Part shown: positions 1 through 64,000 of the stretch, piece by piece
Numbering within the stretch: position 1 is the stretch's first letter
How the letters are laid out: every line of letters begins with the position of its first letter
Assembly: GCF_000963925.1 (NCBI RefSeq)
Contig: NZ_BAMV01000007.1
Coordinates: 62,001-126,000, forward strand
Direction: 5' to 3'
DNA from: Acetobacter cibinongensis
GTDB taxonomy: Bacteria > Pseudomonadota > Alphaproteobacteria > Acetobacterales > Acetobacteraceae
DNA: 64,000 bases
Notes under the pieces: model-generated
What the model saw: the letters and a program-made list of their open reading frames with translations, nothing else
The model's database searches: none
Told to the model about the DNA's origin: nothing
Position numbers and translations under genes: made by a program

Positions 1-358
1 CCGCATGGCTTTCCCGCTCGGCAAACAGGGCAACAAGCACGTTGGCACCCGTCACTTCATCACGCCCTGTGGACTGTACATGAATGGCCGCACGCTGGAT
101 AACGCGCTGGAAGGCGGCCGTTGGTTTTGGCTCGGTCGGGCGTTCAGACGCCAGCCCGGCCAGATCTTTATCCAGAAAATTCGTCAGGTCTGTCCGCAGG
201 CGGTCAAGGTCGACCCCGCAGGCACGAAACACCGTAACAGCATCAGCATCGTCCACCAGCGCCAGCAGCAGATGCTCCAGCGTTGCATATTCGTGGTGCC
301 GTTCACCGGCTAAAATGAGAGCTTGATGTAGCGTCTGCTCCAGATTGCGTGACAACAT
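1..358 (-). CDS. clpA: ClpA, ATP-dependent Clp protease ATP-binding subunit (N-terminal part, cut by window edge)
   Basis: Only the first 119 codons lie in the window. They encode the N-terminal Clp repeat domain: the start reads MLSRNLEQTLHQALILA, followed by the EYATLEHLLLALVDD stretch typical of ClpA. In the full protein this domain docks the adaptor ClpS and precedes two AAA+ unfoldase modules that feed ClpP. The reading frame is open to the edge, so nothing suggests damage. clpS lies just upstream on the same strand, the usual clpS-clpA order, separated by about 200 bases. Identification rests on the N-domain and this neighbour. Confidence 0.9.
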   Translation of the reverse strand, partial: MLSRNLEQTLHQALILAGERHHEYATLEHLLLALVDDADAVTVFRACGVDLDRLRTDLTNFLDKDLAGLASERPTEPKPTAAFQRVIQRAAIHVQSTGRDEVTGANVLVALFAERESHA

Positions 359-555
359 GATGAGACGCTCCTTTCCCCGTTCTGCCAGAGTGTGGGCTAA
401 GGATGCCTGCATACTCTGGTGGCCTGTTTTCATATTTGGCCGCTTTGAGAGGAATTGCGAGTCAGAAAGCGCGTAAAAATTGCGCTATGACGTTTTTTTT
501 TCCTGAAGGCTCCGAAAAACTACAGATAACGCCAGCTTTCCCGCAAAGCAGGTGT

Positions 556-936
556 TTACTCTTTTTCAATTGTGCATTGCAGCGGGTGCTGGTTCTGGCG
601 TGCCAGGTCCATCACCTGCGTGACCTTTGTTTCCGCTACCTCATAGGTAAACACACCGCACACCCCTACCCCGCGCTTGTGCACGTTGAGCATGATGGAC
701 GTAGCCTCATCTCTGTTCTTGCTGAAAAATCGCTCAAGCACATGCACCACAAATTCCATGGGCGTGTAGTCATCGTTGAGCATCAACACTTTGTACATGG
801 AGGGTTTGCGGGTCTTGGGGCGGGCTTTCACCACAACGCCGCTATCGCTCCCATCATCACCCGACTCCGTGCCACCACCCTGGCGGCGTGATGGACCATT
901 GCCCGTGTGCAGAACAGTAAAAGAACGGGACGCCAT
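556..936 (-). CDS. clpS: ClpS, ATP-dependent Clp protease adaptor
   Basis: The 126-residue protein has a variable, Gly-rich N-terminal tail of about 40 residues followed by the ClpS core. The core contains [19 protein letters not shown], the motif forming the N-degron pocket, and a helical stretch around [19 protein letters not shown]. ClpS binds the ClpA N-domain and delivers proteins with destabilising N-terminal residues. The gene precedes clpA on the same strand. Length is slightly above E. coli ClpS because of the N-terminal extension, which is common in alphaproteobacteria. Confidence 0.96.
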
Positions 937-1210
937 CAGTACAGAACTCCGTTGCCAATTTTTAAGGAGATGATCCTATACCACAATATTGGCATGGCAT
1001 CCCACTGATGGAAGGGGGCTTTGCGCCTGAATGGCAGAGTTATCAAGCCTTCTGGCGTGCAGATGCCTTATTCAGGCCACAAATCAGGCTGAGACAGGAT
1101 GTGAAGAATACCGCGCAAGGATAAGGATTCTCTCCTTTTTTCACTGTTGCGGGCTTGCAATCTATGAGACGAGACTGACATTATCCTGAGAAACACAGGT
1201 GGGACGCGCA

Positions 1211-2380
1211 GTGGCACATACCGGCAAAGCAGGACGCAGAAAACACACCCCAACCCAGTCTGCTGAATATAAGCAGAACAGAAAGAGAACGTCCAGTCGA
1301 AAATGGATTGGGCTGCTGGCGGGTGTTGCGTTAGGCACCGTTGCGACCCAGCGTAACGCCCATGCGCAGTATGCAGGCCAGCTTAGTTCTATTGTGATGG
1401 ACGCTAACACCGGTGCCGTTCTGTCCCAGACAGACCCGGACCTGCGCCGCTACCCTGCCAGCCTGACAAAACTGATGACGCTGTACCTGACGTTCTCGGC
1501 ACTGCGTGCCGGGACGATCACGCTGGACCAGCTTGTGCCCGTCTCCATTCATGCAGCAACCATGGAGCCCTCCAAACTTGGGGTTGTGCCGGGTAGCCGC
1601 CTGACCGTGCAGCAGGCCATTCTGGCGCTGGTCACAAAGTCCGCCAACGATGCTGCCTGTGCCCTTGGTGAATTTCTGGGTGGCGGGAGCGAACCACAGT
1701 TTGCTGCCCTCATGACCCAGCAGGCCCGCGCGCTGGGTATGAGCCGCACCACCTTCCGCAATGCCTCCGGCCTGCCAGACCCGGACCAGCTTACCACGGC
1801 GCGTGACCTCGCCACACTGGGCAGACATCTGATCAATGACTTCCCGGAAGACTATCATTACTTCTCCACCGCTGCCTTCCGCTTTCATGGCCGGATGATC
1901 CCTAATCACAACCCCATGCTGAAAGCCTATGTGGGCGCGGACGGCATGAAAACCGGCTATACAGAAGAAGCAGGCCGCAACCTTGTGACATCCGCCCTGC
2001 GCAGTAATGTGCGGCTGGTTGGTGTTGTTATGGGCGCGTCCAGCAATGGCCAGCGGACTCTGGCCATGGCAGACCAGCTTGACCGTGGGTTTGATGCTGA
2101 GGGCGTTGCCCCGGTTGAACGGCCACTGGTTCTGGCACGCAACATCGTCCCTGCTCATCACCATGCAGGGCGTGTGATTGTTCTGGCGGCAGCCCATTCT
2201 CATGCGCCGCTGGAAGTGGCCGAAGCGCCCGTAGGCCGCCGTGGTGTGCACCATGTACGCGCCACACCAGTCGCCAACGGCCACCATCTCCGGCTTATTG
2301 GGGCAAAAGTGCATCCGGCTACAGCCAGCACCAGCAAGCATACGCTGCATAAAGCACACGCAACACGCAGCAGAACCTGA
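1211..2380 (+). CDS. D-alanyl-D-alanine carboxypeptidase (peptidase S11 family)
   Basis: This is a periplasmic serine DD-carboxypeptidase that trims the terminal D-Ala from peptidoglycan stem peptides. All three penicillin-binding motifs are visible: SLTK (residues 84-87, nucleophile Ser84), SAN (144-146) and KTG (247-249). A basic N-terminus and a hydrophobic segment ending in NAHAQ form a signal peptide. The C-terminal 100 residues are His/Ala-rich and do not look like the usual PBP5 beta domain. No ATG fits the start. GTG at 1211 has an AGGTGGGA ribosome site six bases upstream and is preferred over GTG at 1199. It could be named DacA/DacC-like; the exact paralogue is unclear. Confidence 0.9.
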   Translation: MAHTGKAGRRKHTPTQSAEYKQNRKRTSSRKWIGLLAGVALGTVATQRNAHAQYAGQLSSIVMDANTGAVLSQTDPDLRRYPASLTKLMTLYLTFSALRAGTITLDQLVPVSIHAATMEPSKLGVVPGSRLTVQQAILALVTKSANDAACALGEFLGGGSEPQFAALMTQQARALGMSRTTFRNASGLPDPDQLTTARDLATLGRHLINDFPEDYHYFSTAAFRFHGRMIPNHNPMLKAYVGADGMKTGYTEEAGRNLVTSALRSNVRLVGVVMGASSNGQRTLAMADQLDRGFDAEGVAPVERPLVLARNIVPAHHHAGRVIVLAAAHSHAPLEVAEAPVGRRGVHHVRATPVANGHHLRLIGAKVHPATASTSKHTLHKAHATRSRT

Positions 2381-2396
2381 TTTTATGACACTTTCC

Positions 2397-2428
2397 CCCG
2401 CTTCCTGCCCGGAAGCGGGTTGCCTTTA
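2397..2428 (+). terminator. GC-rich hairpin after the DD-carboxypeptidase gene
   Basis: CCCGCTTCC (2397-2405) and GGAAGCGGG (2411-2419) form a perfect nine-base stem with a five-base loop, 16 bases after the stop codon. The following sequence is only weakly T-rich, so termination is probable rather than certain. Confidence 0.45.
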
Positions 2429-2460
2429 AGGCGGCTGCGTTCCATTTTGCTGTCTGGATA

Positions 2461-2540
2461 AGGGCAGCTTTAAAAATCGTGCCACAAGGTCTGGTGTGCC
2501 AAGAGCACCACCCCTCCCTGCTGATTTTTAAAGCTGCTCT
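2461..2540. repeat. Long inverted repeat upstream of map
   Basis: A 15-base arm, GCAGCTTTAAAAATC at 2464-2478, is matched exactly in inverted orientation at 2523-2537. The pairing extends three more positions outward (one G-T). The 44-base loop contains weaker internal complementarity. The right arm ends about 20 bases before the map ribosome binding site. It may be a cruciform, a protein-binding site or a leader hairpin; no T-run follows, so it is not a standard terminator. Confidence 0.85.
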
Positions 2541-2571
2541 ACAGATCTGCAAAACGAATGGAGCACTCAGT

Positions 2572-3372
2572 ATGGCTGGCAGACACGGTATTGTTCTGCA
2601 TAACGAACACGACTTTCAGGGCCTGCGCGCCGCGGGCCAACTGGCAGCCGCCACGCTTGACATGATTACCCCTTACGTCAAACCCGGGGTAACGACAGAA
2701 GAACTCAACCAGATTATTCATGATTACACGCTGGCACACGGTGCTGTTCCAGCCCCGCTGAATTATCGTGGTTTCCCAAAATCCTGCTGCATTTCCATCA
2801 ATCACGTGGTGTGTCACGGCATACCGGGGGAAAAGAAGCTTCAGGAAGGGGATATCGTCAATATTGACGTCACCTCCATTCTGGACGGGTGGTATGGTGA
2901 TACCAGCCGCATGTTCACGGTAGGCAAGACCCCGGTTAAAGCCAACAAACTGATCAAAACAACCTATGACTGCCTGATGCGTGGCATTGATGTTGTACGC
3001 CCCGGCGCAACATTGGGGGATATTGGCCACGCCATTCAGGTACTGGCTGAACAGAACCGCTACTCCATTGTGCGGGACTTCTGTGGCCATGGCATTGGCC
3101 GGACCTTCCATGCTGAACCAACAGTGCTGCATTATGGCCGCCCTGGTGAAGGCATGAAGCTTCAGGCTGGTATGGTGTTTACCATTGAGCCAATGCTGAA
3201 TATTGGCCGCGCGGATGTGAAAATTCTGGAAGATGAATGGACCGCCGTCACAAGGGATCGCTCCCTGTCCGCCCAGTTTGAACACATGCTGGGGGTTACG
3301 GAGACGGGATGTGAAATCTTCACCCTCTCTCCTGCTGGTTATCACTGCCCACCTTACCCCACCGAAGGCTAA
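2572..3372 (+). CDS. map: Methionine aminopeptidase type I
   Basis: The enzyme removes the initiator methionine from nascent proteins in the cytoplasm. The five metal ligands are present at a constant offset of two from E. coli MetAP: Asp99, Asp110, His173, Glu206 and Glu237. Substrate histidines are His82 (VVCHGIP) and His180 (FHAEP). The length of 266 residues fits the short type I form. The chosen ATG has GGAG eight bases upstream; an in-frame GTG farther upstream would run translation through the inverted repeat and add unconserved residues. ggt follows six bases after the stop, so the two may be cotranscribed. Confidence 0.97.
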   Translation: MAGRHGIVLHNEHDFQGLRAAGQLAAATLDMITPYVKPGVTTEELNQIIHDYTLAHGAVPAPLNYRGFPKSCCISINHVVCHGIPGEKKLQEGDIVNIDVTSILDGWYGDTSRMFTVGKTPVKANKLIKTTYDCLMRGIDVVRPGATLGDIGHAIQVLAEQNRYSIVRDFCGHGIGRTFHAEPTVLHYGRPGEGMKLQAGMVFTIEPMLNIGRADVKILEDEWTAVTRDRSLSAQFEHMLGVTETGCEIFTLSPAGYHCPPYPTEG

Positions 3373-3378
3373 AGCTGC

Positions 3379-5196
3379 ATGACCTATCTGCCCTGCCCCG
3401 CCCTGCCCCGTAGCGCCTCGGTCCGGCGTTGTTCAGCACTGGTGCTGCTGGCCTGTGCCACTGTCTGGCTGCCTGTCAGCGCACAGGCCGCACAGCCAGC
3501 CTCCGCACCGGACCCGCTGGCTTACGGAAAAGAGCAGCCTAATGGTCTACCGCCATTGGCACCTACACCGGGCAAAAACGGCATGGCAGTTTCCGCACAG
3601 AAACTGGCTTCTGACGTTGGGGCAGATATTCTTGCCAAAGGTGGTAATGCCGCAGATGCCGCCGTGGCCATGGGGTATGCTCTGGCCGTGGTGTACCCCG
3701 CAGCCGGCAATATTGGCGGCGGCGGCTTTATGATGCTGCGCCAGCCCGGCAAACCCTCCATTTTTCTGGACTTCCGGGAAAAAGCGCCCTTAGCCGCCAA
3801 GGCAGACATGTATCTGGACGCGCAGGGCAATGTGCTGGCCGAGCAATCCGTCACCGGCTGGAAAGCCGTGGCGGTACCCGGCACTGTGGCCGGGCTGGAC
3901 AAAGTGTTGCACCGCTGGGGCCATCTGTCCCGTAAGGCTGTTATGGCTCCGGCCATCAAGTTGGCGCGTGAGGGCTTTGTGCTTCAGGCCGGGGACGTGG
4001 AACTGCTGAACACCTCCACCGACGCCTTCCGTGCAAGCCCGGAGGCCAAGGCTATCTTCCTGCGGCCAGATGGCTCCCCTCTTCAGGTAGGGGACCGGCT
4101 GGTGCAGACCAATCTGGCCAACACCTTGCAACTGGTGGCGGACAAAGGGCCAGACGCCTTTTACAAAGGCCCGATTGCCAAAACCATTGTCGAGGCCTCC
4201 CGCAAGAATGGCGGGCTGCTGCAACTGGCAGATTTTGCACAGTACAAAACGCGCGAACTCACGCCGCTTAGCTGCCAGTATCGCGGATATCTGGTTGAAA
4301 CCGCCCCCCCACCCAGCGGGGGCGGTATCGCGTTGTGCGAAATTCTGGACATTCTGTCCGGCTATGACATGCATGCTCTTGGCCTGCATACGGCACCGGC
4401 CTTGCAGCGCGAAATTGAGGCCATGCGCCACGCCTATTCTGACCGCCGCAGCCTGGGAGACCCGGCTTTTGTGCACAACCCAACCCGCCACCTGCTGGAC
4501 CCCGCCTATGCCGAACAGGTGCGGGCACATATTCCCACTGATGTTGCCATACCCTCCGCAAGCCTGAGGGAAGGGGAAACAACACCGGAAAAGCACGAGA
4601 CAACGCAGTTCTCGGTTATTGATAAAAACGGGCTGGCCATCTCCACCACCTACACGTTGAATGGCTGGTTTGGTGCCAAGGTGATTGCGGGCAATACCGG
4701 CTTCTTCCTGAATGACGAGATGGATGACTTCTCCGCCAAGCCAGGTGCGCCTAACATGTTTGGCATTGTTGGCAGCGCGGCCAATGCCATTGCGCCGGGT
4801 AAAACACCGCTTTCTTCCATGTCGCCCACCATTGTTTCCAAAGATGGCAAACCGGTTCTGGTAATTGGTAGCCCAGGTGGCTCGCGCATTCCCACCATTG
4901 TGCTGTCTGTTATTCTCAGTGTGGTAGATTATGGGCTGGACATCCAGCAGGCCATTGACCTGCCCCGCCTGCACCAGCAGTGGATGCCCGAAGCTGTGGA
5001 AATTGAATCCGGCGCGGTAGCGGCGGACGTGCAAAAAACCCTTGAGCACGAAGGCTACAGCTTCTCCCCTCATGCCCCGTGGGGTATGCCGGAGGGCATT
5101 TTGGTTGGTGGCCCCAAATTGGGCACCAAGGGCGATGCCCGCTATTATGGCGGCTTTGACAGGCGGCATGAAGGCGGCGGAGCTACAGGCGAATAA
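3379..5196 (+). CDS. ggt: Gamma-glutamyltransferase (glutathione hydrolase) precursor
   Basis: This periplasmic enzyme cleaves the gamma-glutamyl bond of glutathione and related compounds. A signal peptide (ending SAQA, about residue 37) is followed by the large-subunit signature GGNAADAAVAMGYALAVVYP. Autocleavage is expected between Glu407 and Thr408 in HETTQFSV, making Thr408 the new N-terminal nucleophile of the small subunit. The oxyanion-region motif PLSSMSPTIV and the GSPGGSRIPT stretch are intact. The 605-residue length is normal. It sits between map and a DUF523 gene, directly abutting the latter. Confidence 0.96.
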   Translation: MTYLPCPALPRSASVRRCSALVLLACATVWLPVSAQAAQPASAPDPLAYGKEQPNGLPPLAPTPGKNGMAVSAQKLASDVGADILAKGGNAADAAVAMGYALAVVYPAAGNIGGGGFMMLRQPGKPSIFLDFREKAPLAAKADMYLDAQGNVLAEQSVTGWKAVAVPGTVAGLDKVLHRWGHLSRKAVMAPAIKLAREGFVLQAGDVELLNTSTDAFRASPEAKAIFLRPDGSPLQVGDRLVQTNLANTLQLVADKGPDAFYKGPIAKTIVEASRKNGGLLQLADFAQYKTRELTPLSCQYRGYLVETAPPPSGGGIALCEILDILSGYDMHALGLHTAPALQREIEAMRHAYSDRRSLGDPAFVHNPTRHLLDPAYAEQVRAHIPTDVAIPSASLREGETTPEKHETTQFSVIDKNGLAISTTYTLNGWFGAKVIAGNTGFFLNDEMDDFSAKPGAPNMFGIVGSAANAIAPGKTPLSSMSPTIVSKDGKPVLVIGSPGGSRIPTIVLSVILSVVDYGLDIQQAIDLPRLHQQWMPEAVEIESGAVAADVQKTLEHEGYSFSPHAPWGMPEGILVGGPKLGTKGDARYYGGFDRRHEGGGATGE

Positions 5197-5694
5197 ATGC
5201 CTGCCGGCCCGCGTATTCTGGTAAGCGCCTGCCTACTGGGGCAACCGGTGCGGTATGATGGCTCTGCCAAAACACTACAGCACCCGCTGTTACAGCACTG
5301 GCAGCAGAATGGGTGGGTTGTTTCCCTCTGCCCGGAACGGGCAGGCGGTATGCCCACACCCCGCCCCGCAGCAGAAATTGCCAACGGCCTGTCCGGCCGG
5401 GATGTGGTGGCAGGGCACGCACTGGTGCGTGACACAACGGGAGCGGATGTAACCGCCCCGTTTCTGGACGGCGCACAGGCCGCGCTAGCACTTGCACAGC
5501 AGGAAGGCTGCACGGTCGCCCTTCTGATAGACGGTAGCCCCTCCTGCGGGAGCCTGATGATTTATGATGGCTCTTTCACCGGACAGAAACAGGCTGGGGA
5601 AGGTGTGACAGCCGCCCTGCTACGCCAGAACGGCATTGCCGTTTTTGCCCCGGCTGACATTGAAAAGCTGGCTGCCTCTCTTTCGTCTTTCTGA
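5197..5694 (+). CDS. DUF523 family protein (YbbK-like)
   Basis: The 165-residue protein starts with RILVSACLLGQPVRYDG, the hallmark of DUF523, and has the later conserved pieces CPERAGGMPTPRP and LLIDGSPSCGS. Conserved cysteines in these motifs suggest a metal, cluster or thiol role, but the biochemical function of the family is not known. Its ATG begins on the base after the ggt stop codon, so it is almost certainly translated from the same message. A link to glutathione breakdown is only positional. Confidence 0.9.
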   Translation: MPAGPRILVSACLLGQPVRYDGSAKTLQHPLLQHWQQNGWVVSLCPERAGGMPTPRPAAEIANGLSGRDVVAGHALVRDTTGADVTAPFLDGAQAALALAQQEGCTVALLIDGSPSCGSLMIYDGSFTGQKQAGEGVTAALLRQNGIAVFAPADIEKLAASLSSF

Positions 5695-5737
5695 AAGCCC
5701 GCTTGCATCTTCTGGCAAGAGGCGTAAGGCGATAGCC

Positions 5738-6523
5738 ATGAAAAAGAGAGTGCGCCTTCTATTATTTTCCTTGTTGTTACTCACCCACGCGGCTGCGGCC
5801 CATGCCCAGACAACATCGCCGCTGGAGCAGCGCGTAGCAGCCCTTGCACGCGCCATTAACGGAAGTGGCAAATTACCGCTGGAAATTAGTCCCGGCACAA
5901 AAGTGGTGCAGTGCGAAACCACTGGCACGACATTGGTGATCGATATTGATGTCGGGCATGACTATGTGCTCAGGCGCACTGTCCAGACAGATTTGGCCCG
6001 CAGCGCCAAGGCGCTGGCCATGCCCAGCCTGTGCCGCAACGCGCTTTATGCGCCGCTTATCAAGGATGGCATGTCACTCCGTCTGGCATACCGAAACCCG
6101 GAAACAGCTACCACTTTCCTCTCCTATGTCATTACACCTCAAGAGTGTCTGACGGTCAGCCAAGCCCCGGATGACCCGGAACTAATCAGGAATTACCTGG
6201 AAGCGACCGTAAGGGCTGAGAAGAAATCTTTTCCTCTCACAATAGAGTTCATGACGTTTTTTGATGCTCAGGTCGTTGGCAACAGTATTCTCTACAAAAT
6301 CCGCATTGCCGATGCTGATACAGTCACATTCATCAAAAACAAAAATAACACTGCTTCCATGCAGCGCATCTTGTGCAAGGCGCTGAACAAACCGACCCCC
6401 TTCAATCTGGATATCGGCACGCGGATTGAGTTGTACGACGCGCATAATATGCCGTTGAAAACCGTTCTGCTCTCACGGCAAACCTGCGGCGCACCGGCCA
6501 TAACCAGTCAAAGCGCACAATAG
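5738..6523 (+). CDS. Secreted protein of unknown function
   Basis: I do not recognise this 261-residue protein. It has a clear Sec signal peptide: MKKRVRLLLFSLLLLTHAAAAHA, with cleavage predicted after AHA. The mature part contains four or more cysteines (near VVQCETT, SLCRNAL, QECLTV, RILCKAL and RQTCGA), so disulfides are likely in the periplasm. The CRNAL and CKALN pieces around residues 110 and 220 resemble each other, which hints at an internal duplication of two similar domains. The ATG is preferred over an upstream one overlapping DUF523 because it gives the signal peptide its normal length. It starts 43 bases after DUF523. Confidence 0.8.
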   Translation: MKKRVRLLLFSLLLLTHAAAAHAQTTSPLEQRVAALARAINGSGKLPLEISPGTKVVQCETTGTTLVIDIDVGHDYVLRRTVQTDLARSAKALAMPSLCRNALYAPLIKDGMSLRLAYRNPETATTFLSYVITPQECLTVSQAPDDPELIRNYLEATVRAEKKSFPLTIEFMTFFDAQVVGNSILYKIRIADADTVTFIKNKNNTASMQRILCKALNKPTPFNLDIGTRIELYDAHNMPLKTVLLSRQTCGAPAITSQSAQ

Positions 6524-6556
6524 CGGACGTGCCCTGCGGCAAGGAGCAGCTTGTTC

Positions 6557-7606
6557 TTAAAGACGGTCCAGAACGTGGGGGGTGCCCTCCGGGTCACGCA
6601 CGGTCGTTGGTCCCTCCACATAGCCGGGGCCGAGGGGCACCTTGCCGTAGCCACCGGGAATATCCAGCACATAGGTAGGCCATGCCAGCCCCGTCACCCG
6701 CCCGCGCAGGCCTGCTAGCAGGCGCTGCCCCTCAACCACTGGCACATGAAAACGGGCTGTACCGGGGGCTGGGTCAAGCTGGTGCAGGTAATAGGGGCGC
6801 ATCCGCACGGCAATCATGCTGCGGAAAAGGGCCTCAAGCGCTTCCTCCGTATCATTCACACCCCGCAGCAGGACAGACTGGCCCAAGAGCGGGATCCCCC
6901 TCCGCACAAGGCGCTTCAGACACGCCTGCGCAGCGGGCGACATTTCACGGACATGGTTGATATGGACGGCCATCCAGACAGACTTGTCAGACTCCAGAGC
7001 GTCCATCAGGGCTTCTGTCACACGCTCCGGAGCGGCCACTGGTACGCGGGTATGCAGCCGGATAGTGGTGACATGCGGCATGGCGGACAGCGCCGTCATA
7101 ATATGCCCCAACCGGCGCGGGGAGAGCATGAGAGGGTCCCCGCCCGTTAAAATGACCTCCTGAATTTGCGGATGCGTACGAAGCCAGTTCAGAGCATTTT
7201 CCAGGGCTGCATCATCCAGCACACCGCCGTCCGGCCCTACATGCTCCCGCCGGAAGCAGAAGCGACAATAAAGCGGGCAGACCAGCAACGGCTTTAGCAA
7301 GGCCCGGTCTGCATAGCGGTGGACAATACCGGGCACAGGGGAAAGCGCGTTATCCCCTATGGGGTCTGAGCGTTCTGCTGCCGTAACCTGCAATTCATCG
7401 GGGGAAGGAATAACCTGTAGGCCTATGGGGTCAGTCGGCTGGTCTATCAGGTCAAGAAAGGCCGGAGGGATGGCTGTTGCATAATGCTGTGCCACCTCGG
7501 CCAGAGCCTCCTGCTGGCTGGCAGGCGCCAGACCGGCGGCGATAAGCTCCTCTGTCGTGCGGATCAGCTTACGGGTGGAATTTTGGGGCTTGACCGAATG
7601 AGACAT
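6557..7606 (-). CDS. epmB: EF-P beta-lysylation protein EpmB (lysine 2,3-aminomutase family)
   Basis: A radical SAM enzyme of the lysine 2,3-aminomutase family, expected to convert (S)-alpha-lysine to (R)-beta-lysine for modification of elongation factor P. The CxxxCxxC cluster motif is Cys110, Cys114 and Cys117 (CPLYCRFCFRREHVG). The ILTGGDPLML segment contributes to SAM binding, and Lys322 in IPGGYGKVPL is the likely PLP lysine. At 349 residues it is the short form, lacking the C-terminal extension of clostridial catabolic aminomutases. The head-to-head neighbour epmA strongly supports the EF-P role. The gene for EF-P itself is not in the window. Confidence 0.93.
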   Translation of the reverse strand: MSHSVKPQNSTRKLIRTTEELIAAGLAPASQQEALAEVAQHYATAIPPAFLDLIDQPTDPIGLQVIPSPDELQVTAAERSDPIGDNALSPVPGIVHRYADRALLKPLLVCPLYCRFCFRREHVGPDGGVLDDAALENALNWLRTHPQIQEVILTGGDPLMLSPRRLGHIMTALSAMPHVTTIRLHTRVPVAAPERVTEALMDALESDKSVWMAVHINHVREMSPAAQACLKRLVRRGIPLLGQSVLLRGVNDTEEALEALFRSMIAVRMRPYYLHQLDPAPGTARFHVPVVEGQRLLAGLRGRVTGLAWPTYVLDIPGGYGKVPLGPGYVEGPTTVRDPEGTPHVLDRL

Positions 7607-7626
7607 GGCACGCCTCTACTCTCACC

Positions 7627-8679
7627 ATGTCCAGTCCTGCAAGCACACACACCGCTTTATTTACCGCTCCCACCACGCCAGACCCCGACCATATACGGGA
7701 CCGGCTGCCGTTTTTACATCGGCGCGGGCTCATGCAGCGCGGCATACGCGCCTTTCTGGAAGGGCACGGCTTTATGGAGGTGGAAACTCCCTACGCGGTG
7801 CCTGTGCCGGGAGAGGAGGTGCATCTCAGCCCCTTCCACACGGTGCGGAATACCCCACAGAGGGAGCAGGAGCCGCTGTTCCTGCATACCAGCCCGGAAT
7901 TTGCCATGAAGCGCATTGTCGCCGCGACCGGGCTGCCCGTGTTCCAGTTTGCGCGGGTGTGGCGTAACGGGGAGCGCAGCGCCCTGCATGCGCCGGAATT
8001 TACCATGCTGGAATGGTACCACCCGCATCTGGGGCTGGACGGGCTGATGACTGAGACAGAAGCCCTGATCAAAGCTGTTCTTCCTCCCACGCTGGAAAGG
8101 CCCACTCTGGCCGGCCCATCCGTCACGCTTGATCTGACACAGCCTTTTGAACGCCTGACCATGACGGACGCCTTCCAGCGCCATGCGGGGCTGGACCTAT
8201 TGCCGACTGAGGGCAATGCAGCCGCCTTGGCTGCGGCCGCACACTGTACGCTGCGGGAGGGAGAAACGTGGGAAGACCTGTTCTTCCGCCTGCTGCTGGA
8301 ACGAATCGAACCTGCAATAGGCCGCACACGGCCTACGTTTTTGACCCACTGGCCTGCCAGCCAGGCAGCATTGGCAAAACGTGACCCGCAGGACCCCAGA
8401 GTCGCGCTGCGGTTTGAACTCTATGCCTCTGGCATGGAGCTTGCGAATGCGTTTGAGGAACTGACAGACCCGACCGAACAACGTGCCCGTTTTGAAGCAG
8501 ACCGTGCCGCCCGCACGGCCCAGTACCCTCAGCGCCCTGACTGGCCGATTGACGAGCAGCTTCTGGCAGCCCTGCCCCACATGCCCCCGTGCTCAGGCAT
8601 TGCACTGGGCTTTGACAGACTGGTCATGCTGGCCTGCGGCACGCCTTCCATAAACGATGTCTTGTGGATAAACGCTTAG
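7627..8679 (+). CDS. epmA: EF-P--lysine ligase EpmA (GenX/PoxA, lysyl-tRNA synthetase-like)
   Basis: A class II aminoacyl-tRNA synthetase catalytic domain without an anticodon-binding domain, about 350 residues. Motif 2 reads FRVWRNGE-like (FQFARVWRNGERS) with HAPEFTMLEWY after it, and motif 3 is GIALGFDRLVML near the C-terminus. EpmA ligates beta-lysine to a conserved lysine of EF-P, which relieves ribosome stalling at polyproline. It is divergent from epmB with only 20 bases between the start codons, so at least one promoter must lie inside the partner gene. Confidence 0.94.
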   Translation: MSSPASTHTALFTAPTTPDPDHIRDRLPFLHRRGLMQRGIRAFLEGHGFMEVETPYAVPVPGEEVHLSPFHTVRNTPQREQEPLFLHTSPEFAMKRIVAATGLPVFQFARVWRNGERSALHAPEFTMLEWYHPHLGLDGLMTETEALIKAVLPPTLERPTLAGPSVTLDLTQPFERLTMTDAFQRHAGLDLLPTEGNAAALAAAAHCTLREGETWEDLFFRLLLERIEPAIGRTRPTFLTHWPASQAALAKRDPQDPRVALRFELYASGMELANAFEELTDPTEQRARFEADRAARTAQYPQRPDWPIDEQLLAALPHMPPCSGIALGFDRLVMLACGTPSINDVLWINA

Positions 8680-8764
8680 TCTGCAAAATATATCCGTGAT
8701 ATTATGTTCTAGATGGCCCGGTGCCGTGCCGGGTCTGCATGTTTCATCCTGTCGGAATTTGGCC

Positions 8765-9181
8765 ATGACATACAGAAAACTGTTTCTCTTGGTGAGCATG
8801 CTCTCTCTGGCGGCCTGTCAGGTCCCCACTGAAAAAGAACGTCGGGTGCTCGACTCCATGATCGGCAAGCAGGCTGTGGATGTTGTCCGCACGTACGGCG
8901 TACCCACGCGTGAATTCACGTCCGGCACTCATACCTTCCTGTCCTACATCAATCAGCAGACCGATTACACCAGCATGGGTGGCTGGGGGTATGGCGGCGG
9001 CTGGGGTTACGGTGGCTGGGGCGGCGGTTGGGGTGGTGGCTGGGGCGGACCCGGCTGGGGTGGCGGTTGGGGCTATGGCGGCCCATCCACCGGCACTGCC
9101 TACACCTACACCTGCCAGACCAATTTTGAACTTGTAAACGGAATTGTAACCGCATGGACCTTGCGGGGCGATGGATGCTGA
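8765..9181 (+). CDS. Small Gly/Trp-rich lipoprotein
   Basis: A 138-residue predicted lipoprotein: the signal peptide MTYRKLFLLVSMLSLAACQ ends in a lipobox with the acylated cysteine at residue 18. Residues of about 25-60 (KERRVLDSMIGKQAVDVVRTYGVPTREF) look like the compact domain seen in small envelope lipoproteins that measure or bind other components. They are followed by a run of GGWG/GYGG units from about residue 72 to 106. A short C-terminal domain with two cysteines closes the protein. The downstream gene is a second lipoprotein. The function is unknown. Confidence 0.8.
   Translation: MTYRKLFLLVSMLSLAACQVPTEKERRVLDSMIGKQAVDVVRTYGVPTREFTSGTHTFLSYINQQTDYTSMGGWGYGGGWGYGGWGGGWGGGWGGPGWGGGWGYGGPSTGTAYTYTCQTNFELVNGIVTAWTLRGDGC
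8978..9082 (+). repeat. Imperfect tandem GGW repeats inside the lipoprotein gene
   Basis: About 35 codons encode alternating Gly-Gly-Trp and Gly-Tyr-Gly units, with matching DNA periodicity of 9 to 12 bases (ggctggggc and similar). Such a tract can change length by slippage and probably forms a flexible or aromatic-sticky segment in the periplasm. Confidence 0.85.
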
Positions 9182-9248
9182 GTCTGCCAAGCGTGATCTG
9201 CCGCACTTCCTGCCTTATGATCATGGCATGACTTTCTGGGAGACCTCC

Positions 9249-10205
9249 ATGCGGCACCCCCGCGCCTCGGCTTTATCTGTGTTCATACCGGCTTTTGCGC
9301 GCTGCAAGCCGCTTGTGGTTTCCCCCGTTCTACTGGGTGCTGCTCTGGGACTGGCCGGGTGCCAGAGCCATGCGCGGCAGGATGTATACACGACCGCCAG
9401 TTCCACCTGCACTTACATGATGCCGACAGTCTCTGGCACCCGAACCTACGAACCCCGTAAGGTCGATGCATCAGACGATAAAAAATCGCCCGACAGTGCC
9501 ATTGCCTACCCGGACCCTGAGACCCCGGCCTCCTGCGACCGGCCTTTGTCCGACACACTGCCCACCTCGATCGAGCTGGCGGACTACACCCGTGGTCTGA
9601 CCGTGACCGGGCTGCTCCAGCTTTTGCAGCGCAGCGGGCCTTATACGGTGTTTGCCACCCCCAACTCAGCGCTGGAACATTATGACGCCCAGACGGGCGG
9701 CACCCTGATGGCCGAGCAAAATACCACTGCTCTCCAGCAACTGCTGGGGTACACCATTGTGCAGGGCAAATGGCCGCTGGACAAAATCAAGACGGCTGCG
9801 TTGAACTCCCCCACCCACTCCGTTGGTTTGCCAACCGTTCAGGGCCGCCAGCTCTCTGCGTGGGTGGACGCACCCACGGGTCAGGTAATTATCGGGAATG
9901 GTGAGGGCCAGACCTCCCGCCTCTGGGTTACCGGTATTCCGCAGTCCAACGGCGTGCTGTATTTTACGCAGTCTCTGGTTACACCGCCGGTTAAACCAGT
10001 GGTGACAGCCCAGAAAGCGCCCCATCCGCCGCGCGTTTTGAAAGCGCCTCGTACCCCGACCGCAAAAGCGGTTGTGCCAGCACACGCGGCCCCGCCCTCC
10101 GTTGCCGTAGTGCCGTCCGCAGCAACCCAGCCTTTGCCCGGTCACCGGTCCGCAGCACAGGGGCATGATAGCCTGACAACACCAACAGCCTTACAACTGC
10201 CCTGA
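9249..10205 (+). CDS. Fasciclin (FAS1)-domain lipoprotein
   Basis: A 318-residue predicted lipoprotein. The signal region ends in LLGAALGLAGCQ with the lipobox cysteine near residue 39. Residues of about 105-240 resemble a fasciclin domain: the H1-like segment LLQLLQRSGPYTVFATPNSALE is typical, and the domain ends in GVLYFTQSLVTPP. The last 75 residues are a Pro/Ala/Lys-rich tail that may reach the cell wall. ATG 9249 has TGGGAGA five bases upstream; in-frame ATGs at 9171 and 9228 lack this and would lengthen the signal peptide. FAS1 domains usually mediate adhesion or protein binding. Confidence 0.82.
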   Translation: MRHPRASALSVFIPAFARCKPLVVSPVLLGAALGLAGCQSHARQDVYTTASSTCTYMMPTVSGTRTYEPRKVDASDDKKSPDSAIAYPDPETPASCDRPLSDTLPTSIELADYTRGLTVTGLLQLLQRSGPYTVFATPNSALEHYDAQTGGTLMAEQNTTALQQLLGYTIVQGKWPLDKIKTAALNSPTHSVGLPTVQGRQLSAWVDAPTGQVIIGNGEGQTSRLWVTGIPQSNGVLYFTQSLVTPPVKPVVTAQKAPHPPRVLKAPRTPTAKAVVPAHAAPPSVAVVPSAATQPLPGHRSAAQGHDSLTTPTALQLP

Positions 10206-10230
10206 GCATTGACCGTACAATCTGACTAAA

Positions 10231-10266
10231 AAAGGCCCGCCGGAGTGCTCTCCAGCGGGCCTTTTT
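10231..10266. terminator. Bidirectional Rho-independent terminator
   Basis: GGCCCGC (10234-10240) pairs with GCGGGCC (10255-10261), with added pairing of GGA and TCC inside. It is followed by T5 on the plus strand and preceded by A6, which serves the minus strand. It separates the convergent fasciclin and DUF2501 genes. Confidence 0.9.
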
Positions 10267-10317
10267 CATGCTCTGACCCTGCCCGCACTATCGTTACGGG
10301 CAGAGAAGATAACAGTC

Positions 10318-10755
10318 TTAGAGGAGAGACTGAGCTTTGTTCAGAACCATGCTGCACAGCTTGGTTTTGAGTTCACCCTTAAGGTTGGCCAGAGAATACA
10401 TCTGGTTATCCCCTGTCTGAAGCAAACCGTTCTGACCGGCTGCATAGGCGCTGGATGAGGTCACATCAGATTTCTGTGTCAGGTTGCTCAGCACGGATGT
10501 TGCCGTTGACTTGGCACCCTGCAGGGCATTGTTCTGCACGCAGTAGCCCAGAATACCGGCAATATTACCCGTGCTGCTGGAAGACAGGCTTGGCAACATG
10601 CTGCCAACCATGCTGGACCCGGCACTTTTGGCGCTGCTGGTCGCGGTGGACAGGGCATCTTTACCTAGGCTGCCCCAGCTTTGGGCCTGTGCTGCGTTTG
10701 CACCAACCAGACCAAACGCAAGCGCAAGCGCTGCAAATTTTTTCGTTGTAAGCAT
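10318..10755 (-). CDS. DUF2501 family secreted protein (YjjA-like)
   Basis: A 145-residue exported protein with signal peptide MLTTKKFAALALAFGLVGANAAQAQ. The mature part is Ser/Ala-rich, and the CVQNNALQG and KTKLCSMVLNKAQSLL segments are typical of the DUF2501 (YjjA) family. Its two cysteines probably form a disulfide. The function of the family is unknown. The ATG chosen has GAGG nine bases upstream; an upstream ATG three codons earlier has GAGG directly abutting it, which is too close. It lies downstream of the ThiE-like gene on the same strand. Confidence 0.85.
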   Translation of the reverse strand: MLTTKKFAALALAFGLVGANAAQAQSWGSLGKDALSTATSSAKSAGSSMVGSMLPSLSSSSTGNIAGILGYCVQNNALQGAKSTATSVLSNLTQKSDVTSSSAYAAGQNGLLQTGDNQMYSLANLKGELKTKLCSMVLNKAQSLL

Positions 10756-10888
10756 ATGCCTCATCCTCAATCCGTAAGTGGGACGCCACAGCGGGCCATT
10801 GCCCCTGCGCCCATCTTTCAAAAAACCAAGAGAGTATATAGAAAAAGCCGGTGGCTGAACTATGGCCAAATACGGCCTGACCCGCGCG

Positions 10889-11503
10889 TTAAGCGGGTAC
10901 TTGCCATGCTTCCGGCTTATCCCAGAATGAGGAACCGGGCAGAATGAAGTCCACCCCAGTTTGCGCAAACTGGGCAAGTTCAGCGGCTTCCGGCACATCG
11001 GCCACGGCGGGCAGTTCCATCATCATGCACCACCACTGCACTAGAGCAGCCAGACTTTCCGGCTCAGCATCTGTCAGGTTGTCATCTTCCTGACGGGGGC
11101 CGGTGGAGGCACTGAACAGCACGTAATCCGCGCCGCTTTCGCCCGCGCGCATGGCGGCGTCCCGGCTGGTGCCAACGGTTATACCCAGCTGCAGGTCATC
11201 CCCCAGCGCCTTGCGGATATCCCGCACACTGCCACCCGTAAAGGCGGCGGAAAGATGCACACCGTCACAGCCCGTCTTCTGGGCCAGAGCGGGACGGTCT
11301 TGCAGCATCAGGGCAATATCCTGCCCCTGCACAAGCGGCTGAACTGTTTTGATGATCTTGATAAGCTGTGCCTCTGGCGCATCGGCCAGCCGGAGCAGCA
11401 CGGCAGCAGGGCACTGGCGTGCCAGACCCTGCGCCAGAACAGGCAAAAATGCCTCACCATCCTGCAGAATGGGGGTGGCGAGATAGAATTCAATTGCCGT
11501 CAT
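10889..11503 (-). CDS. Thiamine phosphate synthase-like protein (ThiE/TenI family)
   Basis: A 204-residue TIM-barrel protein of the ThiE/TenI family. Recognisable segments are GCDGVHLSAA (the substrate-loop region), LQLGITVGTSRDAAMRAGESGADYVLFSASTGPR (the phosphate-binding region) and the C-terminal GVDFILPGSSFW. In ThiE the enzyme joins hydroxymethylpyrimidine pyrophosphate and thiazole phosphate. Several ThiE catalytic positions are not obvious here, so a TenI-like or diverged role is possible. GAGGGAGGG precedes the ATG. It is 44 bases downstream of fbaB on the same strand, suggesting cotranscription. Confidence 0.75.
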   Translation of the reverse strand: MTAIEFYLATPILQDGEAFLPVLAQGLARQCPAAVLLRLADAPEAQLIKIIKTVQPLVQGQDIALMLQDRPALAQKTGCDGVHLSAAFTGGSVRDIRKALGDDLQLGITVGTSRDAAMRAGESGADYVLFSASTGPRQEDDNLTDAEPESLAALVQWWCMMMELPAVADVPEAAELAQFAQTGVDFILPGSSFWDKPEAWQVPA

Positions 11504-11547
11504 AACGGCCCTCCCTCGCGGCCCATCCTGCGTTCACGTTTCCGTGT

Positions 11548-12462
11548 TTAGCTTTTAAAGATGGTGATGATTTTGTCCAGCAGGTCAAGTGCTTCAGCTT
11601 TCGGGCGCTGGAACACGTTACGACCGATGATGGAGCCAAAGCCGCCGCCATCCTGAATACCCTGAATGGTGCTCAGCAGGTTGTCCGTACCGGTTTTGTC
11701 ACCACCGGAGAAGATAACGATACGGCGGCCAGCAAAGGAAGACTGCACGACGTGGCGGATACGGGCTGGCAGGGTGGAGATGTCAATATTGTTCTGCTCA
11801 TAAGCAGCTTTGTTGGCATCCAGCGCCACCAGTTCCTGCGGGGGCTTCACTTTAATGATGTGGGCGCCACACAGCGCAGCCATATGGGCAGCATATGCAC
11901 AAACGTCCACAGCGGTTTCTGCCGGTTTGTTCAGCAGCGGGCCGCGCGGGTAGCTCCACAGAATAACAGCCAGACCAGCTGCCTTGGCTTCAGAAGCCAG
12001 TTCGCGGAATTCTTCCATCTGCTCAAAGCAGTATTCAGAACCCGGATAAATGGTAAAGCCAATACCAGCACAGCCAAGGCGCAGGGCGTCAGCAACCGTG
12101 CCGGTGACGGCCTGGTCTTTTTCCGTTGCAAGGCTGTTGGAGCTGTTGCATTTCAGAATAAGCGGAATTTCGCTGGCATATTTGGCAGCGCCACATTCCA
12201 GCATGCCCAGAGGGGCTGCGTAACCGCTCAAACCAGCTTCAATAGCCAGTTCAAAATGATAATGTGGGTCATAGGCCGCAGGGTTTGCTGCAAAAGAACG
12301 GGCTGGCCCGTGCTCAAAACCCTGATCAACCGGGAGAATAACAAGCTTACCCGTGCCTGCCAGCTTACCGGCGTTCAGAAAGCGGGCGAGATTTGTTTTG
12401 GTTCCTGGACTGTCGCTCTCATACTGGTCAAGAATAGCTTTAACCTGGGGGGTAAGCGTCAT
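11548..12462 (-). CDS. fbaB: Class I fructose-bisphosphate aldolase (DhnA/FbaB type)
   Basis: The cytoplasmic enzyme interconverts fructose 1,6-bisphosphate with dihydroxyacetone phosphate and glyceraldehyde 3-phosphate. The archaeal-type class I (FbaB/DhnA) family is shown by LVILPVDQGFEHGP, by the Schiff-base region HIIKVKPP (its lysine being the likely catalytic residue) and by IFSGGDKTG and GGGFGSIIGRNVFQRP. The 304-residue length is normal. GAAGGGA lies seven bases before the ATG. The upstream unknown gene and downstream ThiE-like gene share its strand. Confidence 0.94.
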   Translation of the reverse strand: MTLTPQVKAILDQYESDSPGTKTNLARFLNAGKLAGTGKLVILPVDQGFEHGPARSFAANPAAYDPHYHFELAIEAGLSGYAAPLGMLECGAAKYASEIPLILKCNSSNSLATEKDQAVTGTVADALRLGCAGIGFTIYPGSEYCFEQMEEFRELASEAKAAGLAVILWSYPRGPLLNKPAETAVDVCAYAAHMAALCGAHIIKVKPPQELVALDANKAAYEQNNIDISTLPARIRHVVQSSFAGRRIVIFSGGDKTGTDNLLSTIQGIQDGGGFGSIIGRNVFQRPKAEALDLLDKIITIFKS

Positions 12463-12495
12463 TGAGAGATCCCTTCTCTAGCTTGTTTTCCGCTC

Positions 12496-12990
12496 TTACG
12501 TGGCGGGTTCACTGTTTTTGCAATAGCTCTGTGAGAAATGCGCGGCAAGGTGCGTTGCGTCAGATAATGGGGCTATAAGGTCAAATGATGGCGGACGCGT
12601 TATGAAAACGTGACCGCCGCGCTGCGTGTAAAGCGCCCGCACCGCCTGTGTTCCGGGGGAGTCGTTGTGCAATACAATCAGCCTTTGCTCATGCATGGCA
12701 GCCATCATGGCGTATCCTGCATTTCTGTCACAATCCAGTATGTGTGGAAAGCGGCAATTAGCCTGTCTTTCTATTGTCTTAATAAGGGTCTGCCACCACA
12801 CGACACCCAGGTACCCCGCAGCACCGGGTGCTGAAATAAAGCCAAACGCCGCCTTACCCTGCTGCCAGAAAGGTACCCCCGCCTGCCGTGCCGCCTGACA
12901 GACTGCCATACCAGAGGCATAATCATGCAGTGTAAAGAGCCTGTCGGGGAGCGAAAAAAGTGACAAAACAGAAACGTTTTCCATAACCAT
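12496..12990 (-). CDS. Conserved hypothetical protein upstream of fbaB
   Basis: I do not recognise a family in this 164-residue protein. It has no signal peptide or membrane segment. The middle carries LGVVWWQTLIKTIERQ and FPHILDCDRNAGYAMMAAMHEQRLIVLHNDSPGTQAV, which reads like an alpha/beta fold sensing or binding a small ligand. The start could be ATG 12990 or the ATG two codons later. It precedes fbaB by 33 bases on the same strand and is divergent from the zapA operon. Confidence 0.7.
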   Translation of the reverse strand: MVMENVSVLSLFSLPDRLFTLHDYASGMAVCQAARQAGVPFWQQGKAAFGFISAPGAAGYLGVVWWQTLIKTIERQANCRFPHILDCDRNAGYAMMAAMHEQRLIVLHNDSPGTQAVRALYTQRGGHVFITRPPSFDLIAPLSDATHLAAHFSQSYCKNSEPAT

Positions 12991-13047
12991 GCTTGACGCA
13001 GCCGCGTTTGCGGGCGATTCCTCAAAAGACTGAAGGACAATGACTTA

Positions 13048-13314
13048 ATGCAGGACCAGGCCGTGGCGCAGTCTTTACCAGACAAAAACGAACCAGCCGA
13101 CACACAGGCTCAGACGACCCTGCCTGCCGAGCATGAAGACCCGTTAGCCCGCCTTGACCGGGCGTTGCAAAGAATCTCCTTTGCGCTGGAAAAAGGCAAG
13201 CACGCCCAGCAGCGTCAGAACTTTGATGCGCAGGAACTGGCCGCCAATGTAGACGCGCTGATAAGCCGAGTGCGGGACACGTTGGCCCAGACTGCTGGCA
13301 CGGAAGAAACATGA
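13048..13314 (+). CDS. Small coiled-coil protein upstream of zapA
   Basis: An 88-residue acidic protein. Residues of about 33-80 (DPLARLDRALQRISFALEKG and following) are predicted helical with heptad-like spacing, similar to the DUF4164-type small proteins found before zapA in alphaproteobacteria. The stop overlaps the zapA start by four bases, so the two are translationally coupled and likely act together in cell division; this role is inferred from position. A two-codon open frame (ATG ACT TAA, 13040-13048) lies under the GAAGGA site and overlaps the true ATG, so initiation may be by re-initiation. Confidence 0.75.
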   Translation: MQDQAVAQSLPDKNEPADTQAQTTLPAEHEDPLARLDRALQRISFALEKGKHAQQRQNFDAQELAANVDALISRVRDTLAQTAGTEET

Positions 13315-13685
13315 GCATGGCCACAACCTCAATCCGTATTAACGGGCACAGCTATTCTGTCGGGTGCGAAAACGGGCAGGAGCGCCACCTTCAGGCCATG
13401 GCCTTGCTGGTAGAACGGAAAACCCAGCAGGTCCGGGCCATGGGCTTTACCGGAGAAAGCCATGTGCTGGTTCTGGCAGCCCTTCTGCTTGCTGATGAAA
13501 TTCAGGACCTGTCCGCGCAGCTTCTGCCAGAGAGCACAAATCAGGCCGTGCAGGACGTAGAACGCATGCGCGCAGAGCAGGCCCTGGCCACCACACGACT
13601 TACTGATTTGGCCGAGAACGCAGAAGCTATTGCAGCATTGCTGGAGCGCGCCTACATAGAAGGTGCGGGGCTGCCCGACGCGTGA
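13311..13685 (+). CDS. zapA: Cell division protein ZapA
   Basis: A 124-residue ZapA-like protein that stabilises FtsZ protofilaments at midcell. The N-terminal beta-hairpin domain reads SIRINGHSYSVGCENGQERHLQAMA, followed by the long C-terminal helix (LAALLLADEIQDLSAQLL onward) that dimerises. It begins in an ATGA overlap with the preceding small gene. Its last eight codons also form the 5' arm of the 6S RNA closing stem, so the 3' end of the gene is under double constraint. Confidence 0.88.
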   Translation: MSMATTSIRINGHSYSVGCENGQERHLQAMALLVERKTQQVRAMGFTGESHVLVLAALLLADEIQDLSAQLLPESTNQAVQDVERMRAEQALATTRLTDLAENAEAIAALLERAYIEGAGLPDA

Positions 13686-13836
13686 GACAAGTCACACCCC
13701 TGGGCCGATAAGCACTTCCTCGGGAGCTGGCTCTGTTGTGGCCCTGGTCACATTACCCGGCGCCCACCTGCACTAGCAGGTCCTGGAGGTTGAAAGTTCC
13801 ACGGTCCATGGTGGCTCCGCACTCCCCTTCTTTTAA
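13657..13836 (+). ncRNA. ssrS: 6S RNA
   Basis: 6S RNA binds sigma-70 RNA polymerase holoenzyme by mimicking an open promoter. Evidence: the position between zapA and fau is the classical ssrS site; CCCCTGGGCCGAT at 13697-13709 matches the conserved CCCCTGAGCCGAT of E. coli 6S; and a closing stem pairs 13663-13672 with 13813-13822 over ten positions (two G-U). AGAAG and CTTCT outside it extend the stem. An internal hairpin, ACCTGC/GCAGGT, lies at 13766-13781. A short T-rich run follows at 13830. End points are estimated within about five bases. Confidence 0.85.
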
Positions 13837-14395
13837 ATCTGACCCTCCGGCAGTGGCGGAAGCCAAGCAGCAGGTTCGCGCCCGCTGCCTTGCTGCCCTG
13901 AAGGCGCATGACCCTGCGCTGGACGCTCAGTTATGCCAGCGGCTGACGGACACCCTGCTGGCGTTGCCCGCTGCCAGCATTGGGTGCGTATGGCCCCTGC
14001 CAAACGAGGCAGACCTGCGCCCCCTCTGCCACGCGTTGCATGCCGCCGGGCGCATTGTGGCTCTGCCGGAAACCCCTGTGCGCGGCCACCCCCTGACTTT
14101 TCGAGTCTGGCAGCCAGACTGCACCATGGTGCCAGGCCGGTTTGGCACACAGGTGCCGGAAGGCCCCGCCCTTGTGCCACAGGTTCTGCTGGTGCCGCTG
14201 GTCGGGTTTGACCGGGCCGGAAACAGGCTGGGCTATGGGGGGGGCTATTATGACCGCACTCTGGCGGCTCACCCACACATAACCGCAATTGGCTATGCTT
14301 TATCCGTGCAGGAGGTGGACCATATTCCCACCGGGCCGTATGACAGACCCCTCTCCTGCCTTGTGACGGAAAAGGAGAGGCTGGATTTTGGCTGA
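13808..14395 (+). CDS. fau: 5-formyltetrahydrofolate cyclo-ligase
   Basis: The enzyme converts 5-formyl-THF to 5,10-methenyl-THF using ATP. Characteristic pieces are the N-terminal KQQVRARCLAAL helix, the nucleotide/folate loop LLVPLVGFDRAGNRLGYGGGYYDRTL and VDHIPTGPYDRPL. The 195-residue length is normal. The first good start is ATG 13808, which sits inside the 3' arm of 6S RNA; this suggests processing of a joint zapA-ssrS-fau transcript. The YmdB-type gene follows after 24 bases. Confidence 0.92.
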   Translation: MVAPHSPSFKSDPPAVAEAKQQVRARCLAALKAHDPALDAQLCQRLTDTLLALPAASIGCVWPLPNEADLRPLCHALHAAGRIVALPETPVRGHPLTFRVWQPDCTMVPGRFGTQVPEGPALVPQVLLVPLVGFDRAGNRLGYGGGYYDRTLAAHPHITAIGYALSVQEVDHIPTGPYDRPLSCLVTEKERLDFG

Positions 14396-14419
14396 ACGGA
14401 CACACGGAAAGACAGGCGC

Positions 14420-15235
14420 GTGAGAATTTTATTTTTAGGTGACATTGTAGGTCGGTGCGGCCGTGAGGTTGTGCTCAGCCGCCTACCAACCCTCCGCGCC
14501 ACCCTTGCCCTTGATCTGGTCATTGTAAACGCAGAAAACGCCAGCCATGGGTTTGGCCTGTCCCCCGGTATTGCAACAGACCTGCTCAACGGTGGGGTGG
14601 ACGTGATTACTCTGGGCAACCATAGCTGGGACCGGCGGGACCTCATTCCCCACATCAGCGCAGCACCCCGTATTATCCGCCCCATCAACTTTCCACCCGG
14701 CTCACCGGGCAATGGCAGCGTGCAGGTTGAACTGGCTGATGGCCGTAAGGCACTGGTGGTCAACGCCATGGGACGCCTGTTCATGGACCCGCTGGACGAC
14801 CCGTTCCGCTGTGTAACTGACCTGCTCACCCGCCACCGGCTTGGTGTGACCACGCAGGCCATTGTGGTGGATATTCATGCAGAAGCCACCAGTGAAAAAT
14901 GGGCCTTTGGCAATGTGCTGGATGGCCGCGTTTCTCTGGTCGTGGGCACGCACACCCACACACCCACGGCAGACCACCGGATTCTGCCTGCTGGCACGGC
15001 TTTCCAGACCGATGCAGGCATGTGCGGTGACTATGACAGCGTGATAGGCATGACCAAGGAGCCAGCCATGGCGCGCTTTATCCGCAAAATGCCTGGGGAA
15101 CGGCTGCAACCCGCTGAAGGCGATGCCACATTGTGCGGCATTATGGTGGAAACGGATGATGCAACGGGTCTGGCTCGTCGTCTTGCGCCGATACGGCAGG
15201 GTGGCCTGCTTTCCCAGACGCTGCCAGATTTTTGA
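14420..15235 (+). CDS. YmdB-type metallophosphoesterase (TIGR00282 family)
   Basis: A 271-residue cytoplasmic calcineurin-like phosphoesterase. The dinuclear metal site is intact: GDIVGRCG (Asp8), NAENASHGFG, LGNHSWD, VDIHAEATSEKWAFG and GTHTHTPTAD. Family members such as Bacillus YmdB hydrolyse cyclic nucleotides and related phosphodiesters. Translation starts at GTG 14420. It is the last gene of the zapA-6S-fau group, ahead of a strong terminator. The precise substrate is unknown. Confidence 0.9.
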   Translation: MRILFLGDIVGRCGREVVLSRLPTLRATLALDLVIVNAENASHGFGLSPGIATDLLNGGVDVITLGNHSWDRRDLIPHISAAPRIIRPINFPPGSPGNGSVQVELADGRKALVVNAMGRLFMDPLDDPFRCVTDLLTRHRLGVTTQAIVVDIHAEATSEKWAFGNVLDGRVSLVVGTHTHTPTADHRILPAGTAFQTDAGMCGDYDSVIGMTKEPAMARFIRKMPGERLQPAEGDATLCGIMVETDDATGLARRLAPIRQGGLLSQTLPDF

Positions 15236-15281
15236 GGGCAGGCCCGCTCTGTTTATGAGCGCTATCGCCACCCGCTCTTTA

Positions 15282-15326
15282 TAAAAAAAACCGCCTTGGC
15301 TTGTGATGAACCAAGGCGGTTTTTAT
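15282..15326. terminator. Bidirectional Rho-independent terminator
   Basis: ACCGCCTTGG (15290-15299) pairs perfectly with CCAAGGCGGT (15311-15320), flanked by A8 on the left and T5 on the right. It ends both the plus-strand phosphoesterase gene and the minus-strand HAD/pyrD operon. Confidence 0.93.
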
Positions 15327-15356
15327 GTGTAACTGGTGTGCCCGCAGGCCTTGCGC

Positions 15357-16229
15357 CTACCAGACCAGGCGCGGCAGGCAGGCAACGGGGCGCAGACCTG
15401 CACCCTTGGCTTCTTCCGCCGCCAGAGCCGCGTTATCGCCTATCATTTCCTGATGGATGCCGCCCAGAATCCAGGCACCATCAATCCCGGCAACAGCCGC
15501 ACCGCGCATATCTGTAGCCAGAGCATCCCCAATACCCAGAATGCGGTTTTGCGGGACATCCAGCATGCTAAACACGGGAGCGTAAACATCTGGATAAGGC
15601 TTGCCTATCCACTTCACATTGCCGCCTTCCTGCTCGTAAAACGAGGCTAATGCCCCAGCGCAGATCATGCGGCGGCCGCCTTTGACCACAACCATATCCG
15701 GGTTAGCACATAGCATGGGCAGACCGCGCTCCAGCCCCGCGCGCAATTCCGGCAAGTAGGGGTCAACCGAGTCCGTTCCACGTTCAGCATCCGGACCGGT
15801 ATTGAGGATAAACTGCGCTTCAGAGGCATCCTGCACGCGGTCAAGCGCCAGCCCGTCATACAACCCAAGGTCGTGCGTGCCGCCAACATGCAGCACTTTC
15901 TGGCCAAGGCGGGCAAACCAGGGATCTGTCCGCTCCTGCAAAAGCGTGCGGACCAGTTCTCCGCTGGTCATGACACCATCATGCAGGTCACGGCTGACGC
16001 CAAAATGCTCAAGCTGCGTTGCCACAACTTCAGCCGGGCGCGGGGCATTGGACAACATGACCACACGCTTGCCCGCAGCGCGCAGGGCCTTCAGGCACTC
16101 AATTGCGCCGGGATAGGGCTGCACGCCATCATGCACCGTGCCCCATAGGTCGATAATATAACCATCATACTGGTCGGCCAGCGGGGCCAGCCCCGTCAGG
16201 GCCTGCATATCAAAAGGCGTGGTGCTCAT
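15357..16229 (-). CDS. HAD-superfamily class IIA hydrolase (TIGR01459 type)
   Basis: A 290-residue haloacid dehalogenase-type phosphatase. Motif I is YIIDLWGTVHDG, motif II VVMLSNAPRP, motif III includes WIGKPYPDVYAPV, and motif IV is ILGIGDALATDMRGAAVAG. The class IIA cap lies between motifs II and III. The family resembles NagD/AraL sugar or nucleotide phosphatases; the substrate is unknown. The gene starts in a four-base ATGA overlap with the end of pyrD, so it is cotranscribed and translationally coupled with pyrimidine synthesis. Confidence 0.9.
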   Translation of the reverse strand: MSTTPFDMQALTGLAPLADQYDGYIIDLWGTVHDGVQPYPGAIECLKALRAAGKRVVMLSNAPRPAEVVATQLEHFGVSRDLHDGVMTSGELVRTLLQERTDPWFARLGQKVLHVGGTHDLGLYDGLALDRVQDASEAQFILNTGPDAERGTDSVDPYLPELRAGLERGLPMLCANPDMVVVKGGRRMICAGALASFYEQEGGNVKWIGKPYPDVYAPVFSMLDVPQNRILGIGDALATDMRGAAVAGIDGAWILGGIHQEMIGDNAALAAEEAKGAGLRPVACLPRLVW

Positions 16230-17302
16230 GACAGCGCTGTCCCTCGGATATCATCCAATGTTTCAATGCCCTCACGCCGCATGATCTCAAGCATTTCCCG
16301 CTTCAGGCGGCTGACAAGAGCGGGGCCTTCATAGGCAAAGGCGCTGTACACCTGCACCAGATCAGCCCCCAGCCGGATGCGCTCAAGCACATCCGCGCCG
16401 GATTCAATGCCGCCGCAGCCCACAAGCGCCATGCGGCCCGCAGCAACCTGTGCCACCAGCTTCAGCATATCCGCAGCACGGCTACGGAGTGGACGGCCTG
16501 ACAGGCCACCGCTTTCCGTCCGGTACGCACTGCGCAAACTGTCAGGGCGTGCCAGCGTGGTGTTGGAGACAATAAACCCCTGCGCGCCCCCGGCAATGGC
16601 TGCTTCTACAATCGGCCCTACGGCATCATGCTCAAGGTCGGGTGCCAATTTGACCAGAAGCGGCGGCCGCTCTGGGTGGCGCTCTGCAATAGCGTCCAGA
16701 ATACCCTTGAGGCGGGCGGAGTCCTGCAAGCCACGCAGGCCCGGCGTGTTAGGGGAGGACACATTGAGCACAATGTAGTTCACATACGGCTTCACGCGGC
16801 CAACAAGTGCCGGATAATCCCGCTCCGGGTCCGAGCCGGTTTTGTTGATTCCCAGATTAGCACCCACCGGTGCCCCTGCCCCACCACCACGGCCCGACGG
16901 CAGCGTGCGGTGCAACCGGGCCAGACGCACCGCAAAGCGGTCTATGCCCTGATTGTTAAAGCCCATACGGTTGATAACCGCACGGTCTTCCTCCAGCCGG
17001 AACAGGCGTGGTTTGGGGTTACCCAGCTGCGGGCGCGGCGTGACAGTCCCAGCCTCCACAAAACCAAACCCAAGCTGTGCCAGCGGGCGCACCGCACGGG
17101 CATTTTTGTCAAACCCGGCGGCGATGCCAATGGGGTTGGAAAAACGCAGCCCCAAAGCGCGGGTAGACAGCGCCGGGTCATCAACCGGGCGCTTAACCGG
17201 GACGGACAGACCGAGCATGAGCGCATCTATCGCCATCTCATGAGCGGTTTCAGGATCGAGTTTCCGCAGGAGCGGGAGGGAGAGGGATGCAAGGGAAGAC
17301 AT
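16226..17302 (-). CDS. pyrD: Dihydroorotate dehydrogenase (quinone), class 2
   Basis: A membrane-associated FMN enzyme that oxidises dihydroorotate to orotate, passing electrons to quinone in pyrimidine biosynthesis. Visible features are the amphipathic N-terminal helices (LLRKLDPETAHEMAIDAL), FSNPIGIAAGFDKNARAV, the NRMGFNNQGID loop, the catalytic segment VLNVSSPNTPGLRGLQ, FIVSNTT and the FMN phosphate site LVGCGGIESGADVLERI. The 358-residue version starts at ATG 17302; an in-frame ATG at 17320 is also possible, and neither has a strong ribosome site. It overlaps the HAD gene. Confidence 0.95.
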   Translation of the reverse strand: MSSLASLSLPLLRKLDPETAHEMAIDALMLGLSVPVKRPVDDPALSTRALGLRFSNPIGIAAGFDKNARAVRPLAQLGFGFVEAGTVTPRPQLGNPKPRLFRLEEDRAVINRMGFNNQGIDRFAVRLARLHRTLPSGRGGGAGAPVGANLGINKTGSDPERDYPALVGRVKPYVNYIVLNVSSPNTPGLRGLQDSARLKGILDAIAERHPERPPLLVKLAPDLEHDAVGPIVEAAIAGGAQGFIVSNTTLARPDSLRSAYRTESGGLSGRPLRSRAADMLKLVAQVAAGRMALVGCGGIESGADVLERIRLGADLVQVYSAFAYEGPALVSRLKREMLEIMRREGIETLDDIRGTALS

Positions 17303-17391
17303 ACACTGTGTCTGCCCCATGCGGTGGCACAAGAAAAGAAGAAATTCCACCTATGCGACAGACACAGGCGGGGTGATCATTTTTATATTGC

Positions 17392-17412
17392 AAATGAGAA
17401 TTGTTCTCATTT
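17392..17412. promoter_or_regulatory. Fur-box-like palindrome
   Basis: A perfect 9-3-9 inverted repeat whose core reads ATGAGAATTGTTCTCAT (17394-17410). It matches the classical 7-1-7 Fur operator pattern (TGAGAAT.ATTCTCA type). It lies about 60 bases before the unknown gene at 17470 and 90 bases before the divergent pyrD start. Iron-dependent repression of the plus-strand gene is the natural reading. Confidence 0.72.
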
Positions 17413-17469
17413 AAAAGAGGATCATCACAGTTTGAGAGGATGAGGGCCTTTGCCCCTCAGGAATGCGCC

Positions 17470-18096
17470 ATGACACGTTCACCTGTTTACCTGACAGACC
17501 TTGCCTGTAGCGAACGGCTGACACTCTGGACCATTCGCCGCCTTGCCGGTGAGGCCCCGTCCCGCACGCCATCCGCCTGTGGCCGACAGCTTGGGGTATT
17601 TCTCCCCTGCTTCCGGCAGGAGTTTCTGGCCGTCTCCATGGCATTTCAGGATGCTCTGACCCATATGGCAGCGCTGGAAATCCCGTCTCTGGATATTCGC
17701 TCAGGCAGTTCTCTGGCCATCACGCCTACAGAATACAGCCTCCTACTGGCAACAGAAGCTGCCCAGAACGAACGTGAGGGAGACGTGCAAAGCCTGCTAC
17801 ACCAGCTTATTCCCTTCCCGTCCCTGCTGGCGGGGCTGACATCCGCCATTACAACATTGGGCGCGTGTCTGGCAGGGGCTGGTTACTGGTTGTCCCACCA
17901 TGCCATTACGGCATTGGCGCGGCCTGTCCTGTGGGGAAGCACCTCTGCCAGAGTGCGGCCACGCACCACATCCGCCGCAGCACTTTCCCTCAGCCGGTGG
18001 CATGATCTGGATGTTAACAATACGCGTATGGTCTGGCCCGCAGGCCTTCGCGCCACTGAAGATGCTCCTATGCAACCAGCAGCCTATACACACTAA
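17470..18096 (+). CDS. Unknown protein, probably iron-regulated
   Basis: I do not recognise this 208-residue protein by family. No signal peptide is apparent. The first part (YLTDLACSERLTLWTIRRLAGE) is a compact helical segment with a cysteine; the middle is helical and Leu/Ala-rich, with a weak hydrophobic stretch around LLAGLTSAITTLGACLAGAGYWL. The C-terminal tail is basic and Ser/Thr-rich. AGGA lies seven bases before the ATG. The Fur-box-like palindrome immediately upstream suggests induction under iron limitation; that link is inference. It is divergent from pyrD. Confidence 0.72.
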   Translation: MTRSPVYLTDLACSERLTLWTIRRLAGEAPSRTPSACGRQLGVFLPCFRQEFLAVSMAFQDALTHMAALEIPSLDIRSGSSLAITPTEYSLLLATEAAQNEREGDVQSLLHQLIPFPSLLAGLTSAITTLGACLAGAGYWLSHHAITALARPVLWGSTSARVRPRTTSAAALSLSRWHDLDVNNTRMVWPAGLRATEDAPMQPAAYTH

Positions 18097-18258
18097 AGAC
18101 ACACTAAAGCCAAAGACCAGTCTGGTCGCGCACGCAAAGACTTTTTCCGGACGGCCAAGACACGCATTCATGGGGCGGCAAGCGTGCTGCGTGAAAGCCT
18201 GCCTCCCAATAGGGGGATGGATCTACAGAACAGGTAGTTTTGTGATAGGCTGGCCACC

Positions 18259-19344
18259 ATGAGCCAGCCTGTGCGCCGCATTATTCACATTGATATGGAT
18301 GCGTTCTATGCCTCTGTAGAGCAAAGGGACAACCCGTCCGTGCGGGGGCTTCCAGTTGCTGTTGGCCGTAGCCAGGAACGGGGAGTCGTGGCCGCTGCCA
18401 GTTACGAGGCCCGCAAATTTGGCGTGCGCTCTGCCATGCCATCCGTCGTGGCCAAACGTAAATGCCCGGCGCTTGTGTTTGTGCCGCCCCGGTTTGAGGT
18501 CTATCGGGCCGTCTCCCAGCAGATTCATGCCATTTTTGCGCGCTATACGCCGCTCATCCAGCCGCTCTCCTTGGATGAAGCTTATCTGGACGTCACAGCC
18601 CCTTTACTGCCCCGGCCTTCTGCCACCGCCATTGCACAGGAAATCCGGGCGGCCATTCTGGCGGAAACGGGGCTGACGGCCTCTGCCGGTATTTCTTACA
18701 ACAAATTTCTGGCCAAACTGGCGTCTGACTACCGTAAGCCAAACGGGCAATATGTTATTCCCCCCGGTGCCGGTGAGGCCTTTGTGGCACCACTGCCCGT
18801 TTCCTCTTTCCATGGCATTGGCCCAGCAACTGCCGCCCGCATGACAGCACTTGGCATTTACACAGGCGCAGACCTGCGCACACAACCGCTTGCCGTGCTC
18901 AACCGCCATTTTGGCAAAGCAGCGTCCTTTTATTACGGCATTGCGCGTGGTGTGGATGAGCGGCCCGTTGAAGTGGACAGGCCCAGAAAATCTTTGGGCA
19001 AGGAGACGACTTTTGGCCGTGATATCCGCGCCGAGGCGGACCTGCATACCGCATTGCAGACTCTTGCAGAAAACGTGTGGGCGGCCTGCACAAAACGCCA
19101 GATTTCCGGGCGGACGGTTACACTAAAGCTCAAATATGATGACTTTACACAGCTTACCCGCAGCACATCCCTGACCAGCCTTGTGCGGGGTGCCCCCCAG
19201 CTGGCGGAGACTGGCCGTTTTCTTCTAGCCCCCCTACTGCCGTTGCCTCGCAGTGTGCGCCTGCTGGGCCTGACCCTTTCAGCGCTGGATGATACGCAGA
19301 ACCCCACAATCGAGACCCAACTCTCGCTGTTGGCAGATCTGTAA
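18259..19344 (+). CDS. dinB: DNA polymerase IV (Y-family)
   Basis: An error-prone translesion polymerase. The catalytic metal motifs are present: IHIDMDAFYASVE (first Asp) and PLSLDEAYLDV (paired Asp-Glu). The helix-hairpin-helix thumb segment FHGIGPATAARMTALGI and the little-finger start RKSLGKETTFGRDI are intact. The 361-residue length is typical. I do not see a C-terminal clamp-binding motif beyond the last residues. I find no site matching the alphaproteobacterial LexA consensus upstream. Confidence 0.95.
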   Translation: MSQPVRRIIHIDMDAFYASVEQRDNPSVRGLPVAVGRSQERGVVAAASYEARKFGVRSAMPSVVAKRKCPALVFVPPRFEVYRAVSQQIHAIFARYTPLIQPLSLDEAYLDVTAPLLPRPSATAIAQEIRAAILAETGLTASAGISYNKFLAKLASDYRKPNGQYVIPPGAGEAFVAPLPVSSFHGIGPATAARMTALGIYTGADLRTQPLAVLNRHFGKAASFYYGIARGVDERPVEVDRPRKSLGKETTFGRDIRAEADLHTALQTLAENVWAACTKRQISGRTVTLKLKYDDFTQLTRSTSLTSLVRGAPQLAETGRFLLAPLLPLPRSVRLLGLTLSALDDTQNPTIETQLSLLADL

Positions 19345-19587
19345 GTCAAAGAGCAAAAAATGGCGCAAGACTTGTTCTGCTTTTTCATTTGGTATTAAGA
19401 ACACCTCACCAGAACACTTTGACTCTCATCCGGATTATTGTCTTTCCGCACTGAACTCGTTGTATTTTTCAAACAGGGTTTGAGACTTACAGCATGCGCT
19501 CCGCATGGCTTCCATAGCCTTGTGGAGTATTCCGCATAGGTACCTGCCTAGACGGAAAGACACTCCGCACCCAGTAAGGATGCCTGA

Positions 19588-21087
19588 ATGCCTCAGTCTG
19601 CCCCTTCCTCTCCTGTTACGCAGCATAAGACCGGCAGCACACTGACGTCTGAAGGCTATCATCGCGGTCTTGGCAAACGTCAGATGCAAATGATCTCGAT
19701 TGGCGGTGCTATTGGGACAGGGCTGTTTCTAGGGGCCGGGGCACGGTTGCAGCAGATTGGGCCATCACTGGCTCTGGTGTATCTGCTATGCGGTGTTTTT
19801 GCTTTTCTGATGCTGCGCGCAATGGGTGAGCTGGTCATGCACCGCCCGACAAGCGGCAGTTTTGTGTCCTACGCGCAGGAGTTCCTTGGCCCCAAGGCCT
19901 CTTACATTGCCGGGTCCATGGCGTTCATGAACTGGGCCATGGCGGGCATTGCCGATATTACGGCGGTAGCCCTTTACATGCATTTCTGGGGTACGTTTGA
20001 CGCCGTGCCGCAATGGGTTTTTGCCTTGGTGGCCCTGCTGCTTATTACCGGCATGAACATGATTGGCGTGCGCTGGTTTGGGGAAATGGAATTCTGGTTT
20101 TCCATTATCAAGGTTGGGGCGCTGGTTGCATTTCTAATTGTCGGGTCTGCGGTACTGGGCCTGCGGATGCCCGTGGGCGGACAGATGCCGGGTTTTCACC
20201 TGATTAGCGAAAATGGCGGCATTTTTCCGCATGGTGTCTTACCAGCTCTGGTTCTGGTGCAGGGTGTGGTCTTTGCCTATGCGGCCATTGAACTGGTTGG
20301 TACCGCTGCCGGGGAGTGTGAGGACGTGGAAACCGTTCTCCCCAAAGCCATCAACACCGTTATGTGGCGCATTGCGCTGTTTTATGTTGGCACCATTACG
20401 TTGCTTGTTCTGCTGCTGCCCTGGAACAGCTACAAAGCGGGTGTGAGCCCGTTTGTGACATTTTTTGCCAATCTGGGTATTCCCGGCATCGACAGCATTA
20501 TGAATATTGTTGTGCTGACCGCTGCCTTATCCAGCCTCAATTCCGGCCTTTATTCCACAGGCCGCATTTTGCGGGCACTTGCGCTGGATGGGTCCGCCCC
20601 ACGTTATCTGACCCGCATGAACCGCAACGCCATACCCAGTGCCGCTATCCTCACAACTGTGTCCATTTATCTGGTGGGCGTGGTGCTGAACTATTTTCTG
20701 CCAGCCCAGATATTTGAGATTGTGCTGAATATTTCTTCAATTGGCATTCTGGGCACATGGACCTTTATTGTCCTGTGCCAGATCAAACTGCGGCAAGGCA
20801 TTCAAGCAGGTAAAATACCTGCAACGTCCTTCCCCATGCCGGGTGCTCCGGTGACGGCATGGCTGACGCTGGCATTTTATGCAACTGTTTTAGTGATGAT
20901 GGCATTTGACTACCCGAACGGCACATGGAGCTTCTGTGCTCTGCCAGTTATTGCCTGCCTGCTGGTTATTGGATGGAAGGTCTTCCGCCACACACCAGAC
21001 CATGATGCGGTGCCACAGACAGTTCCTTCCATTCAGTTAACGGAAGACCTGCTGGAAGCCCCTGAGACCCGTAGAAAACCACGCTAA
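19588..21087 (+). CDS. ansP: L-asparagine permease-like amino acid transporter (APC family)
   Basis: A 499-residue inner-membrane amino acid:proton symporter with twelve predicted helices. It closely resembles E. coli AnsP from memory: GYHRGLGKRQMQMISIGGAIGTGLFLGAGARL, then FVSYAQEFLGPKASYIAG, ITAVALYMHFWG, GTAAGECEDVETVLPKAIN, and LSSLNSGLYSTGRILRALA. The GAIGTGLF unwound helix and the conserved Glu in AAGECED form the substrate site of the family. It stands alone between dinB and a minus-strand gene. Confidence 0.88.
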   Translation: MPQSAPSSPVTQHKTGSTLTSEGYHRGLGKRQMQMISIGGAIGTGLFLGAGARLQQIGPSLALVYLLCGVFAFLMLRAMGELVMHRPTSGSFVSYAQEFLGPKASYIAGSMAFMNWAMAGIADITAVALYMHFWGTFDAVPQWVFALVALLLITGMNMIGVRWFGEMEFWFSIIKVGALVAFLIVGSAVLGLRMPVGGQMPGFHLISENGGIFPHGVLPALVLVQGVVFAYAAIELVGTAAGECEDVETVLPKAINTVMWRIALFYVGTITLLVLLLPWNSYKAGVSPFVTFFANLGIPGIDSIMNIVVLTAALSSLNSGLYSTGRILRALALDGSAPRYLTRMNRNAIPSAAILTTVSIYLVGVVLNYFLPAQIFEIVLNISSIGILGTWTFIVLCQIKLRQGIQAGKIPATSFPMPGAPVTAWLTLAFYATVLVMMAFDYPNGTWSFCALPVIACLLVIGWKVFRHTPDHDAVPQTVPSIQLTEDLLEAPETRRKPR

Positions 21088-21167
21088 CACGCTGCACCAC
21101 CTTTCCACATCGGGCAGGCTGGCGCACAGCTACACCAACAGCCTTTAGGAAAGTTGCTCTCTCCATA

Positions 21168-21196
21168 AAGAAAAAGCCAGCCTTTACAGGCTGGCC
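21168..21196 (-). terminator. Terminator of the minus-strand YPDV-repeat gene
   Basis: GCCAGCCT (21176-21183) pairs with AGGCTGGC (21188-21195) with a four-base loop. On the minus strand the stem is followed by T5 and further T-rich sequence, so it serves the gene ending at 21255. Confidence 0.75.
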
Positions 21197-21254
21197 TCAT
21201 TCTCAAACACAGTAGCCGTGTTTTATGCCGTTTGGCTGCTACTCTTGCCAGCCT

Positions 21255-21728
21255 TTAGCGAAGAGGGCGCTTTTCCCGGAAACCGAAGCACACATAATGC
21301 ATGAACGGACCGAAGGGGAATGCCTCAATATCAGGGTTCGCTTTAATATAAGCTGCACCATCAAAATGCGGGTTTGGATTACGGCCTTCATCCATACCAT
21401 GCGTCAGAAAATGCTCGACCGGTTCAATACCTGCGTCACGCACATCAGGATACACGGACAAATACCACAGTCCGTCAAACGCAATAGCCGCCTCTGCTTC
21501 CGTGATGCTCACTGCAACAGCTTTTTCTGCGAACAGGTCCGCCTCATCCAGCAAGCCCGTAAAGTTTACGTCCAGTTCTTCTGGTTCGTGTGCAGGAGCA
21601 GCCTTGGTTACTTTCTTGACTGTACCGACACGACGAGCGGGACGTTCTGCCGCTACTTCTTTCGGTTTCGTAACGCGTTTTGCCCGCACTTTATCTTTAC
21701 TCACTCGCCCTGTCATAATTCCACTCAC
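21255..21728 (-). CDS. Small protein with YPDV-type repeats
   Basis: A 157-residue protein. The first 50 residues are Lys/Arg-rich and probably disordered. From about residue 87 there is one full copy of a repeat seen in many alphaproteobacterial glycan proteins: WYLSVYPDVRDAGIEPVEHF, continuing with LTHGMDEGRNPNPHFD. A shorter second copy follows, beginning YIKANPDIEAF and ending MHYVCFGFREKRPLR. The same repeat opens the divergent glycosyltransferase-like protein at 22076. No enzymatic domain is present, so a binding or scaffold role is likely. It faces its partner across a 347-base AT-rich gap. Confidence 0.75.
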   Translation of the reverse strand: MSGIMTGRVSKDKVRAKRVTKPKEVAAERPARRVGTVKKVTKAAPAHEPEELDVNFTGLLDEADLFAEKAVAVSITEAEAAIAFDGLWYLSVYPDVRDAGIEPVEHFLTHGMDEGRNPNPHFDGAAYIKANPDIEAFPFGPFMHYVCFGFREKRPLR

Positions 21729-22075
21729 CGTGTTGATTGCCTCGCTTTTCTTAGTAAATTCTTCTTCTGTTTGTCCAGCGCCTTTGCTCCTCTCAGCACA
21801 GTTTTATGCTTCATGCTTGGCATATTCTATAGAGTACCCAGCCGATATTGCGGGCCTGCCTTTGATAATCGTTACTCTAAAGCGTAATACTTTTAACATT
21901 AATATTAATGTACGGTTAAAAAAACACCCTGCACCTTGACCCACCAACTTGAAAAAGCGGCCAACAAAAAATAATGTGTAAAAAGCCTTTTTGTCGTCTC
22001 TGTTCCCTCCTACGATAGAGTGAACAGACCGACGATTTCACTGCTGCAAGACATCAGAATTTTATAAGGCTCGTA
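21729..22075. other. 347-base AT-rich divergent intergenic region
   Basis: No gene or RNA is seen. The region is clearly AT-richer than its surroundings and should hold the promoters for both divergent genes. The 16-base palindrome at 21896-21911 is its main structured element. Confidence 0.6.
21896..21911. repeat. Perfect 16-base AT-rich palindrome
   Basis: ACATTAATATTAATGT is self-complementary over its full length and lies midway between two divergent genes. It could be an operator for a dimeric regulator; AT-richness raises the odds of chance occurrence. Confidence 0.6.
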
Positions 22076-23626
22076 ATGACAACGCTGACATCCTGGAACA
22101 CAAAAGATATCCGGACGATTCTTGAGTCAGGCCAGTTCAATACAGAGTTCTATACCAGCACCTACCCGGAGACACAGACAACTGGGCTGGATCCGATTAT
22201 TCATTATGTGCTGTTCGGGTGCCGTGAGAAGAAGAACCCTAACGAGTTCTTTAACACGGAAATCTATAAAAATCTCTTTCATGCTGTCATTAAGAAAGAA
22301 GAAAATCCCTTTGCTCATTATTTAAGAAACAATGAGAGCACTCATTTTTTCGAAAAGGGTCTATTGCAGAACTATTCCCATGATATGCTCACGAAATGCT
22401 ATACCAAATTCAAGGAATATTCGTTTTTCAGCCCCGATTACTACAGAACTGTCAATCCTACTTTAAAATTCTCAGGCATATCCCCTACCCGCCACGCGTT
22501 ATTATATGGCATTGGAGAAGGGCGGGATATTTTGTGCCCTTACAATATGGCTCAGTATTTTGGCCGGGAATGCAAAAAACCTACGGCCTATAAACCCGAC
22601 ACAACCCGCACTGTTGGCCAGCTGCCGCAAACAGTGGGAGTTTTTTACCACTCGGCTGGCAATTCCTTTATTCATGAACTTGCCGAACTGCTTCAGGACT
22701 ATCTCAGCCAAGCAGGCCTGACTGCACACCTCATGACAGAAAAAACACCTCTTTCAGATAAGCCTGATCTTTGTATTTTCTGTGCGCCGCATGAATTCTT
22801 CTTTCTGGAAGGCAGCGAACACTGGAAACAGGACCATATTCTTGAACAGGCCATCATGTTCAATACAGAGCAACCCCAGACGCTCTGGTTTACACGCGGG
22901 CTGATTTACTGCCTGATGTCTGCTGGTGTTATAGATATCTGTGTGCAGAACCTTCAGGCCTTTGCAGATATCGGGCTGAATGTCTTTCATTTTGACCCAA
23001 TCCCCAAAGTGCAGAAAGCCCGCCTGAAACCCGCAGATAAAACACATCCTTTTTTTCGTGTGCTGCCAGACGCCGCGCAAAGCGGTTCTACGCCGCTCAA
23101 GCCCATTGCGGAGCGCGCTATTGATGTCAGCTTTTTTGGTAACAGCTCTGCCAACCGCGAGAAATTTTTTGCCCGTCAGGCCGCTTTCTTCTCCGACTAT
23201 ACCTGCTTTCTGTACTACCGAAAAACCGACGGGCCGCTCACCACAGAGGGCCAATATGACATATTGGCGCGCCTACCCCGTTATGTGGCTGAGAACTCAA
23301 AAATTTTCCTGAACGTACACCGGGACGATAACCATTTTTTTGAATGGCACCGCATTGCCCGTCAAGGCATGGCCTCCGGCGCTGTTGTTGTGACCGAAGA
23401 GTGCTTCCCCCATCCTCTCTATAAAAATGGAGAGCATTACTTGGTCGAGTCCGGTCGCCATATGCCCAATCTGATTGAATGGCTCCTGAACACACCGGAC
23501 GGGGAGAAGGAAAGCAGGCGAATACAAAAGAACGCCTTTAGAATTTTTGCCAATACATCACTCAGGCAGACCAAAAACCATGACCTGCTTTGCTATATCT
23601 CTTCTGTGTGGAGTGCTACGCCATGA
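22076..23626 (+). CDS. YPDV-repeat protein with CgeB-like glycosyltransferase domain
   Basis: A 516-residue cytoplasmic protein. The N-terminal 165 residues hold three diverged copies of the repeat found in the neighbour: FYTSTYPETQTTGLDPIIHY with FGCREKKNPNEFF, then EENPFAHYL, then YYRTVNPTLKFSGISPTRH with GIGEGRD. From about residue 185 to 510 it resembles CgeB/GT1-type glycosyltransferases: IDVSFFGNSSANREKFFARQ, then SKIFLNVHRDDNHFFEWHRI, GMASGAVVVTEE and LYKNGEHYLV. A sugar-nucleotide donor cannot be predicted. The end overlaps the next glycosyltransferase by four bases. Base composition is AT-richer than in flanking core genes. Confidence 0.78.
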   Translation: MTTLTSWNTKDIRTILESGQFNTEFYTSTYPETQTTGLDPIIHYVLFGCREKKNPNEFFNTEIYKNLFHAVIKKEENPFAHYLRNNESTHFFEKGLLQNYSHDMLTKCYTKFKEYSFFSPDYYRTVNPTLKFSGISPTRHALLYGIGEGRDILCPYNMAQYFGRECKKPTAYKPDTTRTVGQLPQTVGVFYHSAGNSFIHELAELLQDYLSQAGLTAHLMTEKTPLSDKPDLCIFCAPHEFFFLEGSEHWKQDHILEQAIMFNTEQPQTLWFTRGLIYCLMSAGVIDICVQNLQAFADIGLNVFHFDPIPKVQKARLKPADKTHPFFRVLPDAAQSGSTPLKPIAERAIDVSFFGNSSANREKFFARQAAFFSDYTCFLYYRKTDGPLTTEGQYDILARLPRYVAENSKIFLNVHRDDNHFFEWHRIARQGMASGAVVVTEECFPHPLYKNGEHYLVESGRHMPNLIEWLLNTPDGEKESRRIQKNAFRIFANTSLRQTKNHDLLCYISSVWSATP

Positions 23627-24390
23627 CCCTTAACCCTTGGGATCCACCAGCCGAGTGTGTTTTTCAGCATAAAAAGAAAGGCCGTGTACCAGCAGACCTC
23701 ATCAGCATTTGCGTGACCAATTATAACTATACGCAGTTTATTCTGGAATGCCTGAACTCTCTGGTGGACCAGACGCATGATGCCCTTGACCTGATTATTG
23801 TAGATGACGCCTCCACAGACCCCGAGACACAGGCCACCCTCCTCCCGTGGCTGGAAGAGCATAAAGACCGTTTTTACCGCGTATCGTTTCTGGTGAACCC
23901 CTATAATCAGGGTCCCTCTTTTTCACGCAATGTCGCGTTTGAGTATGCTCTGGGTGAGAGTGTGTTCATTATGGATGCGGATAACTCTCTGTATCCCACA
24001 GCGCTGGCCAAGCATTACGATGCCCTGACGCGTGGTAAATTTCCCGCTGTTTATTGCCAGTTAGAAGAGTTTGGAGACAGGACAGGCATAGGCCGGGCAG
24101 ACATGTGGGACACGGCCCTTATGCGTAAAGCCAATTATATTGATGTCATGGCGCTTGTCCGCAGGGATGTGTGGCAGCGCCTTGGTGGCTTTTCTCATAT
24201 TGAAGACGGATGGGAAGACTACGATTTTTGGATGAAGTTTATTGATAACGGACTAGAGCCGGGATACCTGCCGGAAATTCTCTGTCGTTACCGCGTGCAT
24301 GATTCCTCCCGCACAGCGCGGGAGGCGCTGATTGCTCATGAACGCCTTGAACTGATTATGGCTTTCCGCCACCCGGCTCCAAAAGCATAA
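23623..24390 (+). CDS. Family 2 glycosyltransferase
   Basis: A 255-residue GT-A fold transferase with no membrane segment. The N-terminal strand reads ISICVTNYNYTQFILECLNS, the nucleotide site LIIVDDASTDPET (Asp61-Asp62), and the metal-binding DxD is Asp118-Ala-Asp120 (FIMDADN). The acceptor-side motif is HIEDGWEDYDFWMKF, matching the ED.D pattern of the family. The ATG lies in an ATGA overlap with the preceding CgeB-like gene, so both products probably act on one glycan. An upstream in-frame start would only extend it into the previous gene. Confidence 0.88.
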   Translation: MTLNPWDPPAECVFQHKKKGRVPADLISICVTNYNYTQFILECLNSLVDQTHDALDLIIVDDASTDPETQATLLPWLEEHKDRFYRVSFLVNPYNQGPSFSRNVAFEYALGESVFIMDADNSLYPTALAKHYDALTRGKFPAVYCQLEEFGDRTGIGRADMWDTALMRKANYIDVMALVRRDVWQRLGGFSHIEDGWEDYDFWMKFIDNGLEPGYLPEILCRYRVHDSSRTAREALIAHERLELIMAFRHPAPKA

Positions 24391-24409
24391 GCACCGCAGT
24401 GTTTGCGGG

Positions 24410-25780
24410 CTAACCCTTTTCGGCCAGAGCTTTCTTGGGCTGCTTTGCCGCGAGAGGCAGCTTTACGCGAGCGCACAGCCCGTGCGGTTGTGCTGCACCC
24501 AAAGTCAGTTGCCCCCTGTTGCGGGTAATAATGGCATCTGCAATGGAAAGCCCAAGCCCCAAACCTCCATCCAGAGAGCGGGCCGGATCCAGCCGGGAAA
24601 AGGGCAAACGTGCTTTTTCCAGAAGATGTGCCGGAATACCCGGCCCGTTATCGCAAATATCTATCACCGCATACTGACCATCACTCCCAAGAGTGATCTC
24701 CACTTCCTTTCCGTATTTCAGGCCGTTTTCAATCAGATTACTGAGCGCCCGCTCCAGAGCCGTCGGCTGGCAGACGCAGGTTTGATAAACAGGGCCTTTA
24801 TAGGCAATGTTATGCCCCACAACACTGAATTCATGGCACAAGGCTTCAAGCTGGGAAGCCAGGTCAATCTCTTGCGCGCTTTCAGCATCGGTCTGTTCAC
24901 GCAGAAAATGGAGTGCGCCATTCAGCATTTTTTTCATAAGTGTAAGGTCATGCTTCATAGCTGCGGGAGAGGCCTCTTCTCCCCCAAGCTCCAGCCTTAT
25001 GAACAGACGCGTCAGTGGTGTGCGCAGGTCGTGCCCAATAGCAATCAACATCCGTGTCCGCTCCTCGGTAGAGGCAGCAATGCGCGCCTGCATTCTATTG
25101 AAAGCGTGCGTGAGACGGCGGACCTCGGTAGGACCTTGCTGGGGCAACGGTTCAGGCGTGCTGTCATAACCGAAAGCGTCTGCCTGAATAGCAATGTTTC
25201 GCAAGGGCCTGCTGATGTGCCAGATACTCCAGAACGTCAGCGCCAGTGTAATGGTCACCAGAAACAGTAAGGAAATTGTCAGCGGCATTGTCCACCGCAT
25301 CATATGGCCAAAATGATGGGGGTGCCGATCAAACACAATCACACTGATATTGTCATGCGGCAGAAAGAGAGAGGCCAGCAGACCATCCCCAACCTGTGGC
25401 GCACAGCTTTGGGCATGGATTGGGTATGGTCCCAAATTGCCGCGATACACCAGCATGTTGCGAATAAAGGTTGCCATATGGTCTGTTGGCACGTGCTGAC
25501 AGGCAGCATCCTTGCCAATGACAAATGTTACCTCTGCACCTGACATTTTGTCCGCCATGGTCGCTCTGACCTCTGGCGGTGCAGCCTGAAGGGCCTGAAT
25601 TCCGGTCTCAACAGCAAGAATATTTGTGAAGGGCCCGGGCGGCAGAGGGGGAGGCACCAAGGGACGAAACGCATATAGCAGCAGGGAGGTAACCCCAAGC
25701 GTGATGAACATGCATAAGGAGACCAGCGCAACCATCTGCCCATAAATGGTGCGTGGAAAAAAATGCCGCCTTTTGCTCAT
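24410..25780 (-). CDS. Sensor histidine kinase (EnvZ-like)
   Basis: A 456-residue inner-membrane kinase. Transmembrane helix 1 is about residues 17-37 and helix 2 about 165-188, flanking a 125-residue periplasmic domain with two cysteines (Cys94, Cys126). A HAMP linker follows (ISRPLRNIAIQADAF). The phosphorylated residue is His250 in IAIGHDLRTPLTRL. ATPase boxes are NLIENGLKYGKE, DNGPGIP and GGLGLGLSIADAI. It overlaps its response regulator by one base (TAATG). The signal sensed is unknown; the nearby secreted His/Asn-rich protein is a candidate partner. Confidence 0.93.
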   Translation of the reverse strand: MSKRRHFFPRTIYGQMVALVSLCMFITLGVTSLLLYAFRPLVPPPLPPGPFTNILAVETGIQALQAAPPEVRATMADKMSGAEVTFVIGKDAACQHVPTDHMATFIRNMLVYRGNLGPYPIHAQSCAPQVGDGLLASLFLPHDNISVIVFDRHPHHFGHMMRWTMPLTISLLFLVTITLALTFWSIWHISRPLRNIAIQADAFGYDSTPEPLPQQGPTEVRRLTHAFNRMQARIAASTEERTRMLIAIGHDLRTPLTRLFIRLELGGEEASPAAMKHDLTLMKKMLNGALHFLREQTDAESAQEIDLASQLEALCHEFSVVGHNIAYKGPVYQTCVCQPTALERALSNLIENGLKYGKEVEITLGSDGQYAVIDICDNGPGIPAHLLEKARLPFSRLDPARSLDGGLGLGLSIADAIITRNRGQLTLGAAQPHGLCARVKLPLAAKQPKKALAEKG

Positions 25781-26508
25781 TATTTTGTATCATCGGGATC
25801 AAAAACATAGCCGCCGCCCCGAATGGTTCGGATGAGTTCAAGCTGGCGTCCTTCATGAGACAGCTTGCGCCGCAAACGGCTGACCAGAAGATCAATGGCG
25901 CGGGAGTCCACATTTTTTTCGTCCCCACGGATCAGGCTGAGCAGTTCCGTACGGTTAAAGACGTGGTGTGCATTCTGGCAAAGCGCCAGTAAAAGGTCTG
26001 TCTCGGACCCTGTCAGCGCAACCCGAATACCGGTCTTGCCATAAAGCGCACGCTTTGAGGGTTCAAAAACCCAGTTATCAAAACGATAGTGCTGCACGGC
26101 AGCGGATGCAGCAGGGGCTACTCTTTCAGACTGCGGCCGACGCAACACGGCACGGATGCGTGCGGCAAGCTCTTCCAGATCAAACGGTTTGGCTACGTAA
26201 TCATCCGCCCCAAGATCAAGGCCGGAAATACGATCATGGATGTCACTTAACGCACTGACCATAATGATACGTGCTTCAGATGTCTGGCGCAGATGCTGGC
26301 AAAGAGCATAGCCATCTTCATCCGGCAGCATGATATCGAGCAAAGCGAGGTCAATGGAGTGGCTTTTCTGTAAGGTCTCGACGCCGGCAAGATTAAGCGC
26401 GGTGGAGACCGTGTAGCCCAGTTTTTGCAGAAACCTTTTGAGAAGACCGCAAATTTCAGGATCGTCTTCTACAATCAGGATATGTATATCTTGCTGCGGT
26501 TGTGTCAC
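25780..26508 (-). CDS. OmpR-family response regulator
   Basis: A two-component transcription regulator of about 242 residues. The receiver domain starts at HILIVEDDPEICG, with phospho-acceptor Asp58 (LALLDIMLPDEDGY) and conserved Lys in DDYVAKPFDLEEL. The C-terminal winged helix includes VALTGSETDLLLALCQNAHHVFNR and the recognition stretch IDLLVSRLRRKL. No ATG fits; GTG 26508 has GAGGGG nine bases upstream and gives the usual short lead-in. TTG or GTG starts up to 26568 would add 20 poorly conserved residues. It is coupled to the kinase gene. Confidence 0.92.
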   Translation of the reverse strand: MTQPQQDIHILIVEDDPEICGLLKRFLQKLGYTVSTALNLAGVETLQKSHSIDLALLDIMLPDEDGYALCQHLRQTSEARIIMVSALSDIHDRISGLDLGADDYVAKPFDLEELAARIRAVLRRPQSERVAPAASAAVQHYRFDNWVFEPSKRALYGKTGIRVALTGSETDLLLALCQNAHHVFNRTELLSLIRGDEKNVDSRAIDLLVSRLRRKLSHEGRQLELIRTIRGGGYVFDPDDTK

Positions 26509-26633
26509 GGCCTCATACCCCTCGGGCAGTGTAGATGACGAACGGGAGATATGTGACACAGCTAGCAAAATCTCATTCCGACGTGCTTACTCTTTCTTCC
26601 CGAAACTCTATAAGTTTTTAGCGGAAAAACAAG

Positions 26634-26672
26634 AAAAAACCGGGCCCCCAACCAGAAGGCACCCGCCTTTTT
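26634..26672 (-). terminator. Probable terminator of the small secreted protein gene
   Basis: On the minus strand an A5-flanked CGGG...CCCG stem, with small bulges, runs into T6 and then more T-rich sequence. It lies about 20 bases after the stop codon at 26691. The stem is imperfect. Confidence 0.5.
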
Positions 26673-26690
26673 CATGACGCTAGCGCTGGA

Positions 26691-27005
26691 TTAGTTGTGG
26701 TCGTTTTGGTCATCGTGAGTGTTGGGTCCACGGCGGTCAGTGTTATCGCCTGTGGTGTTACGCTGGTCCCTGCCGTTATTGTCATTTTTGCGGTGTTCGC
26801 CATGACGGTTGCCGCGCCGATCAGTGGTATCTGACCCGTTCTTATTCCCATGACGGCCGGAGAAGTTCTGGCTTGACTCATTAGAGTCAGAGTTACCGTC
26901 CCTGCTGTCATTATGAGCGTGGCGGTGCGAATTTTCTTCCGCGTGAGAGACAACGGGAGCAACAAGACCTAGCGCTGCAACGAGAAGAACTGCTTTTTTG
27001 ATCAT
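26691..27005 (-). CDS. Small secreted Asn/Asp/His/Arg-rich protein
   Basis: A 104-residue exported protein. The signal peptide MIKKAVLLVAALGLVAPVVSHA is followed by about 82 residues with no aliphatic core, dominated by Asn, Asp, Arg, Gly and His (eight His). Pieces such as HRHAHNDSRDG, NRHGEHRKND and DDQNDHN suggest a disordered, metal- or polyanion-binding chain. TAAGGG lies eight bases before the ATG. It sits directly upstream of the response regulator/kinase pair on the same strand, with its own terminator between. The function is unknown; a role as target or accessory of that sensor is inference. Confidence 0.75.
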   Translation of the reverse strand: MIKKAVLLVAALGLVAPVVSHAEENSHRHAHNDSRDGNSDSNESSQNFSGRHGNKNGSDTTDRRGNRHGEHRKNDNNGRDQRNTTGDNTDRRGPNTHDDQNDHN

Positions 27006-27200
27006 GGTAAAACCCTTACCTGAAAAGGTGAGAAGACCAGTCCCCTCGCATTTATCCAGAACAGACCATAAGAACAAAAAAAACGACTGAATAGGGCAAG
27101 AGGGGTATTACCCTACATATATGTCAAACATGAAAAACAATGATATTCCGCAACAAATACACTCTTTTTCATATCTGCTATTTTTGAAAATTCTGCTGTG

Positions 27201-27947
27201 TCAGGAGACCATTTGCGTGCATTTCAGATGCCGCTGCAACGCGTAATCTGCCCGGTACAAATCCCGGATTTTCTCGTCCTGACTGGGTGTGAGTGCCATT
27301 GTAAAACGTTGGGTTGTATTGATTTTTTTAATCTCACACCCCGCCAGCGCAGGCACAAAACAGGACACCCTGTTTATGTGCTTTATATCAAACATCATCT
27401 GTACAGCCAGATCCCCATTCCGGTCCGTTACATACCAGTTCTGCGGGCGCAATACGTGGTCTAACTTATAAATGGAAGACGCACTCTCCACATACTCTAT
27501 CATCAGGTCCAGCGTTGTCAGGTCTGCATAACGTGCCACAAAACTGGGGTGCAATGTCACATGGCTGCCCCCGCCATTGCGGATAAAATCATAGGCTGAC
27601 AAAAAACGTTCAACAGGATCACGCCACAAAGCAAAGCTTGGGAGCGTGCTTATAATGTCGGGCGCATGAGTCTGGTAATACCGAATACTCTCATGCCGCA
27701 TGGTACAGCCATACAAGCTATGCGAGAGCGCTGTACCCGCATTTTTGGGGACATGAATGAACAGGGCCCCCGCTTTACGGATCAGATCCAAACGCTCCAG
27801 TCGTTGCTTGCTCAATGGCACAGGAAGCCGCCAGTCCATATAACGTTCCTGCAGGTCACTATGCAGAGTAACCCCACAAAGCTGCTGCAATGTGCGTTTG
27901 CGGGTTTCCTGCAAGTGGTTACGAACATGGTGTAGGACTGAAGACAT
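27201..27947 (-). CDS. Sulfotransferase family protein
   Basis: A 248-residue protein of the sulfotransferase family 2 type. The PAPS 5'-phosphosulfate loop is FIHVPKNAGTALSHSLYG (residues 63-80), and the 3'-phosphate site is FALWRDPVERFLSAYDF. Such enzymes transfer sulfate from PAPS to carbohydrate or other acceptors. No PAPS synthesis gene is in the window. The ATG chosen has GGGA nine bases upstream; an earlier start would add a hydrophobic stretch of 15 residues. The gene lies alone in an AT-rich stretch near the glycosyltransferase genes, so a surface glycan is a plausible acceptor. Confidence 0.85.
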   Translation of the reverse strand: MSSVLHHVRNHLQETRKRTLQQLCGVTLHSDLQERYMDWRLPVPLSKQRLERLDLIRKAGALFIHVPKNAGTALSHSLYGCTMRHESIRYYQTHAPDIISTLPSFALWRDPVERFLSAYDFIRNGGGSHVTLHPSFVARYADLTTLDLMIEYVESASSIYKLDHVLRPQNWYVTDRNGDLAVQMMFDIKHINRVSCFVPALAGCEIKKINTTQRFTMALTPSQDEKIRDLYRADYALQRHLKCTQMVS

Positions 27948-28102
27948 AAGGACTATCCCGAACAAACAAGGGAATAACAGGCACATGCTCACGCCTCTTC
28001 CTTTACATTAAATAAAGGAAAGGTAATTCATGCACGCCTGTAGTGTTATCCCACGATTTTTCGGGTTTATAGTGTTAGATGTATATTACTTGTTTTTATT
28101 TC

Positions 28103-28183
28103 ATTTATGACAAAAACAGATCTATTCATATTATACAGAATATATTTCATTATAAACGCTAATTTCTTTTTGTCAGAATAAAT
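28103..28183. repeat. Imperfect AT-rich inverted repeat
   Basis: ATTTATGACAAAAA at 28103-28116 is the inverted counterpart of TTTTTGTCAGAATAAAT at 28167-28183, with a three-base insertion. It could be a regulatory site or a remnant of an inserted element. Confidence 0.45.
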
Positions 28184-28309
28184 ACAAATGCTGCCGCATG
28201 TTTCCAACACCCCCGTGAGAGGAGCAGGCAGTTCTCTTTTTTGTATTTTTAAAGCGGTTGGCCGCGAGTATTGCCGCCATGTTTTACAGAGCCGCGAAGG
28301 GCCCTGAGC

Positions 28310-28333
28310 CCGGGCTTGACGCGTCAAGCCCGG
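28310..28333. repeat. Perfect 24-base GC-rich palindrome
   Basis: The half-site CCGGGCTTGACG is repeated in perfect inverted orientation with no spacer, centred between 28321 and 28322. There is no T-run on either side, so it is not an ordinary terminator. It lies about 40 bases past the M16 protease stop codon. Confidence 0.85.
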
Positions 28334-28338
28334 TTAAT

Positions 28339-28360
28339 CCCCACCCTATAAAGTGTGGGG
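28339..28360 (-). terminator. Hairpin just after the M16 protease gene
   Basis: CCCCAC (28339-28344) pairs with GTGGGG (28355-28360) with a ten-base loop, 15 bases beyond the stop codon at 28375. It may stop transcription together with the palindrome beyond it, although no T-run is present. Confidence 0.35.
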
Positions 28361-28374
28361 AGAGGGTTAGTCTG

Positions 28375-31173
28375 TTACCAGGTGGGTGTCGGGCCTTTTA
28401 CAATTTGCGCCATACCATCAGCACGCAACCATTTTTTGAAGGCCGCCTGAATGTCCTCAGCCTTTGCGCCGTAATATGCATTGGCCGCTTTATCGACCGT
28501 ATCCAGCGGCAGGCCGAGATTTTCAAGGCCGAGATACTCACCGGCAATCGCCCCCAGACTGCTGCGCCGCAGCGGCAGGCCACGCAGCAAGGATGCTTTA
28601 GCCAAAGCCAGTTCATCCGCCGTAACAAGGTGATCCTGCATATCCTTCAGATCCTGCATGGCAGCAACACGAGCTTTGCCAACTTTATCCGGGTCTGCAC
28701 CATAGGAAATATTGTAGCTGGCGCGCGTGCGGTTCCAGGAAAACTCACTGCCTACAGAGTAAACATACCCGCTCTTGACGCGCAGGTCCTTATACAGGCG
28801 GGAGGAAAAACCACCGCTACCCAGAATGGTATTTCCCAATGTCAGCATAAAGCGGTCCGGGTTGGTAACTTGCAGGCCCAGTGTTTGGGCCAGAACCACC
28901 TCATCCTGAACACTGCTTTTATCTGGCACGTTGGCGCGTGAAGGCTTGTTCAGCGGAACGGGGGCCAGTTCAACATCCGGCTTAGGACCTTCTGCTTTCC
29001 AGCCACCAAATTCTTTTTCAACAACAGCGCGGGCTTTTTCTGGTGTGATGTCCCCTGTCACAACAATTGTAGTCAGGTCCGGACGCCATACTTTCTGATA
29101 ATACTTTATCACATCATCATGTGTTACATTCATGAAGCTTGCAGGGGTTGCTTCACGCAGCACGGGGTCTCCTTCCGGCACCAGGGCTGCTGATACAGCC
29201 CGGCTGAACAGATAGCCGGGTGACAGCAGGGTACCAGCCTGAGCGCGAGCCAACTGCGCACGCAGCACTTGGAACATCTGCTCAGGAAAGGCCGGGTGTA
29301 GTTCGTTCTCTGCCAGCAGAGCCACACCCTTTTCAAAATCCTGCGTTTGTGTTGCGACAGAGAAATCTCCGCCAGCATCTTCCCATGCCGGGATATCATC
29401 CAACGCCTTCTGGAAGGCCAGACGGTCGTGCTTGGTTGTGCCAAACGCAAACAGTTCTTCTGTTAAGCTGCTGACACCTTCTTTGCCTTTAGGCTGCTGC
29501 AAGCTGGCGTTGCGGCGTATTGTGCCGGTCAGTTGCACGGTGTGACTGACATGTGAAGGCCATACAATCAGCTTCAGTCCGTTGGGTAAGGTGCTGACGG
29601 TTGGCAGAGGAGTGGGAACAGGTTTTTCCAGTGTGGAAAGCGCTTTTTCCGCCCAGTCTGGCAACACAACAGGCTTGTCCGAGGTCGAGGCAAATGATTC
29701 AGCGCCCCCAAACCCTTTACCGGCCACCGGCTTGCCCGAACTTTCCGGGGTAAGCACGGCTGTGACGGCGTGTGCCGGGTCCAGCAAAGTTGCCGCCAGT
29801 TTGTTTACGGCCTCTGGTGTAACAGCCTCATAGGCTGCCACGGCATCTCCCGGTGAGTCCAGGTCACGGAATGTCAGAGCATCAGACCAGATACTGGCAA
29901 GATCACTCACAGAGTTTGCAGAAAACTGCAATTGTGCAATCTCGCGCTTTTTGGCGGCTTCCACCAGTTCTGCCGGAACCCCATTTTTGCGGATGTTTTC
30001 AAGAACGGCCTTCAAGTCCGCAAGCGTTTTTGCAGAATCACCGCCTTTGGGGAATGCAGCCAGGGCCAAGCCAAAACCGGCACGTTTTTTTGGCATATAT
30101 TCAAAGCCAGCCATAAGGGCCTTGCCTTGCGGCACCAGCTCAAACAAAGCGCCACGCTGGCTTTCCAAAACATCTGACAGAATATCAGCTATTGCAAAAT
30201 CCTGCGCTGCTTTTCCGGGCATGGGATAGGCCACCGCAGCAAAGCCAACCGCGTAGTCCGTTGGCAAGGCAAGTGTACGCGCAGGGGTGGGTTGTGGTGT
30301 AATGTTACGGCGTTCCGGCAAAGGTTTGCGCGGAACGGCCCCAAATGCGTCCCGAACCTGCTCCAACGCTGTAACAGGGTTTATATCCCCTGAAATAACC
30401 AGCACAGCGTTATTAGGGGCATACCATTTATCGTAAAACCCTTTGAGCAGGGCAGAGTCTGTTTTGTCAAAGGAGGGGCGTGTGCCAAGCGCATCATGCT
30501 CATACGGTGTGCCAGCAAACAGAATGGACTGAAGTTGCTCCACATATCTATAGCCGGGGCTGGACAAGTCACGTGAGACTTCCTGCTCTATCGCACCGCG
30601 CTCTTTGTCCCAATCTGCCTTGCTCAGGGTTAGGCCGCTCATCCGCAGGGCCTCAATCTTGAGCAGTACAGGCAGATCCCGCGCTTGGGCTGTATAGAAA
30701 TAGCGTGTCACATCTTCTGTTGTGAAGGCATTATACCCGCCGCCCAGACGCGCCCCGATGGTGGCCAACTGGTCCTTATCCAGCCCTGTGCTGCCGCGGA
30801 ACATCATATGTTCCAAAGCATGGGCGGTACCGGGGAAGCCCTCCGGCGCTTCAGCAGAACCAACCATGTAATTGACCTGTGTTGTGACAACAGGGGCCAG
30901 ACGGTTGGGGATAATAACAACTTTCAGGCCATTGGGCAGTGTGGCCCGTACAACCTGCGCGCTGCTCAACGCAGCAGGAATCTGCGCGGATGGCGCTGCA
31001 GAAACAGGTGCAACCTGCTGGGCCTGTGCCGGAGCAACAGCGCAGAAAGAGGACAGTGCCGTACCTGCCAGCATGGCCGCGCCCAGCATGAAGGGCGCTA
31101 TTTTGTGCCCCTTCCCATGCTGCCGGGAGCTTGCACCCTGCCCTGTTGTCTGTTCCGCTGCGCCATATGTCAT
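28375..31173 (-). CDS. M16 family zinc metalloprotease (tandem pitrilysin-like domains)
   Basis: A 932-residue exported protease. A basic lead and hydrophobic segment end in AQAQQ (about residue 52), a signal peptide. The inverted zinc motif HxxEH is His118-Ala-Leu-Glu121-His122 (FPGTAHALEHMMF), with a downstream zinc-binding Glu in GAIEQEVSRDL. The second half (from about residue 500) is another M16 repeat without the zinc motif, including LPNGLKLIVWPSHVSHT and WRPDLTTIVVTGDITPEKA. This layout is that of single-chain periplasmic M16 peptidases; the substrate is unknown. Confidence 0.93.
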   Translation of the reverse strand: MTYGAAEQTTGQGASSRQHGKGHKIAPFMLGAAMLAGTALSSFCAVAPAQAQQVAPVSAAPSAQIPAALSSAQVVRATLPNGLKVVIIPNRLAPVVTTQVNYMVGSAEAPEGFPGTAHALEHMMFRGSTGLDKDQLATIGARLGGGYNAFTTEDVTRYFYTAQARDLPVLLKIEALRMSGLTLSKADWDKERGAIEQEVSRDLSSPGYRYVEQLQSILFAGTPYEHDALGTRPSFDKTDSALLKGFYDKWYAPNNAVLVISGDINPVTALEQVRDAFGAVPRKPLPERRNITPQPTPARTLALPTDYAVGFAAVAYPMPGKAAQDFAIADILSDVLESQRGALFELVPQGKALMAGFEYMPKKRAGFGLALAAFPKGGDSAKTLADLKAVLENIRKNGVPAELVEAAKKREIAQLQFSANSVSDLASIWSDALTFRDLDSPGDAVAAYEAVTPEAVNKLAATLLDPAHAVTAVLTPESSGKPVAGKGFGGAESFASTSDKPVVLPDWAEKALSTLEKPVPTPLPTVSTLPNGLKLIVWPSHVSHTVQLTGTIRRNASLQQPKGKEGVSSLTEELFAFGTTKHDRLAFQKALDDIPAWEDAGGDFSVATQTQDFEKGVALLAENELHPAFPEQMFQVLRAQLARAQAGTLLSPGYLFSRAVSAALVPEGDPVLREATPASFMNVTHDDVIKYYQKVWRPDLTTIVVTGDITPEKARAVVEKEFGGWKAEGPKPDVELAPVPLNKPSRANVPDKSSVQDEVVLAQTLGLQVTNPDRFMLTLGNTILGSGGFSSRLYKDLRVKSGYVYSVGSEFSWNRTRASYNISYGADPDKVGKARVAAMQDLKDMQDHLVTADELALAKASLLRGLPLRRSSLGAIAGEYLGLENLGLPLDTVDKAANAYYGAKAEDIQAAFKKWLRADGMAQIVKGPTPTW

Positions 31174-31236
31174 TTTAAAATCCTGTGTTTTTTACTCAAT
31201 GTAAATGGATATATCCGTGTGTATCCGGCACTCGCC

Positions 31237-31896
31237 CTAACGTGCCAGACCCGGCAGAGAGAGCTTTTTAGCCACGGCAGACAGTTGATGACGGCGCAGC
31301 TCTGAGCGTGCACGCGCGTCCTGGGTCATATAGTTCAACTGTATGGTGTAGCGTTGCCCAACAAACTGCCGGTGCCCATGCCATGTTGTAGGGCCATTGG
31401 GGAAGATAAGCAGCGTGCCATCTACTGGCTGCACTTCCTTGGTATAGTCTTCAATATCGTGCGGGCCGCGCAACAGGCGCAGGCAGCCTTCCTGCTTCTC
31501 CCACGTCTCACCCGACGGGTTGAGATAGAGCAGAATAGTGACACGCTTTGCCAGCGAGTCCGTATGGATACGGCCATCCTTCTCCCGCGTGCGGCCACGC
31601 ATCGTGAGCATGGATGGCGCATTGTCCAGATTGAGGTTCAGTTTTTCAGCAATCAACTGCCTCAGTTTTGGCCCCTCCAGCTCTTTCACAAGGGCATGCA
31701 CCAAGGGGGAGAGGGTAAGGGCAGACGGCGGGAAGGACCCACCGGCTGAAATATCTGGCATGGCTGCAAACAGACGGGCCAAATCTTCCTTACGGATGAA
31801 GTTGGGCACCACAATATGGGTGTAGGGGTCTGTACAGACAGGGGCGGCTGCCAGCGCCGCATAGTCGGGATAAAGTGTGGTGTCTGACGCTGTCAT
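31237..31896 (-). CDS. 2OG-Fe(II) oxygenase
   Basis: A 219-residue dioxygenase with the double-stranded beta-helix core. The iron triad is His111 and Asp113 (GRIHTDS) plus His173 (PTTWHGHRQF), and Arg182 in QRYTIQLNY is placed to bind 2-oxoglutarate. It resembles prolyl-hydroxylase-like enzymes, but the substrate is unknown. The ATG giving MTASDTTLYPDY is preferred; a longer frame upstream has no ribosome site. It is downstream of the AsmA gene on the same strand. Confidence 0.85.
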   Translation of the reverse strand: MTASDTTLYPDYAALAAAPVCTDPYTHIVVPNFIRKEDLARLFAAMPDISAGGSFPPSALTLSPLVHALVKELEGPKLRQLIAEKLNLNLDNAPSMLTMRGRTREKDGRIHTDSLAKRVTILLYLNPSGETWEKQEGCLRLLRGPHDIEDYTKEVQPVDGTLLIFPNGPTTWHGHRQFVGQRYTIQLNYMTQDARARSELRRHQLSAVAKKLSLPGLAR

Positions 31897-31977
31897 GGCT
31901 TTCTCTGTCCAGATAGTCTGTGTCAGCGCCACGGTAGAAGGGTTGTAAGGCAGGAACAAGGCCTGCCCGCCGGTACG

Positions 31978-33960
31978 CTACTTCTTTTCAGGAGATATGG
32001 CGCGGTAACAGGCGTTAGCTTGCGCAAATTTCCGCACGCCAGCAGGGAGTACGGTCAGACGTTCACTTTGTGCCAACATTGCACGCCCTTCAGCAGACCA
32101 CTTGGCCAGCCCAACACTGGGGCTGCTGAAGCTACCGCTGACACGCACCGGAATATCCAGCGCAAAGCGGCCTGTTGTTTCGCTTTGCGTACTGAAAATC
32201 AGGTCAAACCATTTGCGGTTGATGTCAAACCGGGCATTGGCAGACAGCGTGCCGTCAGCCGTTTTAATGCGCAGCGGCAAGGCCTGCCCTGCGTTGTTCT
32301 GCATGCTGACAACAGCCAGAAGGCACTGTACAGGGGTTGTGCCATCCATCTTGTGAAACAGCATACCCAGATCTGCGGAAGCTGCCTTGATGACCTTACG
32401 GTCCAGCGCACCATTTTTCATGCTGACCGCTGCCGCCACGGTTGCGTGAGACATGGCTGCATTGAGGGTGGGCTGGGTCGCTTCTACCGTCATCTGCATA
32501 TCAAGCCGCCCGCGCAGTGGCACGGACTGGAAACCCAGCGCACGCCGGAAAGTGTCTATATCCGCCCCTGTAAGAGCAGCCTGCCCCTGCACATGAGCAT
32601 TGCCTTTTGCGGCGGCCTCTATTTTGCCAGACGCATTGAGTGTTGCGCCCAGATAGCCGACAGACAGAGTGTTGATGTTCATAACGCCCGGCATGACAGA
32701 GGCCATGAGCGTTGTGGAATTAAGACGATACACGTTGTAACGGATATCCTTGGCAATGACGCGCGCTTCCACCAGCGGGTCAGGCGCTGCAATCACCGTA
32801 AGCGGCAGGTCTGTTGCACTGTCGTTGCTGGGTGCGCCATTTTTTGCCAGAAAACCGTTCAGGTCCAGCTTGTCGAACGCAATATCCGCTTTCACATGGT
32901 CTGGCTGGCCCCGTGCGCCTTCTTTCAACTCAGCGAGGGTAATGGTCAGCGGATTCCCTTTCACACTGCCCTTGCCCTGCGTCAGACGCCACACATCAAC
33001 AGAATGGACAAACTCCCCTTCCATCTGCATGGGGACAGTCAGTGGAACACTCATCCCGGCTATCGCCATCAGGGGGGCGGAGGTTGGTGTCTCAACTGTT
33101 ACATGTCCTGCCAGCCCATCAGCATTGACGGGGTCTGTTGCCGAGCCGTCAAAGTGAATGGTCATGTCACCAGAGCGGATTGTGGCCTGCATACCGTAGG
33201 GTTTGCTGCTGTCTCGCAAATCTGCAAACGGTTGGAGCGTGGCCTCTATTTGCACCGGATTGGTGTTATAGGCACCATCTACCTTAAAGGTGACCGGACT
33301 GTTTGAGTCCTTGGTCTGGAGACCAACAGTCTTGAGTTCTGCCCGATAGTCCGTACCGTGTGAGGTACGATAAATGACATCGCCGTTGGTAATGGCAACA
33401 TCCAGTGATGTTGGGTAACTGCTACGCTCCTGCGCAACCGGGAACGCTGGCATGGGGCTGGCCTGTGGCGGAAAGTGGGGTGTCAGCTCTTCCTTGGGCA
33501 AGGCTTTCGGGGTGGGAGCGGGCTGTGCCTCCTCACCCTGTTTTTTAAAGCGCCAGTTGGGTTTGTTCTGTGGGGTTCGTTCAACCAGAACATGCACACT
33601 ATCGCCCGCAACATGGCGGACAATCATGGGGCCTTTGAACAGGGAGGCCAGCTTGACCTCGGCTGACAAATGGCCCACCCGCACCATATCCGGCTCGGTC
33701 CCGCCTTCAATATTTGCCACATGCACATCATCCAGTTGCACCTGCAACCATGATCCGGGCTTAACAGTCAGGCTGTGTATGGTGACAGGCCGCCCCAGCA
33801 TGGCTGTAGCCCTGCGCCCCACAAATGGCCCAAGATTGACATGCCCTACTGCAAACCAGCCAACCAGAACGGAAGCCCCGGCCACTCCCAAAACGCCGCC
33901 TGCCGCACAAAGAAGCCAGAAACGGCGGGAGCGTTTATGACCGGTTGGGTTGGTTTGCAT
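31978..33960 (-). CDS. AsmA family protein
   Basis: A 660-residue envelope protein. One N-terminal transmembrane helix (about residues 13-38, FWLLCAAGGVLGVAGASVLVGWFAV) anchors a large periplasmic part. The AsmA start region reads GRPVTIHSLTVKPG, with the following IEGGTEPDMVRVGHLSAEVKL. The C-terminal AsmA-like segment includes FDINRKWFDLIFSTQSE. AsmA relatives are long bridge-like proteins linked to phospholipid and outer-membrane homeostasis. The ATG has GTGGA five bases upstream; upstream ATGs would add up to 19 residues. It is divergent from the AI-2E family gene. Confidence 0.85.
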   Translation of the reverse strand: MQTNPTGHKRSRRFWLLCAAGGVLGVAGASVLVGWFAVGHVNLGPFVGRRATAMLGRPVTIHSLTVKPGSWLQVQLDDVHVANIEGGTEPDMVRVGHLSAEVKLASLFKGPMIVRHVAGDSVHVLVERTPQNKPNWRFKKQGEEAQPAPTPKALPKEELTPHFPPQASPMPAFPVAQERSSYPTSLDVAITNGDVIYRTSHGTDYRAELKTVGLQTKDSNSPVTFKVDGAYNTNPVQIEATLQPFADLRDSSKPYGMQATIRSGDMTIHFDGSATDPVNADGLAGHVTVETPTSAPLMAIAGMSVPLTVPMQMEGEFVHSVDVWRLTQGKGSVKGNPLTITLAELKEGARGQPDHVKADIAFDKLDLNGFLAKNGAPSNDSATDLPLTVIAAPDPLVEARVIAKDIRYNVYRLNSTTLMASVMPGVMNINTLSVGYLGATLNASGKIEAAAKGNAHVQGQAALTGADIDTFRRALGFQSVPLRGRLDMQMTVEATQPTLNAAMSHATVAAAVSMKNGALDRKVIKAASADLGMLFHKMDGTTPVQCLLAVVSMQNNAGQALPLRIKTADGTLSANARFDINRKWFDLIFSTQSETTGRFALDIPVRVSGSFSSPSVGLAKWSAEGRAMLAQSERLTVLPAGVRKFAQANACYRAISPEKK

Positions 33961-34178
33961 GCGTTCCACCATTATTTGTTTTTTAAACTGGCTGTCATCT
34001 TTTGTCTGGCATGGCATACAAGGTCTGTCCGCACAACCTTGCGCGTGCTGACAGCCCGGCAGACCAAGAGTTCACCACTGCAAAAAACAGGCCTGTCCCC
34101 AGAACAGGCAGGAACGAGACAGACTATTATGCGGTTTTTACCAAGTAGCGCACGGCTTTTATTCGGGGCTGGCACACC

Positions 34179-35255
34179 ATGAGCGTTCCTTCATCCCAAC
34201 AGGCACGTTCTGTGCTTGCCGCCATGATGGCCGGGGTCATGATTGCGTTTTCCCTATGGGTGGTCCGGCCTTTTCTGCCTTCAGCCATCTGGGCCATTAC
34301 CATTGGTATTACAACATGGCCGCTTTTGCTGCATTTGCAAAAACTGTTGTGGGGTAGCCGTGCTCTTGCCGTCACTGTCACAACCGTATTTGCATTGCTT
34401 GTCTTTGTGCTCCCGTTCTGGTTGGCCACAACCACGGTAGTTGCCCATTCTACAGAATTGATAAGTCTGGGTGAAAACGCACTCACCTTCCGCGTGCCAC
34501 CAGAACCCACATGGCTGGCTGACCTGCCTGGCATTGGGCCGCGCAGTGCCGCCCTGTGGCATAAGATAGAAAATGCCCGCCTGCCCCAACTGCTGGACCA
34601 GATCTCACCGGATGCCGGAAAAATTATTCAGTGGGCTTTAGGGTCTGTCGGCAGTTTTGGCGTGCTGGCACTCCAGTTTTTACTAACACTGATTATGATG
34701 GCGGTGCTGCACAGCAAAGGGGAAGCCGCAGCCGGGCTCATGCTGGATATTGGGTATGCGCTGGCAGGCCAACGCGGCAAGGACATGGTGCAACTGGCTG
34801 GCCGCACCGTGCGCGGTGTGGCCATAGGGGTGACTGTTACAGCATTAGTTGAAACCGCAGTGGGCGGTGTGGGAATGGAGCTAACCGGCATGCCCTGGGC
34901 CAGTGTGCTGATTGCCATTACCTTTATTGCCTGCCTGCTTCAGGCAGGGCCGGGTGTTACGCTTATTCCCGCTGTAATCTGGATGTTTTTCTTCAAAGAT
35001 ATTCTCAGCGCCATTATTCTGTTGTGCGTGACGGTGCTGACCATTGTTATTGATAACCTGCTACGCCCTTACCTTATTCGTAAGCAGGCCAATGTGCCGC
35101 TTATTTTGATTATGCTGGGCGTTATGGGCGGACTGGCCGGGTTTGGGCTGGTAGGTATTTTTATTGGCCCGGTTATTCTGTCCGTAACCTATACTCTGGT
35201 AAAAAGCTGGCTGGCGGAGACGCGGGCGGAAGACCCGCAAGCGCCCACGCCTTAA
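34179..35255 (+). CDS. AI-2E family transporter (PerM/YdiK-like permease)
   Basis: A 358-residue inner-membrane protein with about eight predicted helices: pairs at the N-terminus (VLAAMMAGVMIAFSLWVVRPFL onward), a long soluble loop (residues 85-150), then the conserved C-terminal core. That core carries GMPWASVLIAITFIACLLQAG, IDNLLRPYLIRKQANVPLIL and GLVGIFIGPVILSV, the strongest family markers. The family includes AI-2 exporters and Na+/H+ antiporters, so the substrate is not predictable. It converges on uvrB. Confidence 0.87.
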   Translation: MSVPSSQQARSVLAAMMAGVMIAFSLWVVRPFLPSAIWAITIGITTWPLLLHLQKLLWGSRALAVTVTTVFALLVFVLPFWLATTTVVAHSTELISLGENALTFRVPPEPTWLADLPGIGPRSAALWHKIENARLPQLLDQISPDAGKIIQWALGSVGSFGVLALQFLLTLIMMAVLHSKGEAAAGLMLDIGYALAGQRGKDMVQLAGRTVRGVAIGVTVTALVETAVGGVGMELTGMPWASVLIAITFIACLLQAGPGVTLIPAVIWMFFFKDILSAIILLCVTVLTIVIDNLLRPYLIRKQANVPLILIMLGVMGGLAGFGLVGIFIGPVILSVTYTLVKSWLAETRAEDPQAPTP

Positions 35256-35263
35256 GAACAACA

Positions 35264-35291
35264 GCCAGCCGTTTACTGCAAACGGCTGGTT
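35264..35291. terminator. Hairpin between convergent permease and uvrB genes
   Basis: CCAGCCGTTT (35265-35274) pairs perfectly with AAACGGCTGG (35280-35289). The right arm abuts the uvrB stop codon. Neither side has a strict T-run, although the minus-strand exit is T-rich, so termination efficiency is uncertain. Confidence 0.55.
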
Positions 35292-37557
35292 AGCCGCGGC
35301 TTTTGCCCCGGCCACCCCGCTTGGGTTTAGGGTCATACCCCCCACCGCCCGGCCCGAGTGGTCGAGGCACCTGATCCTTCTTTTTGCGCCGCGTGTTCCC
35401 GCCCGCAGCAGCCGGTTTTCCTGCCGTGGAGGCTGGGGCTGGCGGAGGCTCTATGCCCAGTTGCAAGGCCTCCAGCCGTTTAATTTCATCACGCAGGCGG
35501 GCCGCTGTTTCAAATTCAAGATCAATCGCCGCCTGACGCATCCGTTTTTCAAGGCCAGCAATAGCGGCATCCAGATCCTGCCCGACAAACTCCGTAACGC
35601 CCAGATCTTCATCTGGTGAAACAGTGACATAATCCTGCTCGAACACGGAGGAGACAATATCCCCAATGCTTTTCCGCACGCTGGTGGGGGTAATGCCGTG
35701 GGCGGTGTTCCACTCCATCTGCTTTTCACGCCTGCGGGCCGTCTCTTCTATCGCGTAGCGCAGGGAGTCCGTCATTTTATCTGCATAAAGCAGCACGCGG
35801 CCTTCCACGTTACGGGCGGCACGACCAATGGTCTGGATAAGAGACGTGCGGGAACGCAGGAAGCCTTCTTTATCGGCATCCAGAATGGCAACCAGCGAAC
35901 ATTCCGGAATATCCAGACCCTCACGCAGCAGGTTGATGCCAATAAGCACATCAAACGCACCTACGCGTAGGTCACGGATAATTTCTATCCGCTCCAACGT
36001 ATCAACGTCAGAGTGCAGATACCGCACCTTGATCCCTGCCTCATCCAGATAATCGGTCAGGTCTTCGGCCATGCGTTTGGTCAGGGTAGTGACAAGCACA
36101 CGCCCGCCACTGGCAATGGTTGTCCGACATTCTGCCAGAAGATCATCTACCTGATGCTCAACAGGCCGAATATCCGTTACCGGGTCAATCAGGCCAGTCG
36201 GGCGGATAACCTGCTCTGCAAAAACGCCTTGTGTGCGCTCCATTTCCCACGGGCCGGGGGTGGCGCTTACAAAAATACTCTGGGGGCGGAAAGTATCCCA
36301 CTCCGCAAAGTTCAGGGGCCGATTATCAAGGCAGGAGGGCAGCCGGAAGCCAAATTCTGCCAGTGTTGATTTACGGGCATTATCCCCGCGTTCCATCCCG
36401 CCAATCTGCGGCACGGTAACGTGGCTCTCATCCACAATCAGCAGGGCGTCTTCGGGCAGATATTCAAACAGGGTGGGTGGTGGGTCACCGGGGTCCCGCC
36501 CGGACAGATAACGGGAGTAGTTTTCAATCCCTTTGCACACACCTGTGGTTTCTATCATTTCCAGATCAAAGGTGGTGCGCTGGTCCAGCCGCTCGGCTTC
36601 CAGCAGTTTGCCCTGTTCCGTAAAGCGGTCCAACTGCTGGCGAAGTTCCTGTTTAATGCCCTTTACGGCCTGATTAAGGGTGGGACGTGGTGTGACATAA
36701 TGGCTGTTGGCGTAGATGGTGACTTCCTGAAGGTCTGCCGTTTTGTCACCTGTCAGGGGGTCAAATTCGGTAATACCATCAATCTCATCCCCAAACAGGG
36801 AGATACGCCATGCGCGGTCTTCATTCTGCACCGGGAAGATATCAATGGTCTCGCCCCTCACACGAAAGGTGCCACGCGTAAAGGCGGCGTCATTCCTGCG
36901 GTATTGTAGCTCAACCAGACCGCGCACAAGGCGGTCACGGTCCAGCTCACCGCCCAGTTCCACCTTCACCACCATGCGGGAATAGGTCTCGACCGAACCA
37001 ATACCGTAAATGCAGGAGACAGAGGCCACGATAATCACATCGTTCCGCTCAAGTAGCGCCTGTGTGGCGGCATGACGCATTCGGTCAATCTGCTCGTTTA
37101 TCTGGCTGTCTTTTTCAATAAACGTGTCGGAACGCGGTACATAGGCTTCCGGCTGGTAATAGTCATAATAGCTGACAAAATATTCAACCGCGTTATTAGG
37201 GAAAAACTGCTTCATTTCCCCATAAAGCTGTGCGGCGAGCGTTTTATTGGGGGCCAGAATAAGGGTTGGTTTTTGCGTGGCCTCAATAATCTTGGCCATT
37301 GTAAAGGTTTTGCCAGACCCGGTTACACCCAGCAAAACCTGATCCCGCTCACCGCTTTCCACCCCGGCCACCAGTTCCTTGATGGCATGGGGCTGGTCCC
37401 CTGCTGGCTCGTACTCTGACACCACTTCCATCTGGCGGAGTTTGGGTCTGGCACTCTGTTTTTCTGGCTGAAACAGGACAGGCGGTAACGCCGCCGCCTT
37501 CTCGCTCAGAGAGGACCGTTTGGGAGAAGCGGAGCGGGGCGTTGAGCGTGTGGCCAT
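35290..37557 (-). CDS. uvrB: UvrABC excision nuclease subunit B
   Basis: A 755-residue nucleotide-excision-repair helicase that verifies damage and recruits UvrC. Walker A is [12 protein letters not shown]; the beta-hairpin region reads [22 protein letters not shown]; helicase motifs include [21 protein letters not shown] and QTIGRAARN. The C-terminal UVR motif ([24 protein letters not shown]) binds UvrC. A Gly/Lys/Arg-rich tail extends beyond it, and a roughly 30-residue N-terminal extension precedes the conserved core. The start MATRSTPRS is the first ATG of a plausible length; no clear ribosome site is seen. Confidence 0.97.
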
Positions 37558-37630
37558 GGCTGCTAAGATGGTGCGGGAACAGGAGAACTGCAAGAGCCAT
37601 CCTGCCTCCACACCGTGCTCTTCAAGGGTT

Positions 37631-38614
37631 TCAGCTACGGGTGGGCGGCGCCATGAATTCCGGGCCTACGGGGTCAGGAATGTCACGCGTCAGGATGGTA
37701 TCAATAGCCGTCATATCCGCCTCTTCCAGCGTCCAGCCGAAGGCTTCATCCACCCCGCTGATCTGCTCGGGTTTTCTGGCACCCCAGAGGGCGATAGTTG
37801 GGCCACGGTCCAGCACCCACCTGATGGCCAGCGCCAACATGCTTTTTCCGTATTTGTCCGCAATGGCTTTCAGGTCTTCCACTGCCGTGAGGTACTGGCC
37901 AAAGCGGGGTTGCTGAAATTTGGGGTCTGTGCGGCGCAGGTCGTCCCCTTCAAACTGCCGGTCAGCCGTCATGCGGCCAGACAGCAGGCCACGGCAGAGC
38001 GGCCCATAAGCCAGAACAGCCAGACCGTGCTTGACGGCATAAGGCAAAATATCGGCCTCGATTTCCCGTTCAAACAGGTTGTAAGGCGGCTGAATGGTAG
38101 CAATGGGCGCAAATTTGCGGAATTCATCCATTTGCGCGGGCGAGAAGTTACTGACCCCCAACGCCTTGACCTTACCTGCCTTGACCAGCTTTTCCAGCGC
38201 ACGGGCTGTGTCTTCCAGCGGGGTTTTGGTGTCTGGCCAATGGACCTGATACAGGTCAATACAGTCTGTGCGCAGACGGCGGAGAGAGTCTTCTATTTCC
38301 TGCTCTATGCGGGCCGGGCGGCTGTCCCGGAACACCTTTCCGTCCTGCCAGTTCAGAGCAACTTTTGTGGCCAGAATAACCTGATCCCGCTTGCCTTGCA
38401 GGGCACGGCCAATCACCTCTTCAGAATGACCAAACCCATAAACGGGCGCTGTATCTATGACGTTAATGCCCAGTTCCAGCGCCTTCTCTATCGTGCGGGC
38501 TGCGTTTGCATCATCTGGTCCGCCCCACATTGCCCCGCCAATGGCCCATGTTCCCAAGGCGATACGGGACGCGGGCTTGGACAAGCCGGAAATGGTGAGT
38601 GTTTCTGCCGTCAT
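37631..38614 (-). CDS. Aldo/keto reductase
   Basis: A 327-residue NADPH-dependent oxidoreductase with the TIM-barrel fold. The catalytic tetrad is Asp54, Tyr59, Lys84 and His125 ([28 protein letters not shown]). The cofactor region is in the C-terminal part ([25 protein letters not shown]). CAGGAG lies nine bases before the ATG. It resembles the YajO/Tas-type clade, and the substrate is not predictable. It sits downstream of the divergent Nudix promoter region and just upstream of uvrB on the same strand. Confidence 0.92.
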
Positions 38615-38804
38615 GATTTGGCACTCCTGAAACTGAGGTCCTGCACGCAAGTGCCACCGGCCTACTGGCCAGGTGTAGCCTGCGCGCTCATTATGACAGC
38701 CAATAAACCCTCTTGCGCCGGAGGGTTGCATATAAACGGCAGGACGCTGCTATACGCCCCCTCCCCTCTTGACGGGATAAAGCTTGGTTTTGCACTGTCT
38801 GACA

Positions 38805-39248
38805 ATGGGTGATGCTGCTTCTTTCATGCCCCGTGTAGGGGTGCTTGCCGTGGTGCGACGTGCACGGTCTTTTCTACTTGTCCGGCGGGCCAAAGCGCCG
38901 GATGCAGGCTTGTGGGGCTTTCCCGGTGGTCGTGTGGAAGCGGGGGAGACATTACTGCACGCGGCGGCACGCGAACTGCATGAAGAAACAGGACTACAGG
39001 CCCGCGGCACTCATAACGCTGATATATTTGAAAGCCTGCATTATGCGCCTGATGGCACACTGACGTTTCACTACGTCATTATAGCCGTGCGCTGTGCGGA
39101 AATAGACCCCGGCACCCAAACCCTCTGCGCGGGCGATGATGCCTTGGAGGCACGCTGGTTTTCTTATGAAGACCTGCTCACCCTCGGCCCCCGCGCCAGC
39201 CAACGTGTTGCTGAACTGGCTACCAAAATTTTGCGGGATGAAGCGTAA
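38805..39248 (+). CDS. Nudix hydrolase
   Basis: A 147-residue pyrophosphohydrolase. The Nudix box is complete at residues 42-64: Gly42, Glu48, Arg56-Glu57, Glu60-Glu61 and Gly63 ([20 protein letters not shown]). Strands before it ([31 protein letters not shown]) fit ADP-ribose or nucleotide-sanitising members. The start is uncertain: ATG 38805 is used, ATG 38826 is possible, and neither has a clear ribosome site. It is divergent from the aldo/keto reductase gene. Confidence 0.9.
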
Positions 39249-39435
39249 GCACTTCATAGAGACTTAGAAAATTATAGTATTAGACAATAGTTTTTTATCC
39301 CGCAGCACCATAAACACTGCCGCTTGAAGGCTGTTCCTGAAATACAGAGCGGCGGTCTGGCAGGGCATGAGTGTTGGCTAAACAGGCTACTTTTCAAATA
39401 GCCCTTTAGGTTTTCTTGCCCGTGTGCACGTCTCA

Positions 39436-39951
39436 CTAATGGAAAATACGCCGCTCTGCCCTCCGGGCACGGTTCTTCATGCTCAGAAAGACACCCAGAA
39501 CAGCAGCGGCGTACAGCCCCCCCATAACACTCATGGAAAGAGGGAGGCCGGGGATAAGATAGGTTGGGTAATCACACGGCTTACCCGGCAGTAATGGCAT
39601 GGAAGCCAGACGCTCAGCCATGGTAGTACCCGTAATTTGCGGCGCGTGGCATCCCGGCAGGGGGCTGGGCCACCACTGCCACTCCACACCCGCATGGCAG
39701 AATGCCAGCCCCAGAGAGGCCAGAAGAAGCGGCACGCTCAGCCATAGGATAGGCCCACCGGCCAGACCGGGCAGCAGGATATCCACCGCGCCAATCAGGA
39801 TAAGAATACGCCACGGCCACCGCTCAACCAGACACAACTCGCACGGCATGATGTGCAGCACATGCTCCACCCACCAAGCCACAGCCAGCGCCAGCGCACC
39901 GGCAACCACAAGAAAAACCCCGATTTGACGATGTGCCAGCGCAGCTCTCAC
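39436..39951 (-). CDS. dsbB: Disulfide bond formation protein B
   Basis: A 171-residue inner-membrane protein with four predicted helices. The quinone-linked redox pair is Cys37-Glu-Leu-Cys40, and the second periplasmic pair is Cys101 and Cys126, as in DsbB enzymes that reoxidise DsbA. An additional Cys85 lies in the membrane. It begins in an ATGA overlap with the end of otsA, so it is translated from the trehalose operon message, an unusual partnership. Confidence 0.9.
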   Translation of the reverse strand: MRAALAHRQIGVFLVVAGALALAVAWWVEHVLHIMPCELCLVERWPWRILILIGAVDILLPGLAGGPILWLSVPLLLASLGLAFCHAGVEWQWWPSPLPGCHAPQITGTTMAERLASMPLLPGKPCDYPTYLIPGLPLSMSVMGGLYAAAVLGVFLSMKNRARRAERRIFH

Positions 39952-41294
39952 CCGCGTTCTACCCTTACCAACTGCTCAATAAAGTCCCGCGCCCAGCTTC
40001 CCGCCGTAACACGCCAGACGTCAGGCTTGAGCCGCTCCCAACGCTCCTGCCGCTCAGATTGCGTCATAGTCAGGGCTTTATGCAAGGCATCAGCAATTTC
40101 GTCTGCATCATGCGGGTTGACCAGCAGCGCGTCTTCCATCTCCGGGGCGGCCCCGGCAAAATGGGAAAGGATCAGCACGCCGGGGTCTTCCTCATCCTGA
40201 GCGGCTACATATTCCTTGGCCACAAGGTTCATGCCATCCCGCAGCGGTGTGACCAGCGCGACATCCGCCAGACGGTAAAACCCGGCTAACAGATGGCGCG
40301 GTACCGGGTGTGTAATGTAGCGGATGGGGGTCCAGTCAAAATCACCATACATGCCGTTGATGCGGCCTGCGGTTTCATCCAGATCCTGCTTGAGGCGGCG
40401 GTATTCCTCTACCGTCCCGCGTGAGACAGGGGCGATCTGGAGATACATCACCTTACCCTTGTGTTCGGGAAAGCGTTTGAGGAAGGCTTCATACCCATGA
40501 AAACGCTCTGGTATGCCCTTGGAATAATCCAGCCGGTCCACACCAATAACAAGGGGGCGGCCACGTAGGCTCTGTTGCAGGCGCTGGACATCAAAATCAT
40601 CCTCACACGCCTTGGCCTGTGCGGCAAAACTTGCCGGGTCAATGCCTATGGGGAAAACCTGCCCGCGTGTTTGCACGCCACATTGTTCCAGCCCGTCATT
40701 CATATTGCGGGCATCGTCTTCCGTTTGCAGGCCTATGACATCGTAGGATTCCAGACTGTGCATCAGACGTTCCGCACCGGGAAGCGCCTTCATGAGGCTC
40801 CATGGCGGGAACGGAATATGCAGGAAAAAGCCAATGGGGTTGGTAATACCCACATCCCGCAACGCCTGACCGAGCGGGAACAAATGATAATCATGCACCC
40901 AGATAATATCATCTGGCCGCAATAGGGGGCGGAGTTGCTGTGCAAACAGGTGGTTGACGGTCAGATAGACCTCCCGGTCCTTTCGGGAATAGTCCATCAA
41001 ACCCGCACGGTAATGGCACAGCGGCCACAAGATACCGTTGGAATATTTCTGGTAAAATCCGTCAAACTCGGCGTGGGTCAGGTCAATCGTTGCGTAAGTA
41101 ACGTTATCAACCGTTTCTTCACTCGGTTTACGGTTGCTGGCCTCGGCCTCGGCAATCTGCTGGCCGGACCAGCCAAACCACAGGGCTTCCCCATGGCTCA
41201 GGGCATCCTGCAAGGCAACTGCCAAGCCGCCCGCAGGCTGTTGCCTGTCAGACGATGAGGGCACACGGTTAGAGACAACAACAAGACGACCCAT
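39948..41294 (-). CDS. otsA: Alpha,alpha-trehalose-phosphate synthase (UDP-forming)
   Basis: A 448-residue GT20 enzyme that joins glucose from UDP-glucose to glucose 6-phosphate. Recognisable segments are MGRLVVVSNRVPSSS, the Gly-rich PAGGLAVAL loop, WVHDYHLFPLGQALR, VDRLDYSKGIPERFHGYEAFL (donor site), LRDGMNLVAKEYVAAQ and ILSHFAGAA. It follows otsB with a three-base gap and overlaps dsbB. Trehalose accumulation would serve osmotic and acid tolerance. Confidence 0.97.
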   Translation of the reverse strand: MGRLVVVSNRVPSSSDRQQPAGGLAVALQDALSHGEALWFGWSGQQIAEAEASNRKPSEETVDNVTYATIDLTHAEFDGFYQKYSNGILWPLCHYRAGLMDYSRKDREVYLTVNHLFAQQLRPLLRPDDIIWVHDYHLFPLGQALRDVGITNPIGFFLHIPFPPWSLMKALPGAERLMHSLESYDVIGLQTEDDARNMNDGLEQCGVQTRGQVFPIGIDPASFAAQAKACEDDFDVQRLQQSLRGRPLVIGVDRLDYSKGIPERFHGYEAFLKRFPEHKGKVMYLQIAPVSRGTVEEYRRLKQDLDETAGRINGMYGDFDWTPIRYITHPVPRHLLAGFYRLADVALVTPLRDGMNLVAKEYVAAQDEEDPGVLILSHFAGAAPEMEDALLVNPHDADEIADALHKALTMTQSERQERWERLKPDVWRVTAGSWARDFIEQLVRVERG

Positions 41295-41297
41295 TAT

Positions 41298-42041
41298 TTA
41301 GCGCTCCGATTCAACCAGTGAGGCAACCCAGGCCCGGAACGCTGCGGGCGTGGGGAAGTCTGTTGGGATGCGCAGGCCCGCACCCCCCATACGTTTGGCA
41401 GCCGTTATGCCATCTTCATCCGTGACATCATCACCCACAAAAACTGGCTTACGCCCGGCAAAAGGGGCGGCCTCCATGAGCAGAGAGACGGCATAGCCTT
41501 TATCGATACCCGTGGGCCGGACTTCCCACGCCATTTTGGCGGCCTGAAGATGAAACGCGCCCTCTGCCTCACGCATCCATGCTTCTGCGGCGGCCTTCAG
41601 GGCTGGTCCGGCTTCCGGCGTGGCGCGGTAATGCAACACAAACCCGGCCTGTTTATGCTCAAGCCGCGTACCCGGCCATGTTTCCACCAAAGCGCGAGCC
41701 TCTTCCAGCCAATGCTGCGGCACTTTGGGCAAGGCAGCCCGTTCAATCGGCCCGCCGGGGCGATGGCGAATGGCAATGCCATGCTCACCGGCAACCGCAA
41801 ACGGAATATCGCCAAGGAAATGGTCTATCTGGTCAATGGGGCGGCCGGAAATAACGGCCAGCGCATCCCCACACAAAACCCGTAACTGACGCAGGGTTTC
41901 CGCCAACCCGTCCGGCATGACCACGGCTTCTGGCGTGGGGGCGATATCAACCAGTGTTCCGTCAAAATCAAAGAGAAACGCCGCCTGATCCAGAGCAGGA
42001 ATCTGAAAGCGGTATTCAGTATCAGAAACAGTACGGACCAC
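41298..42041 (-). CDS. otsB: Trehalose-6-phosphate phosphatase
   Basis: A 247-residue HAD phosphatase that removes phosphate from trehalose 6-phosphate. The nucleophile motif is FDFDGTLVDIAP, motif II is AVISGRP, and motif IV is FVGDDVTDEDG, with the OtsB cap segment EHGIAIRHRPGG between. GTG 42041 is preceded by GGCGAGG at five bases. An in-frame TTG at 42113 has no such site, so the longer form is rejected. It heads the otsB-otsA-dsbB operon. Confidence 0.93.
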   Translation of the reverse strand: MVRTVSDTEYRFQIPALDQAAFLFDFDGTLVDIAPTPEAVVMPDGLAETLRQLRVLCGDALAVISGRPIDQIDHFLGDIPFAVAGEHGIAIRHRPGGPIERAALPKVPQHWLEEARALVETWPGTRLEHKQAGFVLHYRATPEAGPALKAAAEAWMREAEGAFHLQAAKMAWEVRPTGIDKGYAVSLLMEAAPFAGRKPVFVGDDVTDEDGITAAKRMGGAGLRIPTDFPTPAAFRAWVASLVESER

Positions 42042-42222
42042 GTGCACCTCGCCTAGGGTTAAGAGGGCCCTGTGGGCGGCCCCGGTAAGGGTGCGCCACA
42101 GGGCTTGAGCCAAAGGGTGCCGGAGCCGGTGGTTAAGAACAACCTGCCCAAAGGAGGACAGGCCATGCGCTGGCGTGGGGGCGCTGCCCCGTGCGAAGGC
42201 CTAAGCCCTGCCGCTGCGCTCC

Positions 42223-42828
42223 TTAATATTCACCACCATATTCAGGTGTTGCTGGTGCAGCCCCCTGTGGGGCACCTGCCCCGCCAGACGGAGTTGCACG
42301 GCCAGTTGCCCCTGCATCTCCTCCATAAGGGGAAGGGTCAGGCGCAGCTGGCTGCTTCAGCACGGGAACTGCCGGTGTTGGCAATGCCGGGGCCGCCGGG
42401 GCCACGTCTTCACCTTCACACCGCACCATGCGGACATCGTACACAGCGCTTTCAAACACGCCCAGACCCGGCTCTGCCGCCAGCATCCAGCCTTTGTACG
42501 TTGCCCCGTCAGGGTGTGTGTCGTGCAGTTCCAGCCACCCTGCGGCATCCGGAGACACTGTAACGGGCCGTTGCAGGCAACGACCCGGAGTAATGTCTAA
42601 ACTCTTGAAATGCGCAGTCGTTCCAACAGGAATTTTCAGCACGTCAACATGCGCGTCCAACCGGTCGAGCACGCGCACCACGGCGACAGATTTGCCCTGC
42701 CAGCTATTGGCGGGATGAATGGCGGGAGGCGCCAGCGGCGTACCCGCCGCATATCCTACACCGCAGGACAGCCCGGCCCACATAAACGCTGCCAGACCGG
42801 CCTGCTGAAAAACGCCAGAAAACTTCAT
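42223..42828 (-). CDS. DUF2155 domain-containing secreted protein
   Basis: A 201-residue exported protein. A signal peptide (ending about CGVGYAAG) is followed by the DUF2155 core of about 90 residues: VAVVRVLDRLDAHVDVLKIPVGTTAHFKSLDI, then GWMLAAEPGLGVFESAVYDVRMVRCEG. The remaining tail is Pro/Ala/Gly-rich and disordered. The family is found near complex I assembly or mlaD genes in alphaproteobacteria; its function is unknown. It starts in an ATGA overlap with the 72-residue gene upstream. Confidence 0.85.
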   Translation of the reverse strand: MKFSGVFQQAGLAAFMWAGLSCGVGYAAGTPLAPPAIHPANSWQGKSVAVVRVLDRLDAHVDVLKIPVGTTAHFKSLDITPGRCLQRPVTVSPDAAGWLELHDTHPDGATYKGWMLAAEPGLGVFESAVYDVRMVRCEGEDVAPAAPALPTPAVPVLKQPAAPDPSPYGGDAGATGRATPSGGAGAPQGAAPATPEYGGEY

Positions 42829-43043
42829 GCTGCCTGCCCCTTCTTGGGAGATGCGAGGGACGCGACAAGTGCCATCAGTGTGTCACGCATGGCCTGTTCA
42901 TTCACCCCCATTAAAACTGCATCCTCAAACGCATCCCGCACCACATCGTGCAGTTCGGTCCAGTTTTCTTCCAGAACGCGCAGTTTTTCAGTGCAGGTTA
43001 CGGGTTGCCCATCGTCCTGCACCCATAAGGTGGGAGTATCCAT
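42825..43043 (-). CDS. Conserved hypothetical protein, 72 residues
   Basis: I do not recognise a family. The protein is acidic and likely soluble, with a helical middle (EKLRVLEENWTELHDVVRDAFEDAVLMG) and a Lys-rich C-terminus. Its overlap with the DUF2155 gene and position after mlaD on the same strand support a real, cotranscribed gene. Confidence 0.7.
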   Translation of the reverse strand: MDTPTLWVQDDGQPVTCTEKLRVLEENWTELHDVVRDAFEDAVLMGVNEQAMRDTLMALVASLASPKKGQAA

Positions 43044-43081
43044 GCTGTTAATCTGCTCTCATTACATGGCCAGAGTATGGC

Positions 43082-43630
43082 TTAGGGCTGATCCGCTTTG
43101 GCTGGCGCTGGCGGGGCAGCGTTCTCTTTGCCTGCGGCGTCCTTGTTGGCGCGGGTCAGGGTGTCCGTCACGGAGAAAATGAATTTGCTGAGCAACTGCT
43201 CAAGGCTGATGGCCCCCTGGGTCTGGTTTAGCGCTGCACCAGGTTTCAGGTTGGTCTCATCCCCACCGGGGGAGAGGGCAATATACTTGCCGCCAAGCAG
43301 GCTATCACTGGTGATGATGGCGGCACTATCCGTTGGCAGTTTGATGTCTGGCCGCACGGTAAACGTGACTTCTGCTTTATAGGTCGCGGGGTTTACGCGT
43401 TCATCCGTTACCTGCCCTACGGTTACACCGGCAAGCCGTACATCGGACCCCACACCCAAGCCATCAATATGGGCAAAACTGGCATGTAAGGGGTAGCCGG
43501 TGCTGTCCGTCTTGCGCCCCTCACCCACAATGGCGGCAACCAGCATAAGAACAAGACCCAGAAGAACCACCACACCCGTGATGAGTTCCGCCATATTCCG
43601 CCGTGCTGGTGCCGTTGTTACTGAAGACAT
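43082..43630 (-). CDS. mlaD: MlaD-like MCE domain protein (phospholipid transport)
   Basis: A 182-residue substrate-binding component of the Mla ABC transporter for retrograde phospholipid transport. One N-terminal transmembrane helix (ELITGVVVLLGLVLMLVAAI) anchors the MCE domain (residues of about 40-125: YPLHASFAHIDGLGVGSDVRLAGVTVGQV, then LPTDSAAIITSDSLLGGKYIAL). A C-terminal Ala/Lys-rich tail follows. ATG 43630 is used; GTG four codons upstream is also possible. mlaA and mlaC lie 14 kb away, and the ATPase and permease genes are not in the window. Confidence 0.9.
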   Translation of the reverse strand: MSSVTTAPARRNMAELITGVVVLLGLVLMLVAAIVGEGRKTDSTGYPLHASFAHIDGLGVGSDVRLAGVTVGQVTDERVNPATYKAEVTFTVRPDIKLPTDSAAIITSDSLLGGKYIALSPGGDETNLKPGAALNQTQGAISLEQLLSKFIFSVTDTLTRANKDAAGKENAAPPAPAKADQP

Positions 43631-43685
43631 ATGCCTGTGCACTCCCTGTGTCAGGACACACCTTTAGCAGGGAACGGGTTTCAGA

Positions 43686-44054
43686 TCACGCCTCTGGTGT
43701 CCAAGATTCGTAATCTTGTGCCACGGGGCGTTTCTGGTGTGTATTATAAGGACTGCCAGGTGGCCTATAGGCCTGCGGTGTGCCGGTAAGGTTGGGCTGG
43801 TGCGGCAACTGCCACGGCTTACGTTCCTCTGCCGGAATGGGGGCATCCAGCGTGTGGTGCAGCCAGCCCCACCACTCTGCCGGTACGGCTGAGGGGTCTT
43901 CCCCTTTCAGGTAGATCACCCATCGCTCGGGCCGGTCCATCCCGCCGCCGCGCCGGGCGCGACCAGTCGATTCGTAATAACAGCGCCCCTGGCCATCCTG
44001 ACCAACCAGACGCCCCTTGCGGCGGGTGTAAAGCCACGTTCCCAAATTTGCCAT
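43686..44054 (-). CDS. NADH:ubiquinone oxidoreductase accessory subunit NDUFA12 family
   Basis: A 122-residue homologue of the complex I supernumerary subunit B17.2/NDUFA12. The family motif is clear: GTWLYTRRKGRLVGQDGQGRCYYE, then RWVIYLKGEDPSAVPAEWWGWLHHTLDAP. The C-terminal region is Pro-rich and ends in SWTPEA. Alphaproteobacteria keep this subunit, which supports that placement. It heads the group leading into mlaD, a common order in the class. Confidence 0.93.
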   Translation of the reverse strand: MANLGTWLYTRRKGRLVGQDGQGRCYYESTGRARRGGGMDRPERWVIYLKGEDPSAVPAEWWGWLHHTLDAPIPAEERKPWQLPHQPNLTGTPQAYRPPGSPYNTHQKRPVAQDYESWTPEA

Positions 44055-44235
44055 GACTCGAACCCTACAGCCGCTTGGCAGGTGCGGTCCATGCCTTTTC
44101 CGGCCCTGTCAGATCAACTGCGCTCGACCAGAACAGAAGTTATCCCCCATATCCTCATTATACTGACCATTGTATTCCGTTTGAGGCGCTCTGAACGGGT
44201 TACGCCGCCCCGCACCGGGGGAGTAAACTGCTCCC

Positions 44236-45795
44236 ATGACAAGAGCCAGACGCCATTGGAGTGGTGTGCTCATGAGCACACTACAGGCCGCAGCAGACCC
44301 GGATGCGCCATGCCGCTCCGTAACGCTGCCCGCAGAGTGGGACGCCGAAGCTGCCGCCGCGCTGGCGCAGCTTGTTCCGGGAACCGAGTCCATTGACCTC
44401 GGGCGCACAGCATCACGCTGGGTGGACGCGCTGGCGCAGGATGACGCCATGGCGCGCTCTCTCACATGGCTGCTGCTTATGCGGCAGGCCGCCCCGACAG
44501 AGGGCGTGTGGTCCTGCGCGTTTGACCGCCCCCCAGGCTTTAGTGTGAATCTGGCGGCCTTTGTCACCCCCGGCGAAGGCTTTGGCGCAGAAACTTTTGT
44601 GGCAGCCCTCCGCCTGATCAGCCGCGTTTTACGTGAAACAGCCAGCATACGGGCTGACCAGCGTAATGGTGAGTTGCCACTACCCGGCCTGTTTACAGCC
44701 GTACCGCCCACCACGCCGCCCCAAACGGAGCCTGCTGGCGATGCACCGCCAGCCGCAGCTCTTGCAGGCAGCATTCTCCTGACCAATCTGGACGCCTGCC
44801 TGGCAGGCGTTGGTCTGGATTATGACAGTGAGGACGGACGCGCTGCCGCCTGCGCCATTGCCGCGCTGGCAACCCTGACCGCCCATTGCGGATGCGGGCC
44901 GGACACCCTTCCCCTTCCCCCCGTGCGCACGGTTCTGCCCGGACTGGGCGAGACATTGCGCACGGTCTGGAACGAGGCCGCCGTTGAAACAGAGACCCCT
45001 CTGGCCCTGATTGAGACCGGATTTTCCAGCTCCAGCGCTGTGGACGGGGTATTGGGGGTAGAAGCCTGCGGTCTGGCGCCAGTCTTCTCCCTTCTGCGGC
45101 CAGATGGTTCACTGGCCCAAAGCACATTGTGCAGGCTGGATGCCCGTGGGTTTACGGCTGAAACCGCGCTGGCCGCTGCGCTGGCGGGGGAAGACGTATT
45201 GCCTCTGCCCGGCGCCACCGCCCACATGGCCATGTACCGCGCCTTGAGCGGCTTTGTTGACCAGCTTCCCGCACGGCCGGACCCGGCAGCACAGCCCCTT
45301 AACCGCAAGCTGGAGCGCGGTATGCGCCGCGCCCTGCCACACCGGCATGGTGGCTTTACCCAGAAAACGACTATTGGCGGCCACCGCCTGTTCCTCCGCA
45401 CCGGGGAATATGATGATGGCACGTTAGGCGAACTCTCCCTGACCCCTACGCGGGAGAGTTCCATGGTCAAAGGGTTGATGGACAGCTTTAGCGAGGCCGT
45501 CAGTATTGGCCTGCAATATGGCGCACCGCTTGAGGAATTTGTGAACAGCTTTGCCTATTCCTGCTTTGGCCCGGCTGGCACAGTGGAGGGAGACCCCGTA
45601 GCCACCTACGCAACCTCCATGCTGGATTACGCCTTCCGGGCGCTGTCGGAAGCCTATCTGGGCAATAAGCTGCCCGATGGCCCGCATGAAGACGAGCAAA
45701 TGGAACCAGACCCACTGTTACCCCTTGATTTACCCGGCGATGAAGGCAACCCTCCATCCCGCACACGGGGCAGCCTGCGTCTGGTTGTCAGCTAA
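44236..45795 (+). CDS. Degenerate B12-dependent ribonucleotide reductase (NrdJ) homologue
   Basis: A 519-residue protein with patches of class II reductase similarity in the right order but without the catalytic core. NLAAFVTPGEGFGAETFVAALRLI (105-128) recalls the CNLASLNL segment; GLDYDSEDGRA (193-203), VLGVEACGLAPVFSLLRPDG (272-291) and LFLRTGEYDDGTLGELSL (385-402) follow. The best part is 370-477 (EAVSIGLQYGAPLEEFVNSF, then SMLDYAFRALSEAYLG). Where the active site has NPCxE, the protein reads WSCAF; no N-terminal half or C-terminal zinc cysteines are seen. A paralogue reduced to a structural or regulatory role is likely. ATG 44272 is an alternative start. Confidence 0.75.
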   Translation: MTRARRHWSGVLMSTLQAAADPDAPCRSVTLPAEWDAEAAAALAQLVPGTESIDLGRTASRWVDALAQDDAMARSLTWLLLMRQAAPTEGVWSCAFDRPPGFSVNLAAFVTPGEGFGAETFVAALRLISRVLRETASIRADQRNGELPLPGLFTAVPPTTPPQTEPAGDAPPAAALAGSILLTNLDACLAGVGLDYDSEDGRAAACAIAALATLTAHCGCGPDTLPLPPVRTVLPGLGETLRTVWNEAAVETETPLALIETGFSSSSAVDGVLGVEACGLAPVFSLLRPDGSLAQSTLCRLDARGFTAETALAAALAGEDVLPLPGATAHMAMYRALSGFVDQLPARPDPAAQPLNRKLERGMRRALPHRHGGFTQKTTIGGHRLFLRTGEYDDGTLGELSLTPTRESSMVKGLMDSFSEAVSIGLQYGAPLEEFVNSFAYSCFGPAGTVEGDPVATYATSMLDYAFRALSEAYLGNKLPDGPHEDEQMEPDPLLPLDLPGDEGNPPSRTRGSLRLVVS

Positions 45796-45840
45796 CCTTA
45801 TAGAACGCTGACACGGTGCCCCTGAACCAAGGAGAACCCT

Positions 45841-46308
45841 ATGAGCACAACTCCCGACTCCCGCCTTGCCGCACTGGGCATCACGCTGCCAACACCAGCA
45901 GCCCCGGTTGCCAACTATGTGGCCTGCGTGCAGACCGGCTCACTTCTGGTCGTATCTGGCCAGTTACCCTTGGCTGATGGCAGCCTGTTTGCCACTGGCA
46001 AGCTGGGTGGCGCTGTTTCTGTTGAAACCGCGGTGGAAGCTGCGCGCTACAGCATGATTAACGTGATTGCGCAGGTTAAAGCCGCATTGGGTGGTGACCT
46101 GAGCCGCGTTAAGCGCGTTGTGCGTCTGGGTGGCTTTATTGCCTGCACCCCCGACTTTACGGCGCATGCAGCCGTCATGAACGGTGCGTCCGACCTAGCC
46201 GTTGCCGTATTTGGTGACGCTGGCCGCCATGCACGCTCAACCGTTGGCGTACCGTCTTTGCCGCTTGACGCTCCGGTTGAAGTGGAAGGATTGTTTGAGA
46301 TCGCCTGA
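45841..46308 (+). CDS. RidA family protein (YjgF/YER057c)
   Basis: A 155-residue member of the RidA-like family with the longer form. The fold segments are VANYVACVQTGSLLVVSGQLP, then AARYSMINVIAQVKAALG, and RSTVGVPSLPLDAPVEVEG. True RidA enzymes deaminate reactive enamine/imine intermediates and use an arginine near the C-terminus. Here Arg in HARSTVGV is a candidate. A good AAGGAG site lies seven bases before ATG. The next gene follows 20 bases on. Confidence 0.9.
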   Translation: MSTTPDSRLAALGITLPTPAAPVANYVACVQTGSLLVVSGQLPLADGSLFATGKLGGAVSVETAVEAARYSMINVIAQVKAALGGDLSRVKRVVRLGGFIACTPDFTAHAAVMNGASDLAVAVFGDAGRHARSTVGVPSLPLDAPVEVEGLFEIA

Positions 46309-46328
46309 ACTGCACCAAGGAATGACCC

Positions 46329-47477
46329 ATGCCTGACTGGTCAATAAAGCTCCATGATGGCATTCATTCCCTAGGCCAGACAGCGTGGGATGCCTGCGCC
46401 GGAGCTGACAACCCGTTTGTCAGCTTTGCCTTTCTTTCCGCACTGGAAGACAGTGGTTCTGTCTCACGCCGGACAGGGTGGTTGCCCCAGTATGTGGCGC
46501 TCCATACCTCGGACGGCCAGCTAGCAGCTGTCTGCCCCGCGTATTTAAAAGGCCACTCCTGGGGCGAATATGTGTTCGATCAGGGGTGGGCGCGCGCGTT
46601 TGAGGCTGCGGGCGGCTCCTACTACCCCAAACTTCAGGTTGCCGTACCGTTTACGCCTGCCCCCGGCCCGCGCCTGCTTTTGCACCCGGAAGCCCCGCCC
46701 GAAACAGCGTCCGTACTGGCGGATGCCTTGCGGCAGCTCTGTGGGGATCTCCAGCTTTCTTCCGCGCATGTGACCTTCTGTACAGAGCAGGACAGTGCTT
46801 TACTGGCCCAGCGCGGCTGGCTGCCACGCCTTGGCGTGCAGTATCACTGGCATAATCAGGGCTATCAGACCTTTGATGATTTTCTGGCCGCCTTATCGTC
46901 CCGCAAACGCAAGGTTCTAAAACGCGAACGACGGGACGCCAACGCTGCTGGCCTGACCTTTGAGACCCTGCGTGGGCCAGAAGTTACCCGCGCAGACTGG
47001 GATGCCTTTTACCGATTTTACGAAAACACCATAGACCGCAAATGGGGCAGCGCTTACCTGACGCCCAGCTTTTTCCCGCTCCTGTCTGACCGGCTGGGGG
47101 ACAAGGTCGTGTTGATGGTCGCGCGTAAGGAGGACCAGCCTGTTGCCGCCGCCCTCAACCTGCTGGGCGCAGACACGTTGTATGGCCGCAACTGGGGCTG
47201 CGTGGGAGACTGGCCGTTCCTGCATTTTGAATTGTGCTATTACCGCGCCATAGACTTTGCCATCAGCCACGGGCTGAAACGTGTTGAGGCTGGAGCGCAG
47301 GGTGAGCACAAAATCCAGCGCGGCTATATCCCCAGTCTGACGCATTCAGCGCACTGGCTGCAAAACCGCTCATTTTACGCAAGTGTTGCCAGTTTTCTGG
47401 AGCAAGAACGCGCCGCCATGCAGGCAGAGGTTACGGCTTTGAGCGAGCTTTCACCTTATAAGCAGGATACTGAGTAA
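46329..47477 (+). CDS. GNAT-fold protein of the DUF482 family
   Basis: A 382-residue cytoplasmic protein. Double GNAT-like folds are typical of DUF482 (peptidoglycan-bridge-type acyltransferase relatives). Indicative segments are SFAFLSALEDSGSVSRRTGWLP, YFKLQV-like YYPKLQVAVPFTPAPGPRLL, LSSRKRKVLKRERRDA, and the C-terminal FELCYYRAIDFAISHGLKRVEAGAQGEHKIQRG. The acceptor is unknown. It is 20 bases after the RidA gene on the same strand and likely cotranscribed. Confidence 0.85.
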   Translation: MPDWSIKLHDGIHSLGQTAWDACAGADNPFVSFAFLSALEDSGSVSRRTGWLPQYVALHTSDGQLAAVCPAYLKGHSWGEYVFDQGWARAFEAAGGSYYPKLQVAVPFTPAPGPRLLLHPEAPPETASVLADALRQLCGDLQLSSAHVTFCTEQDSALLAQRGWLPRLGVQYHWHNQGYQTFDDFLAALSSRKRKVLKRERRDANAAGLTFETLRGPEVTRADWDAFYRFYENTIDRKWGSAYLTPSFFPLLSDRLGDKVVLMVARKEDQPVAAALNLLGADTLYGRNWGCVGDWPFLHFELCYYRAIDFAISHGLKRVEAGAQGEHKIQRGYIPSLTHSAHWLQNRSFYASVASFLEQERAAMQAEVTALSELSPYKQDTE

Positions 47478-47580
47478 CGCTGCCCGGCATGCCCAACCAT
47501 TGTCCCACCGGCTTTTTTTGCGTATGCCACGCCTAGCGTCCAGCCATCCTTAATCCCTCGTTTTGCCGGCAGCAGGAATG

Positions 47581-48489
47581 ATGAGCACAACACCCTCCCT
47601 TTCTTCCGATCATCAGGCTTCTCTTATTGATGGCAAAGCCTTTGCCACCGCCCTGCGCGAACAGATCCGTGAGGATGTACGCTCCTTTCACGGCACGCAT
47701 GGCGTAACGCCCGGTCTTGCCGTTATTCTGGTTGGCAATGACCCTGCCAGTGAAGTGTATGTCCGTAACAAGGCTATTCAGACCCACCATGCAGGCATGC
47801 GCTCCTTCATGCACATGCTGCCTGAGACCACGACAGAAGAAGAACTTCTGGCCCTGATTGAGCGCCTGAACAAAGACCCGGAAATTCACGGTATTCTGGT
47901 GCAACTCCCCCTTCCCAACGGGTTGGATGCCCGCCGCGTGACCAATGCCATCCGCCCGGAAAAAGATGTGGACGGCCTGGGTGAGATCAACGCGGGCCGT
48001 CTGGCCATTGGCCTGCCGGGGCTTGTGCCCTGTACGCCACTGGGGTGCCTGCTGCTGCTCAAGGACCAGTTGGGAGACATGCGCGGCCAGCACGCTGTGG
48101 TGATTGGCAGTTCAAACCTTGTTGGTAAGCCACTCGCTCTGCTGCTTCTGGCGGAAGGCTGCACAGTGTCCGTTGCTCATATTCACACGCGGGACACCGC
48201 TGCTCTGGCACGTCAGGCTGATATTCTGGTGGTCGCAACAGGGTGCAGTGGCCTTGTGCGGAAAGACTGGATCAAACCCGGCGCGACTGTCATTGACGTT
48301 GGCATTACCCGCGTTACCCTTCCCAACGGCAAAACCCGTCTGGTGGGGGATGTAGTGTTTGACGAAGCCGTGCAGGTTGCAGGGCGCATTACCCCCGTGC
48401 CCGGTGGCGTTGGCCCCATGACTATTGCCTGCCTGCTGAAAAATACCCTGACGGCAGCCAAACTTCTGGTGACCGGGAAAGCGGAATGA
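47581..48489 (+). CDS. folD: Bifunctional methylenetetrahydrofolate dehydrogenase / methenyl-THF cyclohydrolase
   Basis: A 302-residue cytosolic folate enzyme interconverting 5,10-methylene-, methenyl- and formyl-THF with NADP. Motifs are [15 protein letters not shown] (catalytic Lys), [37 protein letters not shown], the Rossmann loop [17 protein letters not shown], and the C-terminal [18 protein letters not shown]. The ATG is the second of two adjacent ones, and AGGA lies immediately before the first. The stop overlaps metF by four bases. Confidence 0.97.
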
Positions 48490-49241
48490 GCCTGACCCAT
48501 CTTTCCGTCGAGCTTATTCCACGCACTGAAGAGGCGCTCCGTGATGATACGGCAGCGGTGAAAACCCTGCTGCCAGCCGCAGATATGCTCAACATTCCCG
48601 ACCTTATGCGCTTTCCCCTGCGCAGTTGGGATGCTGCGGCTCTGCTCCAGCCGGTTTTCCTCTCTATTATACCGCATGTGCGGGCCATCGACATTGCGCC
48701 CAATGCCCCGTTGCCCGGTGCCACGCAGCCCGGGTTACAGGAAATACTCGTGGTGCATGGTGACCCTCCGGCAGATCTGTCCCACCGTACATACCCTAAC
48801 AGTACGGAAAGCATTATTCGCCGGTATAAAAAGGAAGCACCGCACCTGCGCGTTTACGCAGCCTTTGACCCCTACCGCCGCGCACCATGGCGGGAGCTGG
48901 AAGATGTTGCCCGCAAGAAGGAAGCCGGAGCGGAGGGGTTTTTCACGCAGCCTGTGTTTGACCGCAAACTGTTTGACCTCTGCCGGGAATGGCTGCGGGA
49001 TGAAACCGTGTTCTGGGGGCTGTCACCCGTTATTGGCCCCCGTTCCCGCTCTTACTGGGAGACGACAAACCACGTTGTCTTCCCAAAAGACTTCTCGCCC
49101 ACGCTGGACGCCAATATTGCCTTTGCCCAGACCGTATTGCGTGAACTCTCCGGCAGTGAAGAAAAGGGCGCGGTTTATCTGATGCCCCTGCGGGTCAAAC
49201 TGGAACACTACCTGCCACCTTTGCAGGACGTGTTGAACTAA
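48486..49241 (+). CDS. metF: Methylenetetrahydrofolate reductase family protein
   Basis: A 251-residue TIM-barrel protein of the MetF family. Segments seen are [26 protein letters not shown], then [22 protein letters not shown] and [23 protein letters not shown]. MetF reduces methylene-THF to methyl-THF for methionine synthesis. It is somewhat shorter and more diverged than E. coli MetF, so a flavin- or substrate-variant is possible. Coupling to folD by an ATGA overlap supports a one-carbon role. Confidence 0.82.
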
Positions 49242-49731
49242 TTCAGTACGGAGGGCTTGCACAATGCGGCCCTCCACTACCCTCAAGTACCGCCCCACAA
49301 GAGAGGCAACCCAAGGCGGCAAAAGCGCATTAAGCGCTCTTCATGCTTTGGACGCTTTGTCTGCACCCTCGGCTTGGCAGTCTGTCTGCACTCTTTTTCC
49401 CAAATGCTGTGGTTTGTGATATAACAACAAACTGCCTGTTATGCCGCGTGACAGACGCGGAGATGAGAGAAAATCCACCGACAATGGGTTGATTTTATTC
49501 ATTTTTTCGTAAATATGAATAAAATTCCATATCTTTTGGCTCTGATTAACGCTTTCTTTATGAATGTTCTGTAATGTTTTTTGTGTTGGCACTAAGTAAA
49601 CGTCAGCATGCCGCAGCAGGCACAAATGTGGTACAGGGTCGCTGTTGAGGATCCGTCTCACATTCGTCGCCATGGTGGCAAAGCCTATTACCTAATCGTA
49701 TGGTCCGACGACAGCAGGAGCGCTTTACAAC
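49242..49731. other. 490-base intergenic region
   Basis: No convincing gene is seen. Bases after about 49440 become AT-rich and include the 11-base inverted repeat at 49492-49525. A small AGCGC/GCGCT hairpin lies at 49324-49338 and may end the metF transcript, although no T-run follows directly. The promoter of the next gene should lie in the AT-rich part. Confidence 0.55.
49492..49525. repeat. AT-rich inverted repeat upstream of unknown gene
   Basis: ATTTTATTCAT (49492-49502) is matched in inverted orientation by ATGAATAAAAT (49515-49525), a perfect 11-base arm with a 12-base spacer. This form is typical of operators or a leader hairpin. Confidence 0.65.
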
Positions 49732-50397
49732 ATGGCTCACGGCACTTCCCCAGCAAGACCCTGGCTCAGAAACACCGCGTCTTCGTTGCCGCAGGAAGAA
49801 CAAAAACCTGCTCAACGCCCTGCCCCTTCTGCGCCCAAGTCCTGGCAGACAGATGCTGCAGCACCTGTGGTCACAGACCGAGACACAGCCAATGCGCTGC
49901 GGGACCAACTGGCAGCACGGGCTGAGCAGGCTGGTGTTCCCTTAAAAACAGACGCGCCTGTTCTCACAGAAAATGCTGACCTGCACCTGGTAACGGACTC
50001 CGGGCACATCATCCGCAAGATACGGGAAGTGGATGGCAAGATTACCTTTATGGTGCCGCCGGGTGTTGAGTCAGTCTCTCTGGTCTCCCGCATCACCTAT
50101 CTGGATGAGACAGCAGGGCTGACACAGAAAGGCCGGTCCCCACACGGGGTACTGGTTGGCGAGATTACGTTTTTTGAAGCAGGCCGGACACGGCCCATTA
50201 CCGACCACCTGAAAACGGAAGGCCTGTCAGGCTGGGGTCGGGTGCAGGACAAGGCACGGTGGACCCAGGGGAAAGCCGCACTGCCACTCGCACACCGCCG
50301 CCCCAGAGCCATTGGTATGCTGGCCGTGCAACTGCGGGCTACAGGGGAATACGACATTACCCCAACCGCCGAGCGGATTTCCCCTATCCGCGCATAA
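49732..50397 (+). CDS. Unknown protein
   Basis: A 221-residue protein without signal peptide or membrane helix. The first 80 residues are Pro/Ala/Gln-rich and probably disordered. From about residue 85 there is a compact beta-rich part: LHLVTDSGHIIRKIREVDGK, then VSLVSRITYLDE, GVLVGEITFFEAGRTRPITDH and a final RRPRAIGMLAVQL. This resembles, by memory only, the C-terminal portion of Acetobacteraceae Hint-domain or adhesion-type proteins. The start is uncertain: ATG 49732 is used, and it might be translated from a later codon. A fragment of a larger ancestor is possible. Confidence 0.6.
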   Translation: MAHGTSPARPWLRNTASSLPQEEQKPAQRPAPSAPKSWQTDAAAPVVTDRDTANALRDQLAARAEQAGVPLKTDAPVLTENADLHLVTDSGHIIRKIREVDGKITFMVPPGVESVSLVSRITYLDETAGLTQKGRSPHGVLVGEITFFEAGRTRPITDHLKTEGLSGWGRVQDKARWTQGKAALPLAHRRPRAIGMLAVQLRATGEYDITPTAERISPIRA

Positions 50398-50449
50398 CAC
50401 GACGCCCCTGCACGCTCTGGCATTCGTCAGGCATGAGGGGCGTTGTTTT
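50396..50449. terminator. Bidirectional terminator
   Basis: ACGCCCCT (50402-50409) pairs with AGGGGCGT (50436-50443), extended by further pairs outward, and is followed by TTTT on the plus strand. It lies between convergent genes and overlaps both ends. Confidence 0.8.
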
Positions 50450-50933
50450 AGTGGCCGTAGGTTGCTGTCAGCGTTGTAGAACCCAGTGTGTGATGATGCA
50501 CCAGAAAGCCCACCATGGCAGGGCTGGAGTCTGGCGTTACATCCAAGGCCTCAACGTCCAGCGCATGTACCGTAAAAACGTAGCGGTGTGTCCGGCCCGG
50601 CGGGGGTGCAGCCCCACCGTAACCGGGCTGGCCAAAGTCCGTCCGTACCTGCACGGCATGGGCAGGCAGAGGTTCTTTGCCTGAACCAGCCCCTTCCGGC
50701 AGACTGGTCACCTGCGCCGGAATATTGGCCACAACCCAATGCCACCAGCCAGACCCTGTTGGGGCATCCGGGTCATACGCGGTCACCACAAAGCTTTTGG
50801 TGCCCTGCGGGACATCCTGCCACGCCAGAGCGGGGGACAAATTTTGCCCCGTCTGCCCCATGCCATTAAAGACCTGAGCCTGTGGCAGGGTCTCCCCATC
50901 CCGGAAGGCCGGGCTTGTGAGTGCAAAGGTCAT
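50448..50933 (-). CDS. YbhB/YbcL family PEBP-like protein
   Basis: A 161-residue phosphatidylethanolamine-binding-protein fold member. Conserved ligand-site residues are in VVTAYDPDAPTGSGWWHWVV (DPDAP and GSGWWHWV) and in YGGAAPPPGRTHRYVFTVHALD (GRTHRY). Bacterial members are cytoplasmic proteins of uncertain function, some linked to kinase inhibition or small-ligand binding. It lies convergent to the unknown gene, with a short conserved gene 21 bases upstream on the same strand. Confidence 0.93.
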   Translation of the reverse strand: MTFALTSPAFRDGETLPQAQVFNGMGQTGQNLSPALAWQDVPQGTKSFVVTAYDPDAPTGSGWWHWVVANIPAQVTSLPEGAGSGKEPLPAHAVQVRTDFGQPGYGGAAPPPGRTHRYVFTVHALDVEALDVTPDSSPAMVGFLVHHHTLGSTTLTATYGH

Positions 50934-50954
50934 GGTTCGCCCCCTTGTTAAGGA

Positions 50955-51173
50955 TTACCAGTTACGGCTGATCAGCCAGAATTCTTCAGATGTGAGCGTG
51001 ACAGCTTTCCCGGCATCGGAGTCTGCGGCGGCGCGGGCCAGTGCTTCAATGCGCTCGATCATGATGACTTTACGCTGGTGAGCTTCCGATGTTTCCTGCA
51101 CGGATTTCAAGACCCCAAGCGAGGTCTGGGCAGCTTTGGCAACACGGTCTGCATCAAGAAGGGCATAAGACAT
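50955..51173 (-). CDS. Conserved small protein, 72 residues
   Basis: I do not recognise a family. It is a mostly helical soluble protein (ADRVAKAAQTSLGVLKSVQE, then KVIMIERIEALARAAADSDAG) ending in a Thr/Trp-rich tail. An ATG with plausible spacing and the close placement upstream of the PEBP gene support it as real and cotranscribed. Confidence 0.65.
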   Translation of the reverse strand: MSYALLDADRVAKAAQTSLGVLKSVQETSEAHQRKVIMIERIEALARAAADSDAGKAVTLTSEEFWLISRNW

Positions 51174-51349
51174 ACTGTTTAACTTTCTGTTTTATTCAGA
51201 GTGATGGACTGAATCTGGCGGTTGTGTGCCCGTTGTTCAAGTCCCGCAAGGTCTGGCCACCCCTGCGCGCTTTTTTTGAAGGCCACAACGGCTCAAAGGC
51301 CGCATATCCTCTGGCGTAGCGTCACCCGATTGCGTAAACCCGTCCAGCC

Positions 51350-52435
51350 ATGAGCAATCGTACCGAAGATTTTGATTTCCACCTGCCCGAAGCCCTGATC
51401 GCGCAGGAACCCGCCCGCCCGCGTGAAAGCGCCCGCCTGCTGGATGTGCCCCTGCACGGCCCGTTCAGAGACCTGCATATTTCAGACCTTCCCGGCATTT
51501 TGCAGCGGGGCGATCTGCTTGTGGCCAATGACACAGCCGTCATACGCGCCCAGTTGCACGCCATGCGCGGGGAAGCCCATATTGGTATTACGCTGGACCG
51601 TATCCTGCCGGACACCACATGGCATGTGCTGCTTCGCAACGCCAAACGCGTTAAGGTTGGGGACACCCTGACCTTTGCCAACACCCCGCACACCGCCACC
51701 GTTGTGGCACGGGAAGAAGGCGGCGGTGGCATCCTGCGCTTTACTGCGGAAGGGGAGGATTTTGATGCCTTCCTGCTGCATGTGGGTGCTCTGGCCTTGC
51801 CGCCCTATATCCACCGCCCCCACGGCCCGACAGAGCAGGACGCGCGGGACTACGCCACCATTTTTGAAGACCATAAAGGCGCTGTGGCAGCCCCGACTGC
51901 CGGGCTGCATTTTACCCCCGCCCTGCTGGATGCGGTTGATGCCACAGGCGCTGACCGTTGCACCCTGACCCTGCATGTGGGCGCTGGCACCTTTCTGCCC
52001 GTGCGGGACGACGATATTTCCAAGCACCACATGCATGCTGAGCGCGGCATTATTACGCCAGAAGTCGCCGCACGGATAAATGCAACACGCAAGGCTGGTG
52101 GCCGTATTATTGCCGTTGGCACAACTAGCCTGCGCCTGCTGGAAAGTGCTGCGGACGAACACGGTGTAGTGCATCCGTTTAACGCCGAGACCTCCATTTT
52201 CATTCGCCCCGGCTACCAGTTCCGGGCGGTGGATATGCTGATGACCAATTTTCATCTGCCCCGCTCCACGCTGTTCATGCTGGTCAGCGCTTTTGCCGGA
52301 CAAGCCAGAATGCGGCAGGCTTATGAGCACGCCGTGCAAACGGGTTACCGCTTTTATTCCTATGGGGACGCCTGCCTGCTGCGCTGCGCCCACAGCATTC
52401 ATACCCCCAATCCCTCTACCGGAGCCACACCATGA
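51350..52435 (+). CDS. queA: tRNA preQ1(34) S-adenosylmethionine ribosyltransferase-isomerase
   Basis: A 361-residue enzyme that transfers the ribosyl moiety of SAM to preQ1 in tRNA to form epoxyqueuosine. Family motifs are [68 protein letters not shown] and the C-terminal [20 protein letters not shown]. It starts the queuosine cluster and overlaps tgt by four bases. Confidence 0.97.
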
Positions 52436-53592
52436 GCCGCTTTCACTGGACCTGCGAAAGCACGGATGGCGCTGCCCGTGCAGGCACTCTGCACACGGCC
52501 CACGGCCCTGTTGCCACTCCCACTTTCATGCCTGTGGGCACAGTCGGCACCGTAAAAGCCATGACCATGGATGCCGTGCGCTCAACCGGCGCAGGAATAG
52601 TCCTGGGCAACACCTACCACCTGATGCTGCGCCCCGGCGCAGAGCGCGTGCAGCAGCTTGGCGGCCTGCACAAGTTTATGGACTGGTCTGGCCCGATCCT
52701 GACGGATTCCGGCGGATTTCAGGTCATGTCTCTCGGCCCGCTCCGCAAGCTGGATCAGGACGGCGTGACCTTCAAATCCCACATTGATGGTTCGACCCAC
52801 CGGCTGACACCAGAAAGCTCAACCGACATTCAGCACAAGCTGGATGCCACCATCACCATGTGTTTTGACGAATGCCCGGCGCTCCCTGCCCCGGTTGAAA
52901 CCATTGCCAAGTCCATGCGCCTGTCCATGAAGTGGGCAGAACGGTCCCGGCAGGCTTTTATACAACGCGAGGGTTATGGTCAGTTTGGGATTGTGCAAGG
53001 CGGCACCGAGGCTGACCTGCGCGCCGAAAGCGTGAAAGCCCTGACCGATATTGGGTTTGAAGGCTATGCCATTGGCGGCCTAGCCGTAGGGGAAGGACAG
53101 GAACTGATGTTCTCTACCCTCAACACCACCGTACCCCTCATGCCGCAGTCTGCCCCGCGTTACCTGATGGGCGTTGGCACGCCGGATGACCTGCTTGGCA
53201 GCGTCATGCGCGGTGTCGATATGTTTGACTGCGTCATGCCCACACGAGCAGGCCGCACGGCCCGCGCTTATACAGAACGCGGCACGCTCAACCTGCGCAA
53301 TGCCCGCCATGCGGGGGATGCACGACCAATCTCACCCCACTGCGACTGTCTGGCCTGCACGCGCCATAGCCGCGCCTATTTGCATCACCTGTTCCGGGCC
53401 AATGAAATTCTCGGCCCCATGCTGCTGACATGGCACAATATTGCCTATTATCAACGCCTGATGCGCCAGATTCGGGAAGCGATTCTGGAAAAACGGTTGG
53501 AAGCTCTGGCTCTTCAACTCCGGGCGGAATGGGCTGCTGAAGACTGGAGCGAGGATGAAATGCCGCAGCCTGTTATTCCGCCCGTTCCCTAA
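52432..53592 (+). CDS. tgt: Queuine/preQ1 tRNA-guanine transglycosylase
   Basis: A 386-residue enzyme exchanging guanine-34 of GUN-anticodon tRNAs for preQ1. The catalytic aspartates lie in [13 protein letters not shown] and [11 protein letters not shown]; the zinc site is [17 protein letters not shown]. The substrate-pocket segment [16 protein letters not shown] is intact. It overlaps queA and is followed, 73 bases on, by queG. Confidence 0.97.
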
Positions 53593-53601
53593 CGCCTGCA
53601 T

Positions 53602-53646
53602 GTTGGGACAATAACCAACATCCTCACAGCGTTATTGTCCCCCAAC
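53602..53646. repeat. Inverted repeat between tgt and queG
   Basis: GTTGGGACAATAAC (53602-53615) is matched by GTTATTGTCCCCCAAC (53631-53646), an 14-base arm with a two-base bulge and a 15-base loop. It contains no T-run and sits 10 bases after the tgt stop, so it may be a processing or regulatory hairpin rather than a terminator. Confidence 0.7.
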
Positions 53647-53665
53647 TAGAAGGATATGGTACCGC

Positions 53666-54763
53666 GTGGCTGAAGCCCCCGCCCACCCACTGCACAAGCT
53701 GGCGGACCGCATACGGGATAAGGCGCTGGCTCTTGGTTTTGATGCCATTGGGTTCTGCCCCGCCACCCTTGGCCCGGAAGTGCGGGAGCGCCTGACGGAC
53801 TTTCTGGCCAAAGGCTATCATGGAGACATGGGGTGGCTGGCAGACCGCACGACGCAACGCACACACCCTCAAGCCTTATGGCCGGAAGCTCGAAGTGTTA
53901 TTGCGCTTGGTGTCTCCTACGCGCCGGAAGGCGATGCCCTTGCCACATTAGCCAAAACAGAGTGCGGCAACATATCCGTCTATGCGCGGCACCGGGATTA
54001 TCATGACCTGATAAAAGGCATGCTGAAGCATCTGGCCCAGTTTGTCGTCAAGGAAGGGCAGACCACTCTCAGCGCGACCCGCACCGGGGAACCACCGCAG
54101 GTCAAAGTGTTTGTTGATACCGCCCCCGTTTCGGAAAAACCTCTGGCAGAACAAGCCGGGTTGGGCTGGCAGGGCAAACACACCAACCTGGTTTCTCGCA
54201 GCCACGGAAGCTGGCTGTTTCTGGGCGAAATTTACACCACACTTGAGTTGCCGCAGTCTGCGCCATCCGGCGGACAGTGCGGTAGCTGCACCCGCTGCCT
54301 GACCGCCTGCCCCACGCAAGCCTTCCCGGCCCCGTACCAGATGGATGCGCGACGCTGCATTTCCTACCTGACCATAGAACATGCAGGCCCCATCCCACAC
54401 GCCCTGCGTGCTGCCATAGGCACGCATATCTATGGGTGTGATGATTGCCTGGCAGTCTGCCCCTGGAACCGGTTTGCCACCGTATCCCGCCAGATCAAAC
54501 TCCAGCCGCGCCCTGACCTGATAGCTCCCGAACTGGCAGACCTTGTACAACTGGATGACACTGCCTTCCGGCAACGCTTTTCTGGCTCTCCCATCAAGCG
54601 CATTGGGCGTGACAGGTTTATCCGCAATGTACTGACGGCCATTGGCAATAGTGGCAGGCAGGAGCTCATACCGTTGGCCAGTGCCCTCTGCCACGACCCA
54701 AACCCGGTTGTAGCAGAAGCCGCAGAATGGGCTGTCACACGGCTGGAAGGCCGCACACCATGA
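53666..54763 (+). CDS. queG: Epoxyqueuosine reductase
   Basis: A 365-residue iron-sulfur and cobalamin-dependent enzyme that reduces epoxyqueuosine to queuosine in tRNA, the last step of the pathway. Two 4Fe-4S motifs are present: CGSCTRCLTACP and CDDCLAVCPWNRF. The N-terminal part (KALALGFDAIGFCPATLG) and KVFVDTAPVSEKPLAEQAGLGWQGKHTNLV are typical. The start is GTG; an ATG ten bases upstream is out of frame. The end overlaps the next gene by four bases. Confidence 0.95.
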   Translation: MAEAPAHPLHKLADRIRDKALALGFDAIGFCPATLGPEVRERLTDFLAKGYHGDMGWLADRTTQRTHPQALWPEARSVIALGVSYAPEGDALATLAKTECGNISVYARHRDYHDLIKGMLKHLAQFVVKEGQTTLSATRTGEPPQVKVFVDTAPVSEKPLAEQAGLGWQGKHTNLVSRSHGSWLFLGEIYTTLELPQSAPSGGQCGSCTRCLTACPTQAFPAPYQMDARRCISYLTIEHAGPIPHALRAAIGTHIYGCDDCLAVCPWNRFATVSRQIKLQPRPDLIAPELADLVQLDDTAFRQRFSGSPIKRIGRDRFIRNVLTAIGNSGRQELIPLASALCHDPNPVVAEAAEWAVTRLEGRTP

Positions 54764-54999
54764 GCGCGCATTTACGCAAACGCAGCCTGATTTTATCCGG
54801 CCACGATACCAGTGTGGCGCTGGAGCCTGAATTCTGGCAGGTGCTGGACACACTGGCCCAGCAAAAACGGCTCCCCCTGCCCACTTTGGTCGCCAAGATA
54901 GATGCCGCCCGCACCCCCACCCAATCACTCGCCTCTGCCTTGCGGGTTTATGCACTCAAGAGCCTGCTACCGCCCGAAAACGAACTTCCCTCGTCTTGA
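54760..54999 (+). CDS. Ribbon-helix-helix domain protein
   Basis: A 79-residue DNA-binding-type protein of the RHH_4 family. The start reads MSAHLRKRSLILSGHDTSVALEPEFWQVLDTLAQ, followed by VAKIDAARTPTQSLASALRVYAL, with the ribbon strand at residues of about 8-14. Such proteins dimerise and bind operators. It is translated from an ATGA overlap with queG. A role in regulating queuosine genes is possible but unproven; similar genes occur in other contexts. Confidence 0.82.
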   Translation: MSAHLRKRSLILSGHDTSVALEPEFWQVLDTLAQQKRLPLPTLVAKIDAARTPTQSLASALRVYALKSLLPPENELPSS

Positions 55000-55123
55000 T
55001 ATAAAGTGACGCAAACAGCCTGCCTCTCTTTGCAGAAAATTATACTTTGTTTTTCAAAGTTATTTGTGTACGGTGATTTCGCGAGATTTTTTCACCCCCT
55101 CTTTGTGTGCAAAGGCTGCCCGC

Positions 55124-55738
55124 ATGACCCAGACATCCCATACGCTTCAGCAGGACATCAGCTTCCTCCGCACTCTGGCGGAAGCCGGACAAAATGTGCC
55201 CCTGACCTGCGGCCCCTACCTGATTGTAGCCGGACTGGTTTTTAGCAGCGCCAGCACGCTGGCCTGGGCGGCCACACACAACGCTCTGGGTCTGACACCC
55301 CACGCCATTGTCTGGATTTTTGCCGCTGCCATGGCAGTGAACTGGGGCGCGACGTGGCTGCTTTCGACCAGACTACAGCCCCATGGCGCGGCGTCAGCCT
55401 CCAACCGTGCTCTTAAATGGGTCTGGTCCGGGATCGGGAGTTGTATTGCCACGGTTTTTCTGGCGGCACTTATTCTAGACTGGAAGTTCCAGAGCCCGCT
55501 GGCATGGGCCTTGTTCCCGGCTCTTGTGCTGGGCCTTTATGGTGCAGCATGGCAGGTGACAGCCCTGCTTTCCCGCCAGCGTTGGGTATGGTGTGTTGCG
55601 GTGGGAGCCTTTGCAGGCGCGCTCCTTGTTTCTGCCCTAAGCAACCAACCGTCTGTTTTTCTGGCTTATGCAGGCCTCCTGCTCCTGCTGTCCGTGTTGC
55701 CGGGCTGCATACTGGTCCGTAAACAGGCGGCAGGATGA
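55124..55738 (+). CDS. Membrane protein of unknown function
   Basis: A 204-residue protein with six likely transmembrane helices, beginning CGPYLIVAGLVFSSASTLAWA and ending AYAGLLLLLSVLPGCILV. I do not recognise the family. The upstream in-frame ATG adds an unlikely lead, so the ATG before TQTSHTLQQDISFLRTLAEAG is chosen. It ends seven bases before a small winged-helix regulator gene, an arrangement common for membrane protein/regulator pairs. Confidence 0.75.
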   Translation: MTQTSHTLQQDISFLRTLAEAGQNVPLTCGPYLIVAGLVFSSASTLAWAATHNALGLTPHAIVWIFAAAMAVNWGATWLLSTRLQPHGAASASNRALKWVWSGIGSCIATVFLAALILDWKFQSPLAWALFPALVLGLYGAAWQVTALLSRQRWVWCVAVGAFAGALLVSALSNQPSVFLAYAGLLLLLSVLPGCILVRKQAAG

Positions 55739-55745
55739 GGAGCGC

Positions 55746-56051
55746 ATGACCCTGTTTGATATTCACCAGATTGATGAGACCATCCACGGTCGGGTACGGT
55801 TAGGCATCATGGCGTTCCTTGCCGCGAGTGGTACAGCGGACTTTACCAGTCTGCGCAAACATCTGGCTGTTTCAGACGGCAACCTGTCCACTCACCTCAA
55901 AAAACTGGAAGACGCTGCCTATATCGCGCAGCACAAATCGTTTGCCGGACGCAAGCCACTGACCCAGATTGAATTAACCCCTCAGGGCCGCACAGCATTT
56001 CTGGCTTATCTGGAGGCCATGAGCCGCCTTGTGAGTGCGTCTGCGATGTAA
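55746..56051 (+). CDS. Winged-helix transcriptional regulator
   Basis: A 101-residue ArsR/MarR-like winged-helix protein of the HTH_34 type. The DNA-binding part is RVRLGIMAFLAASGTADFTSLRKHLAVSDGNLSTHLKKLEDAAYI, with the wing in SFAGRKPLTQIELTPQG. An AGGAG site lies just before the ATG. It follows the membrane protein on the same strand and probably regulates it; the inducer is unknown. Confidence 0.87.
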   Translation: MTLFDIHQIDETIHGRVRLGIMAFLAASGTADFTSLRKHLAVSDGNLSTHLKKLEDAAYIAQHKSFAGRKPLTQIELTPQGRTAFLAYLEAMSRLVSASAM

Positions 56052-56198
56052 CCTAAGGTGTGCGTGCAATCCTTACTTGCAACCAAAAGGGCAGAGGAGA
56101 GTTGCCTTCTCATGGCGTGACTAATCTTGTTATAGTCTCGGGTATGAGGGCTGCGGCATAACCAGCCGTCCCGCAAAAACAGGTTGAAAACAGACAGT

Positions 56199-57026
56199 AT
56201 GGCTATTTGGGGTAAGATATTTGGTGGGGTCGCCGGGTTTGCCATGGGGGGGCCTGTCGGAGCGGCTCTTGGCACAGCACTCGGCCACGCGGCGGATAAG
56301 GGCACGTTGCTTAACCCACCTGCGGGCGGGTGGAGTGACCGGTTTTCCGCCCGCGCCAACCCGGATCCGGCCGGCGCTGCAACGTTCATGGCCGCCAAAC
56401 TTGCCGCCGCCATGGGCAAGAAAGAGCAGCTTTACGGCCTGAGCAGCGTTATTCTGTGCGCCAAACTTGCCAAATGTGATGCCCCCGTAAACCGGCGGGA
56501 GATTAACGCCTTCAAAGCCCGCTTCCGCGTGCCGGACGAAAACATGCGCGAACTGGGCCGCCTGTTTGACATGTCCCGTCAGCGCACGGATGACTTTGAG
56601 GGCTTTGCGCGCGAACTCGGCCATGCTTACGCCACCGAGAAACAACCCCTGGAAGACCTAATGGGCGTGCTGTTTGGTATCGCCCGTGCTGACCTGGCCC
56701 CCGACGAACCCCTGACCAAAGAGGAACTGCACTTCCTCCAGCGGGTGCATGCCCTGTTTGGCCTGAGCCGGGGTGCCTGGGAACGGGCTGAGCAGGGCCG
56801 TGCCCGCCCGTCCATGATGGAAGATGATGCCTATGTGATCATGGGTATCGAGTCGTCAGCGTCCAACGAGGAAATACGCGCGCACTGGAAAATGCTTGTG
56901 CGCCAGTATCACCCGGACGTGATGACAGCCCGTAACGCCTCTCCTGCCGAAATTGAGGCAGCATCTGCCAAAATTTCCCGCATCAACGCGGCATGGGACG
57001 TAATAAAACGCGACCGGGGGCTGTGA
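56199..57026 (+). CDS. DjlA-like J-domain protein with TerB-like domain
   Basis: A 275-residue protein. A Gly-rich N-terminus (IFGGVAGFAMGGPVGAALGTALG) is followed by a TerB-like helical domain (about residues 65-190: LSSVILCAKLAKCDAPVNRREI, then ELGRLFDMSRQR). The C-terminal J domain carries the DnaK-activating HPD in LVRQYHPDVMTARN (residues of about 240-245). DjlA-type proteins are DnaK co-chaperones of the membrane. It begins at ATG 56199, which is preferred to an upstream ATG with no conserved residues. Confidence 0.88.
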   Translation: MAIWGKIFGGVAGFAMGGPVGAALGTALGHAADKGTLLNPPAGGWSDRFSARANPDPAGAATFMAAKLAAAMGKKEQLYGLSSVILCAKLAKCDAPVNRREINAFKARFRVPDENMRELGRLFDMSRQRTDDFEGFARELGHAYATEKQPLEDLMGVLFGIARADLAPDEPLTKEELHFLQRVHALFGLSRGAWERAEQGRARPSMMEDDAYVIMGIESSASNEEIRAHWKMLVRQYHPDVMTARNASPAEIEAASAKISRINAAWDVIKRDRGL

Positions 57027-57304
57027 GCACCCCCGCCAACTGAAGCAGGACTTGGAAGCATTTTTTGCTTTCACGCCCAAAACGTGGCTTAACTGCGTCT
57101 TTCGCGCAACAAAACTGTAAAAATTGTCTTTTGTTATGAACCTTAAGGCCCTGACTGCGCTTATTTTTCTCTACCCTGTCAGCAACGCAGAGAAGCCCTG
57201 CATTGCTTAGTCTCGTTCTCGTGGTAGACAGTGCGGCAGGATACCTCCTGCCATAATGGTCAGGATGTTTAAGGATACGTGACAGGGTGAAGGTGAAGGC
57301 GGCA

Positions 57305-58174
57305 ATGAATTCTGGACGGAACGGCACACGACTCCGCCCCTGTGGTCAGGCACATACTGCTCAGGCTCAGGAAGCCCCTTCGGCATCCCGCCGTTTTGCC
57401 AAGCGCCACGCTGTTTTTGCTCTCTCACTTCTGACCCTTGCCGGGTGCAGCAGCATCAAAGCGCCAGTCCCCACGGACCCGGACGCTCTTGAAGACTACA
57501 AACAGGCGAATGACCCCTATGAGCCGCTGAACCGTAAAATTTACGGTGTGATGATGAAGGCGGACAAATGGGCGCTCCGGCCTGTTGCCAAGGCCTATGT
57601 ATGGGCTGTGCCGCACCCTGTGCGAAACGCCTTTGGCAACATGATCCTGACCATGAACGAGCCTTCGGCCTTCTTTAACGATGTTGGGGCAGGCAAACCC
57701 CGCCGCGCAGGCGATGCCTTCGTGCGCTGGTGCATCAATATGTCCGTTGGTGTTGGCGGCCTGATAGACGTTGCCAAAATGGCGGGTTACCCGCACCAGG
57801 ATAACGATGCAGGCCTGACACTGGCTAACTGGGGCATTCCGTCTGGCCCCTACCTGTTCCTGCCCATGGGCCCCTCCTCCATCCGTGACGGAATCGGGTA
57901 CGGGATTGATCAGGGGCTTTCCCCCTGGAACTATGTGCCGCGTGGTTACGGTCTCGTGAGTTTCAACTGGGCCTATAACATGCTTGGTGTAGTGCATGGC
58001 CGCTCAGAGCATCTGGATGAACTGGATGCCTTGCAGCGTGATGCGCTGGACCCGTATGCCACCATCCGCAGTGCCTATCAGCAACAGCGCAAAGCCCATG
58101 CTGAGGCCATTAAAAACGACCACCGGGCCACTGTGCCACTGTGGTACCATGTCAAGAATAGACAACAAGGGTAG
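57305..58174 (+). CDS. mlaA: MlaA/VacJ family lipoprotein (phospholipid transport)
   Basis: A roughly 289-residue outer-membrane lipoprotein that removes mislocalised phospholipid from the outer leaflet. The lipobox is LTLAGC near residue 48, preceded by an unusually long, basic N-terminal stretch. Family motifs are ANDPYEPLNRKIYGV, then PVRNAFGNMILTMNEPSAFFNDV, GVGGLIDVAKMAGYPHQDNDAG and GPYLFLPMGPSSIRDGIGYGID. GTG 57287 is an alternative start; ATG 57305 has GAAGG six bases upstream. mlaC follows seven bases on. Confidence 0.93.
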   Translation: MNSGRNGTRLRPCGQAHTAQAQEAPSASRRFAKRHAVFALSLLTLAGCSSIKAPVPTDPDALEDYKQANDPYEPLNRKIYGVMMKADKWALRPVAKAYVWAVPHPVRNAFGNMILTMNEPSAFFNDVGAGKPRRAGDAFVRWCINMSVGVGGLIDVAKMAGYPHQDNDAGLTLANWGIPSGPYLFLPMGPSSIRDGIGYGIDQGLSPWNYVPRGYGLVSFNWAYNMLGVVHGRSEHLDELDALQRDALDPYATIRSAYQQQRKAHAEAIKNDHRATVPLWYHVKNRQQG

Positions 58175-58181
58175 CACTGAC

Positions 58182-58805
58182 ATGACTTTCTTTTCCGGCC
58201 GTCGCCTTTTTCTCGGCTCCCTTGCTCTCCTGTGTGCAGGCAGCCTTGCTGCGGCCCCCGCCCGTGCAGCACAGAACACCCATCAGTTTATTGAGAGCTT
58301 CGGCAAGCAGCTTGTTGCTATTGTAAACAGCCCGGTTCCTCTTTCTGAAAAGAAAGAAAAGGTTCTGCCGCTGATCCAGAAGAATGTGGATATTGACGCC
58401 ATTGGCCGCTATTGCCTTGGCCGTTACTGGAAAACAGCAACACCACAGCAGCAGAAAGAATATCTGGGCCTGTTCAACCAGATTCTGGTGAGCGCCATTA
58501 CAGACAAGCTGGGTGACTATCGTGGCGTCAGCTTCACCATTGGTGCCATCACCAAATCTGGCGATGACGATTCTGTTGAAGCAACCCTCCTCCGCCCACA
58601 GCAGCCCCCTGCCAGCATGCAATGGATTGTCAGTTCCGCCAGCGGCACAGACAAAGTTGTGGACGTTATTGGGGAAGGTGCCAGCCTGCGCCTGACACAG
58701 CGCCAGGACTACTCAGCCTACATTGCCCGCAATGGAGGGAATGTTGATGCGTTGATCAAGGCTCTGAAACACCAGATTGAGCATCACTCAGCCTCGGCTC
58801 AGTAA
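58182..58805 (+). CDS. mlaC: MlaC-like periplasmic phospholipid carrier (Ttg2D family)
   Basis: A 207-residue secreted protein that shuttles phospholipids between the outer-membrane MlaA complex and inner-membrane MlaD. The signal peptide contains GRRLFLGSLALLCAGSLAAAPARA, with a possible Tat pair. The mature part has the Tol/Ttg2D segments DAIGRYCLGRYWKTATPQQQKEYLGLF and ITDKLGDYRGVSF. It follows mlaA with a seven-base gap. A long upstream in-frame extension overlaps mlaA and is not credible. Confidence 0.9.
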   Translation: MTFFSGRRLFLGSLALLCAGSLAAAPARAAQNTHQFIESFGKQLVAIVNSPVPLSEKKEKVLPLIQKNVDIDAIGRYCLGRYWKTATPQQQKEYLGLFNQILVSAITDKLGDYRGVSFTIGAITKSGDDDSVEATLLRPQQPPASMQWIVSSASGTDKVVDVIGEGASLRLTQRQDYSAYIARNGGNVDALIKALKHQIEHHSASAQ

Positions 58806-58828
58806 CGGCCCACCCGTTTTATCCGGTT

Positions 58829-58861
58829 ACAAAAAAGCACCCATACCGGGTGCTTTTTTTA
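58829..58861. terminator. Strong bidirectional terminator
   Basis: AAAAAAGCACCC (58831-58842) pairs perfectly with GGGTGCTTTTTT (58848-58859) with a five-base loop. It ends the mlaA-mlaC message and, from the other strand, the GNAT gene. Confidence 0.95.
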
Positions 58862-58877
58862 TGCCTACATACTCTGG

Positions 58878-59381
58878 TTACGGTTGGCGTTTGCTTTCAT
58901 AAACCAGCATGGTCTGCCCCTCGCGCACAAAGCGCTCGCATTCCTGCATCCCTATGCCTTTTAGAATACTGCGGGATGCCAGATTGCTCTCCTTCGCCAC
59001 AGCTATCACCCTGCGTATGCCTGCGTTGTGGGTAAAACTGAGCGCGGCGTTAGCAGCCTCCCGCGCAATGCCGCGCCCGCTTGCCCAAGGGTAGAGCGCA
59101 AAGCGCAAGCCAAAGCCGCGCCCGTCTGGTCGGTCATGAATACCGGTCATGCCCACAAACCGCCCTTGTTCATGAATGGTGAAGATACCAACACGGTGGC
59201 AGGCCCAGAAGGCGATATCATCCGCCATTTCTTTCTCTGCCTGCTGGCGGGTACAGACACCGCCCAACATCTGACCGAAGGCACCGCCATCAGCTTTCAG
59301 GCGCACCATGTCTTCCATATCCCGCCAACTCACCGGCCGGAGCGTGAGACGCCCTGTGTTGAGAGTGCGTGCATCAGTCAT
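58878..59381 (-). CDS. GNAT family N-acetyltransferase (RimJ/RimL-type)
   Basis: A 167-residue acetyltransferase. The start TLNTGRLTLRPVSWRDMED is typical of the RimJ/RimL group. The acetyl-CoA loop is YPWASGRGIAREAANAAL (Q/RxxGxA-like), and the C-terminal NLASRSILKGIGMQECERF is the usual NxxSxxxLEKxGF motif. The acceptor could be an amino group of a protein or antibiotic; it cannot be told. It is downstream of ettA, separated by a terminator. Confidence 0.9.
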   Translation of the reverse strand: MTDARTLNTGRLTLRPVSWRDMEDMVRLKADGGAFGQMLGGVCTRQQAEKEMADDIAFWACHRVGIFTIHEQGRFVGMTGIHDRPDGRGFGLRFALYPWASGRGIAREAANAALSFTHNAGIRRVIAVAKESNLASRSILKGIGMQECERFVREGQTMLVYESKRQP

Positions 59382-59410
59382 GAAAAGCCCTCCCGCTCAG
59401 GGGGGAAATA

Positions 59411-59447
59411 CACAAAACCCTGCTCCGGTGAAGAGCAGGGTTTTGCA
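59411..59447 (-). terminator. Terminator after ettA
   Basis: CAAAACCCTGCT (59413-59424) pairs perfectly with AGCAGGGTTTTG (59434-59445), with a nine-base loop. On the minus strand the stem ends in TTTTG, giving the T-rich exit for the ettA transcript. Confidence 0.78.
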
Positions 59448-59507
59448 AAACAATAACTGGAACGACCAGAGAGAGATAAAGTGCTCTCCCAAGCCGTCAG
59501 CCAGACC

Positions 59508-61187
59508 TTAGCGTGCGATAGGGCGATAACGAATGCGGCCCGGCTCGGTTGCATCAGCACCAAGGCGGCGGCGTTTGTCTTCTTCATAAGCCTGGAAGTT
59601 ACCCTCAAACCATTCGACGTGGGAATCCCCTTCGAAGGCCAGAATATGCGTTGCCAGACGGTCAAGGAACCAACGGTCATGGGTAATAACCACGGCACAA
59701 CCGGGGAATTCAGCCAAGGCTTCTTCCAAGGCACGCAGGGTGTCCACGTCAAGGTCGTTGGTTGGTTCGTCAAGCAGCAGCACGTTGCTTTCCTGACGCA
59801 GCATTTTGGCCAGATGCACGCGGTTACGCTCACCACCGGACAGAATGCCAACCTTCTTCTGCTGGTCAGAGCCTTTGAAGTTAAAGGCCCCCACATACGC
59901 ACGGGACGGCACTGAGCGCTTACCCAGATAGATCACATCCGTACCGCCGGAAATTTCTTCCCACACGGTCTTGTTGGGGTCCAGATCATCACGGGACTGG
60001 TCAACATAGCCCAGCTTGACGGTCTCACCAATTTTCAGCTCACCGGAATCCGGCTTTTCCGCACCCACAATCATTTTGAACAGGGTGGATTTACCAGCAC
60101 CGTTCGGCCCGATCACCCCAACAATGCCACCCGGTGGCAGCTTGAAGTTCAGGTCATCAATCAGCAGGCGGTCCCCAAAGCCTTTGCACAGATGGTCGGC
60201 TTCAATAACCGTGCCACCCAAACGTGGGCCGGGTGCAATAACGATATCTGCCACGCCGTTCTGCTTTTCAGCACTGGCGGCCAGCATTTCTTCATAGCGG
60301 GCAATACGGGACTTGCTTTTGGCCTGACGGGCCTTGGGGCTGGAGCCAATCCACTCCTGCTCGGCAGCAAGGGCACGCTGGCGAGCACTTTCCTCTTTTT
60401 CTTCCTGAGCAAGACGCTTGCGCTTCTGTTCCAGCCAGGAGGAATAGTTGCCTTCAAACGGCAGACCACGGCCACGCTCGATTTCAAGAATCCAGTTGGT
60501 CACGTTATCCAGGAAGTAACGGTCATGGGTAATGACCATGACGGTGCCCTGATAGTCATGCAGGGTTTTTTCCAGCCAGGCCACGCTTTCTGCGTCAAGA
60601 TGGTTGGTTGGTTCGTCAAGCAGCAGAATGTCTGGTTTTTCAATCAGCAGGCGGCACAGGGCCACACGGCGGCGCTCACCACCGGACAGTTTGTCAACCG
60701 GGCTGTCAGCAGGGGGGCAGCGTAGGGCGTCCAGCGCAATTTCAAGCTTGCGGTCCAGCTCCCAGCCATCGCCTGCATCAATTTTTTCCTGCAATTCGGC
60801 CTGTTCGGCCAGCAGGGCGTTCATTTCCTCGTCGCTCATGGGCTCGGCAAAACGCATGGAAATTTCGTTAAACCGGTCCAGCGCCTTTTTCAGCTCACCA
60901 AAGCCAAGGGCCACATTCTCCCCAACCGTCAGTTTGGGGTCAAGCTGGGGTTCCTGCTCCAGATAGCCAACCTTGACGCCTTCAGCCGCCCAAGCTTCAC
61001 CGCCATATTCCTTATCAATCCCGGCAATAATTTTGAGCAGGGTTGATTTACCGGCACCGTTGACGCCGAGCACACCAATTTTAACGCCGGGCAGGAAGGA
61101 GAGCGTAATGCCCTTGAACACTTCGCGCCCGCCTGGATAGGACTTGGTGAGGTCCTTCATCACATAGACGTATTGATAGGATGCCAT
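59508..61187 (-). CDS. ettA: Energy-dependent translational throttle protein EttA (ABC-F)
   Basis: A 559-residue soluble ABC-F ATPase that binds the ribosomal E site and gates the first elongation step according to energy state. Two nucleotide domains are complete: Walker [10 protein letters not shown] (41-49) and GPNGAGKST, signatures LSGGERRRV and LSGGERNRV, and Walker [14 protein letters not shown] and [13 protein letters not shown]. The interdomain linker ([20 protein letters not shown]) and the arm typical of EttA are present. No membrane domain exists. Confidence 0.96.
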
Positions 61188-61246
61188 GAGATGAACCCCC
61201 GCAAATGAATGGTGGCGCGCCGTATAAGGACGTGAAAAGAAAAACC

Positions 61247-61320
61247 TGCGCCCGGCAGGACTTGAACCCGCAACCTAGCCGTTATGAGCGGCCCGCTCTA
61301 ACCAATTGAGCTACAGGCGC
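61247..61320 (-). tRNA. tRNA with CAU anticodon (tRNA-Met, or tRNA-Ile2)
   Basis: A complete 74-base cloverleaf on the minus strand. The acceptor GCGCCTG pairs with CGGGCGC, the D-arm is GCTC...GAGC, the anticodon stem GGCCG/CGGCT frames the loop CTCATAA (anticodon CAT), and the T-arm is GCGGG-TTCAAGT-CCTGC. Discriminator base is A; CCA is not encoded. CAT can mean elongator methionine or lysidine-modified isoleucine; the sequence alone does not settle it, and initiator features are absent. Confidence 0.93.
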
Positions 61321-61471
61321 ACACAGGTAGGCCCTGATTTACGCAACCTGAGCCATTTGGCAAGGGTTAGAGCACGAAAATAACCAAAAAACCTTATAGC
61401 TGTTCCCGCTTGGCAAGAAGCACCGCTGTGGATAGGGTCTGACATCCGTATTTTTAGTGCTGGAGTACGTT

Positions 61472-61999
61472 ATGGACGTATCAAAAATTTCCGCCGGTAA
61501 AGATGTACCATTTGACATCAATGTCGTTATTGAGATCCCGCAGGGGTCTTCCGTAAAATACGAAGTGGACAAAGACAGCGGGGCCATTTTTGTTGACCGC
61601 TTCCTGTTTACACCCATGGCCTACCCCACGGCTTACGGCTTCATTCCCGGCACGCTGGCCGCTGATGGTGACCCGACCGATGCACTGGTGCTGACCCCCG
61701 CCAACGTGGTGCCTGGCTCCGTTATCCGGTCACGCCCGATTGGCGTACTGAAGATGGAAGACGAATCCGGTCAGGACGAAAAAATCATCTGCGTCCCGCA
61801 CGACAAGATCCACCCGCAGTTCAGCAAAGTGGAAAGCATTGCGGACCTGCCGGAAATCACGGTTAAGGCCATCGAACATTTCTTTACCCGCTACAAAGAC
61901 CTTGAACCCGGCAAATGGGTCAAAGTAACCGGCTGGGGCACCCGCGAGGAAGCTGCAGACTTCATCCGCAGTGGTGTGGAAGCTGCCAAGAAGGCCTAA
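61472..61999 (+). CDS. ppa: Inorganic pyrophosphatase
   Basis: A 175-residue family I soluble pyrophosphatase that hydrolyses PPi and pulls biosynthetic reactions forward. The core motif is LAADGDPTDALVL (D-G-D-P-x-D metal site), with IEIPQGSSVKYEVDKDSG and the active-site basic stretch FTPMAYPTAYGFIPGTL. The later KDLEPGKWVKVTGW motif is also present. ATG 61472 fits the family start; the upstream ATG adds five residues. The tRNA gene lies upstream on the other strand. Confidence 0.97.
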   Translation: MDVSKISAGKDVPFDINVVIEIPQGSSVKYEVDKDSGAIFVDRFLFTPMAYPTAYGFIPGTLAADGDPTDALVLTPANVVPGSVIRSRPIGVLKMEDESGQDEKIICVPHDKIHPQFSKVESIADLPEITVKAIEHFFTRYKDLEPGKWVKVTGWGTREEAADFIRSGVEAAKKA

Positions 62000-62021
62000 G
62001 CCTTCACTCAGCACACAAGAT

Positions 62022-62050
62022 AAAGGCTACCAATACGGTAGCCTTTGCCT
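62022..62050 (+). terminator. Terminator of ppa
   Basis: AAAGGCTACC (62022-62031) pairs with GGTAGCCTTT (62037-62046), followed by a moderately T-rich stretch. It lies 22 bases after the ppa stop codon. Confidence 0.78.
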
Positions 62051-62196
62051 GCCTCTTTTTACAGAACAGTTCGGTCATTTTAAGCATTCATGCAGACCGA
62101 AGCCTGCCTTCTCCAAATTTATACCTTCAAAGTTACATTTTTATCGTCATCTTAAATTTTATTTGTGTATAAGTTGTAAGATATTAGGAGTGGTCG

Positions 62197-63885
62197 ATGC
62201 TGCAATTTCATAAATCTGCTTTTTTATGGCGTTATCTCATATGTTCCGGTGTTGCAGCGCTTGCCCTGCACCCTCTTGCTTCCAAAACAGCCGCGGCCGA
62301 AACGGCTACATTTGCCCATTCCCGCCACCATAACGTTGAAATAGATTTTGCCGACCCGGCAGCCCGGTGCGCTGCGACCGACTTACACCTGAAAATGGCC
62401 ATTACCCCGGAAAGCCATGACATTGGTGCTGTTGAGCAGCAGATCCATCTGGCCAACGCATTGGGCCGAAAGCTGGCAACAGACCACCAGTGCGCCGCCG
62501 TGCAGTCTGTAGATATTGCCGTCATTCAAAACGGATCTGAAGCCCGGCACCTTCAGGCCACCAAAGGCACCAACTGGCAGTTTGCCGAGGTTGCCGCGAG
62601 CCAGCCTGCTCCACAGGCCCAACCGTCCCCCCCACTTCCCCCTGTGCCTGATGCATTGGGTGCCGCAGCCGTAACTGTGCCCCCTGCCCCAGCAATTGAT
62701 GCGCCCGCCCCCGCCGCAGTTCCGGCTCAGGCGCAGGACGCAGCGCCTCCGGCACCGCCACCACCACCTGTTGTTCTTCCTGAAGGATATATGGGCTTAC
62801 TCGCCCTGCTGGTCCGCCATAACCCGGCGCTACTGGACAATGAAAACATTCAGGCCTGCTGGGCACGCCATGCTTTCCAGCGCGACTTTTTTGCCGCCCA
62901 AGGCAACGAATTCCGGAAACATGAGGTTGAGAACAGAGCTAGGACAGACCTGGCCCAGATCAGCCAGCAGATCCCGGCGGGCACCCTTCAAGCCAATCTG
63001 GCTGTGCGGCTTGGCGAGTATGACTTCAAACAGTCCTCCTTTCCGGTGGCACTCAATGGCAATGTTCTGACACTCTCCAGCACCTGCGATATGTCTGACA
63101 CGACAGTTCCCGGTCAGGTTGGCCTGAAGCTGGGTGAAACTGCGCCAACATTCCGCCTGCCTATGCCTGCTGCCGAAGCAGAACAGTTCCTGAAACAGCG
63201 GACGCGCTTTGGCTTCATCAACCGCGAGATGATGGCCATTCTGACCTTCCATGTAGAAGACAGCCAACTGGGCAAGATGACGGATAGCACGCCACAGCCT
63301 GTTGCGCTGACGCATGTGAAAATCTACAGCGACACGGACAAAACCAGCCTTCTTGCTGACATTGGCCCAGACGCACTGGAAAACATGCGTAAGGCACAGG
63401 ACGCCGCAAAAGCCGCCCAGCAGGCCAAGGAAGCTGCCCAGCAACAGGCTGAAAACCGGCGCAGAATGGCTGAACGCGTGCAGAATGCCAGCCGGTCTGA
63501 AAAACTGGCCATGTGGGTTGGCCAGAATACCCGTGGCTTTAATGCGCCAGACCTGGACACCATCCGGAATGTCCGCGCCAGAGCCATGATGCAGGGTGCC
63601 CCTGTGGATGCCATTCTGCTTGTTCAGGCGGACGGCAGTGGCCGCGCCCAAGTGCCAACCAAATGGCCGGGCAAACTGAACCTGACTACGCCCAAGGATC
63701 AGCCTGCCCTCTCCAGCGGCACATGGTATCTTGTGCAAGGGCCGGTCAGTGTTCCTGAGAAAGGGGACTTCCCCGCGGCTGAAATGACTGTGCAAACCCT
63801 TCATGCCTGCCAGCAGGACCAGTGCAAGGACGCGGAAGACCCACAGGCCCTTCTGGCCGCCCTTCAGCCCACCGTTACACCCTGA
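62197..63885 (+). CDS. Large secreted protein of unknown function
   Basis: A 562-residue exported protein. A signal peptide (ending KTAAAETA) is followed by a region of about 100 residues (VEIDFADPAARCAATDLHLKM onward), then a 60-residue Pro/Ala-rich linker (about 140-200). The C-terminal 350 residues hold LLVRHNPALLDNENIQACWARH, RTRFGFINREMMAILTF, a charged coiled stretch (KAQDAAKAAQQAKEAAQQQAENRRRMAERV) and a final cysteine pair. It resembles DUF4852-type proteins only loosely. The next gene starts 73 bases on, so they may be linked. Confidence 0.72.
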   Translation: MLQFHKSAFLWRYLICSGVAALALHPLASKTAAAETATFAHSRHHNVEIDFADPAARCAATDLHLKMAITPESHDIGAVEQQIHLANALGRKLATDHQCAAVQSVDIAVIQNGSEARHLQATKGTNWQFAEVAASQPAPQAQPSPPLPPVPDALGAAAVTVPPAPAIDAPAPAAVPAQAQDAAPPAPPPPPVVLPEGYMGLLALLVRHNPALLDNENIQACWARHAFQRDFFAAQGNEFRKHEVENRARTDLAQISQQIPAGTLQANLAVRLGEYDFKQSSFPVALNGNVLTLSSTCDMSDTTVPGQVGLKLGETAPTFRLPMPAAEAEQFLKQRTRFGFINREMMAILTFHVEDSQLGKMTDSTPQPVALTHVKIYSDTDKTSLLADIGPDALENMRKAQDAAKAAQQAKEAAQQQAENRRRMAERVQNASRSEKLAMWVGQNTRGFNAPDLDTIRNVRARAMMQGAPVDAILLVQADGSGRAQVPTKWPGKLNLTTPKDQPALSSGTWYLVQGPVSVPEKGDFPAAEMTVQTLHACQQDQCKDAEDPQALLAALQPTVTP

Positions 63886-63902
63886 ACCGGGTTTTTAGAA
63901 CG

Positions 63903-63926
63903 CCGGTTTGCGGAACCTTTTTTTTT
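63903..63926 (+). terminator. Possible terminator after the secreted protein gene
   Basis: GGTTTGCGGAACC at 63905-63917 forms a short imperfect hairpin followed by T9. The stem is weak, and the next start codon is only 33 bases away, so partial termination is likely. Confidence 0.4.
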
Positions 63927-63958
63927 GCTCACGCCTTTTCCAATACGGGATCGCACCA

Positions 63959-64000
63959 ATGAAATCTCTTCTGACATTTGACACGCTGATTACACCCAAA
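63959..64000 (+). CDS. Start of a DUF4282-like membrane protein gene (cut by window edge)
   Basis: Only 14 codons are inside the window: MKSLLTFDTLITPK. This matches, from memory, the start of DUF4282 membrane proteins. GGGA lies nine bases before the ATG. The identification is tentative because the rest is not visible. Confidence 0.6.
   Translation, partial: MKSLLTFDTLITPK

Follow-up and report, generated by a model that had tools for sequence, protein, structure and literature searches.

What does a protein with the C-terminal domain of a B12-dependent, class II ribonucleotide reductase (RNR) do in a genome whose RNR genes are of class I only? The question is raised by an uninterrupted ATG frame of 519 codons found at 44236..45795 (+) in the window, i.e., the whole stretch of 64,000 nucleotides from Acetobacter cibinongensis that was analyzed, in a genome whose closest named relative is A. 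orientalis (86% protein identity). The earlier note described this gene as an eroded paralogue of the class II reductase NrdJ. The sole Pfam match in the 519-aa protein is the TSCPD domain (residues 376-474, E 2.5e-9; PF12637 score of 37.7 bits for a cut-off of 22.8), and the NCBIfam models of B12-dependent RNRs match residues 361-477 (E 2e-42). Pfam detects neither the complete ten-stranded barrel (PF02867) nor, at E<=1, the N-terminal class II domain (PF08471), for which hhalign gives a weak collinear match (E 0.0011-0.01). A phmmer search of PDB sequences with the 519-aa protein returned chance matches only, and a promoter and terminator scan remained at chance level. The gene and its parts are laid out as follows.

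44236..45795, + strand: CDS of a predicted non-catalytic NrdJ-derived protein of 519 aa (frame, Pfam, NCBIfam, profile alignment, omega)
44245..44526, + strand: residues 4-97, left over from the N-terminal domain of NrdJ and containing WSCAF (92-96) (hhalign, E 0.0011-0.01)
44524..44532, + strand: site at which the flanks of the central deletion meet, NrdJ ~160 to ~486 being gone (boundary at NrdJ 486-490 in the Acetobacteraceae lineages tested)
44530..45300, + strand: residues 99-355, what is left of the second RNR half-barrel after some internal losses (hhalign; RNR folds as top structural matches)
45025..45048, + strand: SSSSAVDG, standing where NrdJ has the substrate phosphate-binding loop APTGTIG, which is thus lost (motif count, alignments)
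45325..45669, + strand: TSCPD (IscU-like) domain, residues 364-478 (Pfam PF12637, alignment with NrdJ)
45670..45792, + strand: tail with a PLLPLDLP...LRLV motif, in place of the NrdJ zinc/redox tail (family alignment)

Profiles of 64 family members and of 19 full-length alphaproteobacterial NrdJ proteins were compared. Residues 99-486 are collinear with NrdJ 486-1090 (profile-profile alignment by hhalign, probability 100, E 1.6e-64), and residues 4-94 align to NrdJ 12-159, weakly when taken alone (hhalign, E 0.01). Short viral NrdJ fragments in the alignment placed the N-terminal and barrel pieces wrongly, and contiguous C-terminal halves of NrdJ were for this reason used instead. Five segments were also tested singly, and each scored highest in NrdJ at the position expected from collinearity or next to it, the barrel-remnant segment M1 alone reaching E 1.4e-14 (hhalign), while reversed-profile controls of these tests gave no match. 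Hence, the class II segments that the earlier note had recognized, in order, at residues 105-128, 193-203, 272-291, and 370-477 were correctly placed according to the profile alignment, and the descent from a class II reductase is backed by profile collinearity and by the segment tests with their reversed controls. The N-terminal half, said to be missing, is so only in part: the first half of the barrel (NrdJ ~160-486) is absent, whereas the N-terminal domain is partly present. We hold it very likely that the gene descends from the class II RNR gene nrdJ and now codes for a pseudoenzyme.

A first structure model, derived from 13 Acetobacter sequences, was unusable (pLDDT 36). The second AlphaFold model is of low confidence (pLDDT 53), its better regions being the half-barrel and the TSCPD domain. 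Foldseek searches with this second model returned RNRs as top matches, the first of which was the class II enzyme of Rhodobacter sphaeroides (7b9p), and also SufU, for TSCPD. VIA-align comparison of the model with 7b9p gave a Z of 10.3 over 221 residues (4.3 Å, 21% identity). In the alignment on a class II structure that had been suggested, the model thus fits 7b9p, which supports an RNR-like fold but is no independent proof of it, because the alignment behind this model of pLDDT 53 contained viral NrdJ rows.

The central deletion (NrdJ ~160-486) comprises the first half-barrel, the effector-binding part and the finger loop with NPCSE. The three active-site cysteines, the Asn and the Glu of NrdJ are all absent with this block; the active-site Cys of HACF lies in the deleted block, and the Cys of CNLAS aligns to P99. 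Neither NPCxE nor HACF occurs in any family member (0/64 for each), and CNL was found in one of the 64 (L090). WSCAF (92-96), previously taken for an altered NPCxE loop, has its counterpart elsewhere, in the QWFNT of the NrdJ N-terminal domain (NrdJ 156-160), and NPCSE (NrdJ 473) falls within the deletion rather than being mutated. On the other hand, the reported absence of zinc cysteines was borne out, as the 519-aa protein ends after TSCPD and has no CxxC zinc tail. Alignment with NrdJ revealed no intact catalytic cysteine set, and the loss of catalysis proposed in the earlier note agrees with the missing NPCxE and the deleted active-site block. Judging from its sequence, the protein should be catalytically dead.

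These losses also bear on nucleotide binding. In RNRs, the PTGT loop binds the substrate phosphates, and in solved structures the first half-barrel holds the specificity site. PTGT is present in 18/19 NrdJ proteins, whereas none of the 64 short members has PT[GA][TS]I. Sensing of nucleotides or deoxynucleotides, a role considered in the earlier note and in keeping with descent from a nucleotide-binding enzyme, is disfavored because the substrate-phosphate loop has been lost in 64/64 members; the half-barrel that would carry the specificity site is deleted and there is no ATP-cone, so that such a role appears very improbable.

The gene and the NDUFA12-MlaD-DUF2155 genes are divergently oriented in most Acetobacteraceae, and a RidA and a FemAB-like gene lie downstream. 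The corresponding neighbors in the window are the following.

43082..43642, - strand: MlaD-family protein, conserved neighborhood (Pfam PF02470, synteny)
43686..44054, - strand: NDUFA12, divergent neighbor marking the ancestral nrdJ locus (Pfam PF05071, synteny)
45841..46308, + strand: RidA/YjgF-family protein, next gene downstream (Pfam PF14588/PF01042, synteny)
46329..47477, + strand: FemAB-like/GNAT protein, second gene downstream (Pfam PF04339, synteny)

Of 20 loci from other alphaproteobacteria, at least 10 have NDUFA12 adjoining a full-length nrdJ. Because full-length nrdJ stands at the same NDUFA12 place elsewhere, the remnant is orthologous to nrdJ by position and was eroded in situ. 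It shares with the long alphaproteobacterial NrdJ (PRK07562; R. sphaeroides 7b9p) its collinearity, a TSCPD domain that is ~52% identical and the NDUFA12-MlaD locus, but, unlike class II NrdJ, it has neither the catalytic residues nor the substrate loop, is ~325 residues short in the barrel and ends without the zinc/redox tail. The proposed paralogy to a catalytic NrdJ does not hold, since the genome has no NrdJ and the gene occupies the nrdJ locus. A whole-genome search for the catalytic enzyme recovered no NrdJ or NrdJa elsewhere in the window genome, which codes for a single TSCPD protein and a single RNR large subunit, the class I NrdA (G000:C103) with its catalytic residues present, plus NrdB. 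The downstream RidA-FemAB-like pair (45841-47477) is also observed in order f9, but nine other alphaproteobacteria showed no such pair close to their full-length nrdJ.

Nearly all Acetobacteraceae carry the remnant. The same losses are found in its orthologues, as the earlier note had suggested might be checked: the deletion boundary at NrdJ 486-490 is common to the window lineage and the four divergent Acetobacteraceae lineages tested, and NPCxE is missing throughout. This points to a single erosion in the ancestor of the Acetobacteraceae, followed by divergence among lineages. The G085 orthologue, in which both TSCPD and the remainder of the second half-barrel are nearly complete behind the same central deletion (536 columns, E 1.5e-62), is a less eroded intermediate, and the Pfam barrel model matches the G085 and g102 orthologues over its second half only. 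Genera g102 and g154, for which the TSCPD search had come up with nothing, lost TSCPD but still have the N-terminal part and the half-barrel; in genus g29, TSCPD is degenerate. The remnant is dispensable in some lineages, because it was cleanly lost from G240 (L199), where the RidA, FemAB-like, MlaD, and NDUFA12 genes are kept, and G170 yielded no member. Most of the TSCPD frames listed for genus g119 measure 760-1069 aa, so that the remnant may be lost genus-wide. Another alphaproteobacterial order, f9 (L184-L187, L111), has nrdJ cut to a 280-aa TSCPD and zinc-ribbon protein. Like the Acetobacteraceae remnant, this protein is what is left of nrdJ at that locus, and the genomes concerned code for class I NrdAB; unlike the remnant, it results from an independent truncation, is nested in the NrdJ clade, and kept the zinc ribbon but no barrel. 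In the TSCPD tree, the f9 proteins, the full-length NrdJ of g110 and the other NrdJ form one group (100/100) that excludes the short Acetobacteraceae forms, the other forks being uncertain because of the few columns.

Selection was estimated as pairwise Nei-Gojobori omega in 13 Acetobacter genomes. The median for the gene is 0.134, against 0.08-0.19 for eight neighbors, and values per part of the protein range from 0.10 to 0.19. TSCPD is the best conserved part (pN 0.088, omega 0.100), the mid-region has an omega of 0.104, and residues 143-174 form a poorly conserved linker. Omega is 0.08-0.25 in other genus-g1 genomes, 0.22-0.27 in g102, 0.12-0.24 in f9, and 0.16-0.37 in g110, the absolute values being rough because dS is near saturation in many pairs. 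The frame is uninterrupted in nearly all sampled genomes, with the exception of G072 (one TGA), and tens of positions are strongly conserved across the 64 members. The view that an intact frame of 519 codons is not that of a simple pseudogene is upheld by the frame and by its omega, and the check for purifying selection gave dN/dS < 1 in each lineage measured. One could still picture a gene in slow decay, not yet dead and retained for historical reasons, given the further loss or degeneration of TSCPD in g102, g154, and g29 and the clean loss in G240; however, neighbor-like omega in every part of the protein, the nearly universal open frame and the conserved positions make this the least credible of the alternatives. 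The substitution pattern indicates that the remnant is kept by purifying selection. Because the catalytic core is lost and the protein is nevertheless kept under selection, it must do something beyond the original chemistry, and a role independent of catalysis, as anticipated in the earlier note, is supported by the lost catalytic residues together with omega.

Could this role reside in TSCPD alone, for example as a metal/Fe-S or oligomerization module, with the rest of the protein as ballast? The domain is the best conserved part, even if its omega is close to that of the mid-region, it is IscU-like (PMC9669993) with SufU among the Foldseek matches, and order f9 independently kept only TSCPD and the zinc ribbon at the same locus. 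Conversely, g102 and g154 kept everything but TSCPD, the g102 gene with the omega given above, and the domain has no cysteine set, C443 being its only Cys (found at that position in 33/64 members). We consider this explanation unlikely, and TSCPD as sole function was rejected in view of the g102 and g154 genes. As different lineages kept different parts, the function is not explained by any one domain alone.

The remnant is retained whichever RNR the cell uses. Most Acetobacteraceae have class I NrdAB; G061 has a different class I NrdA of 927 codons and kept the remnant; and the five genomes of the Acetobacteraceae genus g110 (L114, L116, L118, L121, L122) are without NrdB or any class I RNR: a full-length class II NrdJ coded elsewhere is their sole barrel-type RNR, and 5/5 keep a ~512-aa remnant at the ancestral locus. 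This amounts to RNR-class INDEPENDENCE: the remnant is kept with class I NrdAB, with the 927-codon NrdA, or with class II NrdJ only. In g110, the RNR class seems to have switched back, and several Acetobacteraceae genomes, such as L129 (G054), have a second class II RNR of ~780 codons with TSCPD elsewhere.

This distribution weighs on the idea that the remnant regulates class I NrdAB in trans, as a switch of oligomerization or activity. Several observations would fit: the remnant co-occurs with class I NrdAB in most Acetobacteraceae, as does the truncated TSCPD protein of f9 with class I enzymes; the window NrdA is devoid of ATP-cone, and no known overall-activity switch is evident because the only ATP-cone of the genome sits in a 159-aa NrdR-like frame; and a related cysteine-rich C-terminal domain, that of S. 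nassauensis NrdJ, drives dATP/dGTP-dependent oligomerization (PMC5704485). Yet such a regulator is disfavored because g110 keeps the remnant without any class I enzyme. Likewise, G061 keeps it with a different NrdA, TSCPD is gone from g102 and g154 although their RNR is of class I, and a simple mismatch scan found no NrdR-like box upstream of the remnant gene and one weak match upstream of nrdA. A regulatory role is thus rather unlikely, slightly more so than TSCPD acting alone.

The reading we prefer is that nrdJ lost ~325 codons in frame in an ancestor of the Acetobacteraceae. This took away the first half-barrel, together with the active-site residues, the effector site and the finger loop; the zinc/redox tail disappeared as well, and DNA precursors are now supplied by class I NrdAB. 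The N-terminal domain remnant, the second half-barrel and the IscU-like TSCPD domain would have stayed as a scaffold or adaptor binding a putative protein partner, with no need for a class I RNR and probably without nucleotide binding; this role may be a second function already held by NrdJ at the ancestral locus. Taken as a whole, i.e., an in-place nrdJ descendant that became a pseudoenzyme under selection with an adaptor role independent of RNR class, this explanation is somewhat better than even, whereas the scaffold or adaptor mechanism itself is put forward tentatively, at slightly below even chances. That the alphaproteobacterial class II RNR has a second, RNR-independent function at the nrdJ locus, outliving the enzyme in two lineages that went over to class I (Acetobacteraceae and f9) and persisting in g110 although class II is back at another locus, is conceivable but doubtful.

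The C-terminal domain of class II RNRs has been described as IscU-like, with no role reported (PMC9669993), and in S. nassauensis NrdJ both oligomerization and electron transfer are mediated by the cysteine-rich domain (PMC5704485); the electron-transfer cysteines of that type of domain are absent from the 519-aa protein. Inactive RNR homologues with new functions are known from betaherpesviruses (PMC11772975, PMC5469499). These large-subunit homologues (M45/UL45) are also non-catalytic RNR descendants kept for another function, but unlike the bacterial remnant they are viral, derived from class I, much longer, and act on host signaling. In the literature searched, mostly outside subscription journals, we found no earlier report of a bacterial inactive RNR homologue and nothing relevant on TSCPD or on RNR in Acetobacteraceae or Acetobacter, and the main text of a paper on a Gluconobacter knockout collection mentions neither ribonucleotide nor TSCPD genes. 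If correct, our reading would add a bacterial RNR-derived pseudoenzyme selectively maintained across a family of industrial importance, regardless of the reductase present. Four kinds of genome form a natural test set: those combining the remnant with class I, those combining it with class II, those in which TSCPD is lost, and those that lack the gene. Remnants of this kind can mislead annotation, because the NCBI models of B12-dependent RNRs match their C-terminus.

NrdJb of the split class II RNRs (Pseudomonas type; TSCPD and zinc finger) is likewise a TSCPD protein apart from a complete barrel. However, NrdJb acts with NrdJa, whereas the 519-aa protein has no NrdJa in its genome, no zinc finger, and retains barrel remnants. 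Among the viral IMG/VR contigs (L132, L134-L147), many have short, NrdJb-like TSCPD frames of 208-267 aa, and others code for full-length NrdJ of 895-1685 aa.
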